From Acanthornis magna (taxonomy: Eukaryota > Chordata > Aves > Passeriformes > Acanthizidae), in assembly GCA_036785705.1 (NCBI GenBank), contig JAWUZG010000018.1, positions 5,987,501 through 6,051,500 of the forward strand: 64,000 bases of DNA. Direction: 5' to 3'. Positions within the stretch are counted from its first letter, which is position 1. The number at the start of each line of letters is the position of its first letter. A program made the translations under genes and the position numbers. The notes beneath the pieces are model-generated. The model was not told the DNA's origin and did not search any database. It saw only the letters and a list, made by a program, of their open reading frames with translations. Of this stretch, positions 1 to 64,000 are shown piece after piece.

Positions 1-3000
1 CTTATTTGAAGCATGGCAAAATAAAATTTCTGTTCATTGTGGAAGTAGGGAAAAAACCTTACAAATACCAGCCCTAAAGGCAAAAAAAGCCAGAAGACAA
101 GCAAAAAGAATTCAAAATTTATTAACTCAAGCCTGTTTCTGAATTCTCAATGCACTGGATTGACATTGCCTAAAGTCCTCTATGACCCCAAATATTTAGG
201 TCATGTTCTCTCCTTGTATGCAAATATAATTAATTTAAAAAATATATACTTCACTAGTAAGTCAGAAGACTTCACTTATTTCTAATGCCACTTGAATTGT
301 TATTCTCCACTCTTGAAATGTGATTCTCAATCTAATTCTCATGTTGACTCTACCAACTGGTCTTTCTAAATAGTCCAGACTTCCATTAACAAAAGTTATG
401 AGAATCCTGTATTGCATACGATAAAGCAATTTTACGTATTTATGATGTTAAAGTTACATGAGTTAAAGTGGAAGCTGAGGTTTCAGTGATAACTAATACA
501 ATATGCAATGCTCTGCTTCCAATAAAATTTGCATTATGACCTGACATTACTTGGTGTATACCTGCAGTTCTGGTAACTCATTAGGGAATGGGAAGCACTC
601 ACCAAAATTTGCTATTTAATGAGCATGGAACACTGGTTCCCTCTGATGATTAATATCCAAATTTTCATCACATTTGAGTGCATGATTAAATTCACTGATT
701 TGTTCTGATCCTCTAAAGAGAAGTGATCCAAAAGCAACGTCTGAATCTAGATTTGCTCCATTTCCTTCCTCAAATCCCCTCTCTGGGAAATATTACCAAG
801 GAAAGTACAAATAGACTGCAAGCAACCAGAAAAGTCTCTGCAAAGGAAGAACTGCCTGTATTAAGACACTTGCTCCCACTGTAAATATATCAATCAACAC
901 ATATATTTACCTAACCAAGATACCCATGCAGTGTTATAATAAAACATAATAGTCAAGTAAAAAATACACAAATGTTCTAGTGGAATTCTGCATCCTCTGT
1001 GTCAAAAAAGGCATTAGAAGTTCTTTAATGGAATAAAAGGAAAGAAGTGGAGAATATTGCAAATGCAGACTTGAAATGAAAAATCTTCAAAGTATCATGC
1101 ACGGACACACACAAAGAAATTGTGCAGGCTCTGAACATGTCTTCTTTAGTTTTAAAGGCAGTTTAGCTAATAGCAAGAGATTTTATATTTTCCAGGGAGA
1201 CTTTAAAAGTAATTATTGTCTGTATGTTCGTTCTCCATAACTCTTCAGTGGCAGCCAGCAGAATTTCATTTTCTTCCCTTATTTCAGCAATAAATTTCTT
1301 TTAACTCTTTTGCCCTGACACAAAAGCAGTATTCAAGTCTAAGAAACAGAAGACTTGACCACGGCAAAGCCCCAGAATTTTCAGAGGTTGTCAAATCTGA
1401 CAATAGAAGAGTACTTCTCTGGGTTCAAGCTCATGTTCTGAGCATGCCTCAGTTCTTAAACACCACGTCTTTAAGGACATGGTAACATGTCACTGGCTTT
1501 TAGGAGTAAGAAAGGATGCTCACGAATTGCATTTGGATCCCAGGTTAATTTTTCATCTTGGATAGATTGCTACTCAGAAAGAACAAGCACTGCAGGAACT
1601 TCTATTGACAACGTGCAAACAAAAAAACTTCATAGGCTTTATAGTTCCTTAATTAATTCTTAAATTTTACAAGCAAAAAACACCAATGGATATTTATATT
1701 CCTATGATATATTTTCTCAATGATCAGCTAAACCGGCTATTCACGTCTTATTGTAGCGACTTCTTATGGAACAAGAATTTTACACTTCATTCTGTAAAGG
1801 ACATAAAGCCAGAACATATCCAGTTCTGAATACACAGCAACTTAGTCTATGGAGCATAAAAGTTCAACTTCCTAAAGCAAAGCATTTTTCATTCCATCCA
1901 GTACTGTATAACCAAATACAGGCTACTAAATATTTCACTCTGCTTATAACTTGCACACTGAGTTCCTGGGTCACTTCTAACTGGCAGTGCCAGACACCTA
2001 GGTTACTGCATGGCTTGGGACAAGAGGTACCGTTGGAAAAAATACTATGGAAAGAAAGAGGCAGAAATAATCTCCTCTGTTGTAGCAGGAAAGAGGAAAC
2101 AGATGATTCCCTGGGGTTTCTTTCAGTGTGAGAACATCCTGCAGCTTTAAAACATTTACTTGAGAAATCAGTATTACTTTGCAGATTAGACTCACATGAA
2201 AGTTAGCAAATGGCAACATGCCAGAGCACTCAGCTGAGTGCTCCTGTCAATGTGGGAATCCCTCCAATAATCAGGAAAAATCCTGAATTATATTAAGAAG
2301 CAGAGGATTAACAGCTTGCACCCTCTACCCTGGGATCTGAGTTTTACGTCCTTTAATTTCTCAGCCCTAGTCCCCAAGTGCAATACATACAAAAACACAG
2401 ACACTCCCTTATACCACACCCAGATGAATCCTTAGATAACAGAAATTAAAGTAAAACTCAGCAGAGCTGATGGAGGCAAACATGCTTCCAAAGACATAGC
2501 CTCAGTTGGCTTATAGCACTGGGTTATTTGAGTTGGTGGGCAAATGCTGGAAGAGCAGATGGGCTCATTAATACCTGTGTGTCTCATCTGCGTGCAAACG
2601 CCCACAACTAAAAATGAGAAAACCAAATTATTATTCCTAGATGCTGTCAGTGTTTAATTTTAACCAGGTATTCCTAAGTCACACGTGTCAGTTTTCAACA
2701 AGGCAGAAATATTAAACCATCTAATTTGGCACCCATGCAACATAAGTCTTCTCACAGACTGTGGGTAACATTAAATAATCCGGCAAGATCCAGGAAAGCA
2801 ATATGAATGGCATGAAAAAGTTAGTTAGACTCATAAAAGCTACGGACCCAATCAGCACTATTTGACAGCCTTGGTGTCAATCACAGACTCGATGGTAGTG
2901 GTTCAACAGGCAATAGCCATGGAAGCAGTGCACATCAGGCTGAGAAACAGCTCCTACCACCACCTTCACTGAACCTGAAGATAAAAGGTGGCCCTTACTT

Positions 3001-3589
3001 CCCAACACTATGATTCATATTTCAAAAGCACAAGGTGTTTCTTAAATATTTATCCTTTAGATACCATAAGCTATTTCTGAAAGAGGGCAAGAGGGACCTC
3101 CCAGCTATAACTTATCTTAAAATAACAGTAAGGGATAAATGTGTATGAAATTAATAAATCCTGGAGTGTCCCATGAGTATGCAAGTCTGATTTGCACTTC
3201 CATGTTATTTCCCTTATCACTTCATATATGCACTTATATGGCTGAACTAAAATCAGCCTGTCTTCACCTAACATATTGATAAAATTCTGCAATTGTCCAA
3301 AAAAAAACCTCTCTCAAAATCCAGTTCCATTCGAAGTCAAATGTTTGGAACCAAGTTCTGAAATTGTTTAGGGCACTATTGTAAGCAGCCAAGGTGGAAG
3401 GATGCAAACATCCAATGGTTTTTACTTATCTGAGTACACCTCAGTGGTTTGATCCCTCTCATAAGCACTTTATAAGGGTTACCTTTATTACAAGGAGAAG
3501 AAACAATACCAAAATAACTGTTAAAATTTATGCATATGTACAAGGTAAATACCCAGCCCCACAGATGTGTCAGCAATAATCCCTCACCT

Positions 3590-3710
3590 GTTTGCACAGC
3601 TGCTGATGGTGACATTGCCCAATGCAAAGATCACAGGAGGCTGCACCACATCATTTCCGATAGTCACTTCCAGCCAACACACCTGTGATTCTCTGATCCT
3701 CCTTCTACAG
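3590..3710 (+). repeat. Possible degraded CR1 3' end
   Basis: The stretch ends with wording typical of the CR1 3' terminus: 'acttccagcc', then 'tgtgattctctgat'. It is heavily diverged and I see no upstream CR1 body. On the opposite strand the same bases look superficially like an exon ending at a gtgagg donor, but the repeat reading explains them better. Low confidence. Confidence 0.3.
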
Positions 3711-6135
3711 CTCACTTATCCCTTTCTGTGAACTTTAAACTGTGGGCAATTAAGCCTCAGAGACTAGACCGCAAACAAACAAGTCTCTTTCTACTCCCTA
3801 TAAAGGGAATTCACTTTCACATATGTCAAACTCCTGTGCCATGCCATCTCCCCTTAAACCACCTACACTGGGCCAGGGAGGTGCCTTTAGCTCAGCCTCA
3901 GCCTGACTCCTGCTGCCTCCACTGTACTCCTTGGCATGTGGACAGAGAAGTCTCTCTCTCATTTGATAGGAGGTCCAGGTCCCCAAGATGCCCCAGCTAA
4001 AAAAGTATCACCAACAGTTTCAAACAGGCTTCTTCAAGGACACTTGTCTTTCCAAGGAAAGGCAGCAAGAAGAAGAGAAGCGTAGGAATTGTACATGCAG
4101 CTCTGGTACTGAACAGAGAAAGAAATTCAGAAATTGCACTGCTCTATTTACATCAGCTCCCCAAATTATCCAGGTAACACAGTTATCCTTTGGTGACTTC
4201 TCATTCTCGGAGCTCAGGCTTCATTCTAATCACCATTTCCAAAGGTGGGAATTCTACCTCTGGCCTTCTCAGATAAGGTGACATCAGATTCCACACAAGT
4301 GGGCAGTTCCAGCTGCAATCCTGATTGGGGCTAGATCTTCCCCTTCAGAGGGGTTTACAAAAAGCACCTGGTATATCATACATGAGATACAGTTAACCGC
4401 TTTTAGACAACCAGAGCTCTAGATCTTAACTTGAAACAAATCCAAGACAAAAAAAAAATCTCCAGTGTTATCACCCCTGTAGGAAGGACCTAGAGAGATA
4501 TGGGTCATTTGTTCAAATAATCTTGTCTTGAAGAATGGCTTAAGAGTTCAAAAGCCTGAGGGGTATTGCAAGAATGAATTTTACTTTCCAGGCAAGACAT
4601 GAAACCCAGACATTTCTGTGGCAGACATACCAGCATATCCTTTCAGATCCCTTTGAGTATATTTTCTGCTCTTTGGACTTGAAATCTTGAAGCAATACAA
4701 CACGCTCTCATTTTTTAATTAAGTTTCCTCTAGGCAAGGCCGAAGAAGGAATATCAATGAGTGTCTCTGAAGGTGGGAGCTAGCAGAAAACCCCACTAAC
4801 AGGCCCATTGACCTAACATTCGCAGACTTTACCATTCCTTTACCATTACTTTCCACCAATCCAGAGCGCAACAAATAACAGCTTTTGATGTTCTTAGTCA
4901 TGGTACATTATCAGGGAATATACAATCAACTTCTCTTTGAAAAGGTTGACTGCTATTACTCTTCAAAGTGTATTTATGTATTATACTCTCCTGCCTGCAG
5001 TGCCAGACTATGTACTGCATATTCCAACAGGACAAAATTAAAATGTTGCACAGCTGCTGATGGTTATTCAAACTCTACTTGGGCTGCTTTTTGTTTTTTT
5101 TTAAGATAGAAATGTTCTCTTAACTGAAGGTGTGTTTGCTGAGAGAAAATAATTGTCATGAAGGCAAAACTGTCTCCTCTCACAGGAAAGAAACTCAAGT
5201 GGGGTAACAGGATACATATCAGACAACCATCTGTAGGAGACCTCATGAAAAGTGCAATTCCTTCTGATACTAGGTTTATATTCTTGCCAGTCACACTTTA
5301 CAAACTAGCAAAGATTGGTGAAAGGAACTCTAATGATACACAGCTATTAAGAAAGGAATAGCTGATTCTGAATAGCTTACACCAATTGCTCCCCATATCC
5401 TCCTCCTTTTGGAAGATCTACTTATAGGCAATACATTGAAAATTAAGCATTAGTTATTCCAAATCTGAACACTTTACAAAAGTTTCATGTCATAAGGAAA
5501 TGTTTTCTAGTAATACCAAACTATTAATGTTGCATGGTGCAATTACATAATACTAAGTATATTGTCGGCCACTGTAGAAGAGGAGGAACATAAAGCAAAG
5601 CATAAGGTTTATTTTGACTTTATACCTACCAAAATAACTTTTTTATTTCCTTGTTAGTTAGCAAGCTTGGCCTCTACTTCAAATGTTTTTCAAAATGCTA
5701 AAACACTCACACTGTTTTGTTTTGACTTATTTTTAATTTAGCTCGCTAGTAAAAAAAAAAAAAAGAAAAAAATTAATTAAATTCTGTTCTCAACTGTGTG
5801 GTTAATATATGTTGCCTGCATTTGAAACCCACAGGACTCTCAGTGCTTTCAAATCAATGGATTCAGAAAAGATTAAGTCACACTGTTTTTTCCATCAAAA
5901 AGTCACTATGATATCCAGATGCAAAATTATTACTCTAAACAGAGATATGAGAAGATGTTGACAGTAATTGCTCTTGTATCACTTTGGTTTTTTCCATTGA
6001 AATGTACAGCCTCTCTCAGCTTCTCTATGTAATCACATGCACACACACACATCCAAAAAAACACATTTAAATAAAGGGATAGATCAATATCAAGGTATAT
6101 GAAGGTAATCATATTCCCAGGAAATAAAGAAGGAG

Positions 6136-6196
6136 TTTTTTGGTTGGTTGGTTGGTTGGTTGGGTTTTTTGGTTTTGGGTTTTGTTTTTTTTTTTG
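6136..6196. repeat. G/T simple repeat, (TTGG)n plus T-rich tract
   Basis: About six TTGG units are followed by mixed TTTTGG/TTTTGGG units and a run of T. It is a simple repeat with no gene content. Confidence 0.85.
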
Positions 6197-9100
6197 CTTT
6201 CCCCACAGATGAAAACAACAGCAGGGAAACAACAAGAATATAACATTATGCTGAAGGTCCAAATGTCAAACTTCAGAAACATACTTGCAATATACATACA
6301 CACAAATTAAAAATATGTAAATATGCACCTTTTAATGATCAAATTTCAAAGTTACAGATCATGACTTCATTAAAACACTATTTTATTCACCCTGCCAAGA
6401 AAACTTGCCAGCTGGTAGAGCTCACCTCTACCCTTCTTAAGGTTTCTGGTTTGCTTCAGGAAAATCTTGAATGTGCACCTCCATTATTAGGACACAGAAG
6501 AAATCCCTTTGCCCTGAAGGTTATCAGCATGCCACTCAGAGTATTTTATGTATTAAAGTCTCAAAAGGAAAATACATTTCCTAAGTTCCTCCTCCAGGCA
6601 CAATCCAAATGATGAAGTTCAGCAACAGTAAGAGAACACTTAAATGACCAACAGTTTAAAAATGAAAACTTCCCTGTGCTCTCTACAGAACAGATTTACT
6701 GGAACGAATTGGGTAATAGATTTTTTCAGGTGGGCTTAACATTTTAATTAGCAATTAAGTCATTTTACACCCTAATGATAATGAGGGAATTATCAAACAC
6801 ATTGTCACAAACTAACACAAGTTTTTTATACAGTTTATACAATTAATTTATTTACACAAGGTTGAATTTTAGAACAAATTATGATGCCTTCTCCAAGTAA
6901 CGATGTGTATTTAATCATATTATCAGTAGTATAAATATACCAATATGCCTGTATCAGTCAAGTTACATTCCACAATAATATCTCATGCAATTAATCAATG
7001 TAATTATATCCCTGCCATGAAAATATAAAAGATTATTTAAATCATCCAAGGGAAGGCTGTAATTTTTCATCTCTTACTGATTAAATTCTATTTTTCAGTA
7101 AGGGTTAAAGTGTACATTACGCTTTCTATCTTCCTACTTGTATTTTCCAGTGTGTTAATTCTTTTTTCGTAAATCAGTTCAGATACCCCTGCTGCCAATC
7201 TGCTCAACCAGCAGAGGAAGATGCCACACTAAGCTGTTTCTTTATATAAGAAAAGAAAGTCTCTCTGCCCATCTCCTTACCAAGCCAGCCAGGAATTAGT
7301 TGAGGAGGACTGTAGCATCCATTTCTTTTGGATCCTTCTCAGAAGGAAAACTCTAGCAATTCACCTACCTAGGAAGACCTCTGACTATACAATATACAAT
7401 CAGCAAATCTTTCCCTACTCCAGAAGTGTCTGGGGTGGACCAAATGATGGGAGCGAACCAGCCACAAACACCATCTGAACGGTGTTTGGAAAAGATCAAT
7501 TTCAACTGCTCCTGTTTTCCTCACTCTGTGACTCAGTCATTCTCCTCCTGTATTCCTCCTCCCACCTTCACTACTGTCTTAACAATTACCAAGCCGAACT
7601 TCACTTACCCAGAACTGATTGTGTTGTATTTTTGTTCTCTCTTCTCCCCTAAATGTATCTTAGATCCAAAACAAGAGAATTGGAGAGAGCTGGTACCTAC
7701 TGGCTCCTCCTCCTTTTTGGGAAAGATCCAGATCCATCCCACTTAACATTCACCTTACAGAAATCAGTGCACAGAGAAAGGCAAGTGCCATGGTCAGGTC
7801 ACCACCCCTATCTTCCCAATCGTCCTCTGGAGGCCTCTACTCATCTCCATTACCTACACATATGTCCTCAGGCAACTGCCTACTTAATTTGGGCATTTAA
7901 GTTAATAGGAATTTCTGGGGCTCACAGTCACGTGATGAATTTAGAAGAGCTCTTCCTTTAAAAAACAAAACCTACAAGGAAAAGAGGGAAACGGAGTTAG
8001 TTACAATTCTGCTCACTAAAACTTAACTATCTGTATTTTCCTTGTTTTCCTCTTTGTTTCTAGTAGCACGGCTAAATATTTTAAATAGTTTCTGCTTGGC
8101 AGAACAAATGGATTCAAGCCCTCACTAATAAGTTCTTCAACTCCAAATTACTCATGACTGTAAGAAAAGTAGCAAAAAGAGCAATTTAAAATTTATAACC
8201 TCCTTAATATTGTGTACAGTCTTGACGAAAATACACAGACAAACCTAAAAAGCATTTAAGTAACTGTGCTCCACTTGCCAAACACAGTAAAGGCACTTCC
8301 AGGGAATGATTATTTCTGTTTAGCTTCAGCTGTCTGTAGTTTGCGGGGCTTTTCTGACACAGGCAAAGAGGAATTCAGCCAGAAATCTGAAACCTGTTAC
8401 ATTTAAGAACACATTTATGTATAGTAACTAGGTGACTGATGACTTCATAGGAAGATCCAAACCTATTTAAAATTTGGGGAGAAAGCTGGGTGGGTATTTT
8501 TACTTCCTGTTTATTTTGCACACCACAGAGGGTTTAAAAAAAAAAAAAAAAACAGAGAGAGACAGAAACAGACAGTTGCTCCCCAAGAGATTCTATACAT
8601 TTCTTAGTCTCCTGGAGTACCACATTTATAAAATCTTGCATACTATTGTAAGAGCTATAAAAAAATCTTTCTATAGCTTTAAGGAAATGCACTCAAAAGC
8701 AAATTTTTGAAACTAAGAACGTGGATGGCAATGGCAAATTTGGGTGGCTGAGATCCTGCAACTGCTGGAAGTTGATCAGATCCACGTAACATCAAGGCAG
8801 GATTTCTCCTCCCTCTGCAGGGGCTGCCAGCAGTCCCTGGCTGCCAATATTCTGTCAGGCAGAATAGTGAGTGGTACAAGAAGGAGCAGAAAAACACTTT
8901 AAAATGCCTGTTCAAACCTTACTTCCCTTCATACCCCCCAAACATACAGAGCTTGATAGAATATGAAGATAATCAATTTCCTCAAAGGCTGGCATGGCTC
9001 AGTTCCTCCAGCATTCCCTGACACAGCTTTTCCAGCAGCTCCTCCTTCCTGCTGACATTCAGGCTGATGGAGCAGCTGATGGGGTAAGCTGCCTCCTCCA

Positions 9101-10843
9101 GTGCGGGACCACTGGAACTTTCTCACACAGAATGCACAGTTTTTCACTCCACACTTCTAATTGGCATAGAAGCCACAAATTAATAATAATGGAAGAATAC
9201 AGTCCCGACAATACAAAAGAAAAGCACTGAGAAAATTATTCCTACATCTATATGTTAAAAGGGACAAATGTGCCAAAAACAGGAAGGAAAAGAAATTGTA
9301 TTTTAAATTGCTGGTCTTTCCTCTTCCTTGGAAAATGAGAGCATCGTAGTGTCCCCCAATCCAACCAATGACTAAAGTGCATTAAGAAATGCAGTTTGAT
9401 CCTAACTTGTAAAGGTTTTCTAGTTTTTTACCAATACATGTAAAAAACATGCCCATGAGAAGGGGGAAAAAATCATAATACAGAGCTAGAAATTAGAAAT
9501 TTAAATTAAGAATTTAACATGTGCCTTCCTTAAACACTTTCTCCTCTATATTTTACTAAGCTTGTTGTTTTCCATTTTTAAATACATTTGCCTCAGAGCA
9601 ATATTGTAAGTATTTAGATTCACTTGGTTTAAATTTGGAAACAAGCGTTAGAGCCTCTAACCTGACCTGCTGTGTAAAACTGGCTAGAACATTTTTTTTG
9701 CTCAAGTACAGCTACGAGAGGACAGCAACTAATCTGAGCAATGCACATCTTTCTAAAAGCCACCCAGTCTTGACTAGAAGAATTTATCGCATACTCCGAC
9801 TGGTTTATTTCAGGATACAATTATGCTTCTAATTAAAAATGTGTGCCTGATTTCTAATTTGAATTTGTCTTGCTTCAATTCCCAGCCATTGCTTTTATTC
9901 ATGCCTTTTTCTCGTTAGAGTTTAGAGCTCTCCAGTACTTGCTGCTTCCTCTGTTTGAGAGGACAATGGATTTCTCCTAAACAGGCTACATATCTGCATA
10001 CAGAAACACACAAAACCAGAGTATCCCATCCCCATTACCTGAGATCAACATCTCTACAAAGTCTAAAAACGTGTATGTAGAAGTTGCAACATTTTAAGTC
10101 CTCTCTTTTTATAAAGACTGGTTTGCTAATAACAAAATATAATGATTTTATTTAGCACCTTATCAAAGAAACAGCACTGACATAAATTTTCATCATTTGA
10201 GAAGTATGAGTTACTTGATGCCCATTTCCTTTCCCTGCTACACTTAGCACAAAGCTCCAGGTTTAAGTTTGCCAGGATTAAGGCCCCACTGCAATGATCT
10301 ACCCCTAAATATGCACAGTCAAGTTGACATACACAGGCTGACAAACTGATGATGACAGAAGCATTAATACAAATTTTAGATGGCATGCAGCATCTATTTG
10401 TACATTAGTATTTTAGGCAAAGAGACAAAGTATGAAATAGTCTCCTAGGAGTTTCTCCCACCTCTCTTTTTCATTTTACGAGTTCCCCTCCTACAATCTC
10501 CTTTTCCCAATGAAAGAAATGCAGGGACAAGAGAACTTGCCCCTTTTCTTGTCCTTTTCTTTTCTTGACAGCTCTAATACAAAGACTTGTCCTTGTAACA
10601 GGCTCTTTAGCAAGAAAAGGACCCTGTGTTGTACAGGAAGGTCATAGTCAGAGTTTTACTACTGCAAAAACAAACAAAAGCCCTTATCTTAAAAAGATAT
10701 GAAATCATATTTGGCAGGCATGGAAACCTTATGAAATTCCTAGGAAATGTGATCCACAATTACCTTCTTAATAAATACAATTCTTGATCATTTTTCTTAG
10801 AAATGTTGATCTCCTGTTATTAACATTTCTGCTTATATTTTAA

Positions 10844-10848
10844 AACAC
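10844..10848. repeat. Target-site duplication, left copy (AACAC)
   Basis: AACAC directly precedes the first LTR base here and is repeated directly after the other LTR at 18251-18255. Extending to six bases breaks the match, so the duplication is 5 bp. Five bp is usual for class III (ERV-L-like) elements, against 6 bp for class II and 4 bp for class I. Confidence 0.85.
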
Positions 10849-11387
10849 TGTCTTCGTTTGATAGACAGGTGTCTGCTTAGGAAGGTGGGAACCTTCCTTG
10901 GAACAGAGAATGTGAATCCCCTTCCCTCCAAATTATTATAACTTTAGGATCAAGGGCTCTCAGGCAAAGGTATGGGAAAAGGAATAAGAGTTTTTTACTA
11001 GTATCTATAATGAGGTAAACAATCAGTAACAAAAAAACAGTAAACAAGGTGAAAAAAAACAGTAAACAAAACCAGAAACTCAGTGGAATATGTCCCTGGA
11101 CTGTCAGGCACTTTCCCGGTTGGTGCAGTCACGGTCACGGCCAGCAGGGGCGCTGTTGGGCTCCTAGACCAGCCGGACAGGTGCGATGACTCCCGGGAAG
11201 CTGCAGATGGCGCTGTGGCACGAGGTTGGATCTGTGTCACGCACGTAATGGCCGACGGGCTGGAGCAGGGTGGAGCGCAGATGGACAAAGCGCAGCAAAG
11301 GGATGGAACGGCCAGGTGGGCTCACCTGAGCCAGCCAGCAGAGGAGGCAGCAGGAGTTCCGCAGCTGTGGCAGGCAAGGCGTGGGGT

Positions 11388-11440
11388 GGCAGCAGGCAGG
11401 GCGAGGAGCGGCAGCAGGCAGGGCGAGGAGCGGCAGCAGG
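11388..11440 (-). repeat. 22-bp tandem repeat in 3' LTR
   Basis: Two exact 22-bp units (11388-11409 and 11410-11431, each beginning ggcagcaggcagg on the + strand) are followed by a 9-bp partial third unit. The same array occurs in the other LTR. This is a local slippage duplication inside the GC-rich part of the LTR. Confidence 0.85.
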
Positions 11441-11763
11441 CGAGGGGTCTCGTCTTGCTGCAGCGCAGCTGGGAAACGCGCCCTCCCGGAGGGTAGAAGG
11501 GACCGGGATCCCGTCCTCCCCCGTCCCAAGTGAGAACTCACCCAACAGGTAGAGAGAAAAACCAGCGCAAAACCGGGCCTTTTCTGCAATTGTAGCCAAA
11601 AAAACAGAGCCGCCTTTTTCCCCCTGCTCTCTCCTCCAAGAGCCCCGAGCGAGTGAGTGAGTGTCCCCTTATCAAATCTTGCCATCTCTTGTTCCTCTGC
11701 CTGGCCAGCGAAAAGGCTTTGTCTCCTTTGTGAGCGTAGATGGCCCTTAAGTACCGGTCATTA

Positions 11764-11776
11764 GTTGCTTAGCAAC
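11764..11776. promoter_or_regulatory. RFX/X-box-like palindrome in 3' LTR U3
   Basis: GTTGCTTAGCAAC is a perfect 6+1+6 palindrome about 40 bp inside the U3 end of the LTR. It resembles the symmetrical X-box bound by RFX transcription factors. The palindrome is seen directly; factor binding is inferred. The copy in the 5' LTR is at 18197-18209. Confidence 0.45.
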
Positions 11777-11817
11777 AGAATGGGAAAAATTCCACTTGCC
11801 CCCCCCAACCTTCCACA

Positions 11818-11844
11818 TTATCCACCCCGAATTTTTTCCATTCC
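11818..11844 (-). other. Candidate polypurine tract
   Basis: On the minus strand the bases just upstream of the 3' LTR are purine-rich (GGAATGGAAAAAA, then GGGGTGGATAA) and abut the LTR's TG. This is the position expected for the plus-strand primer. The tract is interrupted by TTC and by single T bases, so it is weaker than a classical tract. The call rests mainly on position. Confidence 0.45.
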
Positions 11845-11947
11845 AACATATTACATTGAACTTAAGCCTTTAAACTATATATATATACAAGCATTACTCT
11901 GATTATATACATACAGATATGGATACAGGCACAATGTTATGGGCAGT

Positions 11948-14900
11948 TCAACCCCAACTGAGGTCCCCCTGAGGTATGCATCGTGTCTCTCCATCCTCTT
12001 GCATCACCCACCAGGTACACCCTGGTCCCTGAGCGAAGACAACCCCACGGGTGGGTCTATCTTTGCTCAAGGCAGAATTAATCCAAACAGTTTTCCCCAG
12101 CATGCCTCTCATTTGCACCACTGGAACCTTATCCCCGTCTGCTGTTTGCAAGGGTTCAGATTGGGCAGGGCCAGCCCTGTTGGTGGAGCCTCGGGTGTTA
12201 ACTAGCCAGGTGGCCTTGGCTAAATGCTGTTCCCAATTTTTGAAAGTCCCCCCACCTAGAGCCTTCAAGGTGGTTTTTAGCAGGCCGTTGCATCGCTCTA
12301 CTTTACCAGCAGCAGGTGCGTGATAAGGAATGTGGTACACCCACTCAATGCCATGTTCCTTAGCCCAGGTGTTTATGAGGCTATTTTTGAAATGAGTCCC
12401 GTTGTCCGACTCAATTCTCTCAGGGGTACCATGCCTCCAAAGGACTTGCCTTTCAAGGCCCAGGATGGTGTTACGGGCAGTGGCATGAGGCACAGGGTAG
12501 GTCTCCAGCCACCCAGTGGTGGCCTCTACCATTGTGAGCACGTAGCGCTTGCCGTGGCGGGTTTGAGGCAATGTGATGTAATCGATCTGCCAGGCCTCCC
12601 CATACTTGTATTTGGTCCATCTTCCCCCATACCACAGGGGTTTCACCCGCTTGGCTTGCTTGATGGCAGCGCATGTCTCACAGTTATGGATCACCTGGGA
12701 GATACAGTCCATAGTTAGATCCACCCCTCGGTCTCGTGCCCACTTATAGGTGGCATCTCTGCCCTGATGGCCTGAGGCATCATGGGCCCATCGGGCTAGG
12801 AACAACTCTCCTTTGTGCTGCCAATCTAAATCTACCTGTGACACCTCTATTTTTGCAGCCTGATCTACTTGTTCATTGTTTCGGTGTTCCTCATTAGCTC
12901 GGCTCTTGGGGACATGGGCATCTACATGACGGACTTTCACAGGTAGCTTCTCTACCCGACTGGCAATGTCTCGCCATTCGTCCGCAGCCCAGATTGGTCT
13001 TCCTCTACGTTGCCAGTTGGCCTTTTTCCACCTTTCCAACCAACCCCACAGAGCATTGGCTACCATCCATGAATCGGTGTACAGGTATAGCTTTGGCCAC
13101 TTCTCTCTTTCAGCAAGGTCCAGGGCCAGCTGAACGGCTTTGAGTTCGGCAAGTTGGCTTGATCCACCTTCTCCTTCAGTAGCTTCTGCGACCTGCCGTG
13201 TGGGGCTCCATACAGCTGCTTTCCATTTTCGGTTTGCCCCCACAATACGACAGGAACCATCAGTGAAGAGAGCGTAGCACGTTTCATCTTGTGGCAGTTG
13301 GTTGTACGGTGGAGCTTCCTCAGCGCGAGTCACCTGTTCCTGCTCCTCTTCATCAGTGAGACCAAAGTTTTCACCTTCGGGCCAATTTGTAATTATTTCC
13401 AAGATCCCAGGGCGATTCGGGCTTCCAATACGGGCGCGCTGCGTGATGAGGGCAATCCATTTACTCCACGTGGCATCGGTGGCGTGGTGGGTAGAGGGAA
13501 CCTTTCCCTTGAACATCCACCCCAGCACCGGTAGTCGGGGTGCAAGAAGAAGTTGTGCTTCCGTGCCAATAACTTCTGAGGCGGCTTGGACGCCTTCATA
13601 GGCTGCCAGAATTTCCTTCTCTGTGGGAGTGTAGTTGGCTTCGGACCCTCTGTAGCTTCGGCTCCAGAATCCCAGTGGACGACCTCGAGTCTCACCAGGC
13701 ACCTTCTGCCAAAGGCTCCAGGACAGACCATTGCCCCCGGCTGCAGAGTAGAGCACATTCTTCACTTCTGGTCCTGTCCTGACTGGGCCAAGGGCTACCG
13801 CATGAGCGATCTCTTGCTTGATCTGGGCGAAGGCTTGTTGTTGTTCAGGGCCCCAATGGAAATCATTCTTCTTGCGTGTCACCAGGTAGAGAGGGCTCAC
13901 AATCTGGCTGTACTCAGGGATGTGCATCCTCCAGAAGCCTATGGCGCCTAGGAAAGCTTGTGTCTCCTTCTTGTTGGTTGGTGGGGACATCGCTGTGATT
14001 TTATTGATGACCTCGGTGGGGATCTGACGCCGTCCATCTTGCCACTTCACCCCCAGGAACTGGATCTCTTTGGCAGGCCCCTTGACTTTGCTCCTTTTGA
14101 TGGCGAGACCGGCTCCCAGAAGAATCTGGATGATTTTCTCTCCTTTCTCAAACACTTCTTCTGCTGTGCCCCCCCACACAATGATGTCATCGATGTATTG
14201 CAGATGTTCCGGAGCCTCACCCTTTTCCAGTGCAGCCTGGATCAGTCCATGGCAGATGGTGGGACTGTGTTTCCACCCCTGGGGCAGTCGGTTCCAGGTG
14301 TACTGCACGCCCCTCCAGGTGAAAGCAAACTGAGGCCTGCACTCTGCTGCCAGAGGAATGGAGAAAAATGCGTTCGCAATGTCAATAGTGGCATACCACT
14401 TTGCTGCTTTGGACTCCAGCTCATACTGGAGCTCCAGCATGTCTGGCACGGCAGCGCTCAGCGGTGGAGTCACCTCATTCAAAGCACGATAGTCCACAGT
14501 CAATCTCCAATCTCCATCAGATCTGCGCACAGGCCAGATGGGGCTGTTGAAGGGTGAGTGGGCCTTGCTGACCACCCCTTGGCTCTCCAGCTCACGGATC
14601 AGCTTGTGGATGGGAATCACAGCATCTCTATTCGTTCGATACTGCCGGCGGTGCACTGTTGAGGTGGCAATTGGTACCCGTTGTTCCTCCTCCTTCAAGA
14701 GTCCAACTGCAGAAGGGTTCTCTGATAGTCCAGGCAAGGTGTTCAATTGCCTAACGCCCTCTGCCTCAACAGCAGCTATTCCAAAAGCCCACCTGAGTCC
14801 TTTCGGGTCTTTGAAATAGCCATTCCGGAGGAAATCTATGCCCAGAATACACGGGGCCTTTGGACCAGTCACAATGGGATGTTTCTGCCACTCCTTCCCA

Positions 14901-15130
14901 GTCAGGCTCACCTCGGCTTCCACCAGAGTTAACTCTTGTGATCCCCCCGTCACCCCAGCAATAGAAATGGGTTCTGCCCCAACATGTCCCGATGGCATTA
15001 GGGTACACTGCGCACCTGTATCAACCAATGCTTCATATTTTTGTGGCTCTGATGTACCAGGCCATCGAATCCACACAGTCCAAAAGACACGGTTTTCCCA
15101 TGCCTCTACCTGGCTAGAGGCAGGGCCCCT
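11948..15130 (-). CDS. pol: Pol polyprotein (protease, RT, RNase H, integrase) of the ERV
   Basis: This is the replication and integration polyprotein of the provirus, uninterrupted from the codon after the gag UAG to a TGA at 11950-11948 (1,060 codons). It has no ATG near its start, which fits expression as a Gag-Pol readthrough product. Numbering from the GTG at 15076, the protease has DTGA at residues 19-22 and LGID at 78-81. The reverse transcriptase has the first catalytic Asp at 232, LPQGW at 264-268 and YIDD at 294-297. RNase H has D606, E644, D668 and D738. The integrase has the zinc ligands H765, H770, C799 and C802, and the triad D832, D891 and E927 with 35 residues between the last two. 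All catalytic residues are present. No dUTPase follows. ERV-L-like assignment is by general resemblance and needs a phylogeny. Confidence 0.95.
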   Translation of the reverse strand, partial: RGPASSQVEAWENRVFWTVWIRWPGTSEPQKYEALVDTGAQCTLMPSGHVGAEPISIAGVTGGSQELTLVEAEVSLTGKEWQKHPIVTGPKAPCILGIDFLRNGYFKDPKGLRWAFGIAAVEAEGVRQLNTLPGLSENPSAVGLLKEEEQRVPIATSTVHRRQYRTNRDAVIPIHKLIRELESQGVVSKAHSPFNSPIWPVRRSDGDWRLTVDYRALNEVTPPLSAAVPDMLELQYELESKAAKWYATIDIANAFFSIPLAAECRPQFAFTWRGVQYTWNRLPQGWKHSPTICHGLIQAALEKGEAPEHLQYIDDIIVWGGTAEEVFEKGEKIIQILLGAGLAIKRSKVKGPAKEIQFLGVKWQDGRRQIPTEVINKITAMSPPTNKKETQAFLGAIGFWRMHIPEYSQIVSPLYLVTRKKNDFHWGPEQQQAFAQIKQEIAHAVALGPVRTGPEVKNVLYSAAGGNGLSWSLWQKVPGETRGRPLGFWSRSYRGSEANYTPTEKEILAAYEGVQAASEVIGTEAQLLLAPRLPVLGWMFKGKVPSTHHATDATWSKWIALITQRARIGSPNRPGILEIITNWPEGENFGLTDEEEQEQVTRAEEAPPYNQLPQDETCYALFTDGSCRIVGANRKWKAAVWSPTRQVAEATEGEGGSSQLAELKAVQLALDLAEREKWPKLYLYTDSWMVANALWGWLERWKKANWQRRGRPIWAADEWRDIASRVEKLPVKVRHVDAHVPKSRANEEHRNNEQVDQAAKIEVSQVDLDWQHKGELFLARWAHDASGHQGRDATYKWARDRGVDLTMDCISQVIHNCETCAAIKQAKRVKPLWYGGRWTKYKYGEAWQIDYITLPQTRHGKRYVLTMVEATTGWLETYPVPHATARNTILGLERQVLWRHGTPERIESDNGTHFKNSLINTWAKEHGIEWVYHIPYHAPAAGKVERCNGLLKTTLKALGGGTFKNWEQHLAKATWLVNTRGSTNRAGPAQSEPLQTADGDKVPVVQMRGMLGKTVWINSALSKDRPTRGVVFAQGPGCTWWVMQEDGETRCIPQGDLSWG

Positions 15131-15136
15131 CTAGCC
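15112..15136 (-). promoter_or_regulatory. Hairpin enclosing the gag UAG stop (candidate readthrough element)
   Basis: On the minus strand GGCTAGAGG (15136-15128) and CCTCTAGCC (15120-15112) are perfect reverse complements separated by a 7-nt loop, giving a 9-bp stem. The gag stop codon TAG (15133-15131) lies in the 5' arm. Gag and pol share a frame across this codon, so suppression of one UAG gives Gag-Pol, as in gammaretroviruses. The pairing is seen directly. Its role is an inference, and the known murine leukaemia virus signal is a pseudoknot placed downstream of the stop instead. Confidence 0.6.
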
Positions 15137-17161
15137 CTGGTTATCATTCCCTTCCTGGGCATACATTCCACCATCAAGGGAATCTGACACAACATTTTCC
15201 CTTCTGTTGTACTCAGCAGGTCGGCTACGGGAAGCTGAGGCTACCTTCGCTCTGGCAGAACCCCCTCGGCTAGCGTTGCCCTCCTTAAGCTGACGCACCC
15301 GTTCTGCCAGGACAGAAGTGGGCTTCCCATCCCACCTATTCATGTCTTCCCCGTGGTCATGCAGAAAGAACCACAACTCAGCTCGTGGGGTGTACCCTCT
15401 CTCTCTAGCTGGGGGACGTCGGGCTCTGGTGTTGGGGCCTGTGACTCTCACTGGTGCCACACTGTTTTTCCTCACCTCCTCCCTGATCTCGTCCCTGATC
15501 TCCTCCCTCATCTCCCTCATCTCTTCTTTCAACTCCTTAACCACAGCAGAGATCTGAGCCTGCATTGGGCCATTGATCACACTTGCATAATGCCTGAGCT
15601 TGTCAGCTACAGAGCTCACTGTCTCACGGTTGTCATCGGCATTAATTGTTGCAATGTAGGTGACATATTGGGTTGGCCCTAGGCTTGCCAGGTTCCACAA
15701 CATTTGCCCTGTGCACCTGACCTTGTCAGGATCATTTTCGTGCTGTCCGTCCCTCCCAAAAAGCACCTCCTGTACTGCCACTTCTCTCAGCCGTTGGATC
15801 GCTTCCTCAACGGTCTTCCAGGGCAATCTACGGTAGTTCTCCTGCATTCTGTCTTTGTGAACAAACCTCTCTCTTACACTCATTAAAAGCCTCTCCCAGA
15901 GAGAAATGGGTCCTGCCTCCCTCACGAACACCTTGTCAACACCCCCGTCCAGGGCCACGGATCCCAAATTCCTGGCCTCATTACCATCCAGCTGCACGCC
16001 TGGGCCCATGCGGTCCCAAACCCGAAGTAACCAGGTTGAGAAAGCCTCGCCCTTCCGCCGCACAATGTCATTGTGCAGAGTACGGATAGTGTCGTACGAC
16101 AGGGACTCGGTGATGATTATAGGCTCAGGCTCCCCTGCTGGTTGTGAGGGCCCTGGTTCCCCATCATCATTAACTGGGCGTACTGATTTGGTCTTATACT
16201 TCCTCCGCTGCACAGGGGCAACCGCTGCTGGCTGTGACTGCCCTTGAGGTTCAGCTGGAACCTGAACGGTTGTAATGTCCGTGGATTCTGCTGCTGTACC
16301 ATCCGACTCTTCCCCTGTGGGGCAAGAAGAGGGCTTCCCACCAGTTGAGGAAGTGTATTCCCTCAACACCTGACGCATCTTTTCCTCTATTACCTCCATC
16401 CAATTTGGTTGGCTCATTTCTGGGGCAGGCTGTTGGACAGGGTCAGGCCGTGTGGCAGGGTCAGGCTCAGGGACAGGGTCAGGTTTGGGGGTACTCTCAG
16501 GCTCTGGGACAGCCTCGGGCTCTGTAGCAGCATCCCTAGTCCCTGTGTCAACATCCCTAGTTTCTGTGGCAACATCCCTAGTTTCTATGGCAGCGTCCCT
16601 AGTCTCCGTGGCGACATCCCTAGTCCCTGCAGCAACATCCCTAGTCCCTGTGGCAACGTCTCTGGTCTCCGTGGCAACATCCCTAGTCTTCGTGGCAACA
16701 TCCCTAGTCCCTGTGGCAGCTGTTAGAGTGGTTACCCAGGGCAGTCTCCCCCTTTCTCGGGATGCAAAGAGGAATAGACCTATCAGCAATGCCAACCACT
16801 GTACGATGTCATTAGCATTTAGAGAGTATATGACCCCTCCGAGCCCTGGTAGGGTAGGCCCAAAGAAAGGGGTGAAGGGTTGAGAAAAAATTCCCCCTGG
16901 TGTCATCTCCTCACAAAAGGTACCATTACCAAACAGACTCCAAAAACATGTACTCACGGTGTTAAAGCCCTGTAACCAAGTGCCCGCCGCCCAAAGGACG
17001 TGAAAAATCCATAAATTCCTCACCTTATTGACCCATTGTAAGAACTGGATAACAACCACTGCGACCTTAGTCATAGGACCCATGTTTAGACAGGGAGCTG
17101 CAAATGGGAAAAATGTGGCCACGAGTATGTGCCAGCCAAACCAAGGTATGCTAGACCACAT
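15131..17161 (-). CDS. gag: Gag polyprotein with N-terminal membrane-like module
   Basis: This is the inferred structural polyprotein of the provirus, 676 codons from the first in-frame ATG (17161-17159, A at -3) to a UAG. The frame is open up to a stop at 17224-17222 but holds no earlier ATG. Residues 1-135 are strongly hydrophobic, with segments near 9-26, 30-44, 49-63 and 118-133. The last is followed by RERGR, and an NGT glycosylation sequon lies at about 79 in the loop. There is no Gly at position 2 for myristoylation. Residues about 150-213 are nine TRDVATE-type heptads, followed by a PEP/PDP proline-rich linker. A likely capsid-like helical region spans about 355-535, a charged coiled coil about 537-565, then an Arg-rich tail. 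I see no CCHC zinc knuckle. Gag identity rests on its position before pol; an internal ATG at 16417 could start a shorter form. Confidence 0.85.
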   Translation of the reverse strand: MWSSIPWFGWHILVATFFPFAAPCLNMGPMTKVAVVVIQFLQWVNKVRNLWIFHVLWAAGTWLQGFNTVSTCFWSLFGNGTFCEEMTPGGIFSQPFTPFFGPTLPGLGGVIYSLNANDIVQWLALLIGLFLFASRERGRLPWVTTLTAATGTRDVATKTRDVATETRDVATGTRDVAAGTRDVATETRDAAIETRDVATETRDVDTGTRDAATEPEAVPEPESTPKPDPVPEPDPATRPDPVQQPAPEMSQPNWMEVIEEKMRQVLREYTSSTGGKPSSCPTGEESDGTAAESTDITTVQVPAEPQGQSQPAAVAPVQRRKYKTKSVRPVNDDGEPGPSQPAGEPEPIIITESLSYDTIRTLHNDIVRRKGEAFSTWLLRVWDRMGPGVQLDGNEARNLGSVALDGGVDKVFVREAGPISLWERLLMSVRERFVHKDRMQENYRRLPWKTVEEAIQRLREVAVQEVLFGRDGQHENDPDKVRCTGQMLWNLASLGPTQYVTYIATINADDNRETVSSVADKLRHYASVINGPMQAQISAVVKELKEEMREMREEIRDEIREEVRKNSVAPVRVTGPNTRARRPPARERGYTPRAELWFFLHDHGEDMNRWDGKPTSVLAERVRQLKEGNASRGGSARAKVASASRSRPAEYNRRENVVSDSLDGGMYAQEGNDNQG
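16531..16719 (-). repeat. 21-bp minisatellite within gag (9 units)
   Basis: Nine consecutive 21-bp units, on the + strand each of the type catccctagtccctgtggca plus one base, occupy exactly 189 bp. They encode the TRDVATE heptads of Gag. The units differ by several substitutions, so the array is older than this insertion, but its multiple-of-three unit keeps the frame open. Copy number probably varies between family members. Confidence 0.95.
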
Positions 17162-17258
17162 GGTGTCACTTAGTGAGGTTTCTATGTTCAGCACACTAAA
17201 AAATGGGTCTCCCAGAAACTGTTATTCCTTTTGCACCTTTTTCTCTCAATGCTCTCGT

Positions 17259-17276
17259 GCCCCACGTTGGGCGCCA
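17259..17276 (-). other. Primer-binding site, tRNA-Lys1,2 type
   Basis: On the minus strand TGGCGCCCAACGTGGGGC starts 5 nt after the end of the 5' LTR (spacer GATTT). This 18-mer is the complement of the 3' end of tRNA-Lys1,2, as used by several betaretroviruses and some lentiviruses. The leader between it and the gag ATG is only about 97 nt, leaving little room for a long packaging signal unless that extends into gag. Confidence 0.92.
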
Positions 17277-17820
17277 AAATCTGTCTTCGTTTGATAGACA
17301 GGTGTCTGCTTAGGAAGGTGGGAACCTTCCTTGGAACAGAGAATGTGAATCCCCTTCCCTCCAAATTATTATAACTTTAGGATCAAGGGCTCTCAGGCAA
17401 AGGTATGGGAAAAGGAATAAGAGTTTTTTACTAGTATCTATAATGAGGTAAACAATCAGTAACAAAAAAACAGTAAACAAGGTGAAAAAAAACAGTAAAC
17501 AAAACCAGAAACTCAGTGGAATATGTCCCTGGACTGTCAGGCACTTTCCCGGTTGGTGCAGTCACGGTCACGGCCAGCAGGGGCGCTGTTGGGCTCCTAG
17601 ACCAGCCGGACAGGTGCGATGACTCCCGGGAAGCTGCAGATGGCGCTGTGGCACGAGGTTGGATCTGTGTCACGCACGTAATGGCCGACGGGCTGGAGCA
17701 GGGTGGAGCGCAGATGGACAAAGCGCAGCAAAGGGATGGAACGGCCAGGTGGGCTCACCTGAGCCAGCCAGCAGAGGAGGCAGCAGGAGTTCCGCAGCTG
17801 TGGCAGGCAAGGCGTGGGGT

Positions 17821-17873
17821 GGCAGCAGGCAGGGCGAGGAGCGGCAGCAGGCAGGGCGAGGAGCGGCAGCAGG
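17821..17873 (-). repeat. 22-bp tandem repeat in 5' LTR
   Basis: Same 2.4-unit array as at 11388-11440 in the 3' LTR, unchanged between copies. Confidence 0.85.
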
Positions 17874-18196
17874 CGAGGGGTCTCGTCTTGCTGCAGCGCA
17901 GCTGGGAAACGCGCCCTCCCGGAGGGTAGAAGGGACCGGGATCCCGTCCTCCCCCGTCCCAAGTGAGAACTCACCCAACAGGTAGAGAGAAAAACCAGCG
18001 CAAAACCGGGCCTTTTCTGCAATTGTAGCCAAAAAAACAGAGCCGCCTTTTTCCCCCTGCTCTCTCCTCCAAGAGCCCCGAGCGAGTGAGTGAGTGTCCC
18101 CTTATCAAATCTTGCCATCTCTTGTTCCTCTGCCTGGCCAGCGAAAAGGCTTTGTCTCCTTTGTGAGCGTAGATGGCCCTTAAGTACCGGTCATTA

Positions 18197-18209
18197 GTTG
18201 CTTAGCAAC
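18197..18209. promoter_or_regulatory. RFX/X-box-like palindrome in 5' LTR U3
   Basis: GTTGCTTAGCAAC, a perfect 6+1+6 palindrome about 40 bp from the U3 end of the LTR that would drive the provirus. It resembles an RFX-factor X-box. Binding is not shown by the sequence. Confidence 0.45.
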
Positions 18210-18250
18210 AGAATGGGAAAAATTCCACTTGCCCCCCCCAACCTTCCACA

Positions 18251-18255
18251 AACAC
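18251..18255. repeat. Target-site duplication, right copy (AACAC)
   Basis: Matches AACAC at 10844-10848 and abuts the CA end of the + strand LTR copy. The uninterrupted match supports a single integration event with no later rearrangement of the ends. Confidence 0.85.
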
Positions 18256-19699
18256 CCTGAAAAAAATGGGTGGCAGAGGATCAAGAAAGATCTCTTCTCA
18301 GGTGAAAGAATGTAAAAGATATCTTTCTGTAAAGGAGAAGGCAGAAGCAAGAGGCACAGACAGCAAAGAAGGGACTCCCAAACATCACTGCTCAAATCAC
18401 TGACAGGCAGGGATATACTACAGGTACAAGCAGGAGTGAGAGAAACTACAATCCAGATGACTAAACTGTTTCTAGCCACTAAAATTAACAAATAATGATG
18501 TTCTGGAGGTAATGTCTATGAAGCATTAAACAGCAGTTTTATTTTAAAGGATGCAAATCATGGCCAATGTGTAGAGCTTTAATTGTAAAGCCAGCAGAAA
18601 GTGTTGGCTGCCTGATGGAAGGAGTGTGGGAAGCTGCAGCAAACGTGCAAAGTCTGTTTTATTCATGTGTACTATCTCTGTTTTGATTCACCAGAAAAGT
18701 CAAAGTCTGCATGCTGGTTAATTTCAACTTGGTTTTATAGCAAATATGTATAACTAAAAGAGACAGGGGAAAAAAAAAAAAAAAAGAAAAAAGGAAAAGG
18801 CCAGATGACAAATGTACACAAAACACATGGCCAAGGATTTTACAAAGACTTCCTCACTCTTTAGTGAGAATTTTCCCAGGGAAGCCGCTGGAGTGAGGGA
18901 GAAAGGCAGGAATTCTTTTGAGTTAATGACCCTCTTCCCTAAATGAAATGTAGTGCTGCCTCATTTCTGGCCTCTCCAGTGTGTAAACTCACAGTTATAG
19001 GAAAAGAATAAAATAAAAGAACTCCCAAAAAATATATTGATAGTAAAAACACTGTATATACATAATAGTATTTAGTATCATTTAGTATCAAGTATTGCTT
19101 TCTTTTTAACAGAAATAATAATGCTGATTTTTCTCCTCTCGTCTTTCGACTTATATTCTTACTTACATTTGAAGCCAATAACATCGGTAGCCACATGATG
19201 AGAACGCAAACTAAGAAAAGACATATAGAAAAAGAACACTCAAAGGCACAGGAGGACTCACATTTTTGGACAATGCAACTTTTGGAGAAGGGAGGCAAAC
19301 ACTGTACTGTTAAGCAAAGAACAGGAGAGAGATTGGTAAACCTGAAACTGCAGATCATTGTAAGCAGTCAGATAAAAGGAAGTCCCGTTTGAAAAAGGAT
19401 GAAAAAAAGCAGAAAAGGATACCAAATTATGAATAAAATCAATGTATACTTCTATATATAAGGATTAGATATTAAAGAAATAAAGGGGGAATACAGAAAA
19501 AAATCAGAATATCTAGCAAGGGTACTATCCGTCAGAAAAATCTGAAAACTAAATCTAATAAATAAGTTAAGTGTAGGAAGTACATGGAATCCCTGAGGAC
19601 TGGGAGTCCATCCCGCAGAGGGCTGGGAGCCCAGCCTGCAGCATTTAGCATATCACCACTGGGCTGGCCTGGAGGGGAGCAGAGAGATTTGCGCCACGA
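18256..19699. other. Non-coding intronic DNA right of the provirus
   Basis: AT-rich sequence with an A-rich run (a 16-A stretch near 18770-18785 in a purine tract to about 18800). No exon, RNA gene or recognised element is seen. The longest minus-strand frame (about 139 codons, 18939-19358) has no homology that I recognise and looks like chance. Confidence 0.55.
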
Positions 19700-22245
19700 A
19701 CTCAACGAACGCAGCATCAGGAAACACAGAAGTAATGGGAGATTTCAACGACCCCATATAGATTGCTTAAATGCTATATCAGGGCACAGTGCCAAGAGCA
19801 AATTTTCAAAGCCTGCTTCATGAGCAGCTATCCAGGAAACTCTGAGGGGAAGCAACTCTTCACTGGGTCTCAGCAGGGCTGTCAGTAACCGTGAGCAGCA
19901 CGGACGTACATTCAACATCTGTGCAGAAGTAAGGAAGCCAAAATATCCGCAAGGGGAGTGGGTTCAACAGGATTCTTGCACAAAAAGGAGGAAGTTTGGT
20001 TAAAAAAAAAAAAAAAAAAAAAGAAAAAAACCTAAAATAAGGAATGCAATAGGTATTGGAATATATAGGAAATATATTGGAAAATATTGGAAAAGGCCTT
20101 TTAGAGGCATGAGATCGAATTTCAGTGCAAGTGCATACTACCTAAAGCAGACCAAAGAAAAAAAAGGCAGGATTGAAAACATGACTCAAAGAAAGACACA
20201 GAACTTTAACAAGCTGAATTTTGACCTGCTGAAAATAACGGGGAAAAACATCCTCAGAAGGATAACACTATAATGCAATAGGCCAAAACAAAAAGCTTTG
20301 AAACACAACTTGAAAAAGTTTACACTGCAATAATAAATCTTCTGTCAACCTCCCGAAAGATGTGAAGTCTACCACAGCAATCTGTGGAGCAAATACATGA
20401 GCAAGGTGAGCAAAGAGCATTCAGAGATGAAGCCACAACAGAGAAAGCAAACTCTGCTCTGCATCTCTGTTCACCCAACGCTGCTTTGAAAGGTTCCCAT
20501 GTCAGAGCTCTTCTTCGCTGCCATTGTCCTAAGATATGTCTCATATTAAATTGTCAGTGAAAGAAATTTTACACAAATCAACTCTACTCATCTGCCCAGA
20601 CCAGATGGTATTCATCCAAATGCTCTAAAGGAGCTCAAGGATGAAATCACTAAGCCATTAATTGCAGAGAGTGTCTCCTCATTTAAAATAATGTTTGTAT
20701 TAAAGAAATGAACATTGCAAATATGGGTTCCGATTTTTTTAAGGTCAGAGAGGCACTTCAGGGCACTGAAGTTTGATGTCAGCAGTAGGCAAAATAGTAA
20801 AAATTATTCCAACTCTGTAATTTGACACACAAAGAAATAAAAGGTACTGAGTGAGAGCCCACATGACTTTGGAAAGGGAACGCATGACTCATTAATGTCC
20901 TCATTTTTTGACAGAATTAATGAATATATAAAAAGTAAAATTCAACCAAATTTTCTTCTCTAAAAGTCCTTCAGAAACATCCCCCACAAAATGTGTTCAA
21001 GAAGCTATATTGCCAGAGGATAGGAGGACAGGTCTTCATTTGAAGGAATAATTACTCTAAAATCAGGAAACATTAGGTTTGATTAATTTTTGTGATTGAG
21101 AAAAATCCTCAAAGAAGTCCCAAAGTCCTATTTAACATATCATAATTATAGAAACAGGGCAGATCGTGCCAAAAGTATGCTGATAACACTATGCCATTCA
21201 AGGGAGTAAAATAAAAGGCAAATATCAAGATAGTAAGCATGAAAGTTTGTAGATCAATCTCATGATGCTGAGTGACTGGTCATTAAAATGGCAACAGATA
21301 TGCACAGTACTTAAATCAACAGGGATGTTCTGATGTTACATACAAAATGAAGGCTTTTGAACAAACTGTAAAGCTACTCGAGTGATATGATACAGGGTAC
21401 CATGAAAACCTCAACCTGCCATTCAGCAGTGATTCAAAAAGCACAAACTCAGAAGTTTGTAGGAAGGCAACAGAGAACAACACAAAAAATGCCACTATAG
21501 CACTGTTTTAGCCCCTTCACTGTGCCCTTACCTTGAACATATTCATCACTGCTGTACTTACTTCAAACAAGGACACATAAGAAATACACCTAAGACAAAC
21601 AAGGGCAAGCAATGACACCTCTGCAAGGATCAGAAACTGTAGAGCCTGCAAAACCTAAAGCATATAAGATAAAGTGGAGGATTAAAGTGGAAATTAGCAT
21701 TTCCTCATAAGCCATAGGGGAAAAGAACTGAAAAATGCACCCAAACATTTTTCAAAAGGCCCAGAGAGGTAGGGAGACATGCAAGAATGAATGTCCCTCC
21801 TACCTTCAAATAGGCAAAAAGCAGGACCTGGGGAGCTACAAGCACATCTACCTCACCTTCACCCCTGAATGAGAAACAGAGAGCTGGGATCATTCATCCT
21901 GATGAAGAATATATTCAGGGAGCCCCTTATTCGTGTGTATAAATGCATGATGGGGGGGTTTAGGAAACTGAGACAGATTTTTTTCTGTGGTGTCCAATAA
22001 CAGAACAAAGGGTACTGAAACACAGGAAATTCCACGTAAAAAAAAGTATTCTAAAAAAAGACCTGTGAATATGAAGAGGGTCAAACACTGGAGCAGGGTG
22101 ACCAGAGAGGTTTAGAGACTCAGTCCTTGAAATGATTCAAAACCCAGCTGAGCATGGTCCTGGCTGACAGTGTTTCAAGCAAGGGCCTTGCAGTAGATGA
22201 TCTTGAGAGGTTTCTTCCACTCTCAATCTTTATGTGATTCTGTGA
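19700..22245 (+). mobile_element. Old CR1-type LINE, ORF2 remnant to 3' end
   Basis: This is a decayed non-LTR retrotransposon. Near 19736-19790 the wording 'gggagatttcaacg...atagattg' is the endonuclease GDFN-type motif, shifted by small indels. At 20601-20675 an intact stretch of 25 codons reads PDGIHPNALKELKDEI onward, the conserved entry to the CR1 reverse-transcriptase domain. At about 20860-20935 there is a second RT remnant, HDFGKGTHDSLMSSFFDRIN. The end at about 22190-22245, with 'tcttgagaggtttcttcc' and 'tgtgattctgtga', is the avian CR1 3' terminus. The frame is broken by many stops and indels, and a 21-A run sits inside at 20002. The 5' boundary is uncertain by about 150 bp. Confidence 0.75.
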
Positions 22246-25200
22246 AACTCCGCTACAGATTCCTGTCCTTTTCTGTCACTTGATTTGCTATGAGCAACTG
22301 GCAGAGTTTGTCTCAACAAAGGACTGCCCAGTGCAGTACTCTGTTGAGACCTATGGTCATCCCCATTTTCTGGATTATAATTTTCAGTAAACTATTTTTA
22401 TTTAAAATATGTAAAATGTATCATTTTAAGATGGAATCAATTTATGTTCATGAAGAGTACTCAATATGACTAATATTTTCCAAAGCTTTTTAAGTTTAAA
22501 AAAAAAAAAAGAAATCAAAGAAAAAAGAACAGCACACACAATTCAACTTTCTTTTAGCATGGAAGAATCAACAGTAGAGCAAATCACAAATTAAAGCATA
22601 AACCTAATATTTGCTTTCTTTCACCTCATCTGATTAGAGCCATTAAATTTACATCATCCTTAGCTGTGCAATTATTATCACGGAAAGCTTAGCCTGTTAA
22701 ATTCAATTCTCACATTGCAAAAGCTTTCCAGGGAGAGATTCTCCTTTTAATATAACTTCCACAGGATAGAAATGGAGGTTATGCTATTTGAAGAATCTAT
22801 TTTTACTCCTAATCTTCCTTCTAAAAGAGAAGGTGCTTGGAACTGACTTGTAAGAACCCAATGGCTTCTTATCCCAAACCAAAGAACACAGGGCAGAAAA
22901 TGATGAATGTGTAGCTGAGAATTACTTTAATATTGCTTTGCACTACATCATTCTGACTCTCACCATACTCAATGAGTTTATTGTCACTTTTCCTCATTGC
23001 TCATCTGATCAGAAAAAAAGGAGGAGGAAAGAAATTAATGGCAAGGAAGGGAATATGTAAAGGAAGACGTTCCTAAAACAATAATCTCCTAAATAGCTTC
23101 CTCTGCATGCACAATGTATTTATAGTAGGGGTTTTCAAAACCTTATTCTCCAACTGAGATTTCATCTTGATTTATTTTTCCCCTTCCTACCCATTTATTT
23201 TAAATTCTAATAATATTCAATCCATCTAAATTTAACAGAGCAATTCAGAACAAAACTTGTATAATTTTTCAAATTATACAAGGCTGCTTACCCCGCACGG
23301 CTGCTACGCAAATTGACCATTAAAATCTACCAAAACCATACAATCTTCACTGAGAGAAGTGCCCCACATCCAAGCTGTCTAACATCATTGCATAACATCT
23401 CCATTTAAAGCTAAACAAGACCCTCATTTACATGATTCAGTAACACTATAAATTAGTAAGTCATCCATTCTCCCTCTGAGTACTGACCCCTTTTCCTAAT
23501 GAGTACATGGGTAATTTGAGTATTTCAAACTGTTAAATGCTACCAATCTAAGGCATTGGGTATTTTGTCTCTTTTTCAGAATTGTTCCTATAAGCAGAGC
23601 TGACACAGAAGACATGCAAAAGATTCGCTCATTTAGTGTTTTCATTCACGCAGCATTTGCTGATAACCTTTCAATCTGAGCTACCCTGTTTCCTTTTAAT
23701 TAATGTTCACTGGGGAAAACATTCCCATTCAAAGTGACAGAATACGTGGATGAGAAGCAAACAAAACAGGAATATCCTGGCCTCTGCTCTCCGAAGGAAA
23801 TGCCAAAGCCTGAGAGGGCATAGGCACCTAAGGCACACAGCCCTGGTCTGCACACACCATGCTTTGCTAAGACACCTGAGTCAATGAGCTCTCAGTGAAC
23901 ACCCAGGCACGAGTCCGAATGCCTTCCTACCTCCCTATTGCACAAAGGTAAGGATACCTTCTGACTTCACACAATATTTGAAAGAATTGACTAGCAATAT
24001 TTCACTATCTCAAAACTTAATATTTATTAAACTAAACATTTAAGAACATAAAATCGAACATTGTGCTAATGGCCAAGGCTCCAGTCTGAATCATCCCAAG
24101 AGAAAAGCATATTTCACAGCTGCATTGTGTAAGTTTCCTGGTCCTTCTGCTGCAGCTGCCTACAGGAACATAAATCATCATCGACTCTGTTGGGGCATCT
24201 GACCATTTTAACAACTTGGCTGTGAGCAATCAGGTGGAGACTACCAACACTTCCAATGCACAGTTGGTGCTATGTACTGTTAATTTATAAGTGGGATGAA
24301 ATTTATAAACTAAGTTAACGTTGTTTAAAAAGCATTATTGACAAGTCAGAACATTATAAAACTTTTTGTAAAGGACTGTGATAAACTTCTCCCATGTACA
24401 CATTTTCTTACTTGCCTTACTACTCTGACCAAATTCCCCTCCATCCGACTGATAGAAAAACAACTGGAAAATGAACATGCCCATCTAAATGAGCAGTTAC
24501 TACCTCCCTTTCTTTTTTAAAGAAAGTCATCAAAAATAATTTACAGAGAAATCTGGCTAGGGAACAAGAAGTCAGAAACACATTTTTAGTCAAACCAGGT
24601 GAGATGGGGAATATTAGAAAGAGGAAAAAAATGAATAGACACATCCATCACTTCCCTCAAGCCTAGTGGCTACAGCAAGGGCAACCCAGGGTTGAGCAGA
24701 GCAAACATCAAGCACTCTTGTAAACTGAACCCTAGATTTAAACAGCCCTTTACTTCCCTTGATAAGCTGAACATCTGAAGGCTGTGCAGCCCTCACAGTA
24801 GGCCATTTCCTCCAGTTCCCAAATGCTCCCATGACTCTATCCCCTTTTTCTACATGCATCTGAACGTATGGACAAGAGGCCCCGATGTACTTACCACTTT
24901 TAGAAATATTTAGCTAATTTATTTAGCACTTGAACAAAGGAAGGGACCAATTTAATGCATGTGCTAACAGCTTTGGTGAGTCTTACAATACTCTGGGTGA
25001 GTCACATGCTGATTTGAAAATAAAATGAGAGCAGCAGAAGCCACACCTCATGTGCAGCCTACCACTGACCAAACACTGAGCAGTTGCCTCGCACAGCTGG
25101 AGGCAATCAGTTTTCTTACACTTCCATTTTGATATTCTCATTTTTAAGCAGAGGCGGGACTGATCCATTTGCTTCTTTACAACACGGAGTTAAGCCAGGC

Positions 25201-27957
25201 GCTGCAAGCAAACCGTGAAAGAAACTTTTGCCTTTCTGCAGCCAGCTCTCGCTGCCATTCAGCTGTCCAGGTAGGACTGAATTAAGCCTGGTTAACTTAA
25301 CGGGGGAGAGGCACTCAGTTCAACACTGGGACTTTTGCTATCAAATGTAGAAGGAAACCAGGAGCCAACAATCTACTCAAGTCACTTGGCCTCCAGTGTG
25401 CTGCCTTGAAATCTTCTGCCCACTGACTGACAAAGTGAGTAATAAAGGATGAGGCTCAACAAAGATCCTTTGCTTGTGACAGAGCAAAGAATAGATCAGG
25501 GAGATGAGAATAAGTGGATCAGCAGACATAATTCTAACTCACCATTTCTCTCCACTTTCATGTCCAAAATAACACAATCATTGTCAGATGCATAAAGAAA
25601 GCCCAAGGACTTTCAAGTCTACAGTTTTTACTCAGATTAATCTAACCTATACACATTCAATATTGCCTTCCTCTCACCCCAAGGAAAATCACCCCATTTC
25701 TGCCTAGTTGAAAATCCTTTATGATGCAAAAAAACCCCAAATTGCTGAGCAAACTGTCAAGATGAGAAAATGCCTGCTGTTGAGCTCGAGTTTAACCCCT
25801 GTTCTGCTGCAGGACTTCAACTGTGGAACACATACTCCAGCGATCCAATAAATGCCTCCTCAGAGGCCACCAAGCAGAGGGAAAAAGGAATGGGAACAGA
25901 TGACTACCACTTCCATAAGAAATATCATAAGTGCACTGCACAATTGTTCCGTCCAAAGAATCCACAATTGGTACAAACTTCGGTTGAAGTCTTTGGTTAA
26001 TTTTAGGACCTGACTTGTGACCCACACAAATCATTAGAGTCCCAGTGCTTCCAAAGGTGCTGGAGTGCATCATGTCAATTCAGCCATTTTATGCCCATGC
26101 CCTCAAATACATTTGTTTTCCAGGAGAGAAGAGGAAGGCCACATGGGTTAGCTTGGCCCCAAGGGTAAGACCACACAATTCACTCCTTCTGGAGTGGCTG
26201 TTTTCTGGTAATCAACCTGTGACTTGCTGAAGGGGAAATCCTGCTCACTGTGAGCACAGCAGCACCAACAGCTGCTACTTCTCATGGGAATTTTACAGAC
26301 AGGGTGCAAAGGAAAATTAAATGGTGAATATGTAGCACTCTGTGGAGCTACAAAATGAAAACTGGAACAAACCCTGTGTGGTCTAGGCTCTGCTTCAGTG
26401 TCAGCCCAACATTTTCTTTGTAATGTGCCACACAGTAATTCACTTTGCTTCACTACCTGCAACAGAGCAGACTAGCACCTTTTCATAAACACCATTCCCC
26501 ATTAGCCAGCCAAATGGAACACAGAGACTCAAAAAAAAGACAGAATCATAACACATAAAAGTTTTGACCCTTGGTTGTTTTATTTTTCTCCTAACAAAAC
26601 ACTACGGCAAAAAAACATGTTCAAGGGAGCAAGTTTCAGCAGGACAAATGCAACCTGACTCCCTTTTGTTTCCTTTCGCTGTTCCTAAATGTTCTCATGA
26701 CAAAGACTGTTTCACTATTTTGCTGCATGAATTGAAGCAAATCCATCAGCTTCTCAAAGGTTCTGGGGTGGCTACTGTATAATTGGACTTTCAAAGTTAA
26801 TGCTGAATTTCATTCCATTTCCTTTGAATTATTTACAGTTAACTTGTATTCATCACATACTCCACAAAAGAATCCAGCTTTGATGGGAAGATGCCAAGAG
26901 ACAAGAAGTCCACCAGACTGCATCTCTTACAATTCCTTCTCAGTTTATAATCACTTTTAAAAGCAATCAGCAGATTTTACGCCAGAGATTTCAGGTGTCT
27001 ACATCAACCCTTGAAGCCCTGTCAATTAACAATATACAGATACAAAAGTATAGGTCGAGCAAAAGATGATTCAAAATGGTCCAAAACCCAAATTCAATAG
27101 CAATAAAACGTGCTGTATGAAGTCCATTCTTTGAATAAGATTTTAGCTTTACCCACATCGTAGGATTAGGACGTCAGTTCTTGCCCTCAAAAAACTCTGC
27201 TTTGTACATTTCAACATTCTCACTTAAAAGAACACTCTTCTAGGTGAAGGATCATTAAAACAAAAATTCTCCTTCCTTTCCTGCCAAAATTAATCTTCCT
27301 AATGTTTGTGGTCACATTAATGTTTACCTGTGGTAGACAAATCTTCAAAAGAAAAAAAAATACTTTAATCTGCCATTCAGTCTGACTAATGCTTTATTTA
27401 GAAGAGCCTATGTTACAACCAATTACAGCACATCCTGCCTAATTACCTGGGAGTTGCTCTACAACAAAATACAATTCTATTACTAGAAATAATAGGCTTG
27501 GCTTTGGTTTGTGGATTACAGCAGCTGCAGCCAAGAGATGTCATAAATAATGTACCAGCAACTAAATCAAAACCTATCAAGAATTCATACTGCATAACAA
27601 AAGTGAGGACAAAAAGTTAATGTTGGCATCCCCACTGTTCTCACGCTGAGGAGTTCAGTGCAAACAAGACCAATGTTATCTTTCTGTACAGGTAATGAAG
27701 TGACTTGGGTGTCTAAGCAATTTCTAAAGAACTGAATTTCCCCTGTTAATGATTTCAGCATTTAGGAATTTTCACACTTATTTTTGCATTCAGATAAATA
27801 AGGTAACTATTCTAAACAATTCACCATAGGAAGGTCCATTTTATATTGGGAGAGCAGCAGAGAGGAGTCTCCAGAAAACAGATAATCCCAGTTCTGCAAA
27901 TGGAATTAAAAAAAAAAAAAAATCTGTGTCACTTCACAGAGGAGAAAGATCAGCAAT
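22246..27957. other. Non-coding DNA, inferred SORCS2 intron 2
   Basis: AT-rich sequence with no recognised gene, transposon or RNA. Short A-rich runs occur at about 22500-22511 and 27906-27921. Open frames here are all below about 105 codons with no supporting features. Parts of 22530-22800 are complex and not repeat-like, but I have no comparison to call them conserved. Confidence 0.5.
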
Positions 27958-28360
27958 GTGAAGCCAGTCCAGTGGAAGGTCACTAAGATGCTGGGAACTG
28001 GAGCACACGATGTACAAGGAATGGCTGAGGGAGCTGGGTTAGGTCAGTCTAGGAAATGAGGCTAATGGAGAATCTCACTTCACTCTTTCAGCATCTAAAG
28101 AGAAGTTTTAAATAAGGCAGGATCAGGGCAGACATTGAAAAGGCAATAGATGGCAAGCACAAGCTGCAAGAAGGGAAATGCCAGCTGACAGACATAACCC
28201 CTCACAAGGAGAGCAGCAAAGCATTGCCCAGCAAAGCTGTGAGATCTCCGACCTGGAAGTTTTTCAGAGCTAGGCAGGATGAGGCCATGAGTGACCTGAT
28301 TGACTTCTGCAGCAATTCCTGCTTTGAGCATGGGCTGTACTTGATGACCATTGTGCTCCC
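27958..28360 (+). mobile_element. Degraded CR1 LINE 3' fragment
   Basis: The order of phrases follows the end of avian CR1: 'caaggaatggctgagggagctggg', 'gcccagcaaagctgtgagatctccgacctggaag', then 'ttttcagagctaggcaggatgaggcca'. The two ends are eroded and there are many substitutions, so this is an old copy. No coding potential remains. Boundaries are approximate. Confidence 0.65.
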
Positions 28361-31300
28361 ATGCAACCAAAATCATTCTCTGCATGGATGCACTATAGTA
28401 GAAACTTGCCAGTAAAGGAGTGATACAAGTGATCAACTGAGTATCAGAAAACCTATGTCCTATTCCAAGCACTAACAAAAATGCTAAAGAAAATATAAAA
28501 ATAATGTTTATTATAATAATAACATTGTGAATTTATTCCCAACATGAAATTTAAAAAAAATAAATTGTAAGAACTCAAGCACTTGGATGTACCAAGACTT
28601 CCAGTCAGCATGGAAATCAAATATAATTTGATACTTAAATATTCACTCATATTTACTTATTGATGTACTTTGCAAACATTAACAGGCCTTTTGAGAAGCT
28701 AAGTCCTATTATCACGCTGAAGATCTCAGAACTCCAATCCTGCTTTTCACATACCAGGGCACATTAAGAGATCTCCTCTAACTGTGACCTGTTAAGGTAA
28801 TGCTATGCTAGGTCATGGTGTTTTATGAAGCATATTTGTAATATACTTTTCTGATCTTTAATTTTATTTAAAGATGCTTCTTGGATGCTTTCCACTCTGG
28901 AACACCAACAGATGCATATATTCACCTGAGGCCACATGGAAGGCTGAGGCATGGGAATTTTCATTCCAGACTTCCACACTTTGCCAGAATGTGCTCTCCT
29001 TTCCCAGTGCAGAGGTATAATCTTTTACTGGTGCATCCTCTTCCCCATTAGCACTGAGCTATGTCTGAACTATGCTGAAAACTGCACCAAAACAGCATCA
29101 AGAACTCAAGTATTATGCACCTGAAATCATCATAAATACAAAACTCCATCACATGTATACTTTGCCTCCAATTATTTTTAAATGAGGATAAAAAGTAAAA
29201 TATTATTATTTGTCTAATTTTACATGTCAGGCTAAAGAAAAAGCAAATTGAAAATTACTGAAACCTGAGAGACCAATATTCAGCAAGAAACTGCATAGGG
29301 ATAGGGTAAAGGGAGAGAAATCTCAAACTGTAGTCAGTGTACTTCAGAATGGCACAACCCGACTTTTAAATTCTATCTCAAAGAGACATTGCAAAATTAA
29401 GGACTGACAGCATATGGTAAGAATTAAGATAAAACAATGATAAGTTTCCAAATTCTTGGAGGAGAGCAAAACTTTAAATAATTTTATGCTGAAGTCTTCA
29501 GAAGAGCCAACAATCCTAAGGAAGCATCAACATTACAGAAAACTATTCTAAATCATACAGAAAGCACAATCATACATCCCTTTCCTGCCAGAAAGGAAAG
29601 CTTGAAAGCCAGGCTATCAAAAGGTTGCATGACGTAGATGCTTTTGAGTTCAATTTTTAAGTTTTTTTAATATTAAGAAAGCACATTTTACCACGTGTCT
29701 CTTTACTTGTTTCCCTGGCTTTTGACCAGAGGTGGTTGTATTTCACTGACACTGTGATGTCCTTTTATCAAGGGGCGTAATTTGAACAGCACGCACATTC
29801 TTCAAGAAAAATTAAATCCAGTTGGTAAAGAAAGTACATACCGGATTTGAAAAAAAAAAAAATTAACTCACACAGATGCTTTTCAACAAATAGGCGAGAA
29901 CAAATATTGCCCCACTCCTGCCCAAAATGACAATTTCAGATCTTATGACAGAAAGTTGGGGTCAAATATATTCACAGGTCATTGAAATATCTACCGTCTG
30001 TCAAAGCAACTATGAGGAGAAAGCCCTGCCATCAAGAGGATATCAGCTCTGGAACACTTTCAAAAGACAGGTTTGGAGCTGATATGTTAGGCCAAAATAC
30101 AAAAATTTAGACATCTAAAAAGCAGCTTCTCCAGTCTGGACTGAAGCAGTCAGGCCCAGAAGAGATAAACCACTCCTATGAAAGAGAGAGGGTAACAGCT
30201 CACAAAGAAAGGCCACTGGAAGAGAAAATCAGTGAGAAAGCAAAATGTCTTTTGAAGGTTAGGTCAAAACAGGTTTGAAACATTGGTAGCAGTAGGATTA
30301 TTTGTTGAAACAAAATAACTTGCTATCTCTCTTCTATATGCAATAGAAGGAAAATACACCAAAGGAGAAATAGGGGGAAGAGAAGCAGGAAGGGACAAAC
30401 CCAACTTACACATAAAAAACCCCAAAAAAATTTTTAAAAAATTAGCTGGAACTAAGATTCAATTGACTAATTGACAAATTATCAGTCATCTTTTCAATGA
30501 GAGGATGCAGGGAGAAGGAGGAAAAGCCCTCAACTAACATTCTGTATTTCAGAGGGCCAAAAAACAATTAAAACATTTAAATCTTACAGTAAAATGCATT
30601 TAATTTTTGTCAACTACCCACACCCCCAAATTCTTCAGCACATAAGATTATATTTACATTTTTAAAACTTGCCTGTATGGGGTTTTTTATTGTCCCATTT
30701 CTCACAAAATTAAAGCAGGGAAAGCTGCCTAACAATACGATGATCTTAATAAATAAGTTATGTGGGAAATATTGCCTTTGTTACTTTTACACTGAAAAAT
30801 ATATTCCATACTGCAGGGATAATGAGGGTATAAAACATTAACACTACATTTTTCTATACCATTCTGCATAATTAACCATGCAGCTGTTCATTCATTCAGT
30901 CCCAACAACCAAATTAATTTGCAATCAGTTCACAGTGGATGCTCTGGAGCAGACCGCACATCAGAAGAAAGTGAAGCTGCTCACATTCCCCACACCACAT
31001 CAGTGCACAAGGTGCTCAACCCTAAGAGATGCAACAGGAGGTTAAAACAGCATTTTCAAAACATCAGCTGCACAAAGTCCCTGCACCATTAGCTGCCTTG
31101 TAGGGAAAATATGAGTGTTTTCAGGTGAGTCTCATGGTGTTTCAGTGCTCTCTGATGGACTCCTGTCTTTCTCAGGCTCAAGCCTAAAGCTTTAGGGACA
31201 CAAATACTAAACATCCATAAACATTACAGCTCCTTCCTGTTATTTGTATTAATGCAATGTTACAGCCCCTGCACCAATTGGGATCCCACAATCAGTTCTC

Positions 31301-31625
31301 CAAATCACCTGTATTCCAAAGAAACAAACAGGTCAAAGACTAAGTAGAGGAAAGCACAGTGATGGCAGGTCCTTCAAAAAAGGTCGCACAGCAGGCTGAA
31401 TGTGGAATTAGCAGCATCACTAATTGTTGAGTGGAATGGCACATGTACCTTATCACAAGCTCCCTGAAGTCATGACTTCATCCTTTTCAGATTTTAAAAG
31501 GATATCCTATCCCAGTTTTTATACCTCATTCATCATAATGAAAATGTGATAAGCAATGAAACTAGCTGTTTTGATTTTGATCACGGTTTCTTATTTATTT
31601 CATTTTGCAGAGTGGCAAAGGAAAC

Positions 31626-31651
31626 ATATATATATATATATATATATATAT
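31626..31651. repeat. (AT)13 microsatellite
   Basis: Uninterrupted AT dinucleotide repeat of 26 bases; probably length-polymorphic. Confidence 0.95.
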
Positions 31652-34600
31652 GGTGTCATTCCATCTGCCCCAGGTTATGGGCCCTGCACACCCCACTGTG
31701 CCCACCTGCTGACAATGGGAGCTAATGGACGACAATGCATGAAGTACCTCTGATTAGCAAAAAAACTGATGGCTGAACTGTTTTCATATGAATTTAGTAC
31801 AGAGGAACCATGCCACAATAAAAGCTCCAAGACTGGAGTTCTCAGTTTGTTCACACAGAAGTGTATCATGGGCAAAACTTTCCTCTTTTGTGCAGGGCGG
31901 GAGGGCAAAAGGGACACAGATGCAAAATCACAAGCCCCATGGATGACTAATGCATAGAAAGACAGTTTTTCCTGTTCCTCACCTTAAACCTGTCTGCTGA
32001 GGCTAGCAAGAAGGAGGATCATTTCTTGCAGGGAGGCTTATTCAGTAAGATACCATGACAAATCTGAGGAAACACCAGTGAAGTAACTTTCCTAAACATC
32101 CTACTGCTGCCAAGCTGTACGGGTCTTGGGAAGGAAAGATCAATTCTGTTACCATCAGCCCTGGCCAAACGGAGTCTACTTAAAACAAGAACCTGAGGTA
32201 CAATTCCCACTAAGTCTGCAGTACCAGTTAAAGCAATCAGAAATTCTATTACTTAGGCTCAAGTTACTCAAACAATAGAAAAGGATTCATAAGCCATTTA
32301 AAATAAATGGTTATTCTTTCTCAATAAATTGACTCACTCATTATGAGTTATATCTTGCAATGACTTAATTTATTTTCCAGAAGGAGGATTAAGCGGGGGG
32401 GAAAAAATCAACCTGTATAGCAGCAAAATTCCCATGCTCCAAGATGTATTTAACATGTTCAGCAGCCATGCTGCCATTGGCTTCAAAAAAACCAAGGGTA
32501 TTCCTATAGCCTTTTGTCAGCTACACAAATCACAGCTTTCTAACTGGATCTTTATCTGCATGTCATATATTCTTTATGTGATCACAAGCTAGTGTAGAAA
32601 CAGGTAAACAATCAAAATCATCACTATTCCAAATTGTTAAAGACATGGAAAAGTAGTTATGACACAGCACTCTCATCTGTGTTCAACAGATATTCAGTGA
32701 AGAAATTTGGATAGACTCGTTTGGTATCTTTTACTGGGTTGTAGGATATATTTTTTTCAATTCAGAAAATTCAGCCTTCATACATACTAAGACATCAAAA
32801 TAATTTTTAAATGCTCTTACGGTAAAACAGACATAAAAGCACCTGCTTAAGCTAAATCCCATGCACTGGAGAGCCTTTTAATAGATGTCTCCTCCAGGGG
32901 AGTTTACATGTCACAGCTCGAAGAACAGTCCCAAGTATCCATGGCCAAATTTCATTCCTCTACTGAACAGCCAAAAGCTACAGCCAAAACGTGTAACAGG
33001 ATGAGTGCAACACCAGGGTAAGAGCAAGGTTCCTGCCACCCCATCGTGCTGGGCCTTGGGCTCAGAAAGTCGACGGTAGGTCATGTGTCCATTAGAGCAC
33101 ACACCGTAACACAGACACCCTCTGTGCTCCTGAATCAATTCCACTGCCCATTGAAAACATCAATAATCACCTCTTCAATACCTTGCACATTACAAGGTTT
33201 GTCAAGACATGTTTATTTTATTTTCTTTATCTTCTATATATTTTTTCTGCCTGACGCCCATAATAAAACATTGTTGACATGCTGAAACCCACTACATTCA
33301 CTTTCTAGCTGTGGTTTTACAGCTCATTTTAAATGTCCAAAATAAATTTAAAATTAAGACTTTCTGCACTATTCAACTCATAATGGTGCACTGTAGAATT
33401 TTAGTAAGACAATGCACATTGCAGCAAAGATAATTAAAGTCTTTGTAATACTATTAGATGAATATGGAAATATGATCAAAGAGAGAATAAAAAAAATCTG
33501 CTGTTCAGTAAGAGAAATAAAATTCTAATTGTAGGTCTGCCTGTTCAACGCTACTGCCCAAAACCTTTGCTCGCTCAGTGGAACAAGTGTAAATAAGGAT
33601 ATAATAGGAGCACAAAGGAGCCGCACAGGTATAATTAAAGACAGTCTATTTTGATTGCAGAAACTCAGGATGCATTACTCAGGATGATGCATTAGCCAGA
33701 GAAAGCACAGCTAGACATTACATCCCAAGCTGAGTTCACTGGGCTAATAATTAGAAAGCCATTTCTTTTTCTGTTTTTCTGTTGGAAAGAGAAAACTTGA
33801 TATGAAAATCACAGACTCAATAACTCCATCCCTTGGGGCCATTTCTACAAAGTCACTTTTCAAAGCAGAGTTACAATATAAGGCCATCTGGAAGTGCAAG
33901 TTGTTGCAGAATACAGTTGCTCATTTATTAAGCAGTACTTCATACCAAAAATTTCACTGGGGCACTGAACTGTATATTGGGGGCTTTTGTTTCCCTTTTT
34001 AAATTAATTTCAGGAAACAGGTGAAATGAGTTTCACCTACAAGTCCAAAGATTTTGGAAAGAAATGTCCATATTCATTTTCACACATTCTGTAAGCCACC
34101 TGGAAATTTTATTTTCCTGAGCAGTATGTTGTTCACTGCATCCACCTTAAAAGAACCTCCAGCTTTGTGTGGTTTGGATTTTAGCCTTGGTGCAGTCCTG
34201 CACTCTGTGTAAATGCCCAAAGCCCCCTGCAGTCACTGTGCTCCGAGCACTCCTAATGGCCAGTGGGCTTGCACAAGTGAGCCTTGTCCTGGATTACATG
34301 GCTTGCTGTGGGTGCAGATAGAAAGAGCTGTGCCACCACAGACAGGATTTCCTGACTCCTTGAGATTTGGCAAGCACAATGCTGTCTGTGAGGCTCTCCC
34401 TACTGCCCTCACCTCCACCTGCCCAGCCACTGATCTGGGCTCCTCCCACAGTACTTCGACTTTGCTCCTCACTCAGGCTGCGTTTGGACTAAAGAGTCCC
34501 AGAAAGTTCAGCTGGGATATCCAAAAATATTTAAGGAGGTGAGGAAGCCTCTTTCTTCATTGACTATTTCTTTACTGATAACACAGTCTAAAACAACCCA

Positions 34601-34996
34601 ACATCTCTGCAAACAGGCCTACCTAGCACTCAGCAGGCAATGCTAAGAGGATCCAACAGTGCAGTTGACACCAAGAAATGCCGTTTGTTTTGCTGTGGTG
34701 AAGCAATAACAACATGGTGATGCCATTGGGAACAATGGCAATTACACAGCAAGCCACTTTAGCACTACTGTATCATTACAGCTTGATAATTTGCAATCAA
34801 AACTTTATTAGCAACCATCAGCAGCATCTATTATTCATTACTTAGATCAAGCTAAGAAAGGGAAGGCTACATGCCTGCCAGACTCTGAGCCAGTCTAAGC
34901 ACAGGGTTGGAAGGTAATTCCATGGCCAAACAGTGCTGAGTCACCACTGCATAACCTTCGGCAATAATACATCTCAGTTGTCACATGTATAAAATA

Positions 34997-35046
34997 GAAT
35001 AACAATAATCTAAATTGTTATTCTAACAATATAGATTATATTGTTA
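34997..35046. repeat. Two adjacent perfect palindromes
   Basis: GAATAACAAT and ATTGTTATTC (10-bp arms, 7-nt loop, 34997-35023) are directly followed by TAACAATATA and TATATTGTTA (10-bp arms, 3-nt loop, 35024-35046). A partial third copy of the 'ataacaataatct' wording follows at about 35051. The function is unknown; AT-rich templated slippage is a simple explanation. Confidence 0.85.
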
Positions 35047-37008
35047 ATATATAACAATAATCTATATTTCCAAGAGATGTTATTACGAATAATTAACTCA
35101 GATAAGTATTAGCATTAATTTCTTAGAGGTTACCAATTCAAAGCTAAACTATTTGATTGTAGAATTCAAATACTTACATCTGAAGTTGCAGGCATACAAC
35201 ACATTTGAGCAGGTACCTGAGGCTGTAAAATGTGTGCACCTACATATTTGTGCACAAACAAGTCCATAAAGTATATGGAAACACAGACTCAACCTAAATG
35301 GTCAGTTGGATTCAGCTCCTTCATATTGTAAATGTGCTGGATAAATATGTGTGTGGACTCTGACAGGAACAGCTCTAATATATAAAGTATCTTCTATGTA
35401 TGTACAACTTGTGAAGATAATTTTAGTACTTGAATTCTCCGTTTTTTCATTATGCTAATGAGCTCTATCATGATAACCAACCTGTATTCCCAATATGTAC
35501 CACAGTTTAGAAACTCTAAAAATATACCTGAAAAAAATCCTCTGTCCCTTCTCAAATAGTTATTTTAGTTTATATTCAAGAGGCAACCAATTTCAATTTT
35601 TGAGTCAAATAATTATACAATTTACACCTTGACAATTACTTAACTAGCAAATTAGGAAAGCATCAGAAATGGCTGACTAAAGCATAGTCTGGTATTTTTT
35701 TAACTGCATGCTTCCATCAAGATTTTGTCTTCACCTCTTCAGTGTAACCAGACATGGCTGTTACTAGCAAAAAATTAAGACTTCATTACACAGCACTATT
35801 TCCCCTATTTATTCAACAAGGAAATATTCCAAGGTAATTCAAATTTAGGCGTCCCAAGCCTGTAACTTGACTTGTGTGGGCAGGCAAAAATTACCTACAC
35901 AAACTGACAGTGCTCTGCAGAGGCACAAAAATGTGTCACCAAGATCCACCTGCAAATCATCTTCGCATAAAGCCCCCCCTGCCCAGGCACGTACCTCTGA
36001 CTGGTGTCTTTCACCACCATTTGCATTACTCTTAAAAGTCTGACTGCAACTCCAAGGACACTAAGAACAAACAAGTATCACTAGACCATCCTTTCTCATT
36101 CGTTGTTCCACTAAACAAGGAGAAAAAATTTCTTTTGAGTGATGAGAGAAAAGGAAGGAGATGAAGTGGAAATATGTTTTAGAAGACGAAAGACGCAGTT
36201 TCAAGAAACAAAATAACTGATAAACACCAAGCAAGGTTAATATTTACTGACCAGCAAGAGGAATTGCGGTATTAACATTAAAAAATTACCCTGGTGGGAA
36301 TTGATCCATTTATAAAACTCGTTTATTTTCACTTAATGACTAGGTCACTTAGTGGCTTCAGAGAATATCATGTCTGGTATTATCTAGCCAGGCAAGATAG
36401 GAACAAAAACATTGAACCAATTCAGGAAATAACTAGAGAAGGTCTATTCCCACTAGGGCACAGAAACAGATTAATGGCATTTCTCCACTGACAAAAAACC
36501 CCTGTACTTGTTTTTTCACACCTGTTTTACTGCATATTTGTTTGATGCAAAGGAAAGGAATGCAAAAGAGAATCAAACCAAAAAGTTGAAAAATATATAC
36601 ACTACACATTCTGGGCAGGTTGCCAGTGTGAATACAACACCCCATTTCCATCAGCAAATGTGGGTGAAAACTGGTGAAGCTCCAACCATTTTACACAGGG
36701 AAAAACACAGAAGTCCCCTGACTGCAAAGGCAGCTTCGTTCAGTGAGCTACATCTCAACAGAGAGAGGCACTATTTGATATTTTTGCAGCAGTTGGTCTG
36801 ATTTGTGCTTTTTCAGATCGAGGCACTTTGTAACTCCTCCAGCCTGACAACTGTGTGTGTTTCTTCTATGCCACAGCAGGCAGAGGTGGAGGAAGGAGGT
36901 GAGCCCAGAAAATACCCAGGCATGGATCAGCTTGGTAGTAACCCCTGGCCCAAGCGCTGATCTTAAGCACTCACTTCCTTTCAGCTTTTCTATCTTGGTT
37001 TTAGAAAC

Positions 37009-37135
37009 CATAGGATCATAGAAGGGAGGATCATAGGAAGGGAGCTTAAAGACCATCTAGTTCCAATCCTGGGCAGGGAACCTTCCACTAGACCAGGTGG
37101 CTCAGAACCCATCCAGCCTGTCTGGTCAACAAGCC
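37009..37135 (-). mobile_element. CR1 LINE 3' end fragment, antisense
   Basis: The + strand reads as the reverse complement of an avian CR1 3' terminus: 'cataggatcatag', 'gagcttaaagaccatctag', then 'cttccactagaccaggtggctca'. The CR1 sense strand is therefore minus. Only the last 100 or so bases are recognisable. Confidence 0.7.
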
Positions 37136-39294
37136 CCAGCCTTCATCCCCACCCCCGGCTCAGCATGTTCTGGGTATCATCACACCAAGGAGGGAGCTCC
37201 CAGGGGCTCTCTTGACAGAGTGGACAGCCCAAGGCACCCTGAAGTCCCGACCCTGGCTGGGCTGTGCCCTGTGAAATTGCAAGACATACCCAAGGAAGAG
37301 TCCCCCAAGACCCCATCCCTGCTACACTGAAGTGGAGCCATGGGCCCCTGGCACATCCCCAAAGCCTGACATCCCTGAGAGCCCTGAGGACATCTGTGCC
37401 CAGCCCCTGGGGCGGTACCGTGACCTGTGCCAGTATCAAAGCATCTGCTACATCTGTTACTTGTAAGTAAAAAGGCACGATTTCCAGATGATGCACGCTA
37501 GTATCGATTTTATTTGAATGCAGTTCACACCAGTTCTTTACACCAGCTGTCAGCAAGGTCTGAATGACCTTGTTTTAAGTTCTTATGTTCTCAAAAGAAA
37601 GCAACATTATCTGAAACCTGGTTTATGTTTATTTTAAAAGAGCAAAGAGTTTATTTTGAAGAATCCAACTGAAAATGTTTAAAAGACTATGATAGATACC
37701 CTGAAGTATGGATTGCAAAACTTGAAATATATTGCACATGTTGCATGGGCCACTGGCATGTAATAGGAAAGCAGCGTGTGCTTACGCAATTGGGAGTATC
37801 CAAACTGTCATTTGGTTGTCTTATTTGCACAAGATGTTGGAGAAAAACTAAAACAGAAACAAATGTGCAATTAATTTTGCATCTTGTAAGTTTAAAGGAT
37901 AGTTACAAATGAACTGACATAGCCCTAAAAAGGCCAAACTTGAGCCAATGTTAAGCAGTCTCCATTTGATCTCTCCTTCCTGAATATCCCCTTCTTGTGA
38001 CTAGAAGTTTCTTTTTTACGTGAAAATACCCCTTATTCTGCATGGGCCACTGGCCCTGGCCAGACTGAGCACTACTCAGACACTGGTATGACAACAAGGT
38101 ATTGCAGAAGCACTGTCACTGAGAAACCCCACAAGGCTGAAACAATGCCACCTCTTTCAAAATAAGTAGCAAGGCTGTTCTGCAGCATGGCCTGGACACA
38201 GGCTTTTCCCACTCCCTATTCCCTTACCCCGTCCTTTTCTTGGATTGTCTGTGTAAAGGTCATTACACACACAGCTGAAGGTCGAGTCCCCATACGAGCT
38301 CTTGGGACAGCATGAAGCCTCCAAGTACCTACGCTACAAGGTTTTACTTTATCTATTTGTTTCTAGACCTGAAGCTTATGAGCTACGTTTGAATTTCACA
38401 TATGACTGCTTAAGTCTCCTGTCATTTATTTCCACTGCTAGAGATAACCAGCAAAACTAGCAGAGCAAACATTGGTGCAGTATTATATTTATTGATAACA
38501 GCGAAATACTTTTGCTTTTCAAATGTACATCACGGGTCTAGCAAAAATTCGTTGTGGAAAGTTTATACAGACATACACACACACATGCACAAAAATACTA
38601 GAGAGCAACAAGCCCCCATAGCAAAACACAACTAAGACCTGAGAAGGTAACCAGTGTGACTAGAATAACACAGAGTTACCTTAGCCTTGCTTTTGTGCTG
38701 ATGTACACCTGAGTGTGCAATCTGTGCACACACAGGCAACAAGCATGTTGGCTAATTCACAAATATTATGGGAATGAGGATGAATGAGCATCAGTTTAGA
38801 AGTTTATTTGGATTACTATTTATTCCCAGTTGTCATAAAACACAATATAACCGACACTGCTGGTGTATTTCATCCAGACAATCATAACTACTTCCAAAGC
38901 AGGATTATTTACTAGCCTCAGTACTCTACTCAAGCAGCAAGAACTCCCAAAAGACACATCCCAACACAGTAAGCATTTCAAATTTTTAAAATAAATTTGA
39001 TGCAAAACTTCTGGGAAAAGGAAAAGCATGGTGCCTTGCAAAGTGGCATTAATAAGGTACCTTATATTGTCTATCATTCCTTAGCTCTACTGTTAAAACT
39101 CATTGCAAACTCTAATTCAACTACAGGAAATGCATTCAAGGAAGAGGAGTAAGAGCTGAGGACAATCTGGATAATCTTACTACAATAGCATCAGTCAACT
39201 ACCAGCTCAACTCAGCAGCAGTCTGGAAAGGGAAGCAATGGATCTATTCCAAGAACGGCAGGGGGGAAAGTTATAGAAAAAGCAGAGAACTTAC
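37136..39294. other. Non-coding DNA; includes an unexplained GC-rich patch
   Basis: The first 300 bp (about 37136-37450) are GC-richer than the surrounding sequence and carry overlapping open frames on both strands (137 codons minus, 77 plus), none with homology that I recognise. The rest is AT-rich intron-like sequence ending at the GTAAGT donor of the exon at 39295-39362. Confidence 0.5.
39289..39294 (-). other. 5' splice donor (GTAAGT)
   Basis: The minus strand reads GAG|GTAAGT at the end of the exon, a full consensus match to the U1 binding site. It splits an Arg codon after its second base (AG|N). Confidence 0.85.
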
Positions 39295-39362
39295 CTCCAC
39301 AAAGAGCTCTCCAGAACTTTCCCCATGTCAGTATGATAATACTTGGTAAGGATCAGGATCAC
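39295..39362 (-). CDS. SORCS2: SORCS2 coding exon (probably exon 2), VPS10 domain
   Basis: This 68-nt exon encodes 22 codons plus two bases. It reads VILIL followed by TKYYHTDMGKVLESSLWR, the last residue completed by the next exon. The peptide is the start of the VPS10 beta-propeller shared by SORCS1-3. The YYH-DMGKVLESSLWR wording fits SORCS2, whereas SORCS1 and SORCS3 carry a different middle part. SORCS2 is a single-pass sorting receptor of neurons that binds proneurotrophins and traffics receptors. The exon is flanked by a pyrimidine-rich acceptor and a GTAAGT donor. It is too short to appear as a long open frame. No other exon of the gene is recognised in the window, so it is bounded by at least 39 kb of downstream intron and 24 kb upstream. 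The exon number is inferred from the family gene structure. Confidence 0.87.
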
Positions 39363-39380
39363 CTAAAAGAAAATGAGAAT
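39363..39380 (-). other. 3' splice acceptor (polypyrimidine tract + AG)
   Basis: The minus strand reads ATTCTCATTTTCTTTTAG immediately before the exon. It is a T-rich pyrimidine tract ending in TAG with no intervening AG. Confidence 0.82.
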
Positions 39381-42300
39381 AAATAGATTTAAATATATAA
39401 ACTGATGTAAGAAACAGAAATAGATCACGGGCAGCATTATTTTGGGAAATACAGAAGTGGGGCTTCTGCAAATCTGAACCTCATTTTTAACTCTTAACAG
39501 TTTTGCTTTTTAGTCTGGCTTTTTCGTTTCTTTTTCCAGGAAAAGTGATTTCAGCACTTGAAGTTTTCTGCAAACTTGGTGACTTTATGAAAGACTGACC
39601 ATTTCACATAAGCAGTGGAATTGGAACTGTCATATAAATACCACCACCACATTACATCCCCCAAGTATTCTTTATGACTTTCTGATTAGAAAAAAACAAT
39701 CTGATTGCTATTTTAAATTTAGGAGGAAACTCTACAGACACAATTTTTTTTATCCAAAGTGTTTAACAATGGTGATTAACTTTGATTATCCAGATAGCAA
39801 ATTTAGGAAAAAAATGAGCTCTAGTCTTCCTCACAAAATCAGCAATGCAACTATTATAGCTATTGCTTTCCATTTCTCGAAGTATCACTTTTTCCCCTTC
39901 ATGAACCAGCTCTGTGCTCAGTAAATTACTCATCTACATCACCAACAGCCAACAAAATACGCAAGCAAATTTCATCCACAAAGCATCTTCACCCTATGAA
40001 AAGAGTCAGCAAGAAACACTTTCCATCTGCTCAACATGTGACAAATTCACTGGTCAAACAACATAAAGCACTAGTCCATGAGCAGTGTATCAAGCTGAAT
40101 GCTACAGCTTATATTTAGATCTTTCACAGATTCCTTTCACCTGCTGCCAGTCCATATTAGTGGCTCTTAGACCCACATGCCCGTAGCAACCCCACAGAGG
40201 TAGAACAGGCTGGGTCCCTGCCCAGCTGCAGGCTTTCTTTCATGTGGGGTCAACACCAATCTCCAACAGTTTGGAGCAAGCTGTTACTTCGCTGGCACTG
40301 CTCTGCTCCTGACCACCAGGTGAAATCTCCAGCAAACAGCAACTGTAGGCATTCACTTTGATTATTCAGGTAATTAATATGCTGATGATACATTTATGCT
40401 GCACTCCTTGTATGCTGGAGCTTGCGAGAGAACAGAATTCCAGACCATGGATGTTATTACATGGTACTTTGGAAATAAAACAGTGTTTTACAGAGCTGAG
40501 CTATAATACCAGCCTCACTCAGGGTTAGCCAAACCTAATAAATTCACAACACGTATTCCTGGATGTATATTGATATAAGCAAAAGTGGAAACAATCCATA
40601 ATTCACAAGTAGTATTATTTCCTCCCATTCTCAAAAGAGTCACAGCTACCAGACTACTTTTTTGGAATTTGATTATTTATTAAAATAAAAGTTTGGCTTA
40701 AAGTAAAGCAAAAAAAATCATTTTATTAGGTTATTACAAGACTTACAAAGCAAAGAACCATTTCCCAAAGGAGAGTGTATCTATGGATCAGATTCCTGGC
40801 TACAGCCCAAGCACGTTCCACCAGGTCAGCTATTTATTGCACTGTCAGTGTCTTAACGACGGCTTTTTCTGGTGCTTGCAATTAAGGAGGAAAAACAAGA
40901 AACTTCACTACTTGGAGCATCTATTGGCTCCAATTATTAAGGAAAAAGTTTCAGACTGTGCTTTTCCAAACAAGCGTATTTCCTCTTAAGTCACAAAAAC
41001 TGATCTGGATTTTTTTTTTTTTTTAAGAGATACAAGAATGCATATTTGGTACATGAAAATAAAAGAGAAAATGCCTAAAAATACAGGAGATTACACTTTG
41101 TTTCCTTCCATTTATTTAGAAATGGAGACTGAACCCTGAACCTAGTGAGCCAACTTTCTCCCTCCTTGTATATCCTACAATTAAAACTTTTCAAATTCAG
41201 TTAATTTTCAGCAACATGTTTTGGAGCCATTCTTCCACAGGCTAAGCCTGGTGTTCCATTCCTGAATTAAACTGATTAAAATCACACACAGAAAATCCTA
41301 TTGGGTCACCCTCAGTCCACCTGCTTTGACCATAACCTGGGATGCATCAACAAAGAACCTTCCAGATAAGCCATTCCTGTAACTCAGGACCTGTCAGACA
41401 TGTTAAAGACTTTGAGGCTCACTGTACTGCTGGCAAGCTGCAGTTCATCTGGGGATGCACACACCAAACCCAAAAGCCACTGATGCTCCACACACTTCAT
41501 CTGAATGGCTTTCAGGTAACTGCAAACTGCAGTGGGGAGCAGCCATGAGCAGCAAAACGTCTTCCTGACGCTGCAGGTTTGGTGCTTTGAACAGAGTCAG
41601 AGCTCCGAAAAATAGATGTCAGTATTTTTCAATCTGACTGGTAAATTCATGTAAAATTAAAACACCTTATTTTGCACTTTGGAAGCAGAGAGAATGACTC
41701 AGTAGGAAAAACAAAGCCATAATGAGGCATCTTTGAATTCTCGAACCGCTAGCAGATTCCTGTCACAACTTCAGAAGTATGAAGCTGCTGAGGGGCTGGC
41801 CATCATTTCAGCCACGCCAGTGGATTTCATTCTAGTATCTGAAAAATGGAGGTCAGCCATTTAATAGATTTTATAGCACTGTCCTGTAGATTGTGGGCAT
41901 CTTTTCGGGTGATCCTGCTAACCATAATGGTACTTTTTCTAAATTAATCGATAGATCCAAGGAACAGAAGGAATGATTTCACAAAGAAAGCATAAAGGTC
42001 TTCGGGATCTCTGGATTCTAGCCGTCATTTTTAAGAGCAGAAGCCTGTTTCACTGATTTCATTTTAATGAGACTCCATAATTACGAGCATTTTACAGGCT
42101 GGATTGAAGCCAGTGTTTCATACACATGGCTCTCCTAGTGAAAGTGCTTGGGTGGCCTGTGGCTGGGGAGAGGCACAGCAGCAACTGAGCAATGCTCAAG
42201 GATATCATTCTTAGCAGCTCATACTAACATCAGTCATGGACAGCTAAAATAAATTTAACTTATTTCTGTTATGTTTACAGCTAAAATAAATTTAGGCAAT

Positions 42301-45300
42301 GAAGGAGAATTAGATTTACCAGATTTTTTACTTAAAGGTGGATTTATAGGATTATCCAGAAATCTTCACTCCATCCAGACTCCCAGAGACTTAATTTAAT
42401 GTGAAATAATTTTAAACCATTTAATCTTAAATTCACCCACAATTCTTTGAGTTCCCTCCCAGAGTATGACAATGGAGGGGACAAGTGTGATTACTGTTGT
42501 GTGCTAGGGACCTATGAACACCTAATGGTGCTTCTGGACAAAAATACTGAAAGTGAAAAAAGAAAGTGAAAACTTTCAGCTTTTATCACAAAATTGGTAC
42601 TCTATTACCTGCTCCTTTACCAAAGTCTTTGGTAAAGGTCTCTTCATAAAGCCAGTGATTTTCCCTATGTGCCATGGTATGGAAGATCAGTCCCTTAGGA
42701 TTCTAAAAATCAAATGCAATGTGCATTAGAAGTAAGTTTTCCATAGAAGCAATAACTAGCTTCAGTCAATTTCTCTGTGTTGGGCCTTCAGAAGTTTCTC
42801 TACCTCATCCTCCCCCTCCTTTCTGTGGAAGCAGATGGGGGGGCAGCAATGGGGTGCACAGATGGAGTTTTGATTCTCCCATGTCATTCCCCTGCTTCCA
42901 TAACTTAGTTCCTGCATGTGGGAATTCTCACTGTTACAGCAGTCACAGCTCAAAACTGTTCTTCAGACAAGGGAGTTGAAGCAGTTTTGGCCCAAAATCC
43001 TTTCTGGATATAGACCTGTCTTCAGGCGTGCGCTGGGTTTGCAGTGAATGACAGACCAGGAGAACAAATAGAAAATTCCACAGATATTATTAACTGTGAA
43101 TAATGAAAAAATAATCTATGTTTACCCCCTCTCATTTTCTGTTGCTCTCCTCTGAAAATGCTTTGCAGCAAGGCTGGACCAAAAAGAGCACAACTTCACT
43201 TTACGAGACACAATGTGCTTTTAATCATTTCCTAATAAATTTTTGGCCTTAAGAAACCCATTTCAATCCTCTCTTTTCACCACCATGTCAGCTAAGAGGG
43301 CTGAGAAAGGAAAAAGGACTGAACTCTAGATCAATCACTTTTCCTGGTGTTTACATTTTATCTTTCTGTGGAGGATTTGCTAAGATCCTTCTCTTTCAAT
43401 AAACATCAACTTTTTGAAAACTATTTTATTTTTTCACCATGCTCCCTCCATGATGCTTTTTTCATGGACCATTCTTAACAAATATCTCTCTTTTTCTATC
43501 GACATGCAGATTCTTACAAATAAAGCTTTATTAGACCCCTGCAATTTGTGATTTTAAGGTTTTTTTGTTGGGTTCTTTGGGGTTTTTTGGGTTTTTTTTG
43601 TTTTTTTTTTTTTTGCATCTAATCAGAAGTTTAATAGCCAAAGTCTCATACTTTCAAATGCACAATTACAAGTATGATTGCAAGGTTTTAGAGAGTAAGA
43701 GCATGCTGTAAATACTTCTGGGCAGCCAGAGTTACCAGGAAAATAAACTCCTCAGACAGATTCAAGTTTCTGCAAACTTTTTAGCATCTGCTTAATTTAA
43801 TTCATGTGAATGACCCCACTGAAATCCAAAGAAGTGTTTATGAGAGTCACTTGAACAGGCACTTAATACCCTGTATGACTGGAACATAAGCTGCTGTTTT
43901 GCTCAAGAACACAGCCTCACTCACCTTTTCAGCTATTTAACTATTCCGCTGCACACCACAACTATTTTGGGCAGATCAAGAAGTTCTAGGCACAGCCTAT
44001 TAATTTGTCACCAACATCCCCTGTAATTCCAAAACTTTTTTGACAACTAATAATCAAAAAGTTCCCTTACAAATTATAGGCAACCACCTACAGCTCCAAT
44101 CCCTCAAGCCATTTCCACTTTTGCAGCAGCAGGCTCTTCAATCATCGTGCTAAGGGCAATGTTAATTTTCACATTTCTTATTTAAGACAAAGACTCTTAT
44201 GAGAAAAGTAAAATTCAGGAGTTTATTAATATGAAGGTACATTACTAAAGGGCTATTATATGGACAAACTACCATACTATTAATAACTACATCATAATTT
44301 GATTATGCTGGGAAAGCTAAACACAAAAAGAGCATTTAGGTTTACTCTGTTGCAGCATTATGACAAAAGGTGAAAAAGCAAACATTTAAACCATTATTTA
44401 AGCTATTAAGAATTCACTGTATAAGCTTCTACTCCTCTCTGGAAATAAAGTTCATAAAAGCAATACATGATTTAACATTAAATACTTAAAGGATTAGATT
44501 TCTATTTCTTCCAACTAAATTGTATTCGAAGACGAGAGGACTTACTGTGTATGAAGCCACGGACTATACCAGTGCACTTGTCTTAAACATTAGTAATAAT
44601 TCTGTACAGTGAATTAATTCATAATTCAAAGTAAGACACAATAATGGCTCAATTCCTGTTCTCTAAGAGGTATTTCCAACCACAAGAGCTGAGTAAGTGC
44701 ATAGTCTTGAAAGCAGTGGTTGTGATTGCTTCCAGATTCAAAACCATTTTAAACAGAGTACTTCACACATTGACCCTGAAGACATTCACACAGAAAAGTA
44801 ACTAAGATATCAAATATATTTAATCCACTATCTAGCACAGAACAGGATTATATTCTGTTAGCTCTGTACAAATACAGAACCAGAAGACAACCTACTGCCT
44901 TCAGGAGCCTATACTTCAAGCTCAGAACACCAGAAGTCCTCACACCATCAACAACTCATGTCAGAGTTTCAATGCAAGCTCCTAAGAAAATTATGTTTAT
45001 GTAATGACACTCCAAATATATGATGCTGTACATGTATGGTTTTGGCTCCTCACCCCTACCTTTTAATTCTAAATCCACTGACTGATTTCAATCATATTTG
45101 ACAGAGAAGTAGATAGCCATGTGCTAAAGCAGCCATATCAGTTTATAGCACAGCCCATAGCACAGGTCCATCTAGAACAGCAATAAACAAAAAGTACAAA
45201 AAATTATAAGAATGGGGACAGCATATAAATAAAAATGCTTCCCAAACACACTTTCATATCTTCAGTAATTTGCATCTCAGGCAGCTGGGCCATTACTGCA

Positions 45301-48300
45301 GTTTTTGGCATTTGGCTGCTTGGATAAGCAGCGGCTTCTATGTGGCACTGCCTGACTCATCTGCACAAGAACAGAGACTATTGTTATGTGACTGTTCATG
45401 GTCAGGCCCCAAAAATCAAAGCCTATGTAGAACCGATCAGCCAATCTGGACTGCTGCTCCTTGAGCATATTCATGTTGCTGCTCCTTTCTAGAGCCATTG
45501 GAAGCAGGTCCCAGATTTCTGGGCACGCTGCAGATGCAGAGCTTGCTCACGCAAACAGGAACGCAGTTTGAAGGCCACAGAATTATTAGACTCAAATCTG
45601 CAGCTTTGGAAACTGTCTAACATTTTAACTACTTGATCAATTAAACTTCCTGTTCTTTTTCAAACAGCCCAAAACAATGTCACCTCTGACACAAAACCAG
45701 TTTTCTGTCATTACCTTTCACTACACAACCAGAGCAATTTTTAGGTTTAAATATTTAACATAGCATTTGATAAGTTCTTAAAACCACATTTGCAAACATG
45801 CCAAGAGAATAAATTTCTAAAGCATGAAGCAAGAATATTTTTTCCTTAGTCTCTCTAGTCTCCTAATTGTAATTTTTTTTAATACAGACTAGCTTTACTT
45901 ATGTTCCCTAGTAATGTATTCTAAATTGAATTAACAATCCTTCCTGCAGAACCAAACCTATTATGTGAATATTCTTTTTCATTCCCATGAAAATTCAAGA
46001 GGAAGCAGAGCTAACATCGAAAGATGGCATATGTAAAACATCTTTAGTCTCTTCCAAATATTTCAGAAATCCAATATTATGGATAAGCTGTTTACTTTTG
46101 TCATCACTATTATACAGCTTTTCACTACCAGAAAAGAAAAATCAGATTTTAAGTGCAGTTTGTGAAATATTCCTGGTCTCTCACGCAGTGTTACTGCCCA
46201 ATATTAAAATAAAAAATTGAAATTGAGCTTCTAATCCACATCACTAAATCCTTTTTCAAGGCCAGAGCTTTTAAAAAAATTATATATAAAAATAACTATA
46301 CTTTTTATTTCAAAAATGAAATTATTATGCAAGACATATGGAAATAGCTATAAAGGAGGATACCACAAGCTGGGCAGATCACTCCTTTGACGCAGGGCTG
46401 TTGGCAGACACGTTCACATTGGTTACTCTCCCTCACAGCTGCTCTGTCTTCACCAGAACCACAGGATTAAATATCATTGTACCAAATAACATCATCTTTA
46501 CCAGAGGTTTCATCAACCTCAAAATAACATTTGATTATCTCTGAAATGGCTAATGGCGCCCAAATGAGACCTATTTGCCTATTGTAAAGAGGCTTTATAA
46601 AGACTGTACATGTAAGCAAGGACTTTGATGCTGCATCAAGATCAAAGTGCCATGCTCTTTAACATCTTTCTTTATTATGAATAAGGACAGAAATTTATAT
46701 TACCTGAATATTGTAGGTGCCTGAATTTGTTCTGTATGAATGAGAAAGATAAACATGGGAACATGGTCTACAGAGTGGCACATGAGCACACTCCTGAAAG
46801 GAGTTCTGCCAGGACACACATGCTAAAGACCAAGGCAGCTCTATTACAGTGACAGAGGGATGCTGATTAATATTTCAGTCAGAAGACCAGAGAAAAAACA
46901 GAGGCAGATGCAAAACATGTTTCACACCTTTTGTGATATGGAGCATGTGTGTTGCACTAATCAGCATTTACATGATCAGGGATACTTTAACTATGCTTAT
47001 TCCAAAGTCACCACCAGGTCTGGACAGCGACACAAAAAGAGAGTGAAGGGGACATAAAAAAAAAAAAAAGTCAGGGTTGCCTAGTAAAACAGGAATAACC
47101 CAAAACAGCTCTGGGGCTGATACACCAGGTGATGTGTAATAAAAGTTCTCAATCACCCTCCCAATGAGGGGCGCCTGGGTACCTCTCCAAACAAGGACCA
47201 TCCTCTCCGCAGTTTTGCACAGGGACAGACAAGGGCCAGCACCACCTTCCTGGGTGGAAGTTGGTCTCTCTATGACTGCCTTTCATTTTAACTGTTTAAT
47301 CTCTACTTATTTTGCTAAAATAATTAATTTCTGAAGTACCAACACACTGCCCTTAGCATAATGTGACAGGGAACCATTCCCACTCAAATGCCAAGCCTGC
47401 CTGCTCCCCATGGCCCCATTCAGAATAAATTTGGAACACCTCAAATGACATTAACAGAATTCAGCTACTGTAAAATACTGGGAATGAGCCCCTTTGAGGA
47501 GAAGGATGAAAGCACATTTATCTTCAGCATTATTCCTGAAGCAGCAGAACTTCATATCCGTGCCAATGGAAAGGGCGTAAAGGAGCTGAGGGAACATCCA
47601 AGTGGGTTAGGAGACTATTAGAAAGGGCTTGGGAGCAGTTGGGAAAATTGGTCAGGGTCCAAATACGTCAAAGAAAACATTGGAAGTGACTGAGGGAGTG
47701 CTGGAAACTTCTCCACATTCAGTCTGAAGCCAAACCAGGAGATTTCCAATCTGTGAGCGCAGAGTTTTTGCCAGCTTTTTGTATTTCCTCGCCCAACCTC
47801 TGCCCTAGGTGTCCATTACTTTAAGAGCCATGAGGACATAAAAAAGCTAAGTGGAATTATATAGCATTATCTGTGAAAAGGAACAGCTATTTCACCAGGC
47901 AATACCACATCATTTTGGGTCCCTCTTGTCATACAGACACTATGCTTCAGTTTAACCAGTATGAAGTAAAATATAATCAATCATCTTAGAGCCAGGTTTC
48001 AAATTAGCCTCGCATTCCAATCTTAAACCTCTAATACATTTTAAATGACCCTCAGATCAAGTAGATACAAGCACGAAAAGATTGTAGGCCCTGATAAATG
48101 AGATCTATATTTCTTTATTTTACTCCAGTAAAGACTTAGGGATACAACAGATTCTTTGGAGACAGTTTTTGCATGTCAGCATTTAATCGGCTGTAGCTAG
48201 AGCTGCAAAGCAGTTTCAGTAACAAACTCTTAATGTGAAATTCTCTCCCTTAAAGATTGACGTTTTTCATGGTTGGGCTCTCCCCTGTGATCACAGATTG

Positions 48301-51300
48301 TTTCAGAAATATGCTAAGTACTTCTTTCTTCATGTTATGAGCACTACTCTTTTCTGTCTTCATGGATTTAAGTATAGGTACAACAGTTAAACAGCACAAG
48401 AAGTGGAAGGAAAATATTTTTAATTCATGCCTAGAACACTTCTGAACACTTCTGTCTAACACTTTCACCTTCTCATGGCACTTCTCTGCAGAAATGTGAT
48501 AATTTCAGTCTTCCTGCATCCCCTTGGCATAAGGTAGCAGTACTGTCTATTTTACAGTTTGAGACATGGAGGTAGAGACGTATCACCCCGGTTTTATCCC
48601 AGCTTTAGGATGGATCAGCCTCTAGAAAAAGGGAGAGATACCTTTAGAGATAAATTTTGCCTATCTACATGTGAACAGTCCTTTGGAAATACTTTGTTTC
48701 CTAGTGACTTATCATACTAAAGACTTCCAGCTTGACCATCTCAGAAAGACTGGATGAATGAGCTGTCTAAATGAGCTGCAGGAGAAGTCCAGGCAGAGCA
48801 GATAACAACATATAAAGAGAGAACAAACTGAGAAACAGGATCAACAGACACGGCATAAATTCCATATGCCTAACTCCAAGGATCTTCTTTTCCAATCCAT
48901 AATTCTCCCAGACCCAATTCCCACAACCTCCCAAGAGCTTTCAGCATCTCAAGACTCCTTCCCTACCACTGCTACCCACGACACACAGCAACACCCCCAC
49001 ACTGCGGAGCCAGCAGGTCTGCAGCAGCTGTGTGCTTCTGCACCACCAATGTCCTGACACCTAACAGAAACTGTGCCAAGGAGGAAGCATCTCCAATAGG
49101 GGAAAAATTCATTTTTTTCTCTAACCTCCCTTTCCGCCAAGGAATATATGAAAAACTAAGGGAAGAGTTGAAGAAAATTGTACAACTATATATATCATCT
49201 CAGAAGGTGCAGAAGACTAAATCTTGTAACTGCGAAAAACCCCACATTTCATTTCTTCAGCATAGTAGGTATGACTATGAAATGCTTCGTACCAAGGTAC
49301 TTTACAACAGGACTTTATAATATCAGACAGTTAAAACTTCTGTACAGTGTACATGACATTTACTGTTGTCCTCCATTACATTCAGCATCTCTCTGGAACT
49401 GCTATTTATTTTCCAATCTTTTTTCCTAATGAGTTTGTTCTATATTTGAATTGTAAATGCTTGTCTCTATTTGTATTTTATTTCTGAAACTTAGAGAACA
49501 GTCTTCTCTGTTTACCAGTCAACAGTATTTTTCTTATGGAAATTATCTTATCCCGAGACAAAGAAAAAAATCTGAACATTTTAATTCTTGCAAATTGTTT
49601 TTCTCAAGTTAGGGGGACTAACTGATGCCATGACAGAAACACAGTAAAAACCAGAGCTCAGAAGCTACAGCCCAAACCCAAAGGCAGCTTTTCAGCTCAA
49701 CGTTGTCTAGCAAATGGATGTTTTTGTTGCTCTCTCCTCACCCTTCCATACCCATGCATTTACTTGCAGTCTGATCCAAAGTCTAAACCTGTGGGAATCT
49801 GGATTAAGCCCATTCTAAACATGGGAAAATTAAATCAGGTCTTGAAATTTGTTACAGGGAAAGAAGGATCCAATTTTGATTAAACCAGTATTTGCAAGTC
49901 TCACACACTCTGTGCACAGGAAAAACAACTGTCTTGCACTTTCCACAAAATGCATGTAATTGTACAAATTTATGACTTAAATATCAAGTTATAATGGACA
50001 TGAGACTACTCAAAGAGAATAGCTAGAGTTAAACTTAATGATTCAAGCTTTTTCATCATCCAGTGCAAACTTACACTGCTGAAGGTATCTCTAAATTAAC
50101 ATTTCTTGAAGTAAAGTTCACTCACAATGTACTAGAGAAAATAAACAGAAGTAACTACTGGAAATTACCTCAGATTTATTATGTCAATCCCTGATCAACT
50201 ATATACATTTGTTGGTTTTTTTTTAAATACTGTATTTTGCAAGAATTTTACAAGATTAGAGGCCACAGGAAAAATGCACCACCCATATGTCTAAAACAAC
50301 ATTCAATTCCTTTAATTTCCCCACTTTGGAGCAAGAAATATCTTTTCATCAGCACAGAAATAATATTTCAACCTCTCCCAGGCCCATTATCTTCTTAGAT
50401 AGGGCAGTAGGCCTGTATTTTTCAACAGCAAGTAGAAGGAAAAAGAAGCTTTCAATGCAGCCCAAGAAATAGCTGTAGAAGTTTATTTTGTAGACACAGT
50501 AAAATTAATAAAACATCCATTCAAGACTACTCAGCCACCTCCTGAAGACAAAAGCCTGTCAAAACTGACCAAGTTTTAGAAAAAAAAAAAAAAAAAAGAA
50601 ATTAAAAAAAACTTCTACCTTCTCTGCCAATTCTTCAATGAACTGTCTTTTTCCCAATGGAAGATCACTGACATTTCTTCAGGAAACACAGTGTTAAAAA
50701 TAAAGAAATTAAAGTTTATTTCAGCTAAAAATTGACTTTTAATAGTCAGTTGTATGAACAGTAACCCAATGAAAATATCTGTGCATGATATAGAAAAATA
50801 CAGAATAAAACGGCTCTGGTTTTCTTACTAAGACTTAAAATAAGCAAGGATAACACATCACCATATTAGTTAATTAATACAGCATCCTTATTCCTGTTAT
50901 GTGAAGAAAGAAATTATAAATGTTGAAGTTCAGTGCTGGGCGATTTTAACTCAGTCCAGGTATTTCCTACCTATATGCTCAAACTGCCCAGCTCAGAGCA
51001 CTACCCACAGAAACCTAAGCAATTTCAGGGGCATTGATTCCATATCAGCAGGGAAAGAAATCAAAACCCCTCCATATTCCCTGGTCCAGAGAAGGTGAAA
51101 GCATTCTTTAATCTCTGTGACAACAAATTGACAGCAATTTACCTGAAATGGTATTTTTTGCAGCTTCTCTATCCCTTCCCCAAGTCACAACACAAGCAGC
51201 CTGAAGTGCATTTCTCAGGAAGGAGACATAACACGTACAGTTCTTGATCAGTTGCGCTTATTAATTAAGATTCCAACAGATGATGATCCAAAAATTTTTG

Positions 51301-51690
51301 AAAAAAGAAGTAAGAGATGGAGTGTATGGATATAAAAGTCAGGGGACTATAGTGAAGAAGTAGAAATTATTTGATACCTGAAAATAATGCAAGTTCTCCA
51401 TGAATAAAATAAAAAGGCAGTAAATGTGCTACCAGAGAAATGCTTCAGCCAGGAAGGGGGAAACAGATACTCAAATACATCATTTCAGTTTCTTGGTTTC
51501 TATCCTAACAAGAGCAGTGTCTGTTTTCTCAGTGGGTTAAACTATTTGGAGATCTGTCAGTCCCTAAGAAATTTTTAGTCATCAGTGCCTTAAAAGAAAT
51601 AGCTGAGAGAACTATGTTGGGTCTCTGATCACAGCTCAGGTAAGTCTTTGTTTTTGTTTTAGTATCCTGGTACCTCGGGTTGTCCCTCCT

Positions 51691-51692
<2 letters not shown>
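39381..51692. other. Non-coding DNA, inferred SORCS2 intron 1
   Basis: No gene, RNA or clear transposon is recognised. There is an 18-bp direct repeat (42240-42257 and 42277-42294, 'acagctaaaataaattta'), a G/T tract at 43559-43614, and A-runs near 47057-47069 and 50580-50597. Open frames are all under 100 codons with no supporting signals. Confidence 0.5.
43559..43614. repeat. G/T-rich simple repeat
   Basis: Alternating GGTTTTTT, GGGTTTTTTTT and long T runs; low-complexity sequence of a kind common in songbird genomes. Confidence 0.8.

Positions 51693-51732
<40 letters not shown>
51693..51732. repeat. Run of 40 T
   Basis: An uninterrupted homopolymer, by far the longest in the window. It could be the poly(A) tail of a minus-strand retroposed copy, or a simple slippage tract. 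I do not recognise a source gene in the sequence to its right and found no flanking duplication by eye. Confidence 0.9.
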
Positions 51733-51734
<2 letters not shown>

Positions 51735-54700
51735 TTTCTCAGAGCAAAGAATACTAACAGTCTGTGGCTAATACAAAGACAGACTGAGAGAGATCTGCAA
51801 ACTGAGTTCTCAACTCATCAGGCCCAGAAACAGTATTATGGATAATAAGAAGTGTAATCTGAAGTCTGTAAAATGGTTTTGTGTCCGAAACCAAGACTAG
51901 TACCCAATTCTTTCTTTTCCTTAACATAAAAAAAAAGAAACTTACATACTCGCCCCCCCCCCACAAATCAATGCATTATAGATACATTTCTCTAGATCTG
52001 TCTTTAATTATTAATTACTGTTCAGCTCTGCAGTGACTCTCATGGTTATTTCACACAGATAGACCTGAGAAAAGGGTCCATCCCACTGCAGCTAGTAGAA
52101 AGGTAGGAGAATGGACAAGAGTAAAAAGGAGGAGGGGAAGGGGAGAATCAGCAAGCTTCCATGACAGTTTATTTTATAGTTTCAAAGTTTATGAAAATTT
52201 TATTTTCAACACCAAAGGAAAAAGACAGAAATAAAAAATTAAATAACTGCCTGGAGCCAAATGTTTCCTACTCAGAATGCTTAGAATTGAGCTGCAAATC
52301 TATGGAAATAGATATGGCTTAAAGAAATTGCAACTACAACCTTAATTCCAATGGTGTTTGATACAATGAAATGCAACAGTCCTCATAGAAGGTAATGGCA
52401 GATAATGATCACAAAAGCCAAATGTTTTCTGACTGAATTCATAATGAATCCAAGAGGATAAAGGCTACAAAGTGTGTACTAGGGTGGCAGACAAGGTAAT
52501 TCTTTCCTGAACCGAAAGTATTTTCGCTTCCTAGCAGTGATTCCTTTTAACTGTAAAATAATGCTTTCTGTACTTAGGCATCTCAGACAGCTTGTAAGGC
52601 CTTCTGTAGTCTTGGTTTTAGATTCTCTAAACTGTAGGTTCTTGCTCCTAAAATGGACCTGTAGTCTAACTTACCCTAACCCTACTTGCATTTTGTGTAA
52701 GATCCTGTGATTGTTCCTGAAGGTTTATGTATCAGAAACATCCTGATTTATTCTAACAGATTAATTTGATATTTTGCTCTTATATTAGGATGGGAACACA
52801 GGGACAGAACTCCCATAGCCAAGACTGCCACGACACAGGTATAAGGAGAAGATGGTCTCTCAATAAAGCAATGAGGCAGGAACAATTCTGAACAGTGGAA
52901 ATGACCCTCATAAAGCACAAAACACGATCACATTTCCTAAAAAGGCTCCCTTTATAAAGAGATGATCAGCTAAATGTGTAGATCTGTATGTGCATTACCT
53001 TGGGCACTGCCTCATGCCAGGCTGTGGGTGTGCTGAAGGAACACAAGTTTGTTGAGGGGTGCACATGGGCAGGTGGGACTGCAACTGGAATCAAGAACAT
53101 GCTCAGGAGAAAAAGGGATCTCTCGTGTCCTCCCATGGACTGAAATTCTGATATTATCATGCTGCTTTAGATTTGCAGCCATTAGAAACACAAGTGACCC
53201 TCCAGTGAAAGAAGTGAACTGAAGGAATGTCAGATGCTAAATCCAAAGCTGGAAAGGATCATCTAGTCCTCTCTGTCCACTTTCCTCTCCTCCTACACTT
53301 CCAGAGCCAAATCCATACAACTCAGAAACATACTTAAAGCACTTCACTCAAAATGCAGCTATCCACGCTTCAAAAAATATACTGCTCCTACCTCTTCCTC
53401 CAGCAAAGTGCTCCAGTACCTTCTGATGCAGCCAGGCAAGTAATGATGACTTATTTCTTGAGTAAATTTATCTACCTTCAATCTTGAGCTAAGGGATCTT
53501 ATCATGTGCTTTTATAGAAGATTAAAAGACCTCTGCTGACAAATATATTCTCCATAAATAAGTACTTACACACAGTAATCACATTGCTTTTTGACCTTTT
53601 CTCTCTGATAAGATTAATGACTGGCCTCCATACAATTCACCTCATAAAGCTGATTTTCCAGCATCTGGGTAATTTTTGGGTCCTCTCCCTACCTCACACC
53701 CCTTATCTTCAGAATATATTCTCCAGAACTGGGGACATTTCTGAGGTGAGGACACCAGATCTGGGCAGCAACAGCAGCCAAAGCCAAAGCCAAGGTAATT
53801 TTCTAACTTGTTCTGGATACACCCTTTATGGGCAGCCCACAAACAGCTTACAGGAACCTCACCACAGGTTTCCAGGAATAGTGATTCTGGGATAAGCCAG
53901 CATAGCACTGCTATTGGAAAACTAAGTTAAAACATTTCGTTCTTTTTTCCCCTAAAAGCGAAAGATCACTTGGCAAATATACCTAATAAAATCAGGGCAT
54001 GCAGAGTAGGGACTAAATGAGTGCATATACATACAAAAATAATCAGCATTTTTTCAACCACTCCACCAGGTTCTCCCCAAGAATTCAAGAACTTTCTAAG
54101 CCCAGACATTATTCATCTCTCAGACTCCAAAGAGCTGTTTTTAATCTGTCTCCTCTTGTTTAGCCTTAGGCTTTTTAGACCTACACCTACACCTCCAGCA
54201 ATAATTATTCTAACTAGTCTCTGCTTCCCTGGGCTAATTGCCAGCAGAATTCAACTGATTTTCTGCGGAAGAGCAAGCAAGTTTGTCAAGAAAAGATCTG
54301 CAGCAGGAGACAAGGAGAAGAAAAATGAAAGCAAGAACATCATCCAGGTTCAGTTCACAAATACATATAGGAGAATATCAGCATCAAAAACAAACCTCTT
54401 GAGCTCTCTTTCCCATACCAATTCAGTTGACATACTCTTTTAGGAAGCTACCCCCCCAAAAACCTTACATTTACTTCAGGGTTGCTAATTCCCAAAGCAA
54501 CCTTCCATCCTGAAAGCCTTATATCTTAGTATGTACAGCTCTCCATCTGTCTGTATAAAAGTGAATTTTTGGATTTTCATCTAATCAACCATTTCAGATT
54601 ATGCTTACAACAACCTTCATTATTTTAGCAATTTTTGTGCCCTCTACAAACTTATCAGCAAATTCATGTCACTATCCATATTGGTTATGGAAAATATGGA

Positions 54701-55689
54701 AATACTGACTAGCACTGGATTCAGAACTAACGCCTAGAAACTAAGTTAATGAGTTTTCACAAAATTGTGAATTATATCCCCACCACTTCCCCAAGGGAGA
54801 TTTTTCCTTTTTCCTGGCACTTGCCCCAAATGGACTATTCCAGCTTGTGGAAAACATTCTCTGACTTCTGTAGCTGACAGACCTGCCTTGGATCGTAAAC
54901 ACCCAATATCCTTTTTTCAACACTAAGCCATCATTTGAATTCACAGCTTTTAAGGAAACACCATGTGTTTCAACTGTCATATTTACCCAACACTAAAAAG
55001 CCTACCAGGAAAAATAAATTTTATTCTCATAACGCAATGGGCTACATTCCTAATTGCAGAACTGGAAACAGTCAAAAACGGAAACTGTTCACTGCATTAC
55101 ATCATGCTTAGCACTAAAGTGGTTCCAGTGTTTCAGGGAGCTTGAGGGCTTGCAACGTGCCAAAAGACACTCTCACTCATCTCTCCACAACTTGCTTCTT
55201 TATCACCTCTCCAGGAAAATGAAGCTTTAGAATTTGTACTTAATATTACCACTGTAACCAAGCACTCTCTTCTTTTAAACTGGGTTTCTTCCCTGTCTGT
55301 TTTGGTTGTTTTTTCCCCTCAGAAATAGAATACAACATACAATGACAAAGATCTACGTAACTCATCCTTCCTGATTGCATTCAGCTTCTCAGAGCAAGTT
55401 TGGCATATAAACTAAGTCCCCTCACATCCAGGTAGGTGTGGGGTACCTCTCATAGATACTCATCATTCAGCGACTCCCTGCAACAGCCACAGACACAATC
55501 TGGAATTCCGTGTCCATCTTTGGATTCCTGCTGCAACAAAGACTGACAGCTTGGAGTGACTCCAGTAGAGGATCATGGTTAGAGAGCTGAAGCACATGCC
55601 AGATAAGGAAAACTAAGGCAGAAAAGTGAGGGGAAATCCATTTTTCTAGCGAAGAGAAGACTGAGACAGCATCTTCCACTACCTAAAGA
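51733..55689. other. Non-coding DNA, inferred SORCS2 intron 1
   Basis: No exon recognised. The longest frame outside the provirus and the GC-rich LTRs lies here (54021-54443, plus, 140 codons) but is hydrophobic/basic low-complexity sequence without homology or splice support. A weak CR1-like phrase occurs near 53240-53300. Confidence 0.5.
53240..53300 (-). repeat. Possible CR1 3' end remnant, antisense
   Basis: The + strand 'aaagctggaaaggatcatct' followed by 'agtcc' resembles the reverse complement of the CR1 3' end. It is short and diverged. Confidence 0.3.
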
Positions 55690-56000
55690 GAAGAAGGAGA
55701 CAAACTCTTTCCAGTGTCTGAGAACAAGAGAAATAAATCCTCACGCTGGAAGGTAAATTCCAGTGGGACAGAAAAAGAAAAATAATTTTACCCTGAGAGT
55801 TGTTAGGTACTAGGACAGGTCACCCAGGGAAGCTGAGGAATCTCTAACCTTGGTGTTCTCAAATTATGCCTGAACCAGACCCTTAAAAGCATCACCTCAT
55901 TTTTGATACGAGCCCCACTTTGAGCAGGAGGTGTGCCAGATGACCTCCAGCTGTTCCTTCCAACCTCAGTTACTCTGCAATTCCATGTCCCATGGACAGC
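55690..56000 (+). mobile_element. Degraded CR1 LINE 3' fragment
   Basis: Shows the CR1 tail order: 'ggacaggtcacccagggaag', 'ggaggtgtgccagatgacct', 'gttccttccaacctcag' and 'actctgcaattcc'. It retains no reading frame. Confidence 0.65.
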
Positions 56001-56574
56001 TTTTAAATTCATCTCACACGCCTTAATATCTTACGTGAATATTGTATTTTAAAACAAAAGATCCATTGACCAAATTTCTAAGTCCAAAACTTTATAGGAA
56101 ACCAAGTATATTTTAACATCATAACCATTTTCACCACTTTGTAAGGAAATTTTTTCTACCCTTTTAATAATGGTTTCATAAAAAATATTTGAATAATTTA
56201 TAACTTAGGAACTCTCTCCCTGCTGTTGCAGTTAGCTGTTATCACTGTGATAAGCACACAGTAAAAAGTATTGGTTTTCTTAGATAAAGCAAATTCAGAC
56301 ATAGCATTGCTACTCAGACTTTACAATCTCTAACTCAGTCTCAAGGCATAATTCATGGTCAGACTACAGAGTACATTACTGGGTTTCAGCTCTTCTTTGC
56401 CTTTGCTGTTTTCTTATCCTTTCTCATTATCACAGTACGGCAACAGAAACACTACAGCTACAGTAACCTAAACCCACTGAATAACACTTAGTATGAATAT
56501 TCACTTACTAACAAGTATGGTTAATAACAGTCTCTTCCTCCACAAAAATTATTTTCTCTAGTGTGCCAATAGCT

Positions 56575-56655
56575 GTACTCAGTTGAGTTGGATCAGATGA
56601 TCCCACTGGGGTCCCTTCCAGCCTTAGCCCTTCTGAGATTCTGTGATTTGGTGCC
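56575..56655 (+). mobile_element. CR1 LINE 3' terminus
   Basis: 'ttggatcagatgatcccact' followed by 'gggtcccttccagcc' and 'gagattctgtgatt' is a good match to the terminal CR1 segment. Only the last 80 or so bases are present, as is usual for 5'-truncated LINE copies. Confidence 0.65.
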
Positions 56656-59600
56656 AGTCATGGGACAGGTTGGTAGAAGAGCAGGGACCAGAGCCAAGGA
56701 CACCTCCTTTACCGCTAGACCAAGCAGCCTTCACGCATCTCAACTTTTTTTTCCAGTGAGGTACTATAATTCATTTGTATATATGGCTAAATAAATCAAT
56801 AAATAGCAACAATAAGCTTTCATATTTTGTGATAATAAACATCATGAATTCAGACGTATTTGTTATACACTAGCAAGTATATTTTAAATTGCAATGCTCA
56901 GAGCTCAGCCAATAATTTTCCCCAGGGAAGGAACAAGAGAAAGTCTCACTTCTTTTCCAAAACACTGTTATATACACTCTTTGCAAAGGGGGGGCACTAT
57001 ATACCTGTGATACACAAAAGATCTTCCAGTACACAGTCTATAAAATGTTTCAAAATATTCTTGGTGAAAGTTGCACTGAAATATAACACCACATGATACA
57101 CTGTCATTTTGGAGGTAAAACTATATGCTGTTGCAGTATGCCTTTCACTCAAATTCACAGAACTAAAAAGCAAGGGGAGAAAGGTAGTGGCAGGATGGCT
57201 CAGTTTGACAAAGTACCCTGTAGCAACCACATCAATTAGGTTTGCATAGATCTCCAAGTGTGAGGCAGTTAATGAAACACTGATCATTTTCCCCAACTCT
57301 AACTTAGACATGTTAATTAAAAATTAGAAGAAATCATCATCATATAAAATGGGTTCACTGAGAGAGAGTATAAAAATACCTACCAGGCAGTGCTCTGTAC
57401 ACGAGACTTCTTTTCAACACTAATTAAAATGGATATTTCTGCACATGCAAGTCTACCCAATGAAACGCAAATAATAGTGTGAGTTTAACATTTAATGATT
57501 TCTCTGTAAAGGAGAAGACTTTCATTTGGGAATGCTATAATTTACTCTGAGTAAGATCCACTTAATCATCATGTTTTCTGCCTTCTTTTTCTGCTCACAT
57601 TTCCTTTTTCTAGCCAGTCATGCAATTGGCAATTTAAGATTTAAATTGTGACCACTTAAGACTTTATCAATTGCATTTCCCAACCCCCTTTTTTATTTTC
57701 CTCCTTGTACCACAAACTATCTAGCTGAAAATCCTCCCTAGCTGATAAAATGAGCCAGCTCCACCAGCAAATGAAACACTGAAGCGTACAGCTTCACCCC
57801 GCAGCAGAGGAATCACTCCTGGCAGCAGGACGAGTTCAGTTCAGCTGCACAACTGAAAAGAAGTGAGGTTACAGAGAGCTTTGCAGAGGGAGGGGTGAAG
57901 CCAAGCCAAAGGGGAATAAGGAGAAGGGGGAAACTAGTCTAGAGGCTCACATCCTGAACACAGACAATTCAGGTCAAGTTCCTTGGATGGTGAATTTTCA
58001 GCCCCAAGGAAGTCTCCCTTCACTTGAACTCCCCATGACCAGAGAATAGATACAAAAATTCTTTGTTTTCCTCACACAGTCCTTGATTTCCTAAACTTTA
58101 TGGTCTCCAAGACAAACGCTTTCTCTCATAGTAAAGCATTTACTCTCCTAGAGTAAAGCATTTAGTGGAATGAAACTCTGACATTGACTGAAATCTTAGG
58201 GAAACACACAGCGGTTAGCAAAATTAAAGGAACATCAAGCACTCTGTAGATAACCAAAGCTAGGATTAAAACTACTACATTTTGTCAACTCTTTCTCCTG
58301 CCTGTCTCTTCCCAGCTAGCCCTGGTTCCCAGTCCATGGAAATCACTTATTACCCAAATCAGCTTCTCATGGCTGTGCATTCACAGGCAAAGCTGCTAAC
58401 TTAGAGGAGCCTATTTTTAGCTGGGGTGCCTGGTTTCCCAGAGCGACCAGGGCTCTAGCTGCAAAGCATGTCTTTCACATCTCCTCCTGCAATGAGGTGC
58501 AGCAGCCGGAACAGGCAGCGGGGCTGCTGCGAGTGAGCAGGACCTGCCCCGAGCACTCACTCGGCTCTGAGATAACATTAACTTTTTTGAACACATTTGT
58601 TTCAGTGAGGAATTTAACAGACTGCGAGGACAAGACTGAATCTCTACCTGACATTTGTAACAAAATGATTACACAAACTTCTTTTTAATAAGATGTACAT
58701 GAGCAGATGAGCAAGGGGAGATGAGTCACTTTTCTTTTTTTTTTTTTTTGAGCCCAGAGATTTCTGTTAAATCCATCCTGTAACTGTAGCAGAAGGGGAA
58801 GGATTCTGGGCTAGTAGCCCACTGTGAAGAAGAAAGAAAATAATGGTTTATTGTGAAAACCACAATGGAGGCTAATGGCCAAACTGTCATGAATTGCTGT
58901 CTTAATCAACACTGCTAATAAAAAAAAAATTTAAAAATCCACTGCAAAAGTATTTTTTCTTGTTAAACTGCACACAAACACACAGAAAAGAACTCAGAAC
59001 CCTTTAGAGCAAAAGAACCCATAGCTTAAGGAAAAAAAATTAAGAGCAATGCAGCTGCAGCAAGTGGCCACAGCTCCCTGCAACAAGCATGGACTTGTTC
59101 AGTTGTATGAGCAACATTTTCCGAGCCTGAATGGTGACTTTCTCAAATACTCATCATAAACTTAAAATGACCCCTCCCCACCACCCTGTGCAGGGTGCTC
59201 AAAAGGGACAGAAATCATGACCTTAGGAAGCACGGAAACACAGACCTCTATTTAACAAGAGGAGTTTCATGTATTAGCTGTCCCACAGAAGGGACAAGTT
59301 CACACAGCTCCCTACTGCACACGACGTTCCCTCGACTGAAAAAGCCCTAAGTGTGCAGGATGCCCAGAATCTGAATCCCCGCCAGCCACCCCTCGGAGAC
59401 AGCCCAAAGGGAGTCAATTAGGAGGAGCCAAGCCTGTACTTCCAGCACAGAAACCGTGATTCAGCAATGCACCCAGGCACATACCAAGTATTCATCAAAT
59501 TAGGCCTCAACTCCTAACACTCATTTTTCTAAAGGACAACTGTGTAGCTGACCTAGAAAGCAGCAATTTGTTCCAAACCAATTTTTATTCCGTTCATACA

Positions 59601-62600
59601 ATGGGCTAGAGAATGTCATTGATCAGCTGCAATTTAGAATTTTTAAAAAAATGCGTTGCAAGAAGTGGTTTATTAGTTTACTTTTTAATTCTGATATTTC
59701 TCCTGTAAGAGTCAATTCTTTGAATGGGACTGAGTTTTATTGTAATGAAGAATAGCGCCATTCTATTGATGCTGGACTAAGATTTGTTTTGTACAACACA
59801 CAAGAATTTTTATGATGATCTCCTACATACCTGCAGCACTTTGGAAGCCCCCGATATTTCAAATCTATTTATAGTACTAACGTGTAATTGGATAAGTTGT
59901 GCTATTGTTTCTGTAATTATCAGTTGTATCATGGGTTTTTATTTTAAAAAGATTAAATAAAAAGCCAACAACAAAACCAAGCACATCATTTCAGCATCTA
60001 ATTCTCATCCCACAAGGATGACTGTAGGTTCATGACCAATGAATTTCTGCTTTTAAAAATGTCTCAGCGTGAAAGATAAGACTTGCAGTTAGGATAAAAC
60101 TCTTCTCACAAAATCAAAATTGTCTGGTCTGGTTCTTATGTCTTTTATTCTCTACAAATTCAGTCTGTGTTATATGAGTATCTCCTGTTACATGAATGTG
60201 ATCACTTACACGGTCCATTGTGATGCATCAGAATAAGTCCCATTAGATCCGACATGAAAATATAAAAAACCCTATACCTTGTTAAAGATGCATTTCCTTT
60301 TCTGAACCAAATCATTTCGCTTTAAACAGAAAGTGTTGGTGGCTTGAAAATAAAACCTTTTAGAAGTCACTCAGGATACCTATGGATTATATTTTAAAAT
60401 AATCTCAATAATATGATTTATTCTACTGTTGTAACATCTGGTAACTACAAGGCACTGTAAATCACACTAGAAAAAAATTAACAATAGCCTGTTCCCAATA
60501 GGCTAATGCCAGATATGTTAAAGCAAGAATTCTCCCCTTAAGATAACTTTACAATAGTACAAAGCACCACAAAGAGGAAACTTTCCTCTACTCATCCTTT
60601 AAAACCAATTTATTTCTTTAAGACAATACTCTGATAATTGGTATAGTTTCAGCCTGGAAAATGAACTAATTTTGCAAAGAGTAAGTCTTCAAATTTACAC
60701 AAATTATCTGCACTGGTGAGATCCTGCTATGAACATCTATCTCACAGAGAAGACCTTTCAGCAACTTCTTCAGACTGCAAATTATCATCTGTTGAGACGA
60801 TGCTTCATTGCAGCTGATCAGGATTTCAAAGTGAGAGTATTAACTAGCTGTAAACCATTAAACAGCTCTTAAAATTGCACAAATAACTTGCATGAATTTA
60901 TAACTGGATTTTCCTCATAAATCAGTATATTATGCACTTCTGATTCTTTTTTCTTTTGGCAGAAAGACTTTTCAAAGCAATCCTTTCTTTCACAGAAACA
61001 TATAGAAACCTATATAATATATCTAACACATTGCAAGACTACAAACATTGCCTTTAAAACAGCAAATCACATTGCTGATAATGCGAAGGAAAAACTCATT
61101 TTACTGTAATCCCTTCTCCTGCTGTGGAACAAAAAGAAATGAGAAGAATCCAAAATAATAGAAAAATTTCCTAAAAAACTTAGGGCTAGGAAAGAAAAAG
61201 TATTCAGCAGTATGCCTAGCAATGCTTCATCTGCAGTTGGTTTCATTTAGTGCCATTGCATGCAGGCAGCACATGGGTAGCCAGGCTCAGAGTGCTAATT
61301 TTACATCTAAAATTAAGACGAGCAGAATCTGATTGCTGGTTAGGAAGAGCTACGGTGCTCACTGCATTCAAACCTCTCTCACAGTAAGGTTTCCAAAGAA
61401 GTTGAGGACACATAACCACTCATTTTCTTTCAACGTTTCACCAGCGGCTTTACATAAATAGCTGTTGAATCGGAGTTAGGCTGTTGTTTGACACTACTGC
61501 AGAGCTACCCCTCGGGCTCCTAAAAAAGCACCAAAGCACTGCTTCAGTATTAACTCAGCCTGACAGTTCAAATCTGACAAGCAAATGCTGAAAAGTTAAT
61601 TTGCTATTGTCAAGCTTTATGTTGGCTCAGGTATTATCCGCCTGCACCACTCCAATCACCCCTATGGATCAGGTAACATCTGTCTTCCAGCATCAGGCAC
61701 AGAGCCAGCGCGGATTTCACGCTGTGCTGCCTGGCTAATTTGACAGCAGTGCTCCAGATCACACTTGGTCTGCTGGATGATAAAGGAGCTCCTGCTCTGG
61801 GATTAACAATCATGGAGCTGGACTCTTATTTCTCATTCACACCGGCCTGGGAGGAGCAAGAGTCTCCTGGAGAGGACAGAGGAACAGAATGATGGCCAGC
61901 ACCTTCCTGCCTGTGGGATCACACAGCCCAGGGAGCAAAGGGAAGAGAGGGCACACAGCCGTGCCCAGAGCCCGCAGGAAAACCTTCCTCCACGACTGTG
62001 CACCAAGACAAGCTCGGTCACGAGGATCCAAAGGCTGACAGAGCTCATTCACTGCTTTGCAGCTCCAGCAGTCAGATTTCTCTTATCTGAAGTGGACATG
62101 GGGACAGAGAAACAGCCTCACAACAACTGATTCTCACTGCAGAGCCCCAGATGTGGGTGAATTTGCTCCCCAGCCATCCTCAGCTGAGCAGAGGTGTACT
62201 GCTGTAATTCTGACCAGACCAGTCTGGATCCCGCAGTACTACAAAATGCAGACGTATTTGAGAAGCCATGCAGGTTATTTGCCATTCAGTGGAAAACTGT
62301 CAGTCTGGGACCTCATTTCTGAATCCAATTTAATAGTATTACAAGCTGGTAACAAAGATCTCCAACATTAAAATTTCTTTTTTCTAAAAGCCTCCTAGGC
62401 AGGAATGGCAGCACTCTGAGTGAATAACAAACTTAGGTGAACCATGAATGTGTGTAACAGGAGAGAGCAGAAACTCCATGGGGGATAAAGGAAGCAAAAC
62501 TATGGTGTAACAATGATTGCTGTCACTCTTGATTTCCCTGAGGACCAATTTCCTTGCAAAATTTATTTACACTAGCAACAAGCAGAAAGTTTGTAACAAC

Positions 62601-64000
62601 TGAAACTAAAGTTATTCCTTTTTACAGAGTATTTTGCATAAAATCAATTCCATAACAATTCCCCTACATCTCATTGCTAAGGTGACTGACCATGACTTGT
62701 CATCCAACAGCTTTCTGTATCCACCTGGTTTCCATGGTACAGTGAGAACAAAGGTGACTGAGTCACGTCACTTAATGCAGGGATGAGCTACAGAGCTTGT
62801 TAATATAAACACAGTCTTACTCCTACTATGGAGTTTTTCACATTAGGACCAAACAGTTTTTTGCTAGCAAGTAAATAAGTTTCACCAAGATCTCTCCTAC
62901 TTACTTTAAAAGAAATATATGCATCATTGCTAGAAAAAAATCCTCAAGCTCTTTCTTGTGACTGCCAGAATCAAAGTCTCCGTGTTTCAGAAAAATACAT
63001 GAACTAAAGGAGCATCTCCATTCTTTATACAGCATACACTATTGCAAAGACCTCTAATACACACAGACTGATGCCTTTTTTTTTTTTTTTCTTTTTAATT
63101 CTTTCAAAGAGGGGGGAGAAATGTTTTTACTAGGGTTGGTGTGTTATTCTTCTGACAGCCCAGGTTTGGGATTTTTTCCCCCCAATAAACCTAAACAAGA
63201 AGTACAACTCTAAATGCTATTAAGTAGATGAGACACTAACAGAAGTAATAAACTGTAAATATCAAGAGACCAAAAATGATGTACAAAATACATATAAAAT
63301 GCATACAAAGATCATAAGATAAGCTCTAGAATAATGTAGACTCAAACCAAATACTAAGAAAATTTGAGAGCTTTTCTTATACTAAGAAAGACATATATCA
63401 GATATCTTTGACTTACTGTTTGATAAAGAAGTTTCTCAGTGCCAGAGCACTATTCAACTTGCCACAAAACAAGAAAATCGGGGTGATTTTCTTCATGTAC
63501 CACTAAGGAATCATGGTGTTTTCAAAGAAACATAAAATTACAAACAGATGTATTAAGTTTCAGTGATGTTAAAACCAGGTAACGTAGGGAACCTGACACT
63601 TGTGCATTTGTGACAGCGCCATAAGTAAGCCTACATCTCAGCAGTGCTCTCTCTGAACCCAGCCTGCCCTAACAACACTGCCCTCTGCTTTGGAAGCTAA
63701 GGGAAGCTGGAAAGAATTCCCCCATGAAGTACCACAATTCCCTAAAGAGACATCACCATAAAGCCCACACAAACAGATTTTCATTCAGTCTGGTGCCTGA
63801 GAAATGTAACTACTCTCTACCCAGCACAATGGCTTTTGACAGGCACCAGGACTTTACACACCGAAGCAAAACCCAACCCTACACACCAGGGCTGCTGCAG
63901 AGGGCTCAGAACAATCCATACAGTGACAACCAACTGCTGGGCACTCTAAAGGCATGCCAATGTGACAAAGGTGCAAAATGCTGCCAATTCTGTCACTTAT
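56656..64000. other. Non-coding DNA, inferred SORCS2 intron 1
   Basis: No exon, RNA gene or transposon recognised. T-runs lie near 58734-58749 and 63077-63090. The patch at about 61230-62370 is less AT-rich and more complex than its surroundings and contains overlapping short frames on both strands. I cannot tell whether it is a conserved enhancer or an unrelated transcript. Confidence 0.5.

What the first reader, a model, noticed from the sequence alone, without database searches (positions are those of the whole stretch)
10849..18250. Very young, coding-intact ERV-L-like provirus
The two 969-bp LTRs show no difference that I can find, the 5-bp target duplication is intact, and gag and pol are open with every catalytic residue present. 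Most bird ERV copies are broken or reduced to solo LTRs. This one is a candidate for a polymorphic and possibly still active element.
Basis: partly seen in the sequence, partly recalled or inferred. Interest (0 to 1): 0.8.

Follow-up and report, generated by a model that had tools for sequence, protein, structure and literature searches.

The report
Young, intact songbird endogenous retrovirus copy
This is a recently inserted, undamaged-looking copy of a virus-like jumping element that lacks an envelope gene and belongs to a family already known from bird genomes; it is a well-preserved example rather than a new kind of thing, with two features of its first gene that deserve a closer look.

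Summary
The two 969-bp LTRs are identical at 969 of 969 positions and AACAC flanks both ends. The provirus lies on the minus strand. Gag (676 aa) and pro-pol (1060 aa) are open, in one frame, separated by a single UAG. Protease, RT, RNase H and integrase are recognisable; there is no env. RT and integrase score best against foamy-virus enzymes. Of 120 listed RT relatives, 117 have names, all birds; the most similar are songbirds at 94-95%.

It is a class III (ERVL-superfamily) element resembling the published, recently active TguERVL2 of finches (PMC6523648), not ERV-L in the strict sense: the primer site is of the tRNA-Lys type and no dUTPase was found. At 2.3e-9 changes per site per year, zero differences give under about 0.67 million years. 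Polymorphism, copy number and activity could not be tested; the genome search did not complete.

Beyond the finding: a Gag N-terminus that looks membrane-spanning, clearer in relatives than in this copy, and a strongly structured UAG junction resembling a read-through signal. New member of a known kind; modest interest.

The parts
10844..10848 (.). target-site duplication AACAC (left copy)
18251..18255 (.). target-site duplication AACAC (right copy)
17282..18250 (-). 5' LTR, 969 bp
   Evidence: identical to the other LTR; read
10849..11817 (-). 3' LTR, 969 bp
17259..17276 (-). primer-binding site, tRNA-Lys type, starting 5 nt after the LTR end
   Evidence: by eye 16 of 18 positions equal the lysine-tRNA site printed for the stork endogenous foamy virus in PMC6955096; the exact isoacceptor is recalled
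15131..17161 (-). gag, 676 aa, ending in UAG at 15131-15133
   Evidence: relatives
16727..17161 (-). Gag residues 1-145: hydrophobic module, modelled helices 4-25, 29-48, 51-65, 116-143, sequon N79
16520..16708 (-). nine tandem 7-residue repeats (TRDVATE-like) in Gag
15572..15859 (-). capsid C-terminal domain of Gag (residues about 435-530)
   Evidence: AlphaFold model; VIA-align matches
15101..15136 (-). structured gag-pol junction: perfect 9-bp hairpin spanning the UAG (15112-15136), or 8-nt spacer plus perfect 7-bp stem with 8-nt loop (15101-15122)
11948..15130 (-). pro-pol, 1060 aa, same frame as gag
14822..15043 (-). aspartic protease region (DTGA)
   Evidence: below Pfam's cut-off
14045..14521 (-). 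reverse transcriptase (YIDD)
12848..13180 (-). RNase H
12320..12793 (-). integrase zinc-binding domain (below Pfam's cut-off) and catalytic core (above it)
11818..11844 (-). region before the 3' LTR where a polypurine tract is expected; only an 8-nt purine run and a G-rich run

Best explanation
A recent germ-line insertion of an env-less class III (ERVL-superfamily) LTR retrotransposon of songbirds, close in design to TguERVL2. Steps inferred from anatomy: the 5' LTR drives a full-length RNA; Gag is made, and a fraction of ribosomes read through the UAG, helped by a strong RNA structure, to make Gag-Pro-Pol; particles assemble inside the cell, probably on an internal membrane through the hydrophobic Gag N-terminus; tRNA-Lys primes reverse transcription; integrase makes a 5-bp staggered cut. 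Shown: anatomy, open frames, active-site motifs, identical LTRs, target duplication, kinship. Inferred: transcription, read-through, membrane assembly, present-day activity.
Against: No AATAAA or ATTAAA in the LTR and no clean polypurine tract. The primer site starts 5 nt after the LTR; in the stork element of PMC6955096 it starts 2 nt after. One of the three private pol changes is non-conservative. Eight of nine relatives that match both sides of the gag-pol junction lack 32-33 residues there, and the ninth reads a residue at the stop; if real and not gene-model artefacts, those copies have no stop. LTR identity can also come from gene conversion or assembly collapse; neither was tested. Kinship to TguERVL2 rests on a description, not on a sequence comparison.
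Confidence: 0.9

Rival explanations
1. The insertion is old and the LTRs look identical because of gene conversion or because the assembler filled one LTR from the other.
For: Neither process leaves a mark visible in a single sequence; the tool that would show other copies (genome search) did not answer.
Against: Not only the LTRs are fresh: both long frames are open, the window departs from relatives at only 3 of 547 conserved pol columns, the internal region keeps CpG o/e 0.42 against 0.15-0.17 in the flanks, and the TSD is intact.
Confidence: 0.07
2. Gag or pol is kept because the host uses it (domesticated locus), not because the element is new.
For: Open frames alone would fit.
Against: The untranslated LTRs and the TSD are intact as well, which selection on a protein would not keep.
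Confidence: 0.02
3. The UAG between gag and pol is an inactivating mutation and not a read-through signal, so this copy cannot make Gag-Pol.
For: Function was not tested. Of nine relatives that match both sides of the junction none shows a stop: P0142 reads a lysine there and eight lack 32-33 residues across it. These are gene models, which cannot contain a stop; no DNA of relatives was available for a covariation test.
Against: Six of 11 relatives that match only the gag end stop at or within two residues of the same place. The 69-nt window at the stop is the most stable of 489 in the provirus, and 0 of 1000 codon-preserving shuffles reach the energy of the 42-nt core. One-frame gag-pol with a stop is described for other elements related to class III (passages of PMC8278194 and PMC2717909).
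Confidence: 0.08

Closest known systems
TguERVL2_I and TguERVL2_I_Ucy (estrildid finches; PMC6523648, section 3.4 read, other passages seen)
   Same: songbird ERVL superfamily, two long ORFs in one frame, AP-RT-RH-INT, no intact env, recently active; ERVL assigned there by 5-bp TSD
MuERV-L / MERVL (passages of PMC5930517, PMC1224870, PMC2717909)
   Same: env-less, class III, no Gag zinc finger, intracellular life cycle suggested; its particles accumulate in the ER
   Different: dUTPase after integrase in MuERV-L, none found here; Leu primer site (recalled) against Lys type here
XtERV-S of Xenopus (passages of PMC8278194)
   Same: class III gag and pol in one frame separated by a stop, YIDD, identical LTRs, 5-bp TSD in its relatives
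   Different: has env, tRNA-Ser primer site, TGA stop, dUTPase-like segment after integrase
Foamy viruses and avian ERV-Spuma (passages of PMC6955096, PMC8278194)
   Same: nearest solved RT and integrase; lysine-tRNA primer site
   Different: env and accessory genes; pol from its own start codon in another frame; YIDD not typical
Murine leukaemia virus read-through signal (passages of PMC4178896)
   Same: UAG, 8-nt spacer, then a stem
   Different: possible second stem here is 7 bp with two wobbles and a 38-nt connecting stretch, against 18 nt in MuLV; a competing 9-bp hairpin spans the stop

Membership tests
Class III ERV / ERVL (ERV3) superfamily | RT and integrase nearest to spumaviruses | tested here: met
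   PFV integrase E 1.8e-15; RT best entries E from 6.3e-40, known to me as foamy RTs (recalled; the tables name them Pr125Pol and Peptidase A9/RT/RNase H). Judged by score; no tree with reference classes was made
Class III ERV / ERVL (ERV3) superfamily | 5-bp target-site duplication | tested here: met
   AACAC; criterion stated in PMC6523648
Class III ERV / ERVL (ERV3) superfamily | no CCHC zinc finger in Gag | tested here: met
   pattern absent in gag and pol; trait stated in PMC1224870
Class III ERV / ERVL (ERV3) superfamily | protease in frame with pol | tested here: met
ERV-L in the strict sense (MuERV-L, HERV-L) | tRNA-Leu primer-binding site (recalled as defining) | tested here: not met
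   site is of the tRNA-Lys type; PMC1224870 notes that primer sites are an inconsistent marker
ERV-L in the strict sense (MuERV-L, HERV-L) | dUTPase after integrase | tested here: not met
   no dUTPase family at E <= 1 in gag or in any of the three pol pieces
ERV-L in the strict sense (MuERV-L, HERV-L) | no env | tested here: met
   130 bp between pol stop and 3' LTR
TguERVL2 | sequence similarity to the family consensus | not testable with these tools
   the consensus is not held; architecture agrees with PMC6523648
MuLV-type read-through signal | in-frame UAG with 8-nt spacer and stem 1 | tested here: met
   perfect 7-bp stem after exactly 8 nt; 618 of 20000 codon-preserving shuffles also have a perfect 7-bp stem starting 5-9 nt downstream
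MuLV-type read-through signal | compact pseudoknot (stem 2) | tested here: inconclusive
   best stem 2 is 7 bp with two wobbles, 38 nt away

The most novel reading that the evidence does not exclude
In this avian class III lineage Gag carries its own multi-pass membrane domain in place of a matrix domain, so an element without env would anchor its capsid lattice in the ER by itself. Its UAG junction is a bistable RNA: a hairpin that hides the stop gives way, as the ribosome opens it, to a gammaretrovirus-like stem exactly 8 nt downstream. That would be convergent evolution of a read-through switch in class III.
Probability: 0.3. Interest if true: 0.55.

Novelty: new member of a known kind. Interest (0 to 1): 0.3.

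Why it matters
Intact young copies show which bird ERV lineages can still move and give markers for populations; songbird ERV insertions are known to segregate and to affect genes (PMC7341801, abstract and passages seen: an ERVK insertion dated under 534,000 years near NDP in crows). This copy also shows the family's Gag and junction undamaged, so a membrane-anchored Gag and read-through in class III become directly testable questions.

Full report
What is there. The window holds one complete provirus at 10849-18250, on the minus strand. The two LTRs are 969 bp and do not differ at any position; AACAC lies on both sides. Gag runs from 17161 to a UAG at 15131-15133 (676 aa) and pro-pol from 15130 to 11948 (1060 aa). 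They share one frame, so the only interruption between them is that UAG. The leader is 120 nt, and 130 nt separate the pol stop from the 3' LTR, which leaves no room for env. blastn at E <= 0.01 found no other copy or fragment of the element in the rest of the window.

Enzymes. Pfam recognises RT, RNase H (and the connection domain) and the integrase core above its cut-offs; the protease and the integrase zinc-binding domain fall below theirs. DTGA, YIDD and the integrase D850, D909, E945 set are present. Against solved structures the integrase piece scores best with PFV integrase. The RT piece scores best with entries named Pr125Pol and Peptidase A9/RT/RNase H (from 6.3e-40), which I recognise as foamy-virus RTs, then p80 RTs (from 4.1e-33, gammaretroviral by recall), and HIV-1 RTs near 1e-17. 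No zinc finger was found in Gag and no dUTPase family in any of the four pieces scanned. By the traits in PMC1224870 and the 5-bp rule used for songbirds in PMC6523648 this is class III, ERVL superfamily. I do not file it under ERV-L in the strict sense: the primer site is of the lysine type (by eye 16 of 18 positions equal to the lysine site printed in PMC6955096) and the dUTPase is missing.

Kin. The RT search gave 428 proteins at E <= 0.001 among 3906 candidates; 120 were listed, 117 of them with names, all birds. By bit score a crane protein (80% identical) comes first; by identity the nearest are songbirds, 94% over the whole piece or 95% over 85% of it, many of them swallow copies. I built a tree of the window and 35 of the 120 listed rows, picked to span the species, under a simple model. 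The window lies in a passerine clade of 18 rows (support 100/99); the other 18 rows are crane, storks, ibis, duck, eagle, parrot, pigeon, auk and three unnamed. That fits long residence in birds more than a recent arrival from outside, and agrees with the vertical inheritance reported for TguERVL2 among three songbirds (PMC6523648, section 3.4 read). Gag is far more variable: 63 proteins at E <= 0.001 among 7995 scored, and 36-69% identity for the 17 of them that I aligned.

Age. Zero differences over 2 x 969 sites gives a 95% upper bound of about 0.67 million years at 2.3e-9 per site per year. That rate is the collared-flycatcher figure quoted in PMC10542752 (passage seen); I take it as per year. 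Other rates that I recall move the bound to 0.34-0.82. CpG o/e is 0.55 in the LTR and 0.42 inside against 0.15-0.17 in the flanks. The window departs from relatives at 3 of 547 near-invariant pol columns, one of them non-conservatively; these columns were judged on 50, 80 (of 109), 51 and 20 relatives for the four pol pieces. So the copy is young and looks coding-competent. Whether it is polymorphic or moves today is not shown: the genome search did not complete, and no population or expression data were at hand.

The UAG junction. The only perfect 9-bp hairpin (loop 3-20) in the element lies on the gag stop; 20 letter shuffles of the element have 0.45 such hairpins on average, up to 4, so its existence is unremarkable and its position is the point. 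Codon-preserving shuffles give a hairpin of that kind (loop 3-12) containing the stop in 28 of 20000 cases, and reach the folding energy of the 42-nt core in 0 of 1000; for three longer or shifted stretches 7, 6 and 67 of 1000. Of 489 overlapping windows of 69 nt along the element, the one beginning 12 nt before the stop is the most stable; the next ones upstream rank 13th and lower. With dinucleotide shuffles the z-score is a modest -2.3, with 3 of 200 folding as well. The same bases can instead form a perfect 7-bp stem with an 8-nt loop after exactly 8 nt, the spacing described for MuLV (PMC4178896, passage); 618 of 20000 shuffles, and 7 of 1694 codons of gag and pol, have a comparable stem, so this alone is weak. 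PMC3835772 (passages) reports conserved pseudoknots after the gag stop in gammaretroviruses but none in two epsilonretroviruses.

Relatives at the junction. Of 172 fetched proteins, 11 match only the gag end; six of these stop at or two residues before the same place, five do not reach it or run into something else. Nine match both sides: P0142 reads one residue at the stop, and eight lack 32-33 residues there, seven of them by the same length. These are gene models, so a predicted intron may hide a stop; a real deletion that fuses gag and pol in those copies is the alternative, and would weaken the read-through reading. A stop between in-frame gag and pol is described for XtERV-S (PMC8278194) and Ovex1 (PMC2717909), so read-through near this group is not new as an idea. 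I saw no RNA structure described for it in the passages I read; the ten paper searches were not aimed at that question alone, so I make no claim that it is unpublished.

Verdict. As a thing it is a new, well-preserved member of a known songbird family.

Noticed in passing
16727-17161 (minus): Gag N-terminus of 145 residues looks like a multi-pass membrane module with one N-glycosylation sequon; conserved in passerine relatives, most of which are more hydrophobic there than this copy.
   Followed up: partly
16520-16708 (minus): Nine tandem 21-bp units in gag coding a TRDVATE heptad, more copies than relatives show. Such repeats may lie behind weak hits to unrelated repeat proteins, perhaps also the herpesvirus-glycoprotein hit reported for TguERVL2 gag (inference).
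   Followed up: partly
17259-17281 and 11818-11844: The primer site begins 5 nt after the LTR end and the 3' LTR is preceded by only a weak, interrupted purine tract; the ends of the linear DNA may be trimmed unusually (inference).
   Followed up: no
17282-18250: The LTR has no AATAAA or ATTAAA in the sense strand (an AGTAAA at LTR position 819, TATAA at 878) and carries its own 22-bp tandem repeats, identical in both LTRs.
   Followed up: no
11948-15130 (pol): Three differences at columns that are at least 97% one residue in relatives, one of them non-conservative.
   Followed up: no
15101-15136 and relatives P0009, P0013, P0084, P0144, P0145, P0149, P0150, P0151: Eight gene models from relatives lack 32-33 residues across the gag-pol junction; predicted intron or real deletion is undecided.
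   Followed up: no
1-10843 and 18256-64000: AT-rich flanks with low CpG, no tRNA, no Rfam match, and no Pfam match in the ten ORFs of 120 aa or more; the gene context is unknown.
   Followed up: partly
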